Source: Lyophyllum atratum
Taxonomy: Eukaryota; Basidiomycota; Agaricomycetes; Agaricales; Lyophyllaceae
Direction of reading: 5' to 3'
DNA length: 64,000 nucleotides
Assembly (NCBI GenBank): GCA_014905825.1
Contig: JACGCN010000001.1
Location: 3,348,001 to 3,412,000 of the forward strand
How positions within the stretch are numbered: the first letter of the stretch is position 1; every line of letters starts with the position of its first letter. The translations under genes and the position numbers were made by a program. The notes under the pieces are model-generated. The model was not told the origin of the DNA and searched no databases. It saw nothing but the letters and a program-made list of their open reading frames with translations. This document shows, piece after piece, positions 1 to 64,000 of this stretch.

Positions 1-117
1 ACGCGCAAATAGTCAGGGAAGTGAGAGAGATCGTGGATGCGCGATGGGAGCTGCATACCCGTGGTGCTCGTGGTGACTAGTTTGCTCTCGCGTCCTGCAT
101 TGTGCTCAGACTGTTAG

Positions 118-129
118 TATATATATAGG
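118..129 (+). promoter_or_regulatory. TATA-like element before the desaturase gene
   Basis: An alternating TATATATATA tract lies about 100 bases upstream of the first plausible start codon of the desaturase gene. It is the only TATA-like sequence in this upstream region. The assignment rests on sequence and position alone. Confidence 0.35.
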
Positions 130-231
130 TCTCCACAACGATCATCTGTGCGCACAAAGGGGCCCAGTCTTCCTGGGAAATTGCATTTCCATGTTCATGA
201 TGAAGAGCCCATAGTTTATGTAAGTTGTTCG

Positions 232-2216
232 ATGGAGCCCGAGCCTCCGATCGAGCGCAACGATGGGACGAAAATAAATATCTGCCACCTACCTTTCGCC
301 TCCATCATCGCCCACCAGCGCCCACCATGCTCCCCGAGATCTGGTGGTCCAACGCCGTCTTTTTCGTATCTGTCCATGTCGCCGCCACCTTAGGCGCAAT
401 TTACTGGCCGCCGCATGCAGTTCCCCGCGCGTCTCTTATCCTCTCCTTGGTGGTGTGGCAGTTTGGGACTTTCGGGCAAGTTCTGTCGTTCTTAAGGCAT
501 CTTTATCCATTCATCACACCTCATCATAGTATTACTGTTGGTTATCACCGTCTCTACTCTCATCGTGCGTTCCGCGCTAGCTTAGGCACTCGCGTCCTTC
601 TGGCAGCGATGGGTTCTTCGGCGTTTCAAGGTTCCATTAAGGTGAAATGTGTTTCCGAAGTGTCTTCGATATAATCTGACGCGATTATCTGCAGTGGTGG
701 TACGTGCGACCCTGACAAGATACATATACTGCGTCTGATCTCTTTCTAGGTGCCTAAGACATCGTCTTCATCATGTACATCCTTTAGCTTGGCTAATCAG
801 GGCAGTACTACAATTCACGCAGAGGTTTACAGATGACCCGGTTCATGACCCGTGCGGATTCAACCTCGCGTGGGCTTCTTGATGTGTCCATGCCTAATTC
901 TTTCGTTTCCCTCTAGCTATGCAGCGACTCGAGGACTTTTTTATTCTCATATAGGCTGGATTTTCTTCAAACCCAAGTATGAACGGTTGGAGCTTGTCGA
1001 TCGTGAAGATCTCCTCGCCGACTCTGGTACTGTGGATCTGACCTGAAGTGGACTTGATGTTGTATCTAATCAATATCTAGTCGTCAGGTACCAGCACGCA
1101 TTTTACGGTATGTAGCGTATCAAAGTACGTATACGGACAAAGGTTAACAGATGTCCCTACAGTTCCCCTTGCTATCTTGTTTGGTTTTATCATCCCCACC
1201 GCTGTAGCAAGTCTATGGGGCGATGTCGTAGGAGGCTTTGTTTGGGGCGGACTAGTTTCCAAACTTGCTAGTGAGTTATCTCGCATGACCGGAAACATTT
1301 CTCTCCAATCATGTGGCCAGTCTGGCATTGCACATTCCTTGTCAACTCGTTGGTAGCTTCTATGGTCGCCCGTAAGCAGCAGAGCTAACGCTTATTTTAA
1401 GCCTTGCACACTGGGATGGCTTACAGCCGTATTCGGACGAGGACACGTCCAGAGGAAGTCTTGTGAGATAGTTTTGCAAGTCCTTACCACATATGCTTAA
1501 TAACTTTTCTTTCTCCCAGCTCCTTGCCCTATTGACTGGTGGCGAAGGCAATCATAACTTTGTGAGCGGCTTTTACTTACGCTAGAATCCTTGATTCAAG
1601 CTGACTGCGATTCTTCTAGCATGTCAGGCGATAAAATCGGAGAAACAGTTGAACTTTTGACGCTGACGGTGGCATTAGCATGCTTTTCCTCACGATTTTC
1701 GTTCGGGGCCTTCGCTCACCGATTGGGATCCCTCGAAATGGATTATCCTAATCCTTCACGGTCTAGGGCTCGTGCATAGCTTACGTCGCGCTAAAGAACA
1801 AGATCTCGTCGAAGCTGCATACTATATGCGCCTCAAGTCCGAGCATGGGGTGATTGTATCGGAAAGCGACGCAGAGCCGTGGGGAGGTGCCGTATGGAGT
1901 ATGGCTCAGTTAAACAACTACATAAAGGAAAGCCCAGGAAGATGTGTTATTCAACTCGATGGGTTCGCGGTAGATGCGACAAAATACCTTGGCGAACATG
2001 TAGGATCATGCAACGTCTTTAGGAGCCACGATCTAACCCACAGGTGATCCGCAGCCTGGAGGAGCAGGAATACTCCGGAAATACTCGAAGAACCCGTGGC
2101 AGGAGAAGGATCTCGACGCCTCCTGGGCATTTGGAGGCGGTTTAAACAATCACTCTCGTTCCGCGAAGCGGCAGGTGCTGTCGCTTCGGGTGGCGAAAAT
2201 TCAGGTAGAACACTAG
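232..2216 (+). CDS. Acyl-CoA delta-9-type desaturase with C-terminal cytochrome b5 domain
   Basis: Membrane-bound fatty acyl-CoA desaturase of the ER, which introduces a double bond using electrons delivered by its own cytochrome b5 domain (Ole1-like layout). Seen: the first histidine box GYHRLYSH near 543, the second box HRLHH at 760-774, the family motif DPYAATRG across an intron, the WDPSK segment near 1723, and a b5 domain whose heme motif HPGG is rebuilt by splicing (cat at 1997 joined to cctggagga at 2055). At least seven short introns are needed. The third box reads HNF-HA instead of the usual HNFHH when the 117-nt intron 1562-1678 is removed. The N-terminus is uncertain: family-like sequence (ENKYLPPTF) is in the frame of the ATG at 327, but begins upstream of it. 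An ATG at 232 (MEPEPPIERN) would reach it only if one A is missing from an A-run near 274. The stop is TAG at 2214. Confidence 0.85.
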
Positions 2217-2493
2217 AAATTCATCGGACGCCATTATATTGCACTATATAGATACGAACACTTAGCATTCGCATTGTACAATGTGATCAGCGGAATGCTT
2301 TGAAAGTCTGAGATCGTCACGTTCGAACGCGTCAACGGTTTGTTGACGCGTTCGAGGGCACGTGACTGGAGCGTTTCTAGGTTCCTCCAGGTCCCCGATA
2401 AATTGTGGTATCCTCATAATTGCCTAGCTAGCGCCACGTTCTTCAACCCCTGCCCTGTGAACGTACATCAGCGAGTTTCATTTGGACGCGAGC

Positions 2494-4658
2494 ATGTCGA
2501 AGAGGGAGCTCGGACAGTTAAACGGTGCAAGCGAAATACAGGGGCCGCGAACCAAACGGCGCAGAGAAACAGCTGGCAACTCCTCTGATGTCGATATAAC
2601 ACATTCAGACTCTGTAAATGTTGGCGAAGAAGATGGTGGCGAGAGAAGTGTGGTGAAGAAAGAAGAAGTGCAGGAGCTGGGCCTCAAGTTGTGGCAGACC
2701 GTGAAGGATGCGGTCAACAAAGAGTGCGTAGAGTCATGCCTTATTCGATTGTTTTCGTCTCGGCTTCTGCTTGCACGCACATCAATCCTGATATTTCTTT
2801 CATCTTTACAAAGGGGTAGACCACTGTCCTTGGACTTCTTGCGTCGACCCTCAAAACGCCTGTATGCCGACTATTATCGGCTCATCCAGCGGCCTATCGC
2901 ACTTGATGACATCAAGAAACAGCTCGAGAATGGAGGGTACCCGACTTTTGAAGCAGTCAGACAAGACTTTGAATTGTGTTTCAACAATGCAAAGCAGTAT
3001 AATATGAAGGAGAGCGATATCTGGAGGGATGCCAAAGATCTACTGGTGCGTTGAACCTTGAAATAGGGACCTCTGCCCCATCCCTCAATCCAGTTAACGC
3101 ATGTCCACCAGAAACTCGTTAACAAGACATACACCAAGATGACCCCATCTGACAAAGACGGCGAGAAAGAGGATGGCGATGGGAAAGGAAAGTCTAAGGC
3201 GCCCAACCTGTATCGCCTTGTCAAGTCTCGGTTGCAGAAATTGGTCGAGAAAACGGATGAATCGTGAGTGCTTTACTGTTTTATGGACAGTCCTCTTAAA
3301 TATCTTCCTTGTAGGGGACGCGTTCTTTCCCTGGAATTTATGGAGCTGCCTTCCAAAAAGGACTGGCCCATGTACTATAAAGAGATCAAGCGACCACAGA
3401 GCCTTGAGAATATCTTCGTGAGTCATTTTCATAGCTTACCTTGCCTCACATTCTTTGATATTCTACAACTCAATTTTCTAGAAACACATATCAAACGCAA
3501 GGAATATCACACTTCGAGTGAATTCGCCGCCGATGTTGAAGCTTGTTTTTGCCAATGCCATGACATTCAATCAAGAACATACTGGTATTTGGGAGGACTG
3601 CGAAGACTCTTCGGGTATGTATCACGCTCCTCGCTACCAATGCCCTTCTTTAATTCATGTTCTAGGACTATTTTCGTATCCTGGTATCCGATCTCCCACC
3701 GCCATTTTCACTTCCGGAATATGCAGCTAAGCCGAAGATCAAGATTAAGCCTCAAGCAGCCCAACAGACTGTTTCGCCGCCGACAACTCAGCCATCGACG
3801 TCGACATCTCAGACCCTTCGCATTCCCGTTGCCAAACACGCAAGGGCATCACCAGCCTCGACACCTGTCCCATCTGCGGTACCACTCCCGACTGCAACAG
3901 CTACACCACCCCCTAGCCATACTCCCGCATTACCTACCGCACAACCGATACAACCGCCTCCAATGGGTGCACCTCAACCCATCTCCTACGTGAACGCTAC
4001 ATTCTCACATTACCCCAACGCATCGTACATTCCGCCGGTCCCTACAGCAACCACTCCTACAGCCTTGACCTCCACTTCCAATATCCCGACGAACCCTTTA
4101 GGGCAAGCCCAATCGGCTTCCAGCTCACCGGCACCCCCGCTTCATCCGAACCATCAACTGAAATCAGTTTCGTTGACTATTGAACCTCGCGGCCGAATCC
4201 TTAACCTTGACCATCAGGATGGGGTCAAATGTTGGGCAATGAGGCTTGTCCCTGGTGAAACGGATATACATGTAAGCCACGTGACATTCATGGGCGACGA
4301 GGAGGAGGAGAGCAGTGGCGGGGAAGAGGAAGAGGAGGTAGAACTAAAGCAGGAGGAGGAGGAAGAAGAGCTTGAGATCGATGCTCCTGCCAAGAACGGG
4401 CGGAAAAGGGGGAAAGGCAAAGGGAAGAGGCGCCCGAAAGGAACGGCCAAAACGGTGGCAAGAGCCAAAACAGTGACGCCGAAGAAGAAACAGAAAATAG
4501 GGCCAATCCAGGTGAAGCTGAATGGGTCAGTTGTCGAGGAGTCAGAGGTTGGGATGGGGAAGTGGAGCGTTAATCCGGGGCGGGGGTCGAGTGTGCTTGA
4601 AGTAGGGGAGAGTGGGGGACTGATATGGAAGGTATATATTCAGCGAGTGGGGGACTAG
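2494..4658 (+). CDS. Tandem-bromodomain protein, Rsc4-like chromatin-remodeller subunit
   Basis: Probable acetyl-lysine reader of an RSC/SWI-SNF type remodelling complex. Two bromodomains are seen: the first around 2830-3055 (PSKRLYADYYRLIQRPIAL, then LCFNNAKQYN) and the second around 3200-3720 (KKDWPMYYKEIKRPQSLENI, then VFANAMTFNQEHTGIW). A Pro/Thr-rich linker, a conserved C-terminal block (SVSLTIEPRGRILNL near 4165) and a Glu-rich plus basic nuclear tail follow. The start ATG at 2494 opens MSKRELGQLNG. In the second bromodomain the reading frame must skip one base at about 3541 and another at about 3600 to keep the fold. The second skip restores WEDAKTLRDYFRILVSDLPP across the intron beginning at 3615. 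Both are single extra bases, so this is either sequence error or a recent break. Confidence 0.8.
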
Positions 4659-4762
4659 TAGTAGTAGTAATCGTGTATCTTTCACCTTACCTTACTGTAA
4701 AATAGTTATTTTTAGCAATCTTGTGCAAGACCAAATTGGGACTCTCACTCTGACCTCCACCG

Positions 4763-7213
4763 ATGCCAACACGCTGTCGGGTGAACTCTACTGAAATGTA
4801 GTCTGACGCCCTCGCTGACTTTATCCTGCAGAATTATAACGATAATGGGACCGCTAGACAACCTTGTCCACTAGGTGACGCCTGCAGGTTCATCCATCCC
4901 GGTCAGCCTGCATGGGACACCGCACGCAAATATGTAGGCTTGATCGCTTTAACTACTTTCCCAGCCTAAACAACCCACTTCAGGACCATAGTAGTATTAG
5001 GGGAAGAGGTGGTTATAGGGGACGAGGCGGTCGCGGTGGTTCCGGCTCATGGGGCGCCCCGCCTTCCCCTGGTGCCGCAAGCACCTCAAGGAAAAGCGAT
5101 TCTGGCTGGGGACCTTCTTCAAAGGAGATCTTCGACCTCCACATCCACATCAATTCCATGGGATACATCGAGCTGGGGCATTCCGAGGCAAAACACACAG
5201 GCCGAACCGTCTACTTCGTCTAACAAGACTGGCACCGTCCCGGTACAATTCTGCTTGGGATAGTCCAATTGGCGCGGGATCAAAAGAAGCTGAAGATGCA
5301 TGGGGGCCAGTAGGTGGGAGCGGGAGTGGAAGCGGATGGGGCTCTTCAAGTATTGACACGCCTCGTCGAGGTGGTTCTGGCTCATGGGGCGCCCCACCTT
5401 CCCCGGGGGCGGCAACTACCTCAACAAAAAGCTCCTCTGGCTGGGGATCTTCTTGGCAGGAAACTTCAACTTCCGCATCCGCTGAAGACGCATGGGGGGC
5501 AGCAGGCGAGCGTGGCACTGGTAGCGGATGGGGCTCTTCAAGCTGAATACGCATGGGGAGCAAGTGCCTCCAGTGGAAAAGCGTCAGGATGGGAAGATAC
5601 TGGGGGTGGTGGATGGACTGAGGATTCAACGAAAAGTAAGGGGAAGAGAAGAGACGAGGCAGAAAGAGGGAAAGGTTGGAATACGGGAAGCAGTGGATGG
5701 GATGCTACACCTCAACCTCAACAACCCTTACAGCCACCTCTTCCCACCACAGAAACAGTCAAAGAACGACCTCGCACGGTAACACCAAGTCCAGCAACGA
5801 GCCATGTCGCAGGAAGGATCCCCTTGCCTGGCAGAAAGCCGTCGCCAGCAACCAACCTCGCAGGATGCAAAGCAGATAACGAAGAAGACTAATCTCTACT
5901 TCGTTAAAAATTCGGACACAGTCACTCCCCGCAGCTGAACCACTGCTTAGCGCCGTCACAGACTCAGCTCGCCCCCGTGAGACGCCTGTGAATCCAGCTC
6001 AGGTCTACTCAAACACCATCAGGCACGTTCTTATCAACTGACTGACCTATAGCCACTGTACTGACAAATTTTGCAGATATATTCAACAAGCTGTTAGACT
6101 TCAGATTGAACTCGAGGATGCACAGGCCAATGTTGAGCGTTGGAAGCGGACGCAGACTTCGCACCAGTTCAGTCGTGCCACCCCAGCGACACGAGAGATC
6201 TTGGACGCCCAGCGGGCAGCGTATGCTCAAGAGGCAGCCGAATTCAAAAAGCAGCTAGCTTACACCGTCAAGTATCTATCAGAGTTACCGGACCTGTCGG
6301 CCCATTCGAAGGCTTTGACTTCAGACATCAACCCGCAGGAGTTGATGGCGTATACTTCCAATTTGCGAGACTGGATGCGAGGCCTTGTCCTCTCGGACCG
6401 CATCACACCGCCCAAACCGCCCAGCCCCCCAACAGTGACGGAGAGGCCAAAAGATTCAAAGGAATTGACATGGGACAAGGTCGTGGCCTTGGAACATTCG
6501 ATCGGAGAACTCTCTGAATCTGCTAGCGACGCTCTGTATACTTGGAGATCAAGAGCAAACGATGTTGACGTTGATGCCGAGTTGGCGACACTGCGGAAAA
6601 CATATGAAGCGGAGAAGCAGAATGCATTGAGCAGGACTGAAGCTTCTGCACAAGAGCTACTCGGCGTAGCGAACCAGGTCGGGGAGGATCTTGGAGAAGT
6701 AGCAGAGGCCACCTGCGAAGGTCTATGAGACGGTGCATCAGAATGAGCAAGTCCTCGTACTGCTCAATGCTGAGCTCAACCAACTCGAGCAAGTCAAGGC
6801 CCAGGTAAATGCTCAACCTTTTCTGCTGCATAATCTCCTGCTCACACCTCTTCTATGAGCAGATGCAGTCTTACCTTGACAAGTGCGAGGATTGGAAACA
6901 AGAGGACAAAGCAAGAATCGAGGAGCTAAAAGGGCGGGTGCAAAACCTCCATAAAGTTGCTCGACCAGCGAGACCACCCCTGACTCCAGATGACTTGGTT
7001 CCTACGATTCAGACACTTGTCATGGACGATCTACAGAATGAAGTGACCGTGCTGGTCGACCGAATCCGCGAAGCCTGTTCTCTAAACGGCCACGCCTTTA
7101 TTGCAGAAATTACCACGCAGCTGGAGCCTATCTTGGACATGACGGAAGATGTTTGCCGTCGTGCTAATGCGATTACTTCAGCACGCATTGGCACTCAGTC
7201 GGGTGTGTTTTAG
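4763..7213 (+). CDS. CCCH zinc-finger protein with Gly/Trp repeats and C-terminal coiled coil
   Basis: Exon 1 encodes only MPTRCR (4763-4780). After a 50-nt intron the protein continues NYNDNGTARQPCPLGDACRF, giving a C-x12-C-x5-C-x3-H zinc finger of the RNA-binding CCCH class. A low-complexity region follows (RGRGGYRGRGGRG, then repeated SGWGSS and EDAWG segments, 5000-5650). A long helical segment rich in Glu/Lys/Gln (6080-7200) forms a probable coiled coil. The frame is interrupted repeatedly: one extra base each near 5131, 5241, 5545 and 6695 restores a continuous Ser/Gly/Trp-rich and then helical protein. Between 5760 and 5960 I could not decide the frame. The function is not known; the finger suggests RNA binding. 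It converges on the palmitoyltransferase gene. Confidence 0.6.
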
Positions 7214-7335
7214 GTAGGCGTTGACTCCTTGAAGGGGCGCCATAATATCGTGAAATTAAGCAGCGGTGCACTGTAGTATAGTGTGTGTATATGTCCATCA
7301 TAGAGGTTATCATTATACAGTATCAGAATAGTAAT

Positions 7336-9278
7336 CTATTGCCTTTTAGCTATGGTGTCGGCGAGCGTAATATCTTCGTCACCCTCGCTTTCGCTGTCAG
7401 GAGTTGGGATATAATGATGGTATCGTCCTGGTTCTTCTCCGAGTTCCGCGAGGTACCGGTGCAGCATATTTTCTCGATCCACTGGTCGCACTTCATACCC
7501 TTCCGAACCAGCTCTGACCAGAGGCTTTCGCACAAAATTATCCTCTTCGGACGACTCCTCGTCAGATACTGGTTCTGCTCCTTCTTGATAATCAGGGTGG
7601 TAAGGTGGGAGTGCGGAAACACCAGCTGTTGAACGTTGAGGTCGCCGTTTAGCTGCCTTCCGACGATGAGCGTTGTACGGTTCAAGGTCGGGATTCAGGG
7701 AGCCATTTTCGTATGTCCAGGGAGACGAGGGAAGGACAAACTCGTTATCTGGGCCTTCCCTGTGGTATGCAGACGGATCGCGGGGCGGCCAGGCTATGGA
7801 ACCATCTATGAATGCAGATGAGCACAAGGAAACCAGATAGGGATATATCAGAATGCAAAGGGAGGGCGAAATGGGTACCAAGGGCTTCAAAGGGAAGCTG
7901 ATAAAGCACTCCTCCATATGGACGATGAACACATCAACAGCACACTCACGCGAACCCGTTGTGATATCATACACGCCATCCTTCGTCTTTCTCTCGCGCC
8001 AACGTCTCCCTCGCAGACAGTTCGATCCACTTACCATCGCCCTCCGCAAGCTCATATTTTAGGCCAGTACCGGGCGCAGGGGTTGGCCAGCACCAAAGGA
8101 GCATATTTTTCCCGAGGACAGATTCAATGTTCCTCCTTCTTCCCAGATTCTAGGTCGGAATGAGCAGATAATCAAAGAGAATGGATCTAAACGCACATAT
8201 GGAAATTTGACCTTAAGATGAGAAGGTAAAATGAGTTGTCGTCTTTTATGCACATGCGGGACACACATACCTCGCTCAGCTTGCCTCGGCGAACCATGGT
8301 GGCTACTTTGTCCTTCTCCCAGCCTTCGATTGTTGTAGAATTGCCGAACAAACAGTACATATGATATAGACTTAAAGTAGCGTGGGTGAGTGTGGCTTGA
8401 ATTTGGAGGAGGAACGCACCTAAATCCGCCAACGGCTAAGAGGACGGGAACACATGCAACGAAGTTGAGAATCGTGAACACAAGTTCCACGCTCGAGGGC
8501 TCATCCTAGAAGGAAATATCAATAGGTTTTGGAGGGTCCCTAAGAAGTTACGAACCCAGTATCGCGCATCCAAGGTATAGAACACTCTCCGCGTCAGCAT
8601 GAAAAGGTGATAAGAGCAAGAAAGGTCGACGTAGAAAAGGAACCGTAGGAAATAACCATAGTTGTAATGCCCGACACAATTGTTTATCCAAGGGCAGTGA
8701 TGGTCTGTTCTATAGTATTAAGTCGAAGGCAACACCTGGGAAGGACAGTGGGACGAACCCATACGAAGAACACATCTACAATATCGGCGTTGAGCAACGC
8801 ATATGAAGCGGATACAAGTTTGATCATCCACACCTATTACATGTCCGGCAGTGATGTGCTCTTTGAGGTTTGTATCTATCACACATTCGACAGTATCGCG
8901 GTGCGCCCGTCAATTTCTTGACCTCATACCCGTCCGAATGGGTGTCGGGCCGCTGAGAAGGTAGGTTGGTCTCCAGCAAGCTGCGCGAGGGACAAGGGAA
9001 CAGACCCATGTGTCCGGCACCTGGCCAGGGTCGGTTACGACGCAGAGAAAGTAGTTCCAAAGCAGCATCGCCACAAGTAAACTGTGCGATATCTTGAGTA
9101 ATAGGAAGTGTGAAGTTGGCGGAAGGTCTTACTTGAACGGCAGCAGGAGGCTAATGAGCTCGACAGAAAGGGCCCGACCATACCATGGCCATATGACAAA
9201 AATCTGAGAGGAATATGCAATGAAGGATATGAGGCAGAGCACAAAGTTGACGACCAATCGTCCCAACCACGGATTCAT
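7336..9278 (-). CDS. pfa4: DHHC protein S-acyltransferase, Pfa4 type
   Basis: Integral membrane palmitoyltransferase, expected in the ER (Pfa4 palmitoylates chitin synthase III in yeast). The start at 9278 opens [19 protein letters not shown], the first membrane helix. A second helix ([11 protein letters not shown]) and the [10 protein letters not shown] motif follow. The cysteine-rich domain reads [20 protein letters not shown], then the catalytic DHHCPW, then [12 protein letters not shown], and further helices follow. All introns are 40-70 nt with GT-AG borders. After ELSAREDTLARE-like sequence near 8010 one extra base must be skipped to reach [11 protein letters not shown]. The acidic, disordered tail ends at IAKRQ. 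The start codon lies 133 bp from the divergent gene at 9412, so the promoter is shared. Confidence 0.85.
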
Positions 9279-9411
9279 CGCACAGAACCGTAACGATGAC
9301 ACGGACACGCGTGGACTTGGCGTGGACCGTCACGAAGAGAAGCGAAATCAGGACACGTGACTAGAAGTAAATTCTGCGGCCGCCCCTCGATTTCTTCCGA
9401 ATCTTCGTGCC

Positions 9412-10629
9412 ATGCATCCACTCACTCATAGGCCCTGTGTTGGCCGACGAGTAGCCCGCTCTCTCGACCATTTCGTTCGCTTTGCGTCCAACACCCCTTC
9501 TCCAAATCCTCCTCCTGCGCAGGTCGCGTCCAACGAGCCCACACCTGACAATCCTCACATTGCAAGGACATGGAATAACATAGTCATTCGTAAGTCTTCA
9601 TGCTGTCCAATATATGACCAAACTCATTCTTTCCTAGCAACTCGCGAGGAGATCCTCAAGCGACCTCGAAAAATCGTACCAGGTCACGACCGAGGAAAGC
9701 TATACAAACCTGATCTGAGCTACCTCCAGAAAGGCTCTCCTACCAGCTTTGCTAGTCGGCTGGCGGCGGAAGCAACAGCCTCAACACCACTGTCCACAAA
9801 CCCGGCCCCAGCGGCTTCTGCCAGTCCGTCACGGTTGACTAAAGCCGAGAAGCAACAAATAAAGGAGAGAGAGCAACAAATAAAGGAGAGAGAGCGTCGT
9901 GTAGCAGAAGCCACCGCTCAACGGAAAGCGGAACGCCTGGCGCGCGAGGAGGCGCACAAAGCACAAGCACAGGCGGTCCCTCCGAAGCCTCGTCAAAGGG
10001 CAAACCATGTCCCACGGCAGACGGATACATATGAAGGCGTCGATTCAGCGATGCAAAAGGTTGAACGCAGAGGAACACAGTCAACTCAGCACCGACAGCA
10101 GTCCTCCCGAGGTGGGGCTGCTTCTCGCGGAGCACGGGGTGGGATGAGGTCATCAAATCCCAGAGGTGATGCTAGGCAATCGTCAGTCCCCGCCGTTGCG
10201 CAAACGCCAAGAACGCAGACAGCTGAAGCTGTGTCGAGCGAGGACATCACCCTCGAAATCCTCGAAACGGGTGGTGATGACAAGGCGCCTGCCGAGTTCA
10301 GGACGCCTGATGTGCCTTTCACCAATCTTGACGACGTTTTTGGCTCATCCCCCGAGAAGCTCCTGGAAGAAGCTATCTCTGCGACATCGGCTTCTACGGA
10401 AGCCCAAGTACAGTGGTTACGCGAAATTCACGGGGGCGACTACTTGCGTTTCGCGTCACAAACCAGCGTCGACTTTGTCACGCCACACCGCAAGCTTGGT
10501 CCCTTGAAGCACGCACAGCTTGTTTTGGCGAAGAGGAGAGACGTCAGTGCTGGAGCTAGGAAAGATGCTTTAGCAATCATCACTTCAGCGCTGGGCGATG
10601 CAGGTGCGAAAGCGGTTCAAAAGGCCTAA
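9412..10629 (+). CDS. Hypothetical protein with a mitochondrial-like N-terminus
   Basis: I do not recognise the family. The ATG at 9412 opens an Arg-rich, acid-free leader (MHPLTHRPCVGRRVARSLDHF) that resembles a mitochondrial presequence. A 48-nt intron (9590-9637), an exact multiple of three, is very probable because it has GTAAGT and CTAG borders. The middle is low complexity: a basic heptad-like stretch near residues 140-185 (KEREQQIKERERR) and then a Gly/Arg/Ser-rich part. The only ordered-looking region is the C-terminus (ITLEILETG, then FGSSPEKLLEE, then WLREIHGGDYLRF, then LGPLKHAQLVLAKRRDVS). The frame is intact throughout. Confidence 0.6.
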   Translation: MHPLTHRPCVGRRVARSLDHFVRFASNTPSPNPPPAQVASNEPTPDNPHIARTWNNIVIRKSSCCPIYDQTHSFLATREEILKRPRKIVPGHDRGKLYKPDLSYLQKGSPTSFASRLAAEATASTPLSTNPAPAASASPSRLTKAEKQQIKEREQQIKERERRVAEATAQRKAERLAREEAHKAQAQAVPPKPRQRANHVPRQTDTYEGVDSAMQKVERRGTQSTQHRQQSSRGGAASRGARGGMRSSNPRGDARQSSVPAVAQTPRTQTAEAVSSEDITLEILETGGDDKAPAEFRTPDVPFTNLDDVFGSSPEKLLEEAISATSASTEAQVQWLREIHGGDYLRFASQTSVDFVTPHRKLGPLKHAQLVLAKRRDVSAGARKDALAIITSALGDAGAKAVQKA

Positions 10630-10735
10630 GTTAAATATATAGTCGCCATTAGATATGCAGCACCAAAGTTAGAAATAATTGGTTATTTTACGATGCACGC
10701 GAAAGGTCAAGAAGAGCAGCAAAACGTGGATCCAA

Positions 10736-12642
10736 TCATAGAGCGACTACGTCTACGTCTACGTCTCCACCTACGTCCGGAGTCGGTGAACGGGTCGATC
10801 GCCTCGAGAACTCCGCCGGAGTAAGAGATGTACTCATTCCAGGTGTTCTTTGTTCCGAGGCGTAGTAATCCGGGTTATGGGATTCTTCTGTGTCGCTTGG
10901 TAGGTCTATCCACTCTCCAAGTTCAAAGTCTCTTTCGCCTTCAAATGTTTCGTTCCGTAGTTTGCCTCCAAAGGCGGTAAGGTGTCGGACCACTTTACGT
11001 CCACTGGTTCCCGCGCTACGAATGGCCGCTTTCATTAGGAGGCTGGTCATTCGCTCGGCTCTCCCTGAAGAGCCTGCGTATGAAGTATGATGCCTCGAGG
11101 ACTGCACAGTCGAGGCATGTGACGGTGATCTGCGCCCGTACAGAGCCGATATAGACTCGATAGGGGGGACAGAAGACTCCCTGTTAGCATAGCGAAACGA
11201 TGAGGAAGGGGGTATAGAGAATCGTCTGGCGCGCTTGCGTGGACGCGATGACAATTCAGAGATGTGCTGCTCTTGGTCATGCACAAGTTCTGTCTCTGGG
11301 CTGCCTGGCTTTAGTACAGCTATCTCGGGATTTGACATAGGAGTGATCGAACGTGATACAAGTTGCTGACCGGGATAAAGATCTTCCTGGGGGGGAAGTG
11401 GGATGTCAGGGACGTAAGGGAGAACCCTCCTGTGAGGGTGTAGGCGGAAAGTCCACGACGATTATGGGTGAATCAGGCTGGATCAGGGATTCCTCTCGAG
11501 TCACTTTGGTTCTTCGTATTGGCGGCTGTTTCGGAGGGGGAGGGGCACTTTGCCTTCGCTTCTTATAGGAAGCTGACTTCGAAGCTGAGGCCTGGATAGT
11601 TGCATTGGGCGGCCGACTTGGAAATTTGATCTTCAGCTTCAGCCTTTCGCTCTCCTGCCGCGCCGTCTCGATGAGAGGCTCCTCTTCAGCCTCTACGAGC
11701 TTCTCCCTTCCAGCGTAAACAGGAACTTCTGGTTCAACTGAAGCGTCCACGCTGACCTGGCCTAACAACTTTCTCACCCTATCAGGCGGCAAAAGGACCC
11801 GATAACGCTCTTCGAGCGTATATGCGATGTCGAGCATCTCTCTCCTGCGACGCTCGCCTTCTTTGTGTGCAGGGCCGCCGTTTACATGCACGCCTATGGT
11901 GTTTCCTTCCGTATCGTCAACTTCGAGTTCTGCCTCATCGGGAGGCACGGGGAAAAGGTTGTCGGGAAGGGTGAGAAACGCGGAAGGGTCCATACCCCGT
12001 AGCTGGTCGATGCGTTCCTTCAATTTGTACTGTTCATGCTTGAGCTTTTCCTTCTCTCGAAGCCGTTGTCGTTTCTCAAACGTTTCGTATTTGCGGTGTC
12101 GTTTTTCGTAGGCTGCATCGGAAGTTTCTGGCGGTCCCTGTTTAATTGTCAATTTCTTCTTGAGAATGGTCGCAACAGTGACGAAGGATAATAGCACGAA
12201 CATCCTCAGTGATACCTGCTTGAGATCGGGCTCTGAGTCGTCCTGCTGGGGTATCACCCAAACTGACGAATTCAGGTGTCTGGATAGTTGACTGCTCTCT
12301 GTAGGCTTTGAGAACCTCAGGGCGTTCAAAATAACGGTCGTTCGCGTGTATATTGATTGCGAAAGCAGTCGCGGATGTTGAAGCTACTGCTGAATTCGTC
12401 GTCAAGAGAAAAGGTGTATCCGCGGGTATTAAGGGCTCGTTCTCAACTGTAATGGCGTTGAGTTAGTGCGCGTATCGAGGCATGCGCGCCGATAACATAC
12501 ATTTTCGCCGTTGTGTTTCCAATATCATCACGTCCGCATCACAGTTTCCAACACCAGGCCCACCGCGTCTGGAACGCGAAGGTAAAACACGCTTTTGGCG
12601 GACTTGCGTCCCAGGATTTGATGAAGTGGAAGGAGCATCCAT
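10736..12642 (-). CDS. PEHE-like domain protein, candidate chromatin regulator
   Basis: The start at 12642 opens MDAPSTSSNPGTQVRQKRVL. Two introns lead to a strongly charged helical block at about 12110-11990 (ETSDAAYEKRHRKYETFEKR, then LREKEKLKHEQYKLKERIDQ). This resembles the PEHE region of MSL1/NSL1, which docks on a MYST histone acetyltransferase; that comparison is from memory and moderate. Downstream come acidic segments (DEAELEVDDTEGN), a basic proline-rich stretch (KKRRQSAPPPPKQPP) and a Ser-rich tail with a bipartite nuclear signal (RPRKRARR). At about 11408 one extra T (CCC-T-GAC) interrupts the frame: zero frame stops at TGA, while skipping the T gives DIPLPPQEDLYPGQQLVSRS and continues to the stop at 10736. 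Confidence 0.55.
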
Positions 12643-12872
12643 GGTGAGGGAATACTCAGAGTTTTAGCTGTAGGCGCGGTGTTCAGGGTGGTTTAGGCCA
12701 ACCGACGACTGAGTGTCAATGTAGTCACTCAGCAAGGACCCTGCGAGACTGGTCATTGCTTGCCACTATATCCTCCTTCCTTTTCTTCTGGACTATCTAC
12801 GGACGTACACATGGCGCTTGCCATGATATAGCTTAAATGAAGTATCTCTAGCAATTTGCAAAGCTCAGAAAT

Positions 12873-13422
12873 TTACTGAATAAATGTCCAGCCATCTGTC
12901 TCCAGTGCCGAGGTTGCTGTTGTCACCCCCTCAGTCGGCACAAGAATATAGTCCGTATTCCTGTTGATTCTATGAGATACACTCACTCTTGCGTACATCT
13001 AAGGGATTTACCAGGTAGAAATTGCGAATATAGGGACTTTTGCGGCCTTCAGAGGTGCAGTAAAATCAGCCATTATACCCGTCAAATCTATCGCCAGCGT
13101 CTAGAATCCAGCGTAGTAGTGCCAGGACTAGGTACCCACCATGTTCCATCGGGCCCATGATCTTGATGCATGTCCATGTTGAAAGCTCCTTGATGTTTTC
13201 TGGTATCCCTTCGTGGAACTTTCCGACGATGGAGATCTCCTCGTTCGTCCGTGTTACAGAGAAGAACGCGCTTGTGCCTGCGAGCTCTTCCAGGACCCAA
13301 GGCGGTATGATTTCCGTCATGTCGAAGTTTGACAACGAAAAAGGGTCGAGCATGTAGCTGGAGATGCAAAGAGGGGTGGTTCGAAGGTAGGAGGCATCAG
13401 TACTGATCACGAAAAACAACAT
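12873..13422 (-). CDS. ACT-domain protein, CASTOR-like
   Basis: Small protein of the ACT_7/CASTOR-like family, whose members bind amino acids or act as uncharacterised sensors. Seen: IPPWVLEELAGTSAFFSVTR, then TNEEISIVGKF, then the family signature WTCIKIMGPM. Splicing then gives DLTGIMADFTAPLKAAKVPI, FAISTWNTDYILVPTE and the C-terminus ETDGWTFIQ with stop at 12873. Two introns are clear; a third may lie near the 5' end (donor GTGATC near 13410). The start at 13422 (MLFF) is therefore tentative, though the body of the gene is intact. It lies head-to-tail with the RNase T2 gene 175 bp away. Confidence 0.75.
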
Positions 13423-13597
13423 AGAGCTCTTCCTCGACCGTATTGAGTCACCGTCCCTGAAAACCACGATGTTGGAGAGTATGTGTATCGCCCTCTGTTC
13501 ATCATTAATCCCCTAATGTGTACTGATCAGTCACCGATGGAGGATGTAACAATTTATTTGGGTATCATCACAGTGTATTTACTTATGACGAGGGAAC

Positions 13598-15689
13598 TCT
13601 CAAGAGCCAACAATTGTGAGAGTATAATCCTGACTGCGACCGCTTCCCGTGAAGACTGGGAAAACTGTACTGCCGCTAGGAATCCCATCACTGGTGAAGG
13701 AAGTAGATCCTCCAGAGGCCAGTAGGAGGTTACTGCCAGACGTGACCTAATTCGATTCATGAGACAAGGGCATATCCAAGATAATCCTCGCGACTTACAG
13801 CGGAGAAAGAAGTCAGCGCAACACCGGTTCCACAGGACAAGCTGCCACCAGAAACTCCACAGTTTCCCTTGGAGGAAGTCATGGTGAAGCTGGAGCTGGT
13901 GCCTGAGAAGGTGTATGTCGCAAGAGTTTGCGTCGACCAAGTCGCAGCTGAGAGAAGTCCACCAACGAGTGATCCCGATTGTATAGCCTTGATTGTACCT
14001 CTAGTGGGAAAACCGGGCGTCTGGATAATTCAGTGAGCAAGCAGTTCTCAATAATTCCAAATAATATCCCTTACACCAGTCCCAGTAGGCTATACAAATC
14101 AAGTTTAGAAACTGATCTCCAGATGTGATTACAGAACTTACGGTACCAGGTAGTGGTCTTTTCGCATATATCCCATGTTGAGCTGAAGTGAATAGGCAAA
14201 GTATAATAATTGATTAACGCACGGTGGTCGTTGGGGAACCCGATTTCAGTGGGTACTTGATCCCAGTGGACGGGCAAGAGCCTATCTTGGGCGAAGCTAA
14301 CGATCTGGGTTAGTAAAAGGACATATTTGGGAAGCAAGGCGACTTGCTGAGCGGTACAAAGGTCCCATCAATAATAGAGCCCTTGAGATTGAAATACCAA
14401 GAAATGGCATTGAGTGCACCTGACGTGCAGTCAAGCGCTGGTGTGAATCCCTGATAAATCACATTCTGCGTCAAAATAGGTTTCGAATAGCGGCCCTTGA
14501 GTTCCTTACCCCGGACGCAGATTGGAGGGCAGATTGGAGGGCGGAGAGGGTATATGTTTTGGTAGAAGATGGTGTGATACCCGCATTAGCAAGCCAGGTG
14601 TATGTCGGCAGGCTCTGTCGTGGATCAATATATTGGTGTATCTTCGATGGAGTGCGCCTGTTTGGTCGACTCACCTTGAAAAGCTTGACCACAGTCTGGA
14701 AAAACGCTACAGCCTGGGGTAGGAAGTTGTTAATGGAGCTTGATCTAATGATATAGGCCTCTGGTTTACCTCTGCGCCCGTCGCGCTTCCGCTGGGTAGG
14801 CAGGTACGTTTGAGCGTGCTTTTTCATGTCGTCAGAGACGTGCTGGGCCCTTTGATGATGTATGTAATTACCTCATGCAAGTGCCGTGCGTAGACCACTC
14901 ATGCTGCGTCGAAACAAGAATGAGTATCCTATGTGCTCGCGAGTCGGGTTTGTCTCACCGCCCAGAATTGCTCGTTTTGGCCGTTGATATCTACCCAGTA
15001 CTGTAGAGGCTGTTAGAAATTGACCCAGACACAAGGAAGATAACATGCCTGCTGCATATACGACAGTGTGTCGCTAGCACCTTGCGCGGTCAAGAGCTGA
15101 TATATCTGATTTAGACGTGTGTACACAACCAAAAAGGGGAGGATAGTTTACTGAAGAAATGGAGGTATATGCTCGAGACGGATCGCAATTCTGGTCGAAA
15201 GTCTGGTCGCAGCTGGGTGAACCTTGTCAATTCGTTTCGATCGAGCAATTCGAATAACGTACTGATCGGGCCATAGTCCTGGAGGCACCTTTAGGAAGAG
15301 CAAGGAAGATACGCGCTCATTACGTACCGTGAATTGTCCAGCTATTGCTCGGCCCAGTTGAAGGATTGGTATCCCAGAACTATCCAACTCATAAGTAAGG
15401 TGCATTGAGCACCATGATAGAGTACTTGCCTGCGTCTGGAGTAGAAGTCCCTGGCATGGCTTCAATACGAATACAGGACGGAGGAGACAGATAAAGAACA
15501 TACTCCGGGGGCTTCAAAACAACATAGGTTAGAAACTGATGTTGTATTGTGGCAAGACTGGGTTCCAGTAGTAGAGCAACCGGAGCTGAGTGCCCGGGAG
15601 AAGAGGTCCGACGTCTCAACGGGAGATGTAAAGGGAGAAGCAAGGACATAGCCTGCGAGGGCAGTGGTGGCCAGAGCGATAGACAGCAT
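13598..15689 (-). CDS. Secreted ribonuclease T2 with fungal C-terminal domain
   Basis: Secreted acid RNase that cleaves single-stranded RNA through 2',3'-cyclic phosphates. The start at 15689 opens a signal peptide (MLSIALATTALAGYVLASP). Family landmarks in order are SCHNTTSVSNLCCFEAPGG, LLLQTQFWDTNPSTGPSNSW, the first catalytic motif TIHGLWPD, YWVDINGQNEQFW, and the second catalytic motif HEWSTHGTC. The catalytic domain then ends at GSCPSTGIKYPLKSGSPTTT. After a Pro/Gly/Thr linker comes the C-terminal domain of mushroom RNase T2 enzymes (RGTIKAIQSGSLVGGLLSA, then SSSFTMTSSKGNCGV). About a dozen introns are required, and three of them have GC rather than GT donors: 15380-15429, 15001-15048 and 14297-14347. 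The frame is intact. Confidence 0.92.
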
Positions 15690-16455
15690 CCTGAGGTTGG
15701 AGATCGAGGTGGGCGAGTTAGAGATGCGCTCTCAAGACAACCCGTTGTTGCAATCGTAGGATGATTTGAATAAATCTCATCTACTTATACCTAGAGTAGC
15801 CACCGCGACTGGAAGATCAATAACGTGGATCTTTATCATGACATCAGGTTCTCAGCCACGCCGATAAGACACTCGTGCGTCTGTGTACATCGTGCGTCGA
15901 CGTCCATGCCCTGAAGGAATGTTGATGTTATCTATGCATCGATACATCCCGCTTATGCCCATCATACCAGCATCGGCGCTACTGGTGTGGGGTCGTGCTG
16001 TCAGGAGCCACAAGGAGCATACCGTAGAGGGTGGAAGGTCATCTGCGAGCATATGGTAGGCGGGGCGTATCCTGGCGTATCTCATCACAACATTTCCCTC
16101 ATGCGTTTAGAAGATGCCCAAAATAGATTGTCAGTTAAATTTGCACGCGGGCACCGAGCACGTGGTTTCCAAATCCGAAGAGCGCAAATCGATAGACGGA
16201 CATGGCCACTGCACAATTGAATCGGAAGGAAAGCACCGCCTTTCATGACACATTTAGACGTGTAAGGCATTGGAGTGGCACATGCTGCGCGGGTTGAGGG
16301 GGAGGGTGCGTGCCGGATGTTCGTAGGGATCAGGAGATCGGGGGATTTTTGGATCTAACATTGGCTTCAATCTGTGCTACGCATAGCACAGACATTCCAT
16401 ATGTGCATTTGGCGTGTGGCAGGGACATAATCAGTATACGCAATGTTACATGAGA
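15690..16455. other. Intergenic region
   Basis: This stretch of 766 bases lies between the RNase T2 start and the Naf1 stop, both on the minus strand. It must hold the RNase T2 promoter. I see no convincing gene, RNA gene or repeat in it. Confidence 0.6.
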
Positions 16456-18371
16456 TTACTTTTGGGAGTTGACATTGCTGCCATCCGCCGGGGTACCCTG
16501 TGCTGAAGGAACTGCCCATTCATCTGCCCGGCTCGGGGAATGAGCTGCATGTGCGGTCGACCCAGAAGGGCTAGCGTCATTTTGGGATGCGTACTGCGGA
16601 GGCTGGGTGAGATGTTGAGGTAGGGTCATATTAATACCGAAGGCGTTTGCAAAGCGTGGGTTGATATGTGGTTGGACAAAATCTTGAGAATATCCGGAAG
16701 CACCGAACTGGAACATCTGCGCATGTTGGAAAGGATCTGAGTATCCCCATGCTCCGAAGGGAGGTGGAGGTTGTGCGGGGACATTAGAGCTGTATTGTGC
16801 AGAGAAATTTGAGCCGTCAGGTAATTGCCCTGTCGCACGGGCTATGGCGAGGGATGTCGGAGACAGTGGCCGGGCGATATGCTGACCGAATGAAGGACTC
16901 GCGTCTTGCGCTGGTAGTAGTCGAACAGCCGAGGAATTATCACCCGCGTTACTTGCCCGCCGATTCCGCTGCATATCAGAGCTGGAATATCCACGAGGGG
17001 AACCACCATGTTCACCTCGTCCCCTTTCCCGTCCTCGACCTCTGCCCCTACCATCACCTCGACCGCGTCCCTGACCCCTCCCTCGCCCTCGCCTATTGAT
17101 ATTGTCATCCTGCTGGTTCGGACGACGTTCAAAATCTTGTGTCATTGCTCTTGGTTCCGTCGTTGACTGAGAGTTCACAGACATGTAAGGGTCAGCATAA
17201 GGGTCGTCGTAAGGGATAGGCGGAGGACGCGATGGCCCAGCACTGAACCCTATATCGTAGGGGCCGTGCTCATCGTAGGGATTTCGGCTCAAGTGGCTAG
17301 GATCCGTCATGTCCTGGTCGTGCATCTGGGACGGAGTAGGGGTGGACTGTCTAGATGAAGCAGCGGCATATGGGCCCCGAGATTCCCCTCGTCTACACTC
17401 TCTGTGAGCTTTAAACAAGGGACAAGATGTCAATTTCACTGACTTTCTCTTGAGGCTGGCTTTATAAGCAGCCTCAGCCTCGTCGTCCGAGAATTCTAAC
17501 TCGTTCTCGGCAGGCTCTTCGTCATGAACGTTACTAGCATCGCTTCCTTTAAGCCTCTTGAGATAATTCAGAAAGACAAAGTTACTCCGAGCTGGAACAT
17601 GGAAAACTTCCTGAGCTATCTGTATTCTTTCAGGATTGAGTTGAAAGTCCGTGTTGAACTTAATCTGATACAGAGGTTGAGATGTTGGACCAAATGTTTC
17701 GTAAATCTGGCGACAATTTCAGTGTTAAAAACGTACTCAAGGGATGGCCTACTCACGTAGCCCAAAACTTTACGGTCCTCGAAGACCAGCAGAGTGTCGG
17801 AATCCAAAGCGCGTTCAGACCCCCGACCTGCGAGTTCAGAGTGCACACCTTTGACAATGACGGTATTGCCCATTATTGTCATAATCTCGCCAACTTTCTC
17901 GAGCACCTCCTCAGGTCCAACTTCCGATATGTCTGGAATGATGATATCGGCCTCGACTAGCTCGTTCTTTGTTTGAAAGTATGTTCCCGCAGCTGGAGCA
18001 GCACCACTTTCCTCGTCATCGTCAAGGTCGTCAGTTGTGGATATCTTCTCCTCAACGTCAGAAACATCTGACTCTGATTCTGATCCAGAATCTGAACTGG
18101 AGTCTGACTCCGGTCTAGCAAAGGCTTGGATAGTCAGATTATATTAAGAGGACGAGTGTACCATCCACTCACATTGGCTTTGAATGTTCATCCTCATCAT
18201 TGAACATAGTCAGGTCCGCCTCAATCTCGTCTTCGCTTGCATTATCACTGTCCGAACTGTCGATGCAGTCGTCCACAATCTGGGACTTGACGGATGGAGT
18301 GGGCACGCCAATTATGTCGTGGATGAGCAGCAAGTCTTGCGGATATCCTGTGGAACTTTGAAGGCGTCCAT
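16456..18371 (-). CDS. naf1: H/ACA snoRNP assembly factor Naf1
   Basis: Nuclear factor that holds Cbf5 before Gar1 replaces it during H/ACA snoRNP assembly. Seen: an acidic Ser/Asp-rich N-terminal third (SSDSDNASEDEIEADLTMF, later SDSGSESESDVSD); the Gar1/Naf1 core (VGPEEVLEKVGEIMTIMGN, TVIVKGVHSELAGRGSERAL, then across an intron IYETFGPTSQPLYQIKFN and VFHVPARSNFVF); a basic linker; an RGRGRG tract (17020-17110); and a Pro/Gln-rich tail ending at NVNSQK. The first ATG at 18371 (MDAFKVPQ) joins the family-like YPQDLLLIHDIIG only if a base is missing near 18350. The start is divergent from EF-Ts, with 145 bp between. Confidence 0.85.
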
Positions 18372-18516
18372 GCCGACGCTGAAGCTAGGGAATTTTGACG
18401 ATAGAACTGAAACAAGACGCGTCTTGGAACCCTGCAATTTGAAAACCGATCAAAACTTTTTCTCCAGCGCCAGTCACGGTCACGCGCCTCTTCAATTTCT
18501 TCACCCGGCCACTGAG

Positions 18517-19563
18517 ATGCTGGGCAGCCTTCGCTCCGTTGCGTGCTGTCCTTCACGCCGGTTCTACTCTACCGGGGTCCCAAAAGTTCCCGTGAAGCTC
18601 GTCGGAGAGCTCAGGAAGCTTACAGAGGTCTCAATAACCAAGGCTCGCGAAGCCCTCGGTGCCTCAAATAACGATGTCAACTTAGCCCTGGAATGGTTAC
18701 AAAAAGACCTTGTGACATCAGGTGCTAAGAAGGCTGCGAAGGTGGAAGGGAGATTTACGGGAGAAGGGCTGATCAGTACTGCTTTGCTATCGAACGGAGT
18801 GGGGTCACGGGCGGGGCTGGGACGTGGGGGAATTCGGGCGGCGATGGTGGAACTGAACTGTGAGACAGATTTTGTGGGGAGGTACCAAGGCTTCGCCCGA
18901 CTGGCCGCCGACATTGCACACACGGCGGCGTACATTTCTGAGCCTTATGGCTCGGAAACCACCTTCCAAGAATGTCCGCTTGACATGCTCAACGACGCGC
19001 CTTTACTATCCGAGTTTCTCACAAACTCACCGACCTCTGCCACTGTGGCGAGTTCCATTCGCGACATGATAGCGAAGGTCGGGGAGAAAATTTCGTTGCG
19101 ACGGGCCGTGACGCTGGTCGAAGCCCCACCCAAAGCACAGAGTAATTTCGGACTGACCCTTGGCTCATATAACCATGGAACCATCGAAATCCCTACTCAA
19201 GGTAGAATAGGGTCTCTGACCCTCCTCGCCTTGAAGTCTCCCAAGTTGGCAGAACTGCTCGCCTCGGAGGCATTCCGGGATGACTTGGCACGATTGGGGC
19301 GGTCACTGGCGCGTCAAATTGTGGGATTCGAAACCACTTCCGTCGCGTCACCTGCAGGAGAAAGCCTCGAAACCGCACTTTACAATCAACCGTTTATGAC
19401 GTTCCCCGACAATTCATCAGGCCATACGGTCCACGAGGTCCTTAGACGCTGGGCGTTGGAGAAGGGTCTCGTCGAGTCGGAGCAGGAACTTGATTCCGCA
19501 GGATTGGCCGTCTTGGACTTCAAAAAATGGACTGTAGGGGAGACCGCTGAGCCCTCACAGTAG
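18517..19563 (+). CDS. tsf1: Mitochondrial translation elongation factor EF-Ts
   Basis: Guanine nucleotide exchange factor for mitochondrial EF-Tu. The ATG at 18517 opens a presequence (MLGSLRSVACCPSRRFYSTG). The N-terminal UBA/TS-N helices follow (LVGELRKLTEVSITKAREAL, then NDVNLALEWLQKDL) and the EF-Ts signature AAMVELNCETDFVGR at about residues 108-122. The rest is the dimerisation/core domain with short loops. The 348-residue ORF has no intron and no frame problem, unusual among its neighbours. It is divergent from naf1. Confidence 0.92.
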   Translation: MLGSLRSVACCPSRRFYSTGVPKVPVKLVGELRKLTEVSITKAREALGASNNDVNLALEWLQKDLVTSGAKKAAKVEGRFTGEGLISTALLSNGVGSRAGLGRGGIRAAMVELNCETDFVGRYQGFARLAADIAHTAAYISEPYGSETTFQECPLDMLNDAPLLSEFLTNSPTSATVASSIRDMIAKVGEKISLRRAVTLVEAPPKAQSNFGLTLGSYNHGTIEIPTQGRIGSLTLLALKSPKLAELLASEAFRDDLARLGRSLARQIVGFETTSVASPAGESLETALYNQPFMTFPDNSSGHTVHEVLRRWALEKGLVESEQELDSAGLAVLDFKKWTVGETAEPSQ

Positions 19564-19697
19564 CGGTCTTGGACCCTGGTCGTTCATACATTTATTATCT
19601 AGTCACCCAACTCTTTAAATAATTCATCAAGGCCGGAAGCTCGCAGGCATCGACCATGTTTCATGAGTACAGCTGTAATACAGGAAGAAAATGGCCT

Positions 19698-20927
19698 CTA
19701 TTGTTGTCTTCTTTCCACACGGAATACGTGAGGAAGCCCAAGCCAATGGCCAAGTTGGTAGTTTCGATGGTCATCTTTACAACATAGGGTGCTGTTTGGG
19801 TCGACAAGATCAGTCTGCAAGCATAGGCTGATGTCGTTTTGACTCACATGTCTATTAGAACAGGTGGAGTCGTCATCGAGACCACGAGAAGTTAAATAAA
19901 GGGGACGTACATTGGATTCCGATGAACATGAAATATGTTCCAGCCCCCTGACTGCAGTCAATTACGTGTCCAAGTGCCAGAACGAACGGACTCACAGTCA
20001 ATATATGCCACCAAGAATGACCTGCGAGGGTAAGTCTACAGGTGAAACGTACGGCAAAAAGTAACATACCTTCTAGTAAAAACGCGCACGGCCAGCCAAG
20101 GGAAAGCTTCCAGCGCGTAAGTGCGTCGCAGTAGATGTTGTCTAAGTTCCAGATCAAAAATCCGAAGGCAAACGACGCGGCGCCAGTACTGAAAACTCTG
20201 CCGATAGTGGCCTTAGTCTTGTCGGGAATATCTAAAGTGCGGTCCGACCATTTCAGGAGATAAGTGACGCGGGCGGCGGCGGACAAAACGATCGCCGCAA
20301 ATACTAGTTGATGATAAACCGGATTCCGGTAAACCATACTTCGGCAGGATGAATAGCTTGGTCAGGACCGCTCTAAAAATAAACTCACTAGCTCCAGGTA
20401 AACAAAACATCGAAAGCCAGTAACGAGGCGATGAGTAGCTTGGTGCGCGCTGTCTTTACGCCAAAACCAGGTTGATCATCGAACAAAAGCCATTGGCTCA
20501 TGGAGCCAACGTATATCATGGGCAGCTCGTCTGCTAGCTGGGCTTGAAAGAGCAGGGTCGCGTGAAAAGCGAAGCTGCCTATGCCCACCAAAGCGATCCC
20601 CTGACGAATGAGGATGTTAGCTAGGGTCCAAGAAAGGATATGGTCCAACGAACAGCATATCCGACGATGTATCGCGTAGGCAATGATTGATTCGCCGCTA
20701 CGAGTCCCCCACAGATGGCTAGGCCGATGGTGAACAAGTTGGAAAAGCTGTTCGCCATTTCCGCAACATAATAGGAGAATTGGTAGTTGGCCTGGAAAAC
20801 GATGTCATCGATGACATAGAGCTGTAGACATTGGTACTTCGCATACCTCACACCAGTCCAACGTAGCGGTTACTGGGCCATAAAAGCCGGGCTTGAGCCA
20901 TAGGGCAGCAGTGGTCAAATTGGCCAT
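19698..20927 (-). CDS. Alkaline ceramidase (YPC1/YDC1 family)
   Basis: ER/Golgi multi-pass membrane amidase that hydrolyses ceramide to a sphingoid base and fatty acid. The start at 20927 gives MANLTTAALWLKPGFYGPVT, then ATLDWCEANYQFSYYVAEMA, the typical opening of the family. Catalytic zinc residues are recognisable: FHATLLFQAQLADELPMIY (His and Asp) and GHSWWHILT (the H-x3-H pair). Seven hydrophobic segments are visible over the exons. The last exons are short (a 4-nt exon may exist near 19854) and end with the basic KDDHRNYQL...VERRQQ tail. The frame is intact. Confidence 0.88.
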
Positions 20928-21279
20928 GAAAGTCCTGAGGAGAGGCAGGCAGCAAGGGTAAGATGTCTCGGGGAGTATGCCATTTTCCGACTGTTTATCC
21001 AGACAGCTTTCATGTCATCTGTCCCACGTGTTAATAGACTGCTTATGAGAAAGGTTTCACGAACTGACCTGCTCAAATGCGGAATATCTCTGCGTTCGCG
21101 GCATGATCCGAATTGCAGGAGAACTGACGAGAAAAAGGATGTTGACGTGCAGAACTGCTCACTGACAAGGACATGGAGCAAGTTGGCCAAATTTGGCTCG
21201 TGAGAACGTGTCAAGGAGGACGTGTCTCGTGATTGTCGAATGGAGTCACGTTACCATTCGCTCACAACTTTTCACCACC
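20928..21279. promoter_or_regulatory. Shared divergent promoter region
   Basis: These 352 bases separate the divergent starts of the ceramidase and MPP alpha genes. No clear TATA box or palindrome stands out. The regulatory role is inferred only from the divergent arrangement. Confidence 0.4.
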
Positions 21280-22987
21280 ATGCACAAGGCTGGCAGTTCA
21301 CTCGTTCGCCAGGGCAAGAACCTGTGCAAGCAATCTTCCAAACGCTCTCTTAGCACCGCTACATTGCCCTCTGTCCAGGTTACAACATTACCCAACAAAA
21401 TCCGTGTTGCCACCGAGTTAACTCCTGGTCATTTCTCCTCAGTGGGACTCTACATAGATGCAGGCTCGCGTTATGAGACCCCCGAGACGTCAGGGGTCAG
21501 CCATTTCCTGGATAGGATGGCATTCAAGGTACTTTCGATGCTAGTAACCGCGGCTGAGATACATGGCTAAACCTCGTCAAGACCACAGGATCACGAACAG
21601 ATGCCGAAATGTCAGCTGCAGTCCATTCCTTAGGCGGCCAAATAATGTGCTCCTCGTCACGAGAGTCAATCATGTACCAGTCATCTCACTTCCACAAGGC
21701 GACCCCTACGGCGCTGTCATTGATCTCCGACACTGTACTCGACCCAACTTTCTTGGCCGAAGAAATCGAGGCCCAACGGGACGCGGCATTATATGAGGTA
21801 CGGGAGATTACCTCCAAGCCTGATATGATCCTCCCAGAGGTGCTGCACGGTGTTGCATATGGCGATAAAGGACTCGGAAACCCTCTTCTGTGCCCAGAAG
21901 AACGGATTAACTCAATCGACGAATTGTACTTTACGCAAGGCAATGAAGGATTGGTACAGGCCTGAAAGAATGGTAATCGCAGGAGCCGGCATGCAGCATG
22001 AAGAATTAGTGGAGCTTACCGACAAGTATTTCTCGTCGCTCAAGTCGGGCCCTGTGCTTTCATCCTCTCAAATAAAGACCTCCCCACAAGTACCGCCGCA
22101 TCTCTTATCCCCAACTCCTCCCTCAATCAATAAGTCCCTCACCCGCGCCGCATCATATCTCTTCCCCAACGCTGTCTTTGACAGTGCCATTTCGCGAGAG
22201 TCCACATACACTGGCGGTCATCGCTTCATTGCTGATACCAAGCAAGAATTCAACCACCTTTACGTTGCGTTCGAAGGTGTAGGTATCCACGACGACGACA
22301 TATACGCTCTTGCCACTATGCAGGTTCTCCTTGGAGGAGGAGGCAGTTTCTCTGCAGGTAATGCCTGTCTTCTATTTCATTAATATCTCTCTAATGCGCC
22401 TGCTAGGCGGACCGGGCAAGGGAATGTACTCTCGTCTGTATACGCACGTCCTCAACCACTTCCCTCAAGTCGACCACTGCGCGTCGTTCCATCACATCTA
22501 CACGGACTCGTCGCTGTTCGGCCTATTCGCGTCCTTCGTGCCTGCGTCGTCTGGTCTACGGGGGGAAACACACCTAGCCAAATCTTGCCCTCACCTCGTT
22601 CATCAACTCAGCCTGCTTCTTTATACGCCCATTCCCTGATTCCGAACTCAGCCGGGCCAAGAACCAGCTCAAGTCTAGCCTGATGATGGCGCTTGAGAGC
22701 CGCGCGGTCGAGGTGGAAGATTTGGGTCGTCAGGTGGATATTGTTTTCTTATTCTTTTGACTGCAATGTTGAAGTTGAATAAACAGGTTTTGGTACACAA
22801 TCGTAAGGTTCCGGTTACGGAAATGACCGATAAAATTGATCTTGTCCGACCTGAGGACATTCGACGAGTCGCAGCTCGCGTCTTCGGACCCAAATCTGGA
22901 AATAAGCCCACTGTAGTGTGCATGGGCCATGAAGATACTGGAGCTTGGGAGGAAGTCTTCACAAAATACAGCGTGGCGGCACCGTAG
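21280..22987 (+). CDS. mas2: Mitochondrial processing peptidase alpha subunit
   Basis: Non-catalytic, presequence-binding subunit of MPP in the mitochondrial matrix. The ATG at 21280 opens [20 protein letters not shown], a basic targeting leader. [12 protein letters not shown] stands where the beta subunit has HxxEH, so the zinc site is absent, as in alpha subunits. The glycine-rich loop [20 protein letters not shown] is rebuilt by splicing near 22360-22410. The C-terminus matches the family ([20 protein letters not shown]). Four single-base skips are needed: near 21933 (before [14 protein letters not shown]), 22565 (G-run), 22591 (CCC-T-CAC) and 22638 (CCC-T-GAT, where zero frame has TGA). 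With them the protein is colinear with the family. Confidence 0.85.
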
Positions 22988-23113
22988 ATGCACATACCAT
23001 ACAGTATACTTACCCTATTAATCATTTGCTATGAGCTGGACGGAGTTCGTCGTCATTTTATTACAGTTGTACATGCGCGCAACAGCCCCACTACATAATC
23101 ATATCTATAACTT

Positions 23114-26100
23114 TCAGGTCCTGATTGGCGTCCAACGAGACTTCTGCCCAGTACACAAATATACCTCTGAGCCTGCTTCACTACCCATCCAGGAATTCTT
23201 GTGGGTGGGCTGCAAATTCGTAACCTGTGAAGGTGGAGAGTTAAGTATGTTTTTATCGGGACCATCGCAAACTTACCATGAAGCGCTGACCAATTTCGAA
23301 GGAACCGGGGGTACCGCCTTCGGAAAATGAGAGATTGAGTACATCCCACACATTCAATAGAGCTTTGCGATTCCCAGGGCGCCGTCGGGTACATGCATCT
23401 TGGACAACGATGATTCTAAAGTTGCGGACATTTCGAGGTGGACAAATGTGCTAAAAGAACGCGTGTTGAGAAGAGGCATATAATATAAACAAGCAGAAGG
23501 CCCGTACCTTCAGTTCACTCTCCATGTCTTCTCCCGCATGGGCTTTCTCCTTCTCCAGGCGATCACGAATGTAGCGTGCGAGGGAACCACATTCGTTTCT
23601 ACCCAAACCCGCCAGAACGTTAGGGTGCCTCCTGCAGGATCTTCGAGCTCATCGTACATGCTCTCTATGACGTCAAGAGGGAAAGTCTATATCGAAAAGA
23701 CAGAAAAGTCCTCAGGGAACAGCAGTTTGAGGGAAAGATGAAAGGAGACGAACCATCCTGGCTTGGTCGAAACTCCTCAATACCAGCCCGACGCTCCAGT
23801 CGTTCGAGATATCCCTCGTATCGATTCCACTTCTTCTCGAGCTCTGTACGTAGTTTCGACATTTCTATTTCCCATCGTTTCTGGAAAAGAAAGTAAGAAC
23901 ACTAGTTCACAAGACAAGGGATGTTACAAACCCTCCACTTTTCATGCGCAGCAGCGTCTTCGCTCGCATTCATTGGGCCTTCATGGGTTCGTCGCCCAGC
24001 GTCGTCCTCGATGAGCTCAAGAAACGCAATTGGGTGAGTCTATACAAACTGTTAGCAATGAACCACGACTGAAATATAAGCTCGCGTACCTTAACCACCA
24101 CGAAGTCCATGGCGGCGACCGTCCCGCCGTCAGGCGTCAGACTATGCAGTGTGGAGATGCAAGGGCCGGATGTAAATCCCAGTTTTGCATGCCAGGGTGC
24201 CATATGAGAAGAGTTCCCCGATATGACCAACTTGACTGAATTATATGCATCGAGCACCTCTGAAGCATCCTTCTTCTCCGATGATAGCTGCAGAGTGGAA
24301 ATGAGTCGAGTCCATACATAAGATAAGAGGAAAATACAAACGTAGGCACCAGCGACACCAATCTTCCGTCCGATGCGAATAAGCCCGCGCTGTACAGCGC
24401 GAGCTAGAGGTGCGTCTACCTGGGCCCGGATCCGGTACCATCCGTCCGTTACCTCGAGTTCGGGGCGTGGCTCGAGGGGCGCACCATCATCTGAATAGCC
24501 TCCAGTTATCCAGGTCACATCAGAAACACAGAGAACCATCGGACAGGCGGCAGGAGCATCCTGCGTTGTAATCAAACGAAGCGGTGGGCGCTTTGCCCTG
24601 TTCAATTCGCGTTCGTATCTGAGTGACATGGTCAGTGAAGCGTGCCAGTCTCGTATTATGCGGTAAGTACCTGTAGAAAAGCTGGCGCATTACTTCTGCC
24701 CAGCACCAGCGTTTCTGGTTTGGTAAACTTTCCCGATGAGGATCAAGCCCGACCATGCCGGCGAGCTTCCAAAGAATGAGACCCCAATGGTTATCGACCC
24801 ACGGCCTTGTCGCGAGGGAACAGCCGTGGTCGAGCAGCGTATCGAGAGCTTGCGCAGGTCCGAGAACAACGGGTGGACTCGACGTTAGTGGGTGTAGGGG
24901 GGTAGTAGAGGGAGTATGGAATGAGTAATACATGGCCAACTTCGGCGTCATCTGTAATAATTCAGTCGGGTTTCTAATATAGAGGATGTAAGCCAAGAGG
25001 ACCGGTCGACAGATATCGGTACTCACATGCCCATAGATTCGAGTTGGTTGATGGTGTACTGTTGAGGCACCAAACCCGATGTCGCTAAAGTTTGACGATT
25101 TGAAGGTGGTACTAAAGACGAGTGAGTCACATCTCGAAGGCATTGTTTTTGAAACCCTTACTGAGATCAAAGACTCCAGTGCGTGCAGCGCGACCCGCTT
25201 TGTCTCCTGGTCTTTCTTGTGTCAGCCAGTCTCCCCTAGGTCTGTCAGGCGTTGCAGATATCTTAAGCTGAGAGGCCTTCATGGCCTCCTCAAGCCCCAA
25301 ACGAGCAGGCTGTCCAGGCTTCATACCCAATTTGAACGGCGTTACAAAAGGCGCTGGTGAACTTCTCCTTAGGCCTGATCCCATAGCTAATGCCCTGGGA
25401 TGTCGAGCGGGGGTGGTAATAGATGGAAGACTGGGAATTGAGGAGGATGGCGGATCGGCGGTGACAGGGGTGGACGCCAATGGATGTGGTGATCGCGCTG
25501 TCGCAAATCCTCCCAGGTAACTGCGTGGATTCAATGGCGATCTTGGGAGGTCTTTATTCGCTGTGGCTGGTTTCTTGATCAATAGTGGGGACTTGAACGG
25601 TTTGGAATTCTTGCTTATGAAAAGTTCCGTGGGTGTCATTGTGGATGGCGCATTATGCGGAATGGATGATGATCGAGAGAATCCCACTGGAGTGGGGGTA
25701 CTAGGGGAATTAAACGAGTTACCAACTGATTGCAACGCGGGCCTCCGAGGGGAGAGGGGGGAGCGGCAGGTCTGAAAGCATTTTCGACTTCGTTGACCGT
25801 CGTGGCTGATGAGTCTACGCCCAAGTGGAAGGTCTGGGTTGCTGATTCCGGTTCTTGCCAGATCTCCTTCATCTTGGCTTGAGCCTTTGCGAGTGCTGCA
25901 CTGGAAGGTGCAATGATCCCTTTGTGTGAAGCCTTTGCAAAGCCAATAGCAATCGGAGTTTCCACAGTAGATAGGGTCGTCGATGCAGCTTGGAACGCCA
26001 CGGGTGGAACGCCTACTGCTGGTTGAAACCAGGCATCGAAATCCTGGTTTGGCGGTTCCTCAGGGGACGGTGAGCGTTCGAAGTCTTTCGTGCGGAGGGC

Positions 26101-26590
26101 AGATTTATCAGCGTTTAGGGTGGAAGCCGTTGCAAAACCAAGCATAGGCATCGCTGATAGGGCAAAGGAGGCAGAATTGGTCTTCCCTGACTTAAATGCA
26201 GTTGTAAACGGGTTGTCTGGGTCATCTGCTAGTTCGATTGCACGCCTTGAGCTGGGTGCAGCATCATCTAGAGACATAACATCAGTTTTCGGCATATGCT
26301 CATGTCACGGCAAACCTTCTGACCTGGGGAAGCGTGTTGTGAATGAGGAGCACGACCTCTAAACTGACGGCTACCCTTCCTCGGAGATTGAGATTGAGAA
26401 ATCTGTGCTTCTAATTCATCGAGAGCATCGATGTCTGCCTGGCTAACATCTCCGAGTTGTTCGTCGTATGTGGGCGATGAGAGTCGTTGTCGCTTCCTAA
26501 CTGGTGAGCTTGATGGTGAAGAGTCTGTAGAGAGCGTTGAAGGGAGAAGAAAGCGACAGGTTAGAAAAACGGCTTACCAGGTCTACGCAT
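23114..26590 (-). CDS. brh2: BRCA2 family recombination mediator (Brh2-like)
   Basis: Loads Rad51 onto ssDNA in homologous recombination; nuclear, partner of Dss1. The start at 26590 gives MRRP and continues after an intron. A good BRC repeat lies at about 25858-25945 on the minus strand (GFAKASHKGIIAPSSAALAK, then AQAKMKEIW), with weaker FxxA-type segments nearby (GFATAS, VAFQAAS). The DNA-binding domain follows: the helical part (WVDNHWGLILWKLAGMVGL, then YERELNRAKRPPLRLIT), OB1 (MVLCVSDVTW, VTDGWYRIRAQVDAPLARAV, MAPWHAKLGFTSGP), a helical insertion (ELEKKWNRYEGYLERLERRA) and a C-terminal OB (KALLNVWDVLNLSFSEGG, then VTNLQPTHKNSWMGSEAGSE). The stop is at 23114. A base appears to be missing in a C-run near 25757. 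Confidence 0.88.
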
Positions 26591-27131
26591 GGAGAGTTGT
26601 ATAGATGGGTGTTAGTGTGAAGAAGAGATCGAAAGCATGCACAATAACGTTCAGGAGGTGCTGGCCCAAGCCAAACAAATTCAACGCGTCCTGTCACGTT
26701 ACAGGAAACGTGATAGGTCACACATCACGCACAATGCGTCACGCTCCTCGGGCACATGGCATGAGCGAGTCGCCACCGCCGCTAGCGAGCTCAATGTCAT
26801 ACATGTCAGGACCATTGCTTTTGTCACTATCGATTTTGTCTTTGTCCGCGCCTTTGTGATCCGTCTATATATAATATTGTAACGATATTGTGTAAAGGGC
26901 ATTGAGCTTCTCTTTCCCATGGCCAGAGACGGTCGTCAAAATTAAAATGGCAGTAATTTTTTGAAGTGCAACTACCACCATACGGAAGTGACCTGAGTAC
27001 AAGAAGTGAGGTCAATTGAGGGCGTGTGTTTCGCCAATTGATCGACCTTGGCAAGTTCTTCCGCTTTTTGACATCCGTCACGCTTGACCGGGATTTCCAT
27101 AAACCAGCTGTATCGACAACGTCCAGCTGCA
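26591..27131. other. Divergent intergenic region
   Basis: These 541 bases separate the divergent brh2 and taxilin-like genes and presumably hold both promoters. Short open frames occur here, but none looks coding. Confidence 0.5.
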
Positions 27132-29267
27132 ATGAACGGAGTCTCTCCAAATCATGTGCAGATTCCACCGACTACAAGGGCAGCTAAACCACCGCCAGCA
27201 GGCCCTACTCCGCCAGCACCAGCCACTGCACCGCCCACACCTCCCGTTCACTCCCATGCCACCCATCCGCCACCAGCCAACCGCCCCAATCCACCACACA
27301 GCCATACCCCAGGCACAAACTGGACATCATCATCATGCGCAAAAAGGAAAGAAGAGGAATGATGTCCCCGTAGACCCAGCAACGATGTACGAAAGCTTAA
27401 AGAATAGGATCGCCGCTCTCGAGGAAGAGGAAGTGCTCGAAGAAGAGGAGGAGAGGAGATTCGGTGCGTCACATCATCCAGCATTACCCAGCCGCATTCA
27501 TCATGACTCTTCTCATTAGCTGAGGAGGCCGTAAAGTCTGTCAAGGGCATGGAGGAAGCCGCGATACATTCGAAATATATCGAACTGGTAGAACTTGCCA
27601 CTACCTCGCCATCACCTGCTCGAGTCTAACGCGGCTCGTACAGTTTGCAGAACTTAAGCGGGTAGAACGAGACCATGCAAAGGAGAAACAGAAGCTCGTG
27701 AAGGACAAGGATGCAGGTAAACTAATATATCTGAGCATCATTCCATTCCCAATTAACACAGATGTCCTGAAGCCAAAGGCCAGCTTACCAAAGCGAATCA
27801 GACGAAGACGAAGATGGAGAACCTTGCCCGTGAACTGCAGAAAGTAGGTCCTCGGTCCTTGCTCTGATCTAACGACTGACTTGGTTGCAGGACAACAAGA
27901 GGCTACGTGTAAGCTTTTTAACTTGGCCACCACGGGCGTTTTTAACAGCAGACGTAGGAGGATGGAAAGCGGCTTACACATAGCGTTGAGGAAGCACAAG
28001 ACGAGGTACTTTCGTGCTGCATTCCACTTATGCGCCCCTATTTAACCATTTACAGCTTATGCAAATGAAGAACGACTTAGCAAAGCGAGCAGACAAGGCC
28101 AAAATGCAGGATGTCAAGTATCGAGAGATGCCCGATATTGTCGTAAAGGTCGTGTGTCGCTATAGAGCAGAACTATTCTTCAAAATATCCCGCAAGACGA
28201 AACTATCGAGGCTATTCAATGCATGGACGGATAGGATGGAGCGGCCAACTGTGGGGAAGAAGGGAAATGGGGGAAGCGATGGGGCGGGAGGAAACCATAT
28301 GAACGGGTCTGCGAAATCTGAAGCGGCGAGTACTCAGCCGTCAGGATCGGCCGTCCCACCCACGATGCAATTCATCTTCACACACAATGGGAGAAGTCTG
28401 GAATCAGAGCAGACACCAGAGGAAGCGGGTATGGAGGACGGTGATGAGATTCTTGCTGTAGAGATGATGGATCTGACAGAAGGACCGGGACCCGATGAAT
28501 GGGTGAGTGACAATCTTGCTCTTGCCTTGCACACGTAGCTCAAGGGGGGGCCATGCATTAGTCCGAGTATGCCGAACCTCAACGCGACAAGTTGAGGAAG
28601 AATTGGAGTGACAGTCCTCAAGAGTGAGATGCGCATTTGCTCAGATGGTCAGCTACGAAACTAACATGAAAATAGAGCCAGGAGGACACTGGAAGAAATT
28701 TTTGACGGAGTGTATGTCGTGGCTGGATTTTTTTGGTTCTCTTTCTCCACACTGATCCTTCGTAGTGTGCGAGAGCGACTAAAGGACGTACTCCGGCAGT
28801 ACGAACTTCGAGAAAGGCATTTCGAATGTGTGATACGGTCCAAGGAGTTGGAGGTCCTCTTATCGCGAGCGCGAGCCGCGGAGCAGAAGCAGCTCGCAGA
28901 AGGCGAGAAAGTTCGTGCAGACAAGCAGGATGATGAGGTATGCGTCTGTCCGCATAATAGTTAGCATTTCTCAGGTTCGATTCTCTCTGCGCTACCTGCC
29001 CCATCGTAGAACCAGCAACTCAGGAAGGAGTTGGAGGATGCTCAGAACGGACAGACAATGCTCATCGACAAGTTAATTACATGCTGTAAAGAGGTACGAA
29101 TATCTCGCGCATCCCACATCGATGTTCTGAAAGAAGGACTGATTCAGATAATACAAAAGCCAAATGCCGAGCGCACGCAGCGACTCTTTGCGTCCCTTCG
29201 AGAAGAGCTGGAACGGAAAGGACCTCGGGGGACGAAGAAACTGGCTGATGGCCCTGTAGGAGGTTGA
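27132..29267 (+). CDS. Taxilin-family coiled-coil protein with an embedded ubiquitin-like domain
   Basis: Taxilins are long coiled-coil proteins linked to syntaxin binding and vesicle traffic. Seen: MNGVSPNHV and a Pro-rich leader; DVPVDPATMYESLKNRIAAL and an acidic helix; KYIELFAELKRVERDHAKEK; the taxilin signature KTKMENLARELQKDNKRLR; and later VRERLKDVLRQYELRERHFE and IRSKELEVLLSRARAAEQKQ. In one exon (28052-28504), directly after the first coil, comes a SUMO/Rad60-like domain (VVKVVCRYRAELFFKISRKT, KLSRLF, a 40-residue Ser/Gly loop, then MQFIFTHNGRSLESEQTPEE, AGMEDGDEILAVEMM). There is no C-terminal diglycine. An extra base in the Pro-rich leader (near 27310) breaks the frame once. The gene converges on UAP1. 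Confidence 0.78.
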
Positions 29268-29415
29268 AATTCCAGACTCATTCGTGTTATCCACACCAGG
29301 CTATGTCGGAGACAAGATCCTCCACTCGGTTTTAGTACACATCTGAAGCGAGAAACACCTGTGAGATTACATGTCCATGCTAAGTCCGTTGTGCAGTAAA
29401 GAGTCCCAGAAAAAT

Positions 29416-30954
<1,539 letters not shown>

Positions 30955-33055
30955 GATGGTTTATGCTGAAGGCTGAAGTAAACTGCAACGAAGGTGCTTA
31001 ATATTAAATGAGTGCTAGTGGCCGGTACTTGCCGGAATGGCTCGAGGGCTGTGGGCCTGTGGCTCTGTGAGCTCGTTGCTAGCCAGTGATCACCGCTCTA
31101 CGTACATACATGATCGTTTCAGGAGCCCGTTCTCCACCGGACTGAAATGGAATCGGCCAGCACCATGGCTGGTATCGGTAAATTTCAGCATACCACATCG
31201 CAGCAAGGTCGCCGATCCAGGCCTCAATTTCGTCGCCTCTGCGCAACCTCTGCGTATAGCAGCTAAGCAGAGCATGGTCTAGATGGACTCGGCCTTACCG
31301 CTTGCCCTTAAAAGTCCTAGTTCTTTTGGCAGGGCCCTTGGCAACGGGTTCCCTCAGGGTTCCCTTGAGACTTGCATCCACCGCCAAAACGTAAACTCCT
31401 TACCCGGACGGTACACGACCTGCTATTACACCGACACTCCATCTTTTTTCTCTCGACGAGATTACATAATGCGTTAGGTGATAGAGGCCGTCGTGGACAG
31501 CGGCGAGCGGCAAACTGTAAAGGGAATTTGGAGAGGCAGTTCCACATCTCACGAGGTCGCGGGATTATCACTGAGATGCATTGGCACCTTGCGCCCCGTT
31601 CAAGCCGGTGCCGGGCTGGAGGCGCGGGTCGTAGGCTCGTTGATACAACGGCACGAGACCGTGGGGCGACTCTGGGAGAAGAGCAGGTCCGAGTCGGGCA
31701 TATGTACCGTCTGCTGCGCCCTGTAGCCTTTGGAGGGTGAACAGGTGATGCGACGTTGCTTTTGTGGTATACACAAAATGTATGTCAGCTGGCTCGTACG
31801 ATGTATCCATGAGCTGGGGCGCTCTATGCATTTCTCGCAGAGGATGTACAGATGAGCAGTGCTGCTGCTGACCGGCGTGGCACTGCGGGGCGGATTCGTC
31901 GTCCGATGGCCGAAGACAAATTTCGGGTGTCGCGTGTGGCGAAAACTTCTCCCCGATGATGATGGACGGTCGGACCCAAGTCGGACCTCCCCACAGCATC
32001 CTCACCTATTAATAATATCAGGGAACGAAAATTGGCGGCGGCGGGCAACGCAGGTGCGGCTCGATGAGCGATAAAAGCCGCGTGGCGGCCCAACGATGAC
32101 CTCCACCGACGGCAATTCTGGAGAAAAGCCGCCCCCGACTTTCTGTGCGTATATGCTTTGCTACGTGGCGTGCTTGCTCTCAGGATTACAACTTCTCTGC
32201 TTGCCCTGATATTTCAAGGTTTTCTATGCAGGACCCATATATACATCGGGAGGAAGATGTCCCCAAAAAACACCTGATAAGTTTTTATCTGCATGCGTGA
32301 TTGTGAGTGAAGTTTTAATAGCAGTACGATTCATCGTGCTTGAAATTCTGGATCATGGGGAGGTCTCATGTGGGGAGCTGCTGTATGGCTGCTTCCAGTC
32401 AGCTCGTGGACATCGAGCCCATGCCAGGGAATCTGCATATGTCTCGATTTCGTTTTCACACCCTCTGGTGGGTACACGGCATTGTGAAAGAGTTAAGGAC
32501 ATCTGCATTACATAACTTTAGACAAGTAGCGACCATGGTGAACTGGCCGTTCCGACAGCTGACCTTGTCAATATGATAGTATACTGTTCCTCCTCCGTTC
32601 TGAATTGGCCCAAAAATGTGTTGTCGAAGGCTATCGAAAAGCGATTTGGCGAGCGGGGTGTTCGTAGCGTCGGTGGGTCATGGCATCCTACTTATGGGCG
32701 GCCTTGTCTGATTACCCTCTGAGAAGGATCCACGGTGTCAACCGTACCTGTCGAGTACAGTCGAGTACACACCCTTGCGGTCAATCTGAAGTACCTTTCG
32801 TCGCCACGTGGTATTGCATCCAGTGACCCTGTAGACGTCGTAATCTATCCATTCCCCGGTGTCCTTCGTCGGCGAAATGACCACAAGTGCCTAAAGCTGC
32901 TGTGTGCAGCCCAAAGGAAGGCCTCCTTTCCCCCGCTGACGGCAGCTCCAATGAAAGCCCCATGCATACGATCTCACGTGTCTACGGGCAAAGCCTTTTT
33001 CGCGTTGCAAATTCCGACTCTTGGTCCCTCAACGCGTTCCGCTATCCGGGGCTAT
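30955..33055. other. 2.1-kb region without a recognised gene
   Basis: Short open frames occur on both strands, but none has recognisable domains, paired splice signals or a protein-like composition. It includes the uap1 promoter and ends at the 6-bp duplication that flanks the large mobile element. I saw no tRNA-like cloverleaf, but could not run a covariance search. Confidence 0.5.
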
Positions 33056-33061
33056 CGCATG
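33056..33061. repeat. Target-site duplication, left copy (CGCATG)
   Basis: The hexamer CGCATG directly precedes the TATGG terminus of the element. The same hexamer follows the opposite terminus at 44304-44309. Confidence 0.85.
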
Positions 33062-35147
33062 TATGGAAAGCGAGACTGGCCAGGTCAGTTTTTGGCACAA
33101 GCCGATGGTTCCCATCACAAGCCGATGATTTCCATCACTAGGGACCCCGTACACTTGTTTGGCTTCGTCTTCAAAACTAACAACGTGCAAGGAATACTCC
33201 GCGAGCAAATGATCGAAGTCCTTTGAACATCGCTCGTGAGGCTAGGTTTTTGGTTCCGTCAAGGCCTGTGCGCGTCTATTATCTCTCTTACAGTGTATTC
33301 CATCCGTGAGCTGAATTGTATCTTCAGCCTCCCAATCTTCCTACTGAATGCCGCTTCATTCAACTGATTTCTAAAGATTTGCCTGATCAACAAGAACATG
33401 GTCTGCCGTGGTGAGTTTCATCTCTAATCTATGAATGTAAGCTTACTCTGACATGGGACGATGCATAGAGTACGACTAAGTTGTTTGAAAGCGTGACCGA
33501 TGCTGCATTGGGACGCGCCTTCGGGTCAGGGTTGAAATAGGTAGCACGAGGAGAACATGGCCCATCCAGGTGAGTTTTCATCCCATTTTATTGATTGTGA
33601 ACATATTCTGATACCATTTTATGCATAGAACGCGAATATGTTGCTCGAAACCGCCGGCGACGCTGCGTTCAGGCGTGCCGAGGCGTCAAAAGTCGAAATG
33701 GGTACCATGAGGAGTACATGGCCCATCCAGGTGAGTTTTCATCCCTATTTTTTGATTGTAGACATATTCTGATACTAATTTATGCATAGAACGCGAATAT
33801 GTTGCTTGAAACCGCCGGCGACGCTGCGTTCAGGCGTGCCGAGACGTCAAAAGTCGAAATGGGTACCATGAGGAGTACATGGCCCATCCAGGTGAGTTTT
33901 CATCCCTATTTTTTGATTGTAGACATTTTCTTATACCATTTTATGCATAGAATCCGAATATGTCGCTCGAAGACGCCGGCGACGCTGCGTTCAGGCGTGC
34001 CGAGACGTCAAAAGTCGAAATGGGTACCATGAGGAGAACATGGCCCATCCAGGTGAGTTTTCATCCCTATTTTTTGATTGTAGACATATTCTGATACTAA
34101 TTTATGCATAGAACGCGAATATGTTGCTCGAAACCGCCGGCGACGCTGCGTTCAGGCGTGCCGAGACGTCAAAAGTCGAAATGGGTACCATGAGGAGAAC
34201 ATGGCCCATCCAGGTGAGTTTTCATCCCTATTTTTTGATTGTAGACATATTCTGATACTAATTTATGCATAGAACGCGAATATGTTGCTCGAAACCGCCG
34301 GCGACGCTGCGTTCAGGCGTGCCGAGACGTCAAAAGTCGAAATGGGTACCATGAGGAGTACATGGCCCATCCAGGTGAGTTTTCATCCCTATTTATTGAT
34401 TGTGAACATATTCTGATACTAATTTATGCATAGAACGCGAATATGTCGCTCGAAACCGCCGGCGACGCTGCGTTCAGGCGTGCCGAGACGTCAAAAGTCG
34501 AAATGGGTACCATGAGGAGTACATGGCCCATCCAGGTGAGTTTTCATCCCTATTTATTGATTGTGAACATATTCTGATACTAATTTATGCATAGAACGCG
34601 AATATGTTGCTCGAAACCGTCGGCGACGCTGCGTTCAGGCGTGCCGAGACGTCAAAAGTCGAAATGGGTACCATGAGGAGTACATGGCCCATCCAGGTGA
34701 GTTTTCATCCCTATTTTTTGATTGTGAACATATTCTGATACCATTTTATGCATAGAATCCGAATATGTCGCTCGAAAACGCCGGCGACGCTGCGTTCAGG
34801 CGTGCCGAGACGTCAAAAGTCGAAATGGGTACCATGAGGAGAACATGGCCCATCCAGGTGAGTTTTCATCCCTATTTTTTGATTGTAGACATTTTCTTAT
34901 ACCATTTTATGCATAGAATCCGAATATGTCGCTCGAAAACGCCGGCGACGCTGCGTTCAGGCGTGCCGAGGCGTCAAAAGTCGAAATGGGTACCATGAGG
35001 AGTACATGGCCCATCCAGGTGAGTTTTCATCCCTATTTTTTGATTGTAGACATTTTCTTATACCATTTTATGCATAGAATCCGAATATGTCGCTCGAAAA
35101 CGCCGGCGACGCTGCGTTCAGGCGTGCCGAGACGTCAAAAGTCGAAC
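33062..35147 (+). repeat. Left inverted arm of the large element
   Basis: It pairs with 42905-44303 on the opposite strand. The outer 340 bases align with several small indels; for example, a stretch with repeated GCCGATGATTTCCATCAC occurs in both arms. The inner part is the 161-bp tandem array. The left arm is longer because it has more units. Confidence 0.85.
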
Positions 35148-35406
35148 TGGGTCTTGCATGGGTTATCAATCATCCTGTATGTCTTACTTCATCAGAAATA
35201 ATTTCAAATTGAACGTTGACTCATACCTTGCAGCCGGACACTATCGGACACTACCGTCTAGGGATGGCACGCCGCAAGAACCAACACAAACCTTGTCGTA
35301 CGCATGTTTTTCCGTCTTCGTGCAATCGTTAATCAATTCGCTATCGCTTCAGCTCCACCAGAAATTATTGAAGAAGCCATTAAATACTACTTTAGCCTGG
35401 GCCTGA
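33398..35406 (+). pseudogene. Left-arm copy of the 34-residue poly-exon repeat gene, interrupted
   Basis: The ATG at 33398 (MVCR, then a split codon) matches the start of the right-arm gene, but the second exon (33469) hits TAA at 33477-33479. Skipping that exon would keep the frame, because every exon is 102 nt. From 33629 on, ten units start every 161 bases (33629, 33790, 33951, 34112, 34273, 34434, 34595, 34756, 34917, 35078). The last unit diverges at about 35147 and runs on in the same frame to a stop ending at 35406. A separate open frame of the units (MLLETAGDAAF...) also exists, but does not follow from the start codon. Confidence 0.5.
33469..35147 (+). repeat. Tandem array of 161-bp exon-intron units, left arm (11 units)
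   Basis: Each unit is a 102-nt block followed by a 59-nt block that starts GTGAGTTTTCATCC and ends TTTATGCATAG, with a branch-like TACTAAT or equivalent. The blocks are therefore an exon and a complete small intron. The first unit is strongly diverged and the last is truncated; the inner units differ by only a few bases. Confidence 0.93.
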
Positions 35407-37038
35407 ACGATGTAAAGATTGCCGAAGAATGCAAAGATCACTATGATCTCAATGTCTACGGCCTAAGGTACGTCCCATGTACTATCTGCAACATTTATAC
35501 TGCAGCTGAGGTTGTGGAACTATCAAGCGTGAAGAGCGTGAAGAGATTTCGAAAGGAATTCAACCTTCACAGTACACGACAACAGCAGTATACGGAGGAT
35601 GAAGTGATGAGGAAGATCCTCGAGATACGGAAAGCTTATACCACACGCGGAGCAGAGACTATTCGCAAGCAATTAAGGATAGAACATGGCATGCGAGTTC
35701 CGCGGTGAGTCATCTCCAAATCCTTCTATATGTTTATAGCTAAACCTAGTGTTCTCTGCATCAGGGAAACAATCAGCAAGTACTTGAGAATTATGGAGCC
35801 CGAGGCCGTCAATCAGCGCCGCGCTCGCCGCTTCAAAAGAAGACGTTTCTATGCAGCTGGAGTCAACGACGTCTGGGCCCAGGACCAGCATGACAAATGG
35901 GGCCCGAAGTACGGTCTCTGGCTACATAACAACATTGATCCATTTACAGGTTTCAACAACTGGCTCAATGTCTGGTGGACGAATCACAACCCCCGACTCA
36001 TTGGTGGATACTACATCAAGGCAGTCCGTGAATTGGGAGGTAAGTCACGACAACTAGCTCAGGTACAACTCCTATTAACTGACTCCTTTATCACAGCCAT
36101 TCCTGTCGCGACGCAGAGCGACCCGGGCACGGAAAACTACGCAGTCGCCAACATTCACACTGTGCTTCGCCAACGACTGGACCTGTCCCTACAAGGCACC
36201 CTTCAGCACATTTTCAAGCACAAGAAAACAAACGTCAAGAGTGAAGCAAACTGGTCCGTCTTCCGACGCGATTTTGCACCAGGCTATGAAGACCTTTTTG
36301 AATTCGGCGTGAGAAGTGGCAAGTACGACATCAACAATCCCCTGGAAAAGTAAGACCAGTTCAAGTGCCAATTGTCAATACTCATTGCCGTAGGCTCATG
36401 TTCCAATGGATTGCTATTCCTTGGCTTCAAACGAAGCTCGACGAGTGGGTGCAGCTCAGAAATCGAACTGCGCCCCGGGCCAACAAGCACAAGGTTCTCC
36501 CCCACGGCATTCCTATCCTGATCCGGCAGAAACCCGCGGCTTTCAATGCTTTGGATTTCAAGGTATGCGTTTTGTATTGTATTTGGACACCATACAACCA
36601 ATCTCTCATTTTCCTTAGATTCCCGTGCCAATGGACCTTGTTGACGAAGTCGAGAAGATATATGCTCCACCCGACCACCCTGTCTTTCAGCTCACGCCAC
36701 CAGAATTCGATTTCCATGCCAATCAGTTCTACTCCGCCCTTGGACGACCCCCTGTAACTTTCGACACATTTTGGGACGTGTACGACGCTTTGAAGGCTCA
36801 ATTTATCGCAGTCGCCAGCCAAGAGGCAGATGTTGAACTGATTTCAATCATCTCCACTCATCGAGATCATACGGCGATTCAGGAAGGCTTGGAGTTGCTT
36901 CAAATGGAGGAGATGCGGGAGGGTGCTGCCAGGGTTGGGAATGAGGACGATGGCTTAGAACATGCGGACTTCACCTCAGAGTCCGAGCCAGAAGGGGAGA
37001 CAGACGATGACCAGGGAATGTCATCTGGCCGGCCTTAG
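35264..37038 (+). CDS. DDE integrase/transposase of the rve superfamily
   Basis: Probable transposase of the surrounding element. The ATG at 35264 gives MARRKNQHKPC. After splicing come helical DNA-binding-like segments (PPEIIEEAIKYYFSLGLND, then EVMRKILEIRKAYTTRGAET). The catalytic core holds WAQDQHDKWG (first Asp, near 35880), LHNNIDPFTGFNNWLNVWWT, TQSDPGTENYA (second Asp, near 36112) and the candidate Glu in VKSEANW (near 36240). A conserved C-terminal region (LPHGIPILIRQKPAAFNAL) and an acidic tail (ESEPEGETDDDQG) follow. Seven or so short introns have good borders and the frame is intact, so the copy may still be active. The upstream array ends about 120 bp before its start. Confidence 0.85.
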
Positions 37039-37226
37039 AATAATAGTACTTCGAATCTTTCAATGGTTTCCTTTCTTTACACGGTTACCTCAATGCTCAT
37101 CGACGGGCCGCATTCTTTCGAAGTTCACGTACGTAACATCACAGATTTTTTTGCTCCTTGCCTCTCTACCACATAGCCACGGTACGATGTCCTATTGCTC
37201 GCCTGCTTTTTCCTGTGGCACTGCAG

Positions 37227-37527
37227 GCGACTGGCTAGTGGAGTCTGTCGAACTAAACCAGGTTTCAGTCCATTGGCCAGTTGCCCGTCGCACCTTGGGA
37301 AAAAGCCAGAACTTGAACAAAGACGCACGCTGATGGTTAACCTCTTTATTCACTAGGTCTTTCAATTGCTGCCATTGGCCCGTATCAAAGGTGAGGTGTC
37401 ACCTGGCTCCATTGTCCTTGCCCCAATTTTCTCTGCCAAGCATTGGGTGACTGGCTGGTGGAGTCTGTCGAACTAGACCAGGTTCCAGTCCGCCATCCAG
37501 TTACCTGCAGCTTGGTGAAGAAAAGGG
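37227..37527 (+). repeat. Degenerate direct repeat between integrase and dioxygenase genes
   Basis: Two copies, 37227-37310 and 37447-37527, share GACTGGCTxGTGGAGTCTGT, CGAACTAxACCAGGTTxCAG and a following CCAGTT-x-CC stretch. The 220-bp spacing and location between two cargo genes suggest an internal duplication of regulatory or terminal sequence. The role is unknown. Confidence 0.7.
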
Positions 37528-37646
37528 CATATCAACTGGGATGCATGCTGAACCCTGCTCTTCAGTGCTCAAGATATTGATGTGGCTTCAAAAATTCAGT
37601 TCACGTAGGGTGAGCATCTTCCAGCTTAATTTTGTTTGCAAGATTA

Positions 37647-39330
37647 ATGATGTGCTTGAATATCTTGAAGACGCGCTCCGGAATGACATTTTCGCCGTTC
37701 CAGATTGTTCCAATCGAAAATCCGACATTCAATCTCTCTGATGCGATAAGGATTGCTCATGAGCGGGGCAACTATGAGGGAGATACAACGCCTGCATCTC
37801 CACCACTTGATCCCCGAGCTGAAGGGTTCTGGACGGCCACCCCATCTCAGCAGCCTGTCTTGGGGTCTGGATCCAATGTTTCCGCTATGCCTCCCCCTGC
37901 ACGCCCTGCTGTCAATGAGCCTTCCGTTGCGCATGCATCCACCCTCCTGCAGCACCAATCATCGCCTGCCCATGCACATGAGGAAAGCACAGGTTTGCCA
38001 TCGAATCGAGATGATAAGCCTACAACAGCAGCAAACCTCAAGCGTTCCTGCTCCGATAGCAACGGGTACAATGCCAGGGGCAAAAGGAGAAACGTGCGCG
38101 TCCATTTAAAGCGACGGAAGAGGCTCGATGTGGATGCCCCTGTGCATGGTCACCATCCAACGCGCCCAGAGATAATCGAGGCCCATGTCAAAGCCGCAAA
38201 ATCCTATAACACTGACCTCCATGCAAAAGAACTGCCTGCAACCAGCTGTGGCTACGCTGCGCGAAATAAATCATCGGATGAAGGCATCTATTTCAGGTCA
38301 TTGAAAGAAGTCCTGGACTTGGGCTATCGCCTTATTGAGTGGGACGGCATGTATGCTTCTTCCCTTATTTTGCTACAGCACATGGCCCATTGTTCTTTTT
38401 ACAGAACTGCCATGCCTCTCGTCTGTAGTGAAGGTCGTATATTCGCGGTTCTTGCAGGCCAGATGGCTGATGATCCCACGTATGCCGAATCTTGCGAACT
38501 AGCCTACGAAGCCATGATGTATGAGGGCCAGGAGGCTCATTTTACAGCAGCAGAATTGAACCATCGTCGCGGTGACTTCCCTGCTGTCAATGTGGGCATC
38601 ACCATGGGACTTGGAGCAACATATCCCACTAACCTTGGTGTCGGCACACATGCTGACATGCTGAAGCGCTTGCTTGCAAATGAGCACATCATTCGCCTTG
38701 CAAACTTTGCAGACAGTAGGCCATCCATTCTTTTATTTACCTGTTTATACTGATATTATCTCAGGCGCCTTCAACCTCTGGGCACCCAATGTACACCGAC
38801 ATTATCGCGAACACCTCGATCCACTTTTCGACAAGCTTTCCTACCTTGAACCCATATTCCCGCGATGCGTCTTTCCAGCAGCTGCATTCAACTTTGGCGG
38901 AAATGTCTGCACAAAATCGCACCATGATAGCATGAATGCGGCGATCGGTTGGTGTGCTATCTTCGGGCTTGGGAAGTACGATCCGAAGAAAGGTGGGCAC
39001 CTTGTACTTCCGGACCTGAAGCTGGTAATCGAGTTCCCTCCTGGTGCCCTTATCATGATACCTTCGGCAACATTAACCCATGCGAATGTTCCTGTTGCAT
39101 TTGGAGATAGCCGAGTCTCCTTCACTCAATACTGCGGGGGAGGATTGATTCGCTATGTGGACAACGGGTACCGCACGGAGGCCGAACTGCGCAAGAGAGA
39201 TCGGAAGATGTATAATGAGATGATGGCTCGCAAGGCTACGCGATGGGACCAGGATCTCAAGCTGTACGATTTATTCAAGGATCGTGTTCCTTCTGTACAA
39301 GCTACGGTAAATGGCACATCCGACAATTGA
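37647..39330 (+). CDS. TET/JBP-like 2-oxoglutarate/Fe(II) dioxygenase
   Basis: Candidate DNA-base (5-methylcytosine or thymine) hydroxylase. Seen: an N-terminal variable part with a basic segment (NARGKRRNVRVHLKRRKRL); the family's entry motif YRLIEWDG, spliced to ITAMPLVCSEGRIFAVLAGQ; AVNVGITMGLGATYPTNLG; FPAAAFNFGGNVCTKSHHDS with the HxD iron pair at about 38919-38930; GGHLVLPDLKLVIEFPPGAL; the distal His in TLTHANVPVAFG; and the 2OG-binding Arg in DSRVSFTQYCGGGLIRYVDN. One intron is 54 nt and another about 50 nt. The start is uncertain (the ATG at 37647 is the first in frame). The frame is intact. Fungal TET/JBP genes are known passengers of KDZ transposons, but no KDZ transposase is visible here. 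Confidence 0.85.
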
Positions 39331-39547
39331 CTGTTAAATTTTTGTCTGCTGGCGCACGAGGCTACTGTAGTTGAGGGCATGTATGGCTTGACAGAGCACG
39401 TAGTTTATATTGAACAACAAGGACATGACTATCAATGTGATATCAAATGAAGATGATGGGATAAAAACTAAGGAGCGACAAGTAGGTTATGACGAAAGGA
39501 AAGTGGTGCATAGTGAGTTGATACTTAAGTGAGTGAAGATTTAGCAG

Positions 39548-42170
39548 TCAACGTGCAACATTGGAGACGTGCGAAATATCCATGGGAGCAGAACCAGAAG
39601 TGGATGCAATCATTATCTGAGACGGAGGCGGGGGAGTTTCGTCATTTGGGATGAGAGGGGTAGTAGATGGCTCAAACAAAGGCCTGGATTCGGAGTTCTC
39701 GCCAGCATCTGTGTCGGAAAGGGGAGTGAGACCATAGTACTCGCAAAACATGTTGCAACAGTGTTCCTTGCGAAAGGTGTCAAAGTAAGCATTCCCGTCG
39801 GCGAAGATGCGATTGTTGGACAGATCGCTAGAGAAGGCAGGCAATTAGGATAACACCATGATAGATAACGTGCAAAATGGAGCTCACGGCGAGGTTATAA
39901 TCTGGGGGTCAGTGAGGAGAGTCCGACCACCTATCAATGCCTTAGCTGGAGTGGACCAAGTAAAATGGCGATGCTTACCTTGGAAGTCTGAGACAAATAC
40001 AGTTCCTTTGGTCTTCTCAAACTGCACATGTTGAGCAAAGGCTAGAAAGCGAGCGCGAATATTCTTTTCTTCGTCTTTGAAAACACGCGGCTTGGGCGAA
40101 TCGTTGTTGAGGTATTTGACGAACCAGCCTTGGTTTTCCTTCTCAATCAGCTCCTCAATGAGGTAGGCCATCTTTTCCTCTGTATCCGAAATCGCAAGTC
40201 CCGTCTTGACGAAGCGCAGGTGCGGCACTTCAAAGGGAGGTTTCTTACCGTAACGAGCATCTTCAATGGCGACGAGGGCATATACAGAGTCCATGAGCGC
40301 GGCAGCCCAGCCAATGCAGTTGATTTCCGTTGTAAGAGACTGAGCCTGCTTGGCCCCGTCGTAAAATGTGGGCTGAGAACTACCTGGCCGCTTGAAGAAG
40401 GCCTGTTTAACGCAGATGCGCATAGACTGGCCACCAAACATAGGCCTTGTCGAGATTCCGGTGTAGGCAGATTTAAAGGAGCCGGAAGTAGGATTGGCCA
40501 TGTTATATGAAAAGGTCATCCGAACCGGGGCGATGTTTTGAATGCCGAGGAAAGCAAGGGGCCTTCTAATGAGATCTTGAAAGGGGATCTGAGGTGTTTG
40601 ATAGAAGCGTGACTCGATTGTCTTAGCATTGACTAGCAGAGATATAGCGCTGTCAATAGAAATCCTGGTACACAGATCATGAGACGCACAGAGTGAGCGC
40701 ATGCTCATCCTCCCGGGGGGAGTTTGGACCACCAATGCTTGCTTGATATCATCAACACTGGGTTCCTCAAGAGCTTCCATGACTCGGATTTTTTTTGAAG
40801 CATCACCAAGTGGGTGCTCGGGCGTCTACATTGCTTTTGTTATAAGTAGACTAAAGCTAAGTTCTCATTGAATACTGACCTCGATATCTTGAGCATTTTT
40901 CGCTGGAGTCGTCCTTCTCAAATGTGTATCCTTTGTCGGTGAGTCAGCCGGGCCTTTCTTGCGCTTTCCTTTGCCCTTTGGGGCGTCGAGAACTTGTTCC
41001 ACAACACGGTCAAGAGAAGTCTGCAAACGGTAGTCATGACAGTCAGTTGCTGAAAGGCAACATAAAGGATATACATACCAGGTTTGAAGATTCTGAAAGG
41101 TCGACTTGAGCCAGGTGTTCGAGAATGGCCTGGTACTTTTCAGGCGCAATAGAAAGCCAGATCTCAATGTCTTTTGCAACAAATTGCTTGACGCTCTTGT
41201 TGTTGCCTTTAAATTTGAAGAACCGCTCAGCTATCGCATCGAAATCGGGGACTCTGGGGAAGATCTCCACCCAATTTTTGTGTCTGAGCTCGCACTCCCC
41301 AATCTCAAGCGGAAATTCGCGGGACCAGACTATATACTGCGGAAGGAGAGCGGTAAATATCATGGCCTTGAGATCGCAAGCTCCAATATGGACAGGAATG
41401 TTGGGGACGCTTTCGACAATATTCTAGGGTGTGGTGTTAGTGACCAAGAACTGCAGAACAAGTAAGAGGCGCTTACGTGTACATAGGTGAAGCCTTTGAC
41501 ATCAGGCAGATTCACAATCATGCGGGCCTGGACGGTGATATTCTCAACGTTTATGCTGCTCGAGTAGGCTTTGCGCGCATATGCATCACGCATCGCTCGG
41601 TATTGCTGATGCGCAGCTTGGTAGCCCGAATGGACGGGAACAGGATGATGCAGCTTTGGGAATTGGAGAGTGCTGGCAGGGTTGAGCGACGACGGAGTAG
41701 CAACGTTGGGCCCCAAAAGCGACTGAGCAGTGGGAACGGGCGGTGGAGGCATGGAGTGATGGACATTCCCTAAGGTGCGGATTAAGACCTGTGGCTCTGA
41801 GAAAGAGGTGAGCTCAATGAAGGATTAAAAAAATAGACAAGCTTACCGCCACGCTGAGCAGCATTAACATGCTGACGAATGGTCTCACCATGATGTACCT
41901 GCTGAAGCGAGGCTTGTACATCTAGTAGGATTTCATCATTAAGAGGCATGGTCGAAAGTGAAGAGTGGACTCACTTAGCGCTTGCGGAGCTTGTCGGAGG
42001 CTGGCCGTCTTCTGGAGATAATAGGTTCGACACCCATTACAGACGAGAAGGCCAGGTTTATTTGACTTGGTGGATGCCATATAGTTGAGCTGGTCCTTGT
42101 CGTCGATGGCCACTTTGCACCGCTGGCAAATCTGTGTCGCAGCCGATGTAATCTCAGCTTCCATTTGCAT
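39548..42170 (-). CDS. Atypical alpha-kinase (MHCK/EF2K type) with N-terminal zinc motif
   Basis: Ser/Thr kinase of the alpha family. The start at 42170 gives MQMEAEITSAATQ, then a four-Cys motif (CQRCK...CNGC) and a Pro-rich linker. After a middle helical region comes the kinase domain: NPTSGSFKSAYTG (glycine-rich), RICVKQAFF (catalytic Lys), FVKTGLAI, AYLIEELI, WFVKYLNND, FAQHVQFEKTKGTVFVSDFQ, LLTDPQIITSP, FADGN, and the zinc-anchoring EHCCNMFCEYYGL that closes alpha-kinase folds. A low-complexity tail ends at VSNVAR. All exons join in frame without corrections. It lies convergent to the dioxygenase, 217 bp apart, inside the element. Confidence 0.85.
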
Positions 42171-42308
42171 GATGGATGAAAGCACAGGGTAAAGAAGGAA
42201 ACGGTGAGATAAATGAGTGAGGATGCAACAGAGGAAGGAAAGGAAGGTGGAAGAGGAGAGAAGAATGGAATAGAGGGAGCGGCGGAAGATTATGGAATGC
42301 TACCAACG

Positions 42309-42328
42309 AGACTGGCCAGGTTAATTTT
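42309..42328 (+). repeat. Internal copy of the element's terminal sequence
   Basis: GAGACTGGCCAGGTTAATTT, about 140 bp upstream of the alpha-kinase start, matches GAGACTGGCCAGGTCAGTTT found 11 bases inside both element termini. It reads in the same orientation as the left end. It may be a transposase-binding site or the remnant of a nested end. Confidence 0.5.
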
Positions 42329-42819
42329 GCACGATCACTTGCTATTTCAAATTTACACAACCATCGCGTGGCGAGACAAACCTCTAAGGACAAACATTAG
42401 CATTACAAAATGGATTTATTAAGTGCCCACATTATGCTCGACACCAGCCAAAAAAGATTGTCATTACATTCGCATTACATTGCCAGAGGTCATGAATCAT
42501 GTAAGTCGAAGACGACATTGAGAGAGGGTTGAGCGCTGGGTTGTACCAGCCGCGACCGCAACAAGGGAGCTCTCAGCCCACCATCGCTCGGCAGAGCCTG
42601 GTACTAAAACCAAGGCGTGCACGTTAGAGATGGTGAGGATGCCGAGGTTGAGGATGGCCCAGCTCACGGCCCGCAGCTCAGCAGTGAGGCGCGGATGGAC
42701 CAGCAGTGGGAGAAGATGCATACGCAGGCGACAGACAGCAACGAGGGGTGTGGAGGGCAGTAGGCCGCAGTGTTACGATATCCAGAGGAGTGAGAAATTG
42801 CTGGAAATGTCCAGAGCAA

Positions 42820-43960
42820 TTAAATGTCGGCAAGTAAGTAGTGGATGTGCAGCGAGGGTTGAGGCTTGTGTGGGTCCATCATGATCGCGGGCGCGGGACT
42901 CAAGGACGTAACATATTCGCGTTCTATGCATAAATGAGTATCAGAAAATGTCTACAATCAAAAGGTAGGGCTCAAAACTCACCTGGATGGGCCACGTACT
43001 CCTCATGGTACCCGTTTCGACTTTTGACGTCTCGGCACGCCTGAACGCAGCGTCGCCGGCGTTTTCGAGCGACATATTCGGATTCTATGCATAAAATGGT
43101 ATCAGAATATGTTCACAATCAATAAAATGGGATGAAAACTCACCTGGATGGGCCATGTACTCCTCATGGTACCCATTTCGACTTTTGACGTCTCGGCACG
43201 CCTGAACGCAGCATCGCCGGCGTCTTCGAGCGACATATTCGGATTCTATGCATAAAATGGTATAAGAAAATGTCTACAATCAAAAAATAGGGATGAAAAC
43301 TCACCTGGATGGGCCATGTACTCCTCATGGTACCCATTTCGACTTTTGACGTCTCGGCACGCCTGAACGCAGCGTCGCCGGCGGTTTCGAGCAACATATT
43401 CGCGTTCTATGCATAAATTAGTATCAGAATATGTCTACAATCAAAAAATAGGGATGAAAACTCACCTGGATGGGCCATGTACTCCTCATGGTACCCATTT
43501 CGACTTTTGACGCCTCGGCACGCCTGAACGCAGCGTCGCCGGCGTTTTCGAGCGACATATTCGGATTCTATGCATAAAATGGTATAAGAAAATGTCTACA
43601 ATCAAAAAATAGGGATGAAAACTCACCTGGATGGGCCATGTACTCCTCATGGTACCCATTTCGACTTTTGACGTCTCGGCACGCCTGAATGCAGCGTCGC
43701 CGGCGTTTTCGAGCGACATATTCGGATTCTATGCATAAAATGGTATCAGAATATGTTCACAATCAAAAAATAGGGATGAAAACTCACCTGGATGGGCCAT
43801 GTACTCCTCATGGTACCCATTTCGACTTTTGACGTCTCGGCACGCCTGAACGCAGCGTCGCGGGCGTTTTCGAACGACATAGTCGTATTCTATGCATCAT
43901 TCCGTGTAAGAACAAGCTTACAATCGTACGTTACAGATGGAAGTCACCAGGGCAGACCAT
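42820..43960 (-). CDS. Right-arm poly-exon gene encoding 34-residue tandem repeats
   Basis: A complete spliced reading frame can be built. Exon 1 (ATG at 43960, 13 nt, MVCP plus one base) is followed by six exons of 102 nt starting at 43889, 43728, 43567, 43406, 43245 and 43084, and a final exon from 42923 to TAA at 42820. The sum is 729 nt, or 242 residues, with no stop. Each middle exon gives one repeat of the form E-(R/S)-EYVARxRRRRCVQACRD, then VKSRNGYHEEYMAHP. Some differences between units are silent in this frame (GTT/GTC, AAT/AAC). The product is basic, Cys-containing and unlike any family I recognise. Whether it is translated is not shown by sequence. Confidence 0.5.
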
Positions 43961-44303
43961 GTTCTTGTTAGTCAGGCAATCTCTAGAAATGAGTTGAATG
44001 AAGCGGCATTCCTACGAAGAGTGGAAGGCTGAGAATACAATTCAGCTCATGAATGGGAAACATTGTAAGAGATAATGGACGCGCAGAGGCCCCAAGTTGA
44101 CGCAAAGTTGACGGAAGCTTGACGGAAGCAAAAACCTAGCCTCACGAACGATCATTCCCAATTGCATGCTGTTACTGTGTTCTAGAGATGAAGCCAAACA
44201 AGTGTACGGGGTCCCTAGGGATGCTTGTGATGGAAATCATCGGCTTGTGATGGAAATCGTCGGCATCTCCCAAAAACTGACCTGGCCAGTCTCGCTTTCC
44301 ATA
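42905..44303 (-). repeat. Right inverted arm of the large element
   Basis: This is the reverse complement of the left arm, outer end at 44303. It carries seven 161-bp units against eleven in the left arm, and a first unit (43889) without the stop codon present in the left copy. Confidence 0.85.
42923..43889 (-). repeat. Tandem array of 161-bp exon-intron units, right arm
   Basis: Six full 102-nt exon blocks and the start of a seventh occur at an exact 161-base spacing, each preceded by TATGCATAG and followed by GTGAGTTT. They face the centre of the element, as in the left arm. Confidence 0.93.
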
Positions 44304-44309
44304 CGCATG
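44304..44309. repeat. Target-site duplication, right copy (CGCATG)
   Basis: It directly follows the CCATA terminus of the large element and is identical to 33056-33061. Confidence 0.85.
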
Positions 44310-44507
44310 GAAGACTTGTCGCTTTGCGTGAGTCGTCGTTTTTGCGAAACGGACGCAGACGCAAAATACACATGTGAACCCGAACAATGTGGCGACCCCG
44401 GAGGATCTGCCAGGCACTACTCGTAAACCATGCTCTTGTTCGCTCCGTCTCAGCGCTAGAAGCACATGGACCGGTCGCTTATTTTTACTCCAGTTTTTGA
44501 CGCGACA

Positions 44508-44514
44508 TATAAAT
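44508..44514 (+). promoter_or_regulatory. TATA box of the exoglucanase gene
   Basis: TATAAAT lies 58 bases before the start codon at 44566. The promoter region between it and the transposon end is only about 200 bases, so upstream control elements may have been displaced by the insertion. Confidence 0.55.
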
Positions 44515-44565
44515 GGACGAACCATTTAGCATCGCTCCTTAGTCCATACTCCCTTACCCCGCGCT

Positions 44566-46334
<1,769 letters not shown>

Positions 46335-46917
46335 TCTTCCCCGCCGCTCATTCACTTACAATATACATGCCTTTACTTCATCCCTTTACTTATCGCATTC
46401 TCCTTCTCTTCTCCCGTACATTACATGGGACTGGCCAGAGACCACGCTCTTTTAACTTTTCTCTCTCAGTATACCCAGTCCGGATTAAACTTTATTTCAG
46501 TCAATTTATGTTCGATATCGTGTAGATGAACGTAGATACTTCTCGAATTGTACTTCTAGATCGAATTATGATTTCGATACTTCAGAATACCTCAGAACAA
46601 GACGGAGGTCGCACCCACGAAATTGAGCATAAGAGCCAGTGCTAAATAGATTTGAAGTTTTGAAAGAGACTAGGAGTGCTGACCGGGGCACTGCACTCAT
46701 GCAGTGACTGTTCTGACAAGCCTGGTCCTTGTGAAGATTAGCTCAACCAGACATGAAACACATACTTAATGAGGGCCGTCCCCTGGTACCCATTATCCCA
46801 AGAATGACCTCACGCCTCGCATCCACTATAATTCTGACGCTGTAGGTGTCATTAATGTATATACCATTAACGTGAGTAATATTTGTAGGGAGTAGTCGCC
46901 TTCTAGACGGTGCCAAA
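46335..46917. other. Convergent intergenic region
   Basis: It holds the 3' ends of exg1 and oac1. An 78-codon open frame on the minus strand continues past the oac1 stop in another frame and is most likely chance. Nothing else is recognised. Confidence 0.5.
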
Positions 46918-48528
46918 TTACGTCTCCGAATCCTCCAAGTTTCTTTGCCGTCCTCTCTTGAAGTCCTTGTAAAGCCCAAGAATAATGTCGTTCGCAGTCA
47001 AGGTAACAATCCTAGCAAATGCTGATCAAAAATGGCATCTAAAATCACGTATTAAGATGCTCACGTATGTGGGGCAATCCGCATGAAATGCGCAGTGGAG
47101 CCTTTATGAAAGCGGTCAGGACGATGAGAAAATGTGAATATGATGCAGTTCATACCCTTGTACCATCCGCGAATCCCTTCTACCTTGAAAGTCTTCCACA
47201 GGCAATCTATTGGATTCTTGTAAAGGGTACCGCGTAGCCTGCCGTCGGGTGTACGTATTGTCGGTTGGTTATACATTCGGGTAAGAGCCTACAAAATGAT
47301 TGGAGTAGTCAGAAACCGGATCATATATCAAAAGGACGGTCTTACTGTGTCCGCAGGTTGCATCACTAGGCACTAGGGGTAAAGTGAAGACTTCAGGTAT
47401 GCAAGGCTAAGAAAGGGCAATGCTTACGACACACATTCCAGATACAAAGCTACTAGCAAGGAACGTCCATGTACTATCAGCAGGCAGAATACCATGCTTC
47501 ACCAGCTGTGTTTTTGTGAAGTTGTAACTGGGAAGTTGCACCTGTCGCCAATGCGATCAGGAAGGGGCAATGTAGTTCTCAAGCCTTTAAAGACACACCG
47601 ACGAACCCATGGATGTCCGCAAAATCGCTGCATCTATCCCACGGACGAGACCACGGGGTCCCTCTGCCCGGAAAATCGTGGAAAGGGCGTCAAAAGAACT
47701 TTTATAATAGTGTTGAGCTCCAACAGGAAGAGCAGGCGAGTAGGCCTGAATGATATCAGAAAAAGCTGGATACAAATTGCTTTTTGGTACGGCGAAGCGT
47801 GACTGACCTGCATTCGAGCTTTTATTAGGAAGAGAGGGTTTCCCAGCGACGCTGCAGAAATTTAAAATGTGTCAGTGACATATTCACGGTTCGTGGTAGT
47901 TTGCTCACCTCCTACGGCTCCACTGCTCGCCCCTGCGAGGATGGACGTGAACGGGACCTGTTCTTCGGGCGCAATCCCGAACACCTGGTTTATGTTTCGT
48001 CTAAAAGGTTCATAAAATCCTTTACGCGATGATTGGTCGCGGGCTGGAGGTCGAAAAGGGGCGAATAGGCTCACCGAGACGAGACCCATTCAAAAGGATC
48101 TACAGGATTTCGTTACTGTTTGAATAGATATTTGAGAACAACTATCTTACTTGATACGCATACTAGTCGGAAAGTCAACATTAGAGGAATGAAGGCGCAG
48201 GCAATACTCACTGCGGGCCCGAGACCTCGTTGAAGTCCCCGTATACCTTCGTTCTTCCACGTCTTCGCTAGGACGTCGAAGGCATTGTTGTACACCTTGA
48301 CGCCGCCCCCCTTCGCAAGTTCACCTTGAAGCTGTAGACGCGTCTTCGCAACTTCTGCAGGGTTGGAGATCGTCACCTAATTCCGGAATGGATGTGAGTT
48401 TCGGGTAGCAAAAATGTTTGGCTGGTAGAAGCACGAACCGCGATGCAGGCTGCGATACCACCGCATATGAAGCCTTCCCCGGTGGATAATATAACGGGTC
48501 TAGTATTCACAGCAGAAGGTGAAGACAT
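46918..48528 (-). CDS. oac1: Mitochondrial oxaloacetate/sulfate carrier Oac1-like
   Basis: Inner-membrane carrier of the SLC25 family. The start at 48528 gives MSSPSAVNTRPVILS, then GEGFICGGIAACIAVTISNP. Carrier repeats are seen as SNPAEVAKTRLQLQGELAKG, NEGIRGLQRGLGPAYAYQIL, QAYSPALPVGAQHYYKSSFD, AEGPRGLVRGIDAAILRTSM, and the third repeat with RMYNQPTIRTPDGRLRGTLY and VEGIRGWYKGSTAHFMRIAP. The C-terminus is TANDIILGLYKDFKRG. At the junction NGSR|GFYEPF (about 48030-48090) the phases of the donor and acceptor do not match, so another one-base problem or an unseen splice variant is likely there. It is divergent from the Mdm1 gene (166 bp). Confidence 0.85.
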
Positions 48529-48694
48529 GAACTTCGCGTCGAGGAGCCAGCGACGGCGGTCTAATGGTGGCAAGAAGGTAATTCGGACTTCGGCCCCGGG
48601 TCATTTGCCCCGCTCACGTGGGCACTTCACGAACGACCATCACTTGCAATCGACGTTAGCTGTTCAGAGCTACAAGTTGTCCAATGACTTCCTC

Positions 48695-51600
48695 ATGACT
48701 TCGTCGCTCAGCACAAGGACCGTCGTCCTCGTCGGCATCCTCGCCGTCGTCCTCCCCATTGTTTTCCGTATCATCTCCTCTCCCTTCCTCCTTATCCTGC
48801 TGTCCCCCCTACTCATTCTCCTCCTCGGTCTTCTCTTTCTATCGTTGAACCTCTTCCTTGGATATCTCGTGGACAAGAAGGCGATTCCAAGGAATGATCT
48901 CCAACACGCGTCACGTCCTTTCGCGTTCTCGACGCCAGCAGCCTGGCAAGCTGTCCTAACGCGATCACAATGGTCTCAGAACACGCCGCAATCTTTTCCT
49001 CCATTATGCCCCGATGCACCCCTCGTATCCTCGGCTTTGAACGACATTCTCATTATGGTTGTTCGGGATTTTGTCTTGACTTGGTACAAGGACCTGTCCT
49101 CGTCACCATCCTTCCCAATGGCTGTCTCGTCGGTACTGCACGAATCTCTGGAAAAAATTCTTGACAAGGCCTCCACCATAGACATTTCAGTCCTGGTAGT
49201 CAAACGAATTCTTCCCAAAATTACGGCGCACGTCGAACAGTTTCGTCAGTCGGAGGTCGCGTTACGCGGTGCCGGCTTGGAACGCAAGCTTACTCAATCG
49301 GAAGAACTTGATCTGCTTTTGGCTAGTAGGTATTCAGGAAAGGGCGGAAAACTGCACCCCGCCATCGAGAATCTCTCCACCACGTTTACGAAGCAAACCG
49401 AGGAGATACATCTTAGACAGTTGGTTGAGAAGGCCCTGCCCTACGTTTTACCGGAGGCTGAATCACGAAGCCAAGCTTTCAAGTTGGTAGTGCGCGAGAT
49501 TGTAGTCTGCTCTGTGCTGCAGCCCATTATGGATATGGTATCAGATCCTGATTTCTGGAATCGCGCTATCGATCAAGTGGTACGTACTATTTTATGGTAC
49601 ATACAACGAACTAAAGTTTAACATATATCTCTCCAGGCAGGAGCAGCTATTCATCAACAGTTAGTTGTCATACCAAGTTATTATTGATATTGGGCTAACC
49701 GTGGGCAGGAAACTGATTACCAAAGTCCGACACGTTTTGGAGGCACAGTCCCCTCGACCCCAACCTCGATTATCTCCTACTGCACCGTTACCAACGGAGC
49801 TCATTACAATACGTACCGATCTGAAGGAGTTCGAGTCGTTTCTTCGAAGCATCAACAGATGCTCTTCTCTTCTGGACGCGCGAAGGCTTAAGAACGACGT
49901 AATTGGGGAGATCAGGAGAACAAGATCACTTCTTGGTGAGATGAGCTTAATCTTGTCCTGAGCTCGTTCTCACCTGTTATAAAGCGAATCATGATAAGGA
50001 GGATTGGATCAACGGCGAAAAAACAGAGGACGTGGTCGCTTTCTTAGATCGACTCTACACTGCAAAGCGCAAGGTCGAGGAAAGAATTGTAGTACTTGGT
50101 GGTGACGACGACCATGAACCGGTAAGCACTTGCACCACCTTGTAAAAATGCATTCCTTAACTCCTTGGTAGCAATCCTCGTACCAGGAAGCTACTCAGAA
50201 GTCCGGCCTAGCTCTTCGAGATGTCCTAAGGAACCCCAGCTCCCTTTCATATTTCATGGAGTTCATGGATCGCCGCCATAGGTCTTTGCTCGTCCAGTTT
50301 TGGCTAACAGTGGAGAGCTTCAAAAACCCCTTGGAATCTGTGGACTCCGAGTCTTCCGATGACGAAGAAGAACGGATCCAGAACTCGACGTCGTCTGCCA
50401 CCGTCAAGGAGGACATATCTATGATCAATAATTTATATTTTTCACGTTCCGCACTTCACCCGACACTCGCTTCTATCTCAAAGAAACATATCGACATAAT
50501 GCGCGCCTTCACAGAAAGTCAGTCGCCTCCTACGCCTGCTGCCCAACGAAAAGTCCGAAGAAGTGTTATGCTGGCTCAAAGACAGGTCGAACGGGACATG
50601 GAGCAGGATTTCGACGAGTTCGAGAGATCTGAACTCTGGTTTCGCGCTATTGGTGATACCGACTTTGGCAGTCATCGCTCCCGCAATGCGGAGGACTACT
50701 CGCCGAAAGAGGAACGGCCCTCGCAAAACGCTGTGAATTTACGACCTACAACCCACGCTAAGCATGGCCATACGTCTCATCTTACGCTCACACCTGCTGA
50801 GCCTGTCACTGGCCCTGTGATGCAACGCACAGCGAGCTCCAGCTCTCATCGCTCTAGCACCTCGGCTCAACAACCTCAAATTCGGACGTCTCCATCGAAT
50901 ATCGAAGTTTTGATGTCACCTGTCTCGGATCCTGAATCTGAATCTGCGCGTCCGCCGCTGTTTGATGACACGGAGGATAAACAGCAAAGAGAAGAAGAGA
51001 AACGGATGGAGGCAATCCAAGCTGCTCTTACAGACATCATGGCACTTGAGCAGGAGCAAACTGACATACCTTCAAGGAAGAAGAAGATGGGGATGTCGAG
51101 GAGGACCTCGAAACTTATAATTCCCCCCGATCGCGGCAAGCGGCGGGCGATGTTTGACGATGATCATGATGATGACGATGCCGACGACGACGCGGAACCA
51201 GATGTGGACGACGCGGGTGCTGATGACGCTCAGGACGAACACGGGTCGTACCAATTAGCTGCGCCCGGTGACCTTCAGCTATCATACGAAATCGCTCGGT
51301 TAGGTGATAACATCGCTAATCTAGAGGCACAGGACCTCATGTTGGACACACTCATAAAAAAGGCAGAGCTCACTGGTGACACGCAGGAGCTCAAGCTTCT
51401 CGTGAAATCCAAGTCGGCAATGAATAGGGATCTACGGGAACTCAAATTCCAAAAGCTCCAGTACGAACAGCAAGAGTCTGCAAACCGACTCTTTTCTGAT
51501 CGGACAAAAGTAGTCCATCCTTAGTTCGACGGTTGGGGAGGAAGAGGGCAAATCCGTTGTGCGATATCTGATTGAAGTTCAGCAGCTTGCGCCAGACGGC

Positions 51601-52846
51601 GGACATGCATCCGGGTGGGTAGTCGCACGACGCTATAACGAATTTTTCAACGTCCACAACAAACTACGGGAACGCTACGGACTTGTCCGTGGCTTGGACT
51701 TCCCAGGCAAACGTCTCGTTACGGCTTTGTCTGGGAGCTTTGTCGACACGCGGAGAGTTGGCTTGGAGAAATACTTGCAGGTAAGTATTGTGAGGTCTCA
51801 TGATGCCCATGTTGCAAAGTTTAACGTTCATTTCAGAGTGTGATTGCTATACCGATTGTTTGTGAGAGCGATGAGCTCCGAGCGTTCCTTTCCCGCGACT
51901 CTCCCTTTGTTGCCGCTCAGGCGCCCACAACCCCCAAGGGTACATCTTTTTCTGGATCAGATCTTGTGCGTAACGTCTACCGCTCGGTCACTGAGAGCAT
52001 CGACGACATGTTCTTTGGGCCCTCGATGCTAGATGTCATGATCCAGAGACTGACGAGGCAGGCGGCGGAATTCGCTGGGATCGTCGGGTCGGGTATCCAC
52101 GATGAAGACCTCGTTGCCCAGGCCTTGAAAGCATCTGGGAAAACTTCACCTGACGCTGCCTTTATGCAACTTCCTGGCGATTTAAAGCCTTTAGATGGGG
52201 AGACAAGTACATCGACCTTCTCCGCCCCTATCTGCGACCTGGTGTTGGCTGTGTTTGAGCTCAACAAGAAGAACAATTGGCTACGGCGCCAAGCTATAGT
52301 GATCATCCTACAGCAGGTCTTGGGTGGGACCATCGAGCGGTTAGCATACATTCGTCTTTCCACGATGTGTCGATCTCATGATTATGCGTAGGAAAATACG
52401 CGAAAATGTTAAATCCTTCCTCGAGGAGTCCCGCGTCCTGTCCTTCATCAAGATTTTCCGCGATGGACTCTGGCCTGGCGGTAAACTTAAGCCTCCAAGC
52501 GTGCCTCGTTCTTTTGAGGAGAAACTCCACACTCGAGATGAGGCTAACAGAAAGCTCTCATCTCTCGTACCTGGTACGTGTCTATAAACCCAATAGACAT
52601 TGTACGTTGAAATTAAGCTTTCGAGCCAGATCTTGCCGCCAACATGATCGGCCGATCCAATGCCCGTCGTGGAGCACGTAGGATGTTCGCCGTACTGCAA
52701 AACAGACGCCTCAACCAGCATATCGCTTACACCATCGTCGACGAGGTACGTTGTCCCCCTGGTTCGTGTATGTTATCTTTTTGGCTAACTCTCCCCAGAC
52801 TTTTGCGGCACTATTCCCAGAATCCGCTACGAATCCTCCAGATTGA
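48695..52846 (+). CDS. mdm1: Mdm1-type sorting nexin (PXA-RGS-PX-nexin C)
   Basis: Large membrane tether of the SNX13/14/25 group, at ER-vacuole contacts in yeast. The ATG at 48695 opens two hydrophobic segments (VVLVGILAVVLPIVFRII and LLILLSPLLILLLGLLFL). Then follow the PXA domain (LNDILIMVVRDFVLTWYKDL, RQLVEKALPYVLPEAESRS), an RGS-like region (LRDVLRNPSSLSYFMEFMDR, then LLVQFWLTVESFKN), a long acidic linker, the PX domain (YLIEVQQLAPDGGHASGWVV, then RRYNEFFNVHNKLRERYG) and the nexin C domain (NVKSFLEESRVLSFIKIFRD). Just before PX, at about 51522, zero frame stops (CCT TAG). Skipping one T gives SSTVGEEEGKSVVRYLIEV. It converges on trm6, with only 69 bp between stops. Confidence 0.87.
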
Positions 52847-52915
52847 GAACCTGAAGTTGCTCCGTCACTGCTTTCCGTCGTTCCTGTAGTATAAGATTCA
52901 CCGGAAGCCCCCATC

Positions 52916-54775
52916 TCATTGGACTCCTTGACCTACATCTAACATCATTACATCTGTTGAGTTGTCTATACTACCGTCCTCTTTTGATGGTGCATCGGAT
53001 GGAGAGGGGGCTGGTTCCTCAGCCTCTTGTTCCGCTTTGGGTCTTTTGGGTTTTGAATGACGATGAATCATGACTGAAGACGCATTCGGGTCATCATAGC
53101 TACGACATTTTATGGTTAATTAATGCTCATCGATGATTTCTCTGACACGTACATTTTTATTGCATGAAGAATGAATCCCCCAGAACCTGACGTGACCATA
53201 GTTGGATGGGTCCGTCCAGGGAGAACTTGGTATCGGCGTAGCCAAGGTTCTGTTACAGTGGGACAGAGATATTGCGAGGTCGCTCGCATTTGCGTCTGAA
53301 GATCTGTCAATATCTAAAGGTAACCATGAGTTCAAACATGCAGTAAGATACGACGAGACACCGTACTTGTATATGGGGACTGTGGACAACGATAGACCCA
53401 GAACCCGCCACATATGGGACCAGCTTCTCCAGAATAGACCAAGGGTCATATTCGCTGCTGATGATGAGGCTAGATGCCTGTAAGCGGGCCGAAGTACGAC
53501 TAGGATGATAAGATACTGACGAGTCAAATTCCCCATTAAATAGCTCCTCCCTTGTACTTGTTAGCAAATCTGACACAGCTTTACGTTTGTTAAGACGTGA
53601 TTTTTGTCTTTCCGATCGTATATCCTCCTGCGGAATATCGGACGGAGGTATGACTGTACATCAGTCGATAATTGAACCTCAAATGAGCAGAAAAAAACAT
53701 GGCTTACTAGGATTGTAATCCTCTTCTGCGGTTGCCCAGTTAAGTGAAACAAGAACACCGGATGCGATATGAGGTTTGAAATTCATATTCGCCATCACTG
53801 GATATGCTGGAGGTGAGTCTGTGTCGCAGATAGTGAGCAGTCTTCCCTCGCCTATTTTTTTGTGAGCAGATGCTGGACTTGTAACAATCATTCATCTACC
53901 TCCCATGCGTTCCAAAATGCCTGTGACCACCAGCCCAGAGGCATCATCTACAGCGAGATATCGACCACCGGGCCTTATATTGGCCAGATTCAGCATCTGA
54001 GACAAAGTATCGACGCGAATATCTCGAATACGCGTCTGATCTTTGTTAAACCAATAGTCACAGACGTTGAATAGTGTGGGTTCGATAGTCGTGAATGATT
54101 TTGAGTACCTGTACAGGCCGTTAGTGATACTTGAGGCTCCAAATACGGATTCACCCTACTTTTCTTCCTTCCGTTTCTTATATTTTTCCTTGCTGTATTC
54201 TGTTTTGAGGGAGTAGTTGGCGTGCTGTTCTATCTGCTTCTTAATCATATCCTAAGATAATAACAGTAAGTCCTGGGTGCCTGACTGAATAAAGTAAGGT
54301 ACAGACCGATACATGGACGCCAGACATCTTCAGCTTCTGTATCTCGTCTATCGTCAGAGGTTGTACGAATTCGCCATCGTTAATGAGTTCATTGGTGGCA
54401 TCAGTATCCTCTGCGGTTTGGAGACTCGTGAGCACCGGTTTTTAAATCAGTTTTTACGAAGTCCTACCGACTTCCTGTATACTGCGAGGCGGCACAACCT
54501 TCAGTTTCTTGTCGACCATTTCGTACGTCAGCCCATAAGGCTGGTCTATCAATTCATTGACGTAGAAGGAGCCTAGCCTTCCTACTGTGACTGTACTGCA
54601 CGTCGCCGATCAGCAAATAATTTACCTGGTAAGGAAGATAAGCGTACGAGTCCTTCTCTATCTTAACACCTTTAACATCGCCGTTCGGTATCCTCAGAAG
54701 TACCAGATTGCCTGATTCGATCGTACATTCCCTTGACTCTAGCTCTGGCAAAGGAGCGGCATCGTGGCTGCTCAT
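52916..54775 (-). CDS. trm6: tRNA (adenine-58-N1) methyltransferase non-catalytic subunit Trm6
   Basis: RNA-binding partner of Trm61, nuclear, making m1A58 in tRNAs including initiator tRNA. The start at 54775 gives MSSHDAAPLPELESRECTIE. Family segments are GNLVLLRIPNGDVKGVKIEK, VGRLGSFYVNELIDQPYGLT, YEMVDKKLKVVPPRSIQEVE, DTDATNELINDGEFVQPLT, IEQHANYSLKTEYSKEKYKK, KSFTTIEPTLFNVCDYWFN, RPGGRYLAVDDASGLVVTGI and RRYQVLPGRTHPTM. The acidic tail ends MMLDVGQGVQ. Every intron could be placed with GT-AG borders and no frame correction. It is divergent from the UCS gene, with 164 bp between. Confidence 0.88.
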
Positions 54776-54939
54776 GGCAAGATTGTGGTGGAGGTCGAGG
54801 CGAAGGTTCAAGTTATCGGCAGTCCAAGTGATCGAACGCAGGGAAATTACGATCATTGCGCTTGCTTTTGCCTACCATCATCGTGCTATCGATAACCTGA
54901 GGACTGCTGCATACGCTATGGGCCCTCAAAACGAGACCA

Positions 54940-57025
54940 ATGACATTACAGGAAACGATGAAACTGTCCCAGAGCACACGCGATAATCATGCTGTCTTGC
55001 CCGATGAACTTTCCTATTTGATCACCGCCTTTCTCCCTTCCAACCCACCCACTGATCGCTCCAAGGCCTACCTCACTCTATCTGCATTCTGCCAAGGTGC
55101 CAGAAGCTCCTCCACTTCAGCAAGGGAAAGAGCCCGATCCAAATACGGAGGCTTTGGTGAACGCTTTTGGCCCTGCAGTGGTCAATCGACTAGCAGACAC
55201 CGATGAGAATGCCCTGCTTGCCAGTGTGTCCTTTTCAACGGCTCTATTTCAAGTGGATTGGCAATCTGCTTCTTCAATTTTTAAGCAGGATGGAGTCCTT
55301 GAAGCAATCATGGATAGCGTTGACCTTGCTCCATCGACACAGCTGGCTCGTGCGGTCGCGCAACTCCTCTCGCAGGCCTGTGGTCATAAACCATGTCGCG
55401 GAATCCTATCATCACAGGCCATCCAGTGGTTGAATTTCGCGTCGCGAAGTTCTCCAGATACAAACACACGTGCTGGGGCGACTGCGGCACTCATAAAGCT
55501 ATCAAAAGGATCAGCCAGCGATAATGCAGAAGCCAACGAAAGTTTGGGAGGGGTGGAGGATTCGCAGCTTGGCGCTAGTCGACAGAAGGATGAAGAGCTT
55601 GCTGCTGCAATGAGAGAGATTGTGGTCTCTGGCGAGGATCAAGCATCGACGTCGGACGCGTTGGAAGGTTTGGCGTATCTCACCATCGATCCAACCCTCA
55701 AAGACAGGCTCTCTCGCGACACAGCTTTCTTGAAACGAATTATAACCCTTATCCCGCGTCCTACAGCGACAACCCCAGTGGAATCAGCAGAACCTCCCAC
55801 CACCCTTGTATTTGGGATTCTCCTCATCGTGTCAAATCTTACTGCCTACCGTCCTCGCCTTACGGAAGAGCAGGCCCAGATTGAAAAGCTCCGGCAAATG
55901 GCCAAGGCCTCTAATGCCAGCTCCAAAATACCGTCTGCATCCGCCCTTGATGATGACGAGAGTGTTAAGGCCAGGGTTCGACGACTAGTAGACGCTGGAT
56001 TGTTGGACATCTTTGCATCGGCGACTCGGACAAATACCTCAGGAGTGCGAGTACTATCCGGAAAAGTCTTGCTCAGCATCGTAGAAGACAAGGATAACCG
56101 AGGCAAAGTCCTTCAAAGCGGCGGTGCCAAGGTCCTCATGCGTATCATCACACACGCAGTATCAAGTTCTGCTGAAAAGCCATCGGACTCTTCGCCGACG
56201 TTTGATCCTGCCTATCTCAACGCAATACAGGCACTAGCTAAACTTACTATTACGGCCTCTCCGGTTCAGGTCTTCGGACCAAACGAAGGGACAATGTACG
56301 ATGCTATTCGCCCATTCTCTTCCATGCTTCAAGGATCTTCGTCCACACTTCTTCAGCGGTTTGAATCCATGATGGCTTTGACGAATCTCTCATCTCAGAG
56401 TGCTGAAATGGCGACCCGTATCGCAAAATCAGAAGGTCTTCTGAACAAGGTGGAGTTGCTGCTGCTGGAGGACCACACACTTATTCGAAGGGCAGCGATG
56501 GAGCTCATGTGCAATCTCATCGCAGGTGCAGACGACGTGTTTGAGAGATATGGTGGGGGAAACAATCTAAACACCGCCAAATCAAAGCTGCAAGTGGTCC
56601 TAGCATTGTCGGACGTTGAGGATTTGCAGACACGGCTGGCTGCCTCGGGTGCTGCGGCCACTTTGACAAGCGCACCTAGTGCCTGTCTAGCCCTTGTCGC
56701 ACTTCAATCTGAAAAACACCGAGTTTTCCCCACTCTTGCCCGACTCATTGACCCTTCCGCGGTCCATCACGATGATTCTGACGAAGAGAGAGACGACGAT
56801 ACTGGGACTCACCCAGGCCTTGTTCATCGAGGGATTATTTGTACTCGGAACATCCTCTTCAGTGTATCCGACGGAGTCCTGCAGAAAAAGCTTGCCAAGG
56901 AAGCGGAAGAAGCAGGATTGCTACAGGCCCTGATGAATTTTGTGAAGGCTGAGGGTGGGAGAGTGGACGAAACAGTACTGCGACCTGCTGTGGAGGTGCT
57001 GAAAGTGCTCATGGACAAATCCTGA
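54940..57025 (+). CDS. UCS-domain myosin chaperone (She4/Cro1/UNC-45 family)
   Basis: Folds and stabilises myosin motor domains. After MTLQETMKLSQSTRDNHAVL, then PDELSYLITAFLPSN, the armadillo-like helical repeats run to the end. Recognisable parts are SFSTALFQVDWQSASSIFKQ, RAVAQLLSQACGHKPCRGIL, DALEGLAYLTIDPTLKDRL, TTLVFGILLIVSNLTAYRPR, FESMMALTNLSSQSAEMATR, RRAAMELMCNLIAGADDVFE and GLVHRGIICTRNILFSVSDG. The long exon is uninterrupted from about 55100 to TGA at 57023. Near 55097 one extra base separates YLTLSAFC from KVPEAPPLQQGKEPDPN. A nearby ATG at 54918 is an alternative start in another frame. Confidence 0.87.
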
Positions 57026-57323
57026 TATATTATATACTGCGGGACATTGTCAAAATACGTTGATAAGCATTTCAAGAAATTGGATGACGGGGACGAGAAA
57101 ATTCAGAATGGATCTTGAAGCTTGAAGCTGTATGAAATTGGCAGAATTGATGTCCAGTTGAGCACTTTTTGGGTCCATAAGCCTTTTCCTTGGTAGTAAG
57201 ATGATAATTTCGAGTACTTGCCTTTGTGATGTCATGACAAGATCTCGGATATGGGCATCGCAGCAACGCAGCGTTTCGGGAATACCCGATCTCCGTCAGC
57301 GGCTGCTTAAGTTGAACGGTGAT

Positions 57324-57329
57324 ATCCTC
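57324..57329. repeat. Target-site duplication, left copy (ATCCTC)
   Basis: It immediately precedes the TATGGC terminus of the second element. The identical hexamer follows its other end at 60340-60345. Confidence 0.8.
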
Positions 57330-57441
57330 TATGGCAACAGGGACTGACCAGCTCCCTAACCGACGGTCAAAGCCGTAATTTGAGCTCCGCCATCAACCAA
57401 ACAAATCCAGGACTCAGGACCCCAGATGTATCAATCTAATC

Positions 57442-57950
57442 TCTGATGCCCAAAAGCGGTCATTCTCCCATCGTCCCACCTATATCTTCAAATGGGTGAT
57501 TTTTGAATGAATATCCTTTGGCAAGGTAGCTGGCATATGGCTACTGGTTCTATTCCCAAGCTCAGACTTTAAAAAACTAGGAATAGTGTAGACTTGGAAG
57601 GCATACACTGTCTGATGCCCAAAAGTGGTCATTCTCCTATTGTCCCACCCATAACTTCAAATGGGTGGTTTTTAAATGAATATGCTTTGGCAAGGTAGCT
57701 GGCATATGCCTACTGGTTCTATTCCCAAGCTCAGACTCTAAAAAACTAGGAATAGTGTAGACTTGGAAAGGCATACACCGTCTGATGCCCAAAGTGGTCA
57801 TTCTCCTATTGTCCTACCTATAACTTCAAATGGGTGGTTTTCAAATGAATATCCTTTGGCAAGCTGGCTGGCATATGCCTACAGGTCCTATTCCCAAGAT
57901 CAGACTTTAAAAAACTTGGAAATTTTTAAAAGTGTAGACCTGGAAAGCCA
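57442..57950 (+). repeat. Three tandem copies of a 169-170 bp sequence
   Basis: Copies start at 57442, 57611 and 57781, each with TCTGATGCCCAAA. They contain CTTTGGCAAGxTxGCTGGCA and CTATTCCCAAGxTCAGACTx. They lie directly inside the left inverted repeat of the second element. No coding pattern or splice signals are seen. Confidence 0.92.
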
Positions 57951-58446
57951 GATAATATAGCGGATGATAACAAATTGACCCAAAATGTGACGGTAGTCTC
58001 CAGGTAAGAACTGGTGTAAGTCCTGTATTCGTAAAACTGGCTATCATATAATAAAGCAGTTCTTTATATACGAGAGCCTGGTCTATCAACTGATAGGATA
58101 AAGAAACTACCACAGAGTGGGTAAAGTGAGTAATCGTGCCGCTCAGTGTCACAGGTAGTCACATCGCGCTCCAGGCATCGCGAGAGTCGAGGGATGACTA
58201 AAGAATTGATATAAGTAGGGGGGAAGGGAAGAGGAACATATTCTGGATATGGTGTAGAACTTTTGTGAACTGATGATCTAAATTGAAAGAATAATTGAGA
58301 TAAGTGTCGAAAAGGTTATTGAGTGGTTAAGAAGCAACGAGAAAGTTACTGCTCCATATTCTGAGAGTCCGACTCCGAGGACTCCTTTTCCTTCCCCTTG
58401 CCCTTAGGATCCGACCCCGCCTTCGCCTTGCGAGCTTCACTGTCGC

Positions 58447-60103
58447 TCAGAGTCTCCATGACTGCATTCGGACTGAGGGGAGTAGGGGCTCGTCGGAGAG
58501 TGCTGGTCCTCGTCCGTTATTCTGGCGCTGCTGCTGCTGTTGGTGCTGATTCTTCTCCTTTCTACGATGGTACTGGAAGGACTTGCGCGCGTTCTCGCCA
58601 TGAGGGCGGCACAATGCCTGTACCACGTCTTGAAACGCCCGTTTGTCGATGTCACCGCTAAGACGGTCGATGAGACCGAGGCCGACGAGTGGTAGAATCC
58701 CGGAGTCGATGAAGGATGTGGGAAGAATGTGGGATGGCATGGTGGTATGAGGTATACTCCATTTATTACTCTGGTAGTTGAACTCGCAGACCTTGTATAA
58801 GAAATTGGCCGAGTTGAAGTATTCTGCAAACTTGGGATATCTGAGTGGGAAGATCAATCGGAAGTCCTCGTTGGCATGGACAGCTTCGTTGAACTTGGTG
58901 AAGCAGCTAGTTGCAACGGGTGGATCTTGTACTTGTTTCCCGTTTTGGCGTGTTTGATAATAACACATTTAGACTCTGGGTCTACGGAAAGATGAGGGTG
59001 TCGAGGGGTTTTGTTGTGGTTCGGAGGACCCATGCCATAGAGGGAGAGTGATGAGACAGTGATGAAGGGTGAGGAAGGGGATGGAAGGACGACCTCGTCA
59101 TTTTTAATGAGAGGTAATTGCAAATGACCTAAAAATACCTGCGGGTCGCCTTGTGGCTCTCCTCCAGCCCGGATATAGTCTCTAGTCAAGGGCGTCAGAT
59201 ACAGCTCCAGCAAATGGAGCTCGACCACCTGGGAATGAGTCATCCAGGTCTTATCACCGGCTTTCCACACCACCTTGAACATGGCGTTAGTTCGCCACGA
59301 TCTTGTCGGCAGCCCATTGTTTTCGCTCTCAGTCGATTCCACGATCTGACTGTCGAGATGACCAGGAACAGCCGGTCATCATTAGGTTTATGGATACGGA
59401 GGAGGGACACACGTCGTGGATTCCGCGTTGCCGCATGGTAGAGGGAATATCAACTCGGAATGAGTTGTTCCCGAAGCTCTTGGTGATCGGGTATGGTCCC
59501 ATGTATTTCGGGATGAGCTTGCGTGCTAGTCCCTTTGGAAACGTAAGGTTCTTCGTGGAGAGATAGGCAAGATTCCCTTCCTCGAAAGGAGAGATCTGCC
59601 GACGATGATTCGTGAGTCGAGTCTGTTTCACTCGAGGGGCCAAAATGCTATCGTGCGCTGTCAGTAATTTAGAAATCCTGCCAAGTTAAAAAGCGTACAT
59701 CTGAATCTAAAGTTGAGGGTTTACAAGAATTAGTGAATCAGACGCATTGATAGAATGTGTGACATACCTGAGTCCAGTAATCCTCGCCATTTCCATCCCG
59801 GAACTTCAAAATAACATTGCGAGGTGATGGTTCAGTTACGACAAGTTGGAGCTTGTGATTTGAGATTGGAATATTTTCTAGGGAGTGGTATTTAGGAGGG
59901 AAAACACCCTGTTAGACAATAGTTGAGGAAGGAACAGGGTACACATGTCCTTCAGTAGCCAAAGAACCCGGTGGGTGGTTTCCCTTCTCCTCTGATGTGG
60001 CTTCACCCCAGACAGCCTCTAGAATGAGATCTTCTGCCGGAGTTTCCTCTAGGAAATGTTGGATTTGAAAACGATCAAGGACTCCTTCACCAAATTCAGG
60101 CAT
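58447..60103 (-). pseudogene. Retroelement-derived (Ty3/gypsy pol C-terminus) chimeric gene, broken
   Basis: Upstream part: the ATG at 60103 (MPEFGEGVLDRFQIQHF), spliced to VFPPKYHSLENIPISNHKLQ and FRDGNGEDYWTQ, a non-retroviral-looking N-terminus. The middle is typical of the integrase tail of Ty3/gypsy polyproteins (AHDSILAPRVKQTRLTNHRR, PFEEGNLAYLSTKNLTFPKG, LARKLIPKYMGPYPITKSFG, then SLLRIHKPNDDRLF and MFKVVWKAGDKTW). Two frame breaks near 59400 and 59430 interrupt this part. A Gln-rich segment follows and ends at 58447. It looks like a captured, decaying retroelement piece within the second element. Confidence 0.55.
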
Positions 60104-60339
60104 GGCAGAAGCAGATGAGATGAGCAGACGCAACGGGATGTCATTGTGAGGAGCAATAAATACAAAATAAATTTCAAGTAGCTGACTGAGTGATTGAATC
60201 GGCCGGGATGGCTGACTGATCAGCAGAGATTAGATTAATACATCCGGGGTCCTGAGTCCTGGATTTGTTTGGTTGATGGCGGAGCTCAAATTACGGCTCG
60301 GCACGTCAGTTAGGGAGCTGGTCAGTCCCTGTTGCCATA

Positions 60340-60345
60340 ATCCTC
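60340..60345. repeat. Target-site duplication, right copy (ATCCTC)
   Basis: It directly follows the CCATA terminus of the second element and matches 57324-57329. It lies 24 bases before the myosin start codon. Confidence 0.8.
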
Positions 60346-60368
60346 CCCACAACTAGACAATCCGCGAC

Positions 60369-63300
60369 ATGGTAAGCCTATGAAATAACATCACGTATGT
60401 CTTACCAACTTTCATGTATGATAGGCGCCATCGAAGAAGGCCGGCAAGAAGGTGGCACCTGCACCGAAAAAGTCGGGCGGGCAAGGGAAGGTAGCAAAGG
60501 TTCGTGCACTGACCCCTACAACATTGCGAGGATCTGACTGTAGGCCTTTTTAGGCTGATTGGAAGGAGGGTTTTAAGAAGAAACAAGTTGGAGTCGCTGA
60601 TATGACATTGCTCACCACCATCAGCAACGAGAGCATCAATGACAACCTCCAGAAACGATGGACCAACGGTGAAATATACACATACATCGGAGCAGTCTTG
60701 ATCTCTGTAAATCCTTTCCGAGGTGCGTACAATAAGATACATGTCTACGATCTCAGCTGTAACATATCATCGCAGACCTTGGTATCTACACCGAAGAAAC
60801 CCTCCAAAGGTATCGAGGAAAGAATCGGCTCGAGGTCCCTCCACATGTGTTTAGCATCGCGGAGAGTGCTTATTACAACATGAATGCATACCACGAAAAC
60901 CAATGTGTTATTATATCCGGGGAATCCGGCGCTGGGAAGACAGAGGCTGCGAAACGTATCATGCAATATATTGCCGAGGTCTCTGGTGGACAAGATAGCA
61001 GTATACAGGAACTCAAGGACATGGTACTTGCCACGAATCCCCTTCTTGAGAGCTTTGGATGCGCAAAAACACTTCGCAACAATAATTCTAGTCGCCATGT
61101 ATGCCAGCAGCTGATTTCAATCGACTTTCTATATGCTAACCTCCATTCAGGGAAAATATCTCGAAATCATGTTCAACGCTCAAGGGGAACCTGTAGGCGC
61201 CCAAATAACTAATTATCTCTTAGAAAAGGGGCGTGTGGTTGGTCAAATCGAGAATGAGCGCGACTTCCATATCTTCTATCAATTTACGAAGGGTGCGACG
61301 GACGAACAACGTGGTAAGTCCTTTCCAGATCTCTAACCCTTTTACTGTACACAAGATCGCTCGCAGAAATGTTCGGACTCCAGGGCCCAGAGGCTTACGC
61401 GTATACAAGTGCAAGTAACTGTCTGGATGTTTCAGATATCGACGATATCAAGGATTACCGTGACACCATCGTATGTATGTATGTATGGTCCCACTCTGCA
61501 TCTAATCTCCCCACAGAAAGCCATGGGCGTCATAGGCCTCAGTCAGGAGGAACAGACAGAAATATTCCGTATGCTTGCAATCGTCCTCTGGCTAGGGAAT
61601 GTGCAATTCGGGGAACTGGACGATGGAAATTCGAAGATCGCCGATACTGATGTCACAGACTTCGTGGCCTACCTCATGGGTGTCGATTCGTCCCAGATCC
61701 AGAAAGTCTTGACATCCAAAATCATGGAAACGCAACGCGGTGGACGCAGGGGGTCCATCTATTATGTTCCTCTTAATCCAGCACAAGCAGTATCCGGAAG
61801 AGATGCCTTGGCGAAGGCGATCTATAACAATCTGTTTGAATGGATTGTGTCAAGAATCAATGTTTCCATGAAACCCCGTGCTGCTAGTGCACACATTATC
61901 GGTATCCTGGTTCGTAATATCGCCGTTTCCTTGTCTAGAAAGTGTGCCTGACGCTTTGTACTAGGATATTTTCGGATTCGAAATCTTCCAAGTAGGTTTT
62001 CTCAAACCCCAAAACTCGACAACTAACGGCCTTCTAGGATAATTCCTTCGAGCAACTTTGCATCAATTACGTCAACGAGAAACTGCAACAGATCTTCATC
62101 GAGCTAACATTGAAGACTGAGCAAGAGGAATATGTCAGGGAACAAATCAAATGGACCCCGATCAAATACTTCAATAACAAGATTGTCTGTGATCTGATCG
62201 AAGAACGTCGCCCCCCTGGAATCTTTGCAGCGTTAAATGATGCCTGTGCAACTGCCCACGCCGATCCCTCAGCCGCGGACAGCAGCTTCATCCAACGAAC
62301 CTCGATGTTGTCCTCCAATGCCCACTTCGAAGCCCGTGGCTCTCAGTTCTTGGTCAAGCATTATGCCGGTGATGTCATGTACAATGTTTCTGGGATGACA
62401 GATAAGAACAAGGACTCCCTCATCAAGGACTTGCTAGACCTTGTTGCAGGCAGCGACAACCAGTTCTTGCAAAATCTGTTCCCAGATCGCCCGGATCCGA
62501 ATAGCAAAAAACGCCCCCCGACAGCCGGAGACAGAATCAAGGCATCCGCAGGTGCCCTCGTCGAAAATCTCATGAAGGCGCAACCATCATATATCCGCAC
62601 GATTAAGCCGAATCAGAATCGCAGCTCGTCAGAGTATGATTCTAAAGCCATTCTCCATCAGATCAAATACCTTGGTTTGCAGGAAAATATCCGAGTTCGA
62701 CGCGCTGGTTTCGCCTACCGAAATACGTTTGACAAGATGGTCGAACGCTTCTACCTTCTGTCTCCCAAGACGTCTTACGCTGGAGAATATACATGGCATG
62801 GTGACACCCAATCTGGCTGTGCGCAAATCTTGAAAGGACTGTGGTATTGCCAAGGATGAGTGGCAGATGGGTGTAACGAAGGCCTTTATCAAGAACCCAG
62901 AGACGGTGCGCGCCTTATTAGACAGGAACCCTCAAATATTCTTACAATTTCTCAGCTATTCGCGCTGGAGACGATGCGCGATCAATACTGGCATAACATG
63001 GCGCGTCGCATCCAGCGTGCTTTCAGGAATTACATGCGTTACAAGCACGAATGTGCCCGGCGCATCCAACGATTCTGGAAGAACAACAAGGAAGGACTGG
63101 TCTATGCTCAAATCCGCGATTACGGTCACCAAATACTTGCTGGCAGGAAGGAAAGGCGACGCTTTAGTCTGCTCAGCTACCGTAGGTTCATGGGCGACTA
63201 TTTGGATGTCAATGGCAAGAGCGCACTTGGAAGCGAGTTGGCAGCAGCTTGTGGTATTGGATGTAAGCCTTTTTATCTGCTCTTGCTCTGTTAATCATCA

Positions 63301-64000
63301 TTCCAACCTTTTTGTCCCAGCTGAAAGTGTTACGTACAGTGGCAGAATCCAGCTATTGGTTTCAAAGTTTGGCCGGTCAAGTAAGCCAAGTCCACGCTTC
63401 ATTGTTGTTGTAAGCGTCAAACGCCTGTCTTGCACAACTCTTCTCATGTATCTGTTCATTCCAGACCAGCAAAGCTGTCCACATACTGGTTACTACCAGC
63501 AAGGACGGGCATACGCAGACCACGCTGGAAAGAAAGATGCCTCTCGTAACCATTAGGAGCATTGGAATGTCAAACTTTCGGGATGATTGGATGGCAAGGC
63601 GATGTTCTGCTTTCATATGCTTTCTTGTTTACCAATCCCGACTCTAGACCCTGAATGGACCTGTAGTGGAAGAGGGCGATCCGGTCTTCAGCTGCCACTT
63701 CAAGACCGAACTGGCTACGCATCTTCTTCAGCTGACACAGGCCAGCATAACGCTGCTCGTCAGTCCTATGTGCGCAAATTTTCTAGTCAATATGAATAGC
63801 TCTGACTCTTCGACAGGGTGGAATACGCCAAGAAGAAGGACAAGAAGGCGCAGATCAAGTTCATCAAGGACGAAAGCATACAGAAAGATGGCGTTTACAA
63901 GAGTCACACCGTCGCTGTTGGCTCTGGTGAACCCCCCAGCAGTCTCTCGCGTCCTCCTGCAAAGAGAAAGCCCGGCGTTGTACGTCCTATCACACAAGGT
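60369..64000 (+). CDS. myo1: Class I myosin heavy chain, 3' part outside the window
   Basis: Actin motor of cortical patches, used in endocytosis. Exon 1 is the start codon alone (ATG at 60369, then GTAAGC). After an intron come [20 protein letters not shown] and [20 protein letters not shown]. Motor landmarks: the P-loop [20 protein letters not shown], switch [16 protein letters not shown], switch [22 protein letters not shown], the actin-binding region, and [11 protein letters not shown]. Two IQ motifs follow ([20 protein letters not shown], then [11 protein letters not shown]). The TH1 tail starts with [16 protein letters not shown] and runs to the window edge ([18 protein letters not shown]). 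One extra T at about 62841 separates ILKGL from [15 protein letters not shown]. One intron, 63594-63647, has a GC donor. Confidence 0.93.

Follow-up and report, generated by a model that had tools for sequence, protein, structure and literature searches.

Do an integrase, a DNA-modifying enzyme and a kinase that lie side by side in the genome of the mushroom Lyophyllum atratum (Agaricales) travel as a single transposon, and if so, of which type and with what benefit from its passengers? We addressed this in a window of 64,000 nucleotides (the whole stretch of DNA analysed), to which all positions refer unless a contig is named.

A transposon with two copies

Positions 33062-44303 of the window form an 11,242-bp DNA transposon with TATGG..CCATA ends (Table 1). 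The first-pass annotation had reported inverted termini with a perfect CGCATG duplication, and both were recovered: the terminal inverted repeats (TIRs) are ~80 bp long and 91% alike (arms of 81 nt when one base of the duplication is counted), and the 6-bp target-site duplication (TSD) is perfect on both sides. TSDs of 6 bp were found at all eight end-pairs sharing the terminal pattern. The internal copy of the terminal motif is not preceded by six bases matching CGCATG. Another IS3EU-type insertion lies elsewhere in the window (57330-60339, TSD ATCCTC). The element also carries subterminal arrays of 161-bp units. Each unit of the left array contains a 59-bp GTGAGT..ATAG intron-like stretch, with ~102 bp between stretches, and two of the three frames of this 102-bp piece are open. 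Since the comparison of synonymous and non-synonymous variants favours no frame, a protein-coding reading of the arrays was not adopted.

Table 1. Features of the element and related loci in the same genome
Feature	Position	Strand	Remarks
Target-site duplication, left	33056..33061	.	CGCATG
Terminal inverted repeat, left	33062..33141	+	starts TATGGAAAGCGAGACTGGCCAGG
Subterminal array, left	33534..35152	+	~10 units of 161 bp
IS3EU-type DDE transposase	35264..37038	+	7 predicted exons, 479-480 aa; PF24764
TET-like 2OG-Fe(II) dioxygenase	37632..39330	+	3 predicted exons; open from 37632
Alpha-kinase	39548..42170	-	8 predicted exons, 748 aa; PF02816
Terminal motif, internal copy	42291..42321	+	TATGGAATGCTACCAACGAGACTGGCCAGGT
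Subterminal array, right	42911..43897	-	~6 inverted 161-bp units
Terminal inverted repeat, right	44224..44303	-	terminates CCATA
Target-site duplication, right	44304..44309	.	CGCATG
Second copy	C86:1113957-1138932		GCTTCC TSD on both sides
TET-less IS3EU relative	C81:480555-491560		TATGG..CCATA ends, 6-bp TSD, transposase and alpha-kinase
TET-less IS3EU relative	C65:501487-533886		TATGG..CCATA ends, 6-bp TSD, transposase and alpha-kinase

A search of the 64.8-Mb assembly with the 23-bp end, allowing up to 3 mismatches, returned four occurrences, all exact and arranged as two inward-facing pairs, while a reversed-pattern control gave 0. The second pair delimits another copy on a different contig, with the same ends and the same three genes. 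The first-pass annotation had named the lack of such a copy, or copies in which the genes never lie together, as outcomes against its proposal; neither arose. The two copies differ by 9 substitutions over 6,912 aligned core bases and have dissimilar flanks and different TSDs (CGCATG and GCTTCC). In the window copy, all three genes, earlier described as an intact DDE integrase and two intact cargo genes, indeed have open frames once the predicted introns are spliced out. In the second copy the kinase is interrupted by a 13-kb Gypsy-like retrotransposon, at the equivalent of window positions 41711-41715. A search of the assembly with the joined flanks of the window element gave nothing beyond the two sides of the filled site itself; an empty allele was not found.

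Transposase, kinase and dioxygenase

The published definition of IS3EU includes TAYGG..CCRTA ends and TIRs longer than 30 bp (PMC10045372, PMC12730594), and the element has TATGG..CCATA ends, TIRs of ~80 bp and 6-bp TSDs. Its transposase matches PF24764 (33.8 bits against a cut-off of 26), conserves the D/D/E residues, and has a core whose predicted fold resembles IstA and retroviral integrases. The IS481 model NF033577 also hits it with an E of 1.1e-6, yet far under that model's own cut-off. The database protein of the second copy (P0121) departs from our gene model at the first splice junction. The element is probably an autonomous DNA transposon of the IS3EU superfamily. The proposal of an element with an integrase-type transposase other than KDZ (Kyakuja/Zisupton), and with a TET-like enzyme and an alpha-kinase as cargo, was borne out; no KDZ match lies within 12 kb of either copy.

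The alpha-kinase scores 57.1 bits against PF02816 (cut-off 21.3; 3.4e-15) and shows N-terminal CxxC..CxxC, DFQG, TDPQI and HCCNMFC motifs; a match to eEF2K (2e-6) spans DFQG/TDPQI/HxCN. It lies within 6 kb at eight of the nine loci found with the element's transposase, the exception (C60:752065) being a 59-residue match. Because seven further PF24764 loci have no alpha-kinase within 12 kb, we confine the claim of linkage to the nine loci found by the transposase itself; 12 of the 20 listed kinase loci lie away from such a transposase. TET is clearly present at only two of the eight kinase-linked loci, and at a third (C71) the TET match is 11 kb away. The transposases of the TET-less relatives C81 and C65 are 31-38% identical to that of the element (tblastn pieces). 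A genome-wide search gave no TET match within their bounds (C81 read whole, C65 over 9.4 of 32.4 kb), and the parts of C65, C81 and C64:2911 that were read yielded a single, chance-level TET piece (E 0.64). The kinase is thus the regular companion of this group of transposases, and TET an accessory. Of the earlier idea that the element had taken up a DNA modifier together with a kinase, the carriage of both stands and their joint capture does not, given how differently the two are distributed.

The TET-like reading frame is open in both copies and probably starts at ATG 37647 or 37650, as the N-termini of relatives suggest; the 446-aa database protein P0001 begins at 37887. The predicted fold of the enzyme comes closest to TETs, resembling CcTet, NgTET1 and human TET2 (structural matches ranked within Foldseek's own top 1000), and the HxD..H iron site is present. 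The iron-binding residues and an Asn are retained in nearly all 129 aligned rows of the family, the Asp of HxD being D in 128 of them, so that the HxE mark of PE-type TETs is absent. By spacing from HxD, the position equivalent to CcTet 331 is Asn in 129/129 rows and that equivalent to 337 is Cys in 127/129. The AG-type mark (Gly/Ser331, Asp337) is therefore missing from the element's TET, which has HxDxxN instead; L084, the single Tet_JBP locus read of the 18 matched in this genome, has Ser and Asp there. Pfam Tet_JBP (PF12851) gave no listed match to the element's own protein at E up to 1, and matched 5 of 53 aligned family members with E no higher than 0.01 (lowest 2.2e-5). Sequence searches of solved structures with the protein, its profile or P0116 gave no TET match. 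As neither approach recognises the protein, its TET/JBP membership rests on the predicted fold. Rust-named proteins were absent among the best 120 of 155 matches in the profile search. P0075, a protein from Coprinopsis sp. in which kinase and TET are fused, was considered as the same element elsewhere and rejected, its kinase part having no significant similarity to the kinase described here (best E 0.12).

This TET family counts 55 listed loci in the genome, and Tet_JBP has 14 of its 18 matches above the cut-off. A KDZ match lies within 12 kb at 25 of the 55 loci, so that within one genome a single TET lineage is associated with both KDZ and IS3EU, transposon superfamilies that are unrelated to each other. 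As the published survey saw no crossing between transposon superfamilies for the agaricomycete AG type (Kojima 2025, PMC12730594), the lineage carried here behaves differently from the surveyed one.

A possible role for the TET-like gene

We sought the explanation that best accounts for this gene set, and think it probable that the element is an autonomous IS3EU transposon with the kinase as a standing accessory and with TET, in one subfamily, weakening methylation-based silencing. The DDE transposase, with its retroviral-integrase/IstA-like core, would join the TATGG..CCATA ends to the target with a 6-bp stagger, most likely in cut-and-paste movement. The alpha-kinase, kept by this transposase and its relatives, would probably tune either a chromatin factor of the host or the transposase itself. 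One subfamily would have added the TET-like dioxygenase between transposase and kinase, and the likeliest role of this enzyme would be oxidation of 5-methylcytosine in the element or its vicinity, leaving silencing weaker.

The structure of the element, both copies, their TSDs, the open genes and the kinase linkage can be read directly from the DNA. A merely accidental grouping of the three genes, or an assembly artefact at the boundary, is hardly credible: the kinase is uninterrupted in just one of the two copies, and we found nothing else in favour, whereas the copies occupy separate contigs, differ in TSD and have dissimilar flanks, and the kinase accompanies eight of nine transposases. Another reading is that TET is a hitch-hiker, caught by chance in the gap that separates transposase from kinase and without function for the element. 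Its sparse occurrence among kinase-linked loci and the chance-level piece in the relatives agree with this, as do the substitutions between the copies, where CpG transitions account for 6 of 9 in the core (20/79 over the whole alignment). The corresponding figures for two TET-less pairs are 9/19 and 24/58. Methylation-linked mutation is thus not visibly lower where TET is present, and a guarding of the element by TET against CpG decay is unsupported by these small numbers. Against a mere passenger speak the frame kept open in both copies, the near-invariant iron-binding residues and Asn, and the same slot holding TET in every TET-bearing IS3EU family described by Kojima 2025 (PMC12730594). On balance, a passenger without function seems unlikely to us.

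We would also give a minority chance to an enzyme that writes oxidised bases as a signal, on the element or genome-wide, rather than removing 5mC, or that acts untargeted on all transposons. Untargeted oxi-mC over transposons of Coprinopsis and Laccaria is discussed by Kojima 2025 (PMC12730594), and the many TET loci in this genome make it unlikely that one copy acts alone. The weakening of silencing by an accessory TET remains our preferred reading, and TET-plus and TET-minus relatives within one genome offer a natural comparison for the role of a transposon-borne methylation eraser, with the constant partner (alpha-kinase) now told apart from the variable one (TET).

Comparison with published systems

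The first-pass annotation took this combination of genes to be undescribed, a statement contradicted by the TET-bearing IS3EU families with alpha-kinase that Kojima 2025 (PMC12730594) describes in Pucciniales (rusts) and Tuber indicum (a truffle). The main text of that paper names Kyakuja, Zisupton, EnSpm, Plavaka and Helitron2 as TET-bearing elements of Agaricomycetes, and no such IS3EU in mushrooms. Our element extends TET-bearing IS3EU to an Agaricomycete. It might have been built independently of those of rusts and truffles, through a TET that, judged against the marks of AG and PE, would form a fourth type beside these two and PU (the Pucciniomycete type): it has HxDxxN and, unlike CcTet, an Asn spaced as is Asn1387 in human TET2. 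We make this suggestion tentatively, at a little under even confidence. If true, different TET lineages would have entered the position that transposase and kinase enclose on at least three occasions, indicating selection for TET working with the kinase.

The element resembles the described TET-bearing IS3EU families in its 6-bp TSD, TAYGG..CCRTA ends and TIRs >30 bp, and in a TET lying between an oppositely oriented transposase and alpha-kinase; its TET follows the orientation of the transposase, as in three Puccinia families (Kojima 2025, PMC12730594). It differs from them in its host, and its TET from the published AG and PE types in lacking both marks. Compared with CcTet, the solved TET dioxygenase of Coprinopsis cinerea, identity is 12%, with Asn for Gly331 and Cys for Asp337 by spacing. 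With TET-bearing KDZ transposons it shares the TET family and not the transposase superfamily, and with C81 and C65 it shares ends, TSD length, transposase and kinase, while TET distinguishes it from both.

Element structure and second copy

The transposon proposed in the first-pass annotation, with inverted ends, a perfect CGCATG duplication, an integrase-type transposase and two cargo genes, is real, and a second, very similar copy exists. Its termini (TATGGAAAGCGAGACTGGCCAGG..., inverted over about 80 bp at 91%) enclose three genes, modelled by hand with splice signals as guide, in the order transposase (+), TET-like dioxygenase (+) and alpha-kinase (-). The TET-like database protein P0001 is a letter-for-letter part of our TET model, starting 85 residues further in. 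P0121, the transposase of the second copy, has a reported identity and coverage of 100%, yet at the first splice junction its length departs from our transposase model by one residue. The kinase matches the Alpha_kinase profile PF02816 (3.4e-15) and eEF2K (2e-6), and carries CxxC..CxxC at its N-terminus. Tandem units of 161 bp lie inside both ends; each of the intron-like pieces found in these units across both copies (36/36) measures 59 bp and has splice-like ends (GTGAGT..ATAG). The terminal motif is also repeated internally; two units may have been combined in this element.

A genome search with the 23-bp end (up to 3 mismatches) returned four places, that is, two pairs: the window element and the copy on contig C86. 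The latter carries the same three genes, and its extra length is chiefly due to a 13-kb retrotransposon sitting in its kinase gene with a 5-bp overlap at the insertion, which appears Gypsy-like from its open frames. The two copies share all but 9 of the 6,912 bases aligned between the start of the transposase and that of the kinase, and the left array has 14 units in the C86 copy vs 10 in the window copy. No similarity was found between about 1 kb of C86 flanks and about 9.8 kb of window flanks, nor did a search of the assembly with the two window flanks joined together reveal an empty allele. The two insertions show the cut-and-paste hallmarks of a DDE enzyme, together with open genes and kinase linkage.

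A relaxed terminal pattern (TATGG..GACTGRCCAGNT) gave 21 ends genome-wide (2 for the reversed control), forming eight inward-facing pairs and five unpaired ends, with perfect 6-bp duplications at 8/8 pairs. IS3EU elements are described with TA..TA ends and usually 6-bp duplications (text of PMC10045372), and fungal ones with TAYGG..CCRTA ends and inverted repeats >30 bp (main text of PMC12730594). The window holds a second IS3EU-type insertion, with TATGGCAACAGGGACTGACCAGCT ends; its ends and array are related to those of the C81 element, and none of the three proteins matches it significantly. The stretch enclosed by IS3EU ends on C65 would represent either nested insertions or an unusually large cargo.

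Coordinates of the element, of paired IS3EU-type ends and of related features (C, contigs of the L. atratum assembly)
Feature	Location	Length	Duplication	Remark
Element	window 33062-44303		CGCATG, perfect, both sides
161-bp units	window 33534-35152			upstream of transposase
161-bp units	window 42911-43897			upstream of kinase
Internal terminal motif	window 42291-42321			left-end orientation, 121 bp upstream of kinase start
Second copy	C86:1113957-1138932	24,976 bp	GCTTCC, either side
End pair	C81	11,006 bp	TAGCAG
End pair	C65:501487-533886	32.4 kb	CAAGAT, perfect
End pair	C80		GTTTCG
End pair	C108		GTCCAG
End pair	C102	185 bp	CATGCC
End pair	window 57330-60339	3,010 bp	ATCCTC
TET+kinase pair	C64:618961-637429			decayed, inverted duplication

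A constant kinase and an optional TET

Within the nine genome loci found with the element's transposase, the kinase is the constant partner and TET is optional. An alpha-kinase lies within 6 kb at 8/9 (the exception being a 59-residue match) and within 12 kb at none of the 7 other loci matching the integrase-core profile PF24764; TET is clearly present at 2 of the 8 kinase-linked loci. Order and orientation of transposase and kinase vary: they are convergent in the window element, on the same strand in C65/C81 and divergent in C64:2911. In the decayed C64 duplication, whose arms are 99.97% identical in a compared stretch of 3,606 bp, similarity to the element begins within the TET gene, and no transposase was detected in the part read.

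The TET-family search gave 79 matches, grouped by hand into 55 loci. A KDZ (Kyakuja/Zisupton) transposase match, from a list including a few below cut-off, lies within 12 kb of 25/55, at 2.4-3.6 kb in 21 of these (expected ~2.4% per locus); an integrase of the nine-locus set does so at 3/55, and a Plavaka match at 0/55. The third integrase neighbour, C71:474824, is 11 kb distant and may be no part of the element. A 2014 PNAS paper reportedly dealt with KDZ and TET/JBP. One of the 7 other PF24764 loci has a TET-family match (C66:800385-805810) at a distance of about 4 kb, which could be due to chance.

In a tree of 46 hand-chosen rows of the 129 aligned domains, rooted with uncertainty on the database proteins P0116/P0110, the element's TET falls in a 24-sequence clade (UFBoot 97) with Lyophyllum, Termitomyces, Arthromyces, Tephrocybe and Tricholoma proteins. 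The own-genome members of this clade all lack a KDZ match within 12 kb, and KDZ-linked sequences fall outside. Capture from a KDZ-type source is plausible, the clade context being that of own-genome members and the rooting uncertain. Apart from the two copies and the C64 palindrome, the closest TET relatives in this genome (C62:62286, C79:72556, C130:187616 and C64:2773890; 58-67%) have no KDZ, Plavaka or nine-locus integrase match within 12 kb.

TET type and probable function

Kojima 2025 (main text, PMC12730594) divides transposon TETs into PU, AG and PE types, AG being CcTet-like (Coprinopsis cinerea) with Gly/Ser at 331 and Asp at 337, and PE having HxE. Counted from its HxD motif, the element's family carries Asn where CcTet has residue 331 and Cys where it has residue 337 (the Cys in 127/129 rows), and therefore bears neither the AG nor the PE marks. 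L084, the best of 18 Tet_JBP matches in this genome (14 above cut-off) and the single one read, has HTDRFSRACWYD, Ser + Asp, as AG would. No rust-named protein was among the 120 listed of 155 matches in the profile search. In human TET2, Asn1387 occupies the Gly331 position and hydrogen-bonds 5mC (text of PMC11040006), so the Asn, with positions matched by spacing, is compatible with ordinary 5mC recognition.

The transposase probably acts on the TATGG ends, the TET, whose fold is predicted, would oxidise 5mC on the element or nearby, and the kinase would regulate transposition or a host factor. The CpG-substitution test, comparing the TET-bearing pair with two TET-less pairs, gave no support to the methylation idea: CpG transitions made up 6/9 core substitutions between the TET-bearing copies (20/79 over the whole alignment including arrays), against 9/19 (C65 vs C81 core) and 24/58 (C64 vs C71). 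CpG observed/expected was 0.81 in the element core, 0.93 in the whole element and 0.71 in the C81 element. Outside the element, the 12 window pieces of 7 kb that were examined, some of them overlapping, gave 0.81-1.04.

Relation to described elements

The claim that no element with this gene set had been described does not hold, as Kojima 2025 already records TET+ IS3EU with an alpha-kinase, in seven species of Pucciniales and in Tuber indicum (main text, PMC12730594). For Agaricomycotina the same text names Kyakuja, Zisupton, EnSpm, Plavaka and Helitron2 as TET-bearing types; in the literature searched, this main text included, we found no TET+ IS3EU reported from an agaricomycete, and no paper on alpha kinase together with IS3EU. 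What is new here is the lineage of the host (Lyophyllum atratum; Agaricomycetes, Agaricales, Lyophyllaceae), the type of TET, and the contrast of a constant kinase with an optional TET. The window element is a variant of a described kind, not an unknown kind: in all TET+ IS3EU of Pucciniales and Tuber indicum, as in the window element, TET lies between transposase and alpha-kinase, the latter two being oppositely oriented in those elements (main text, PMC12730594).
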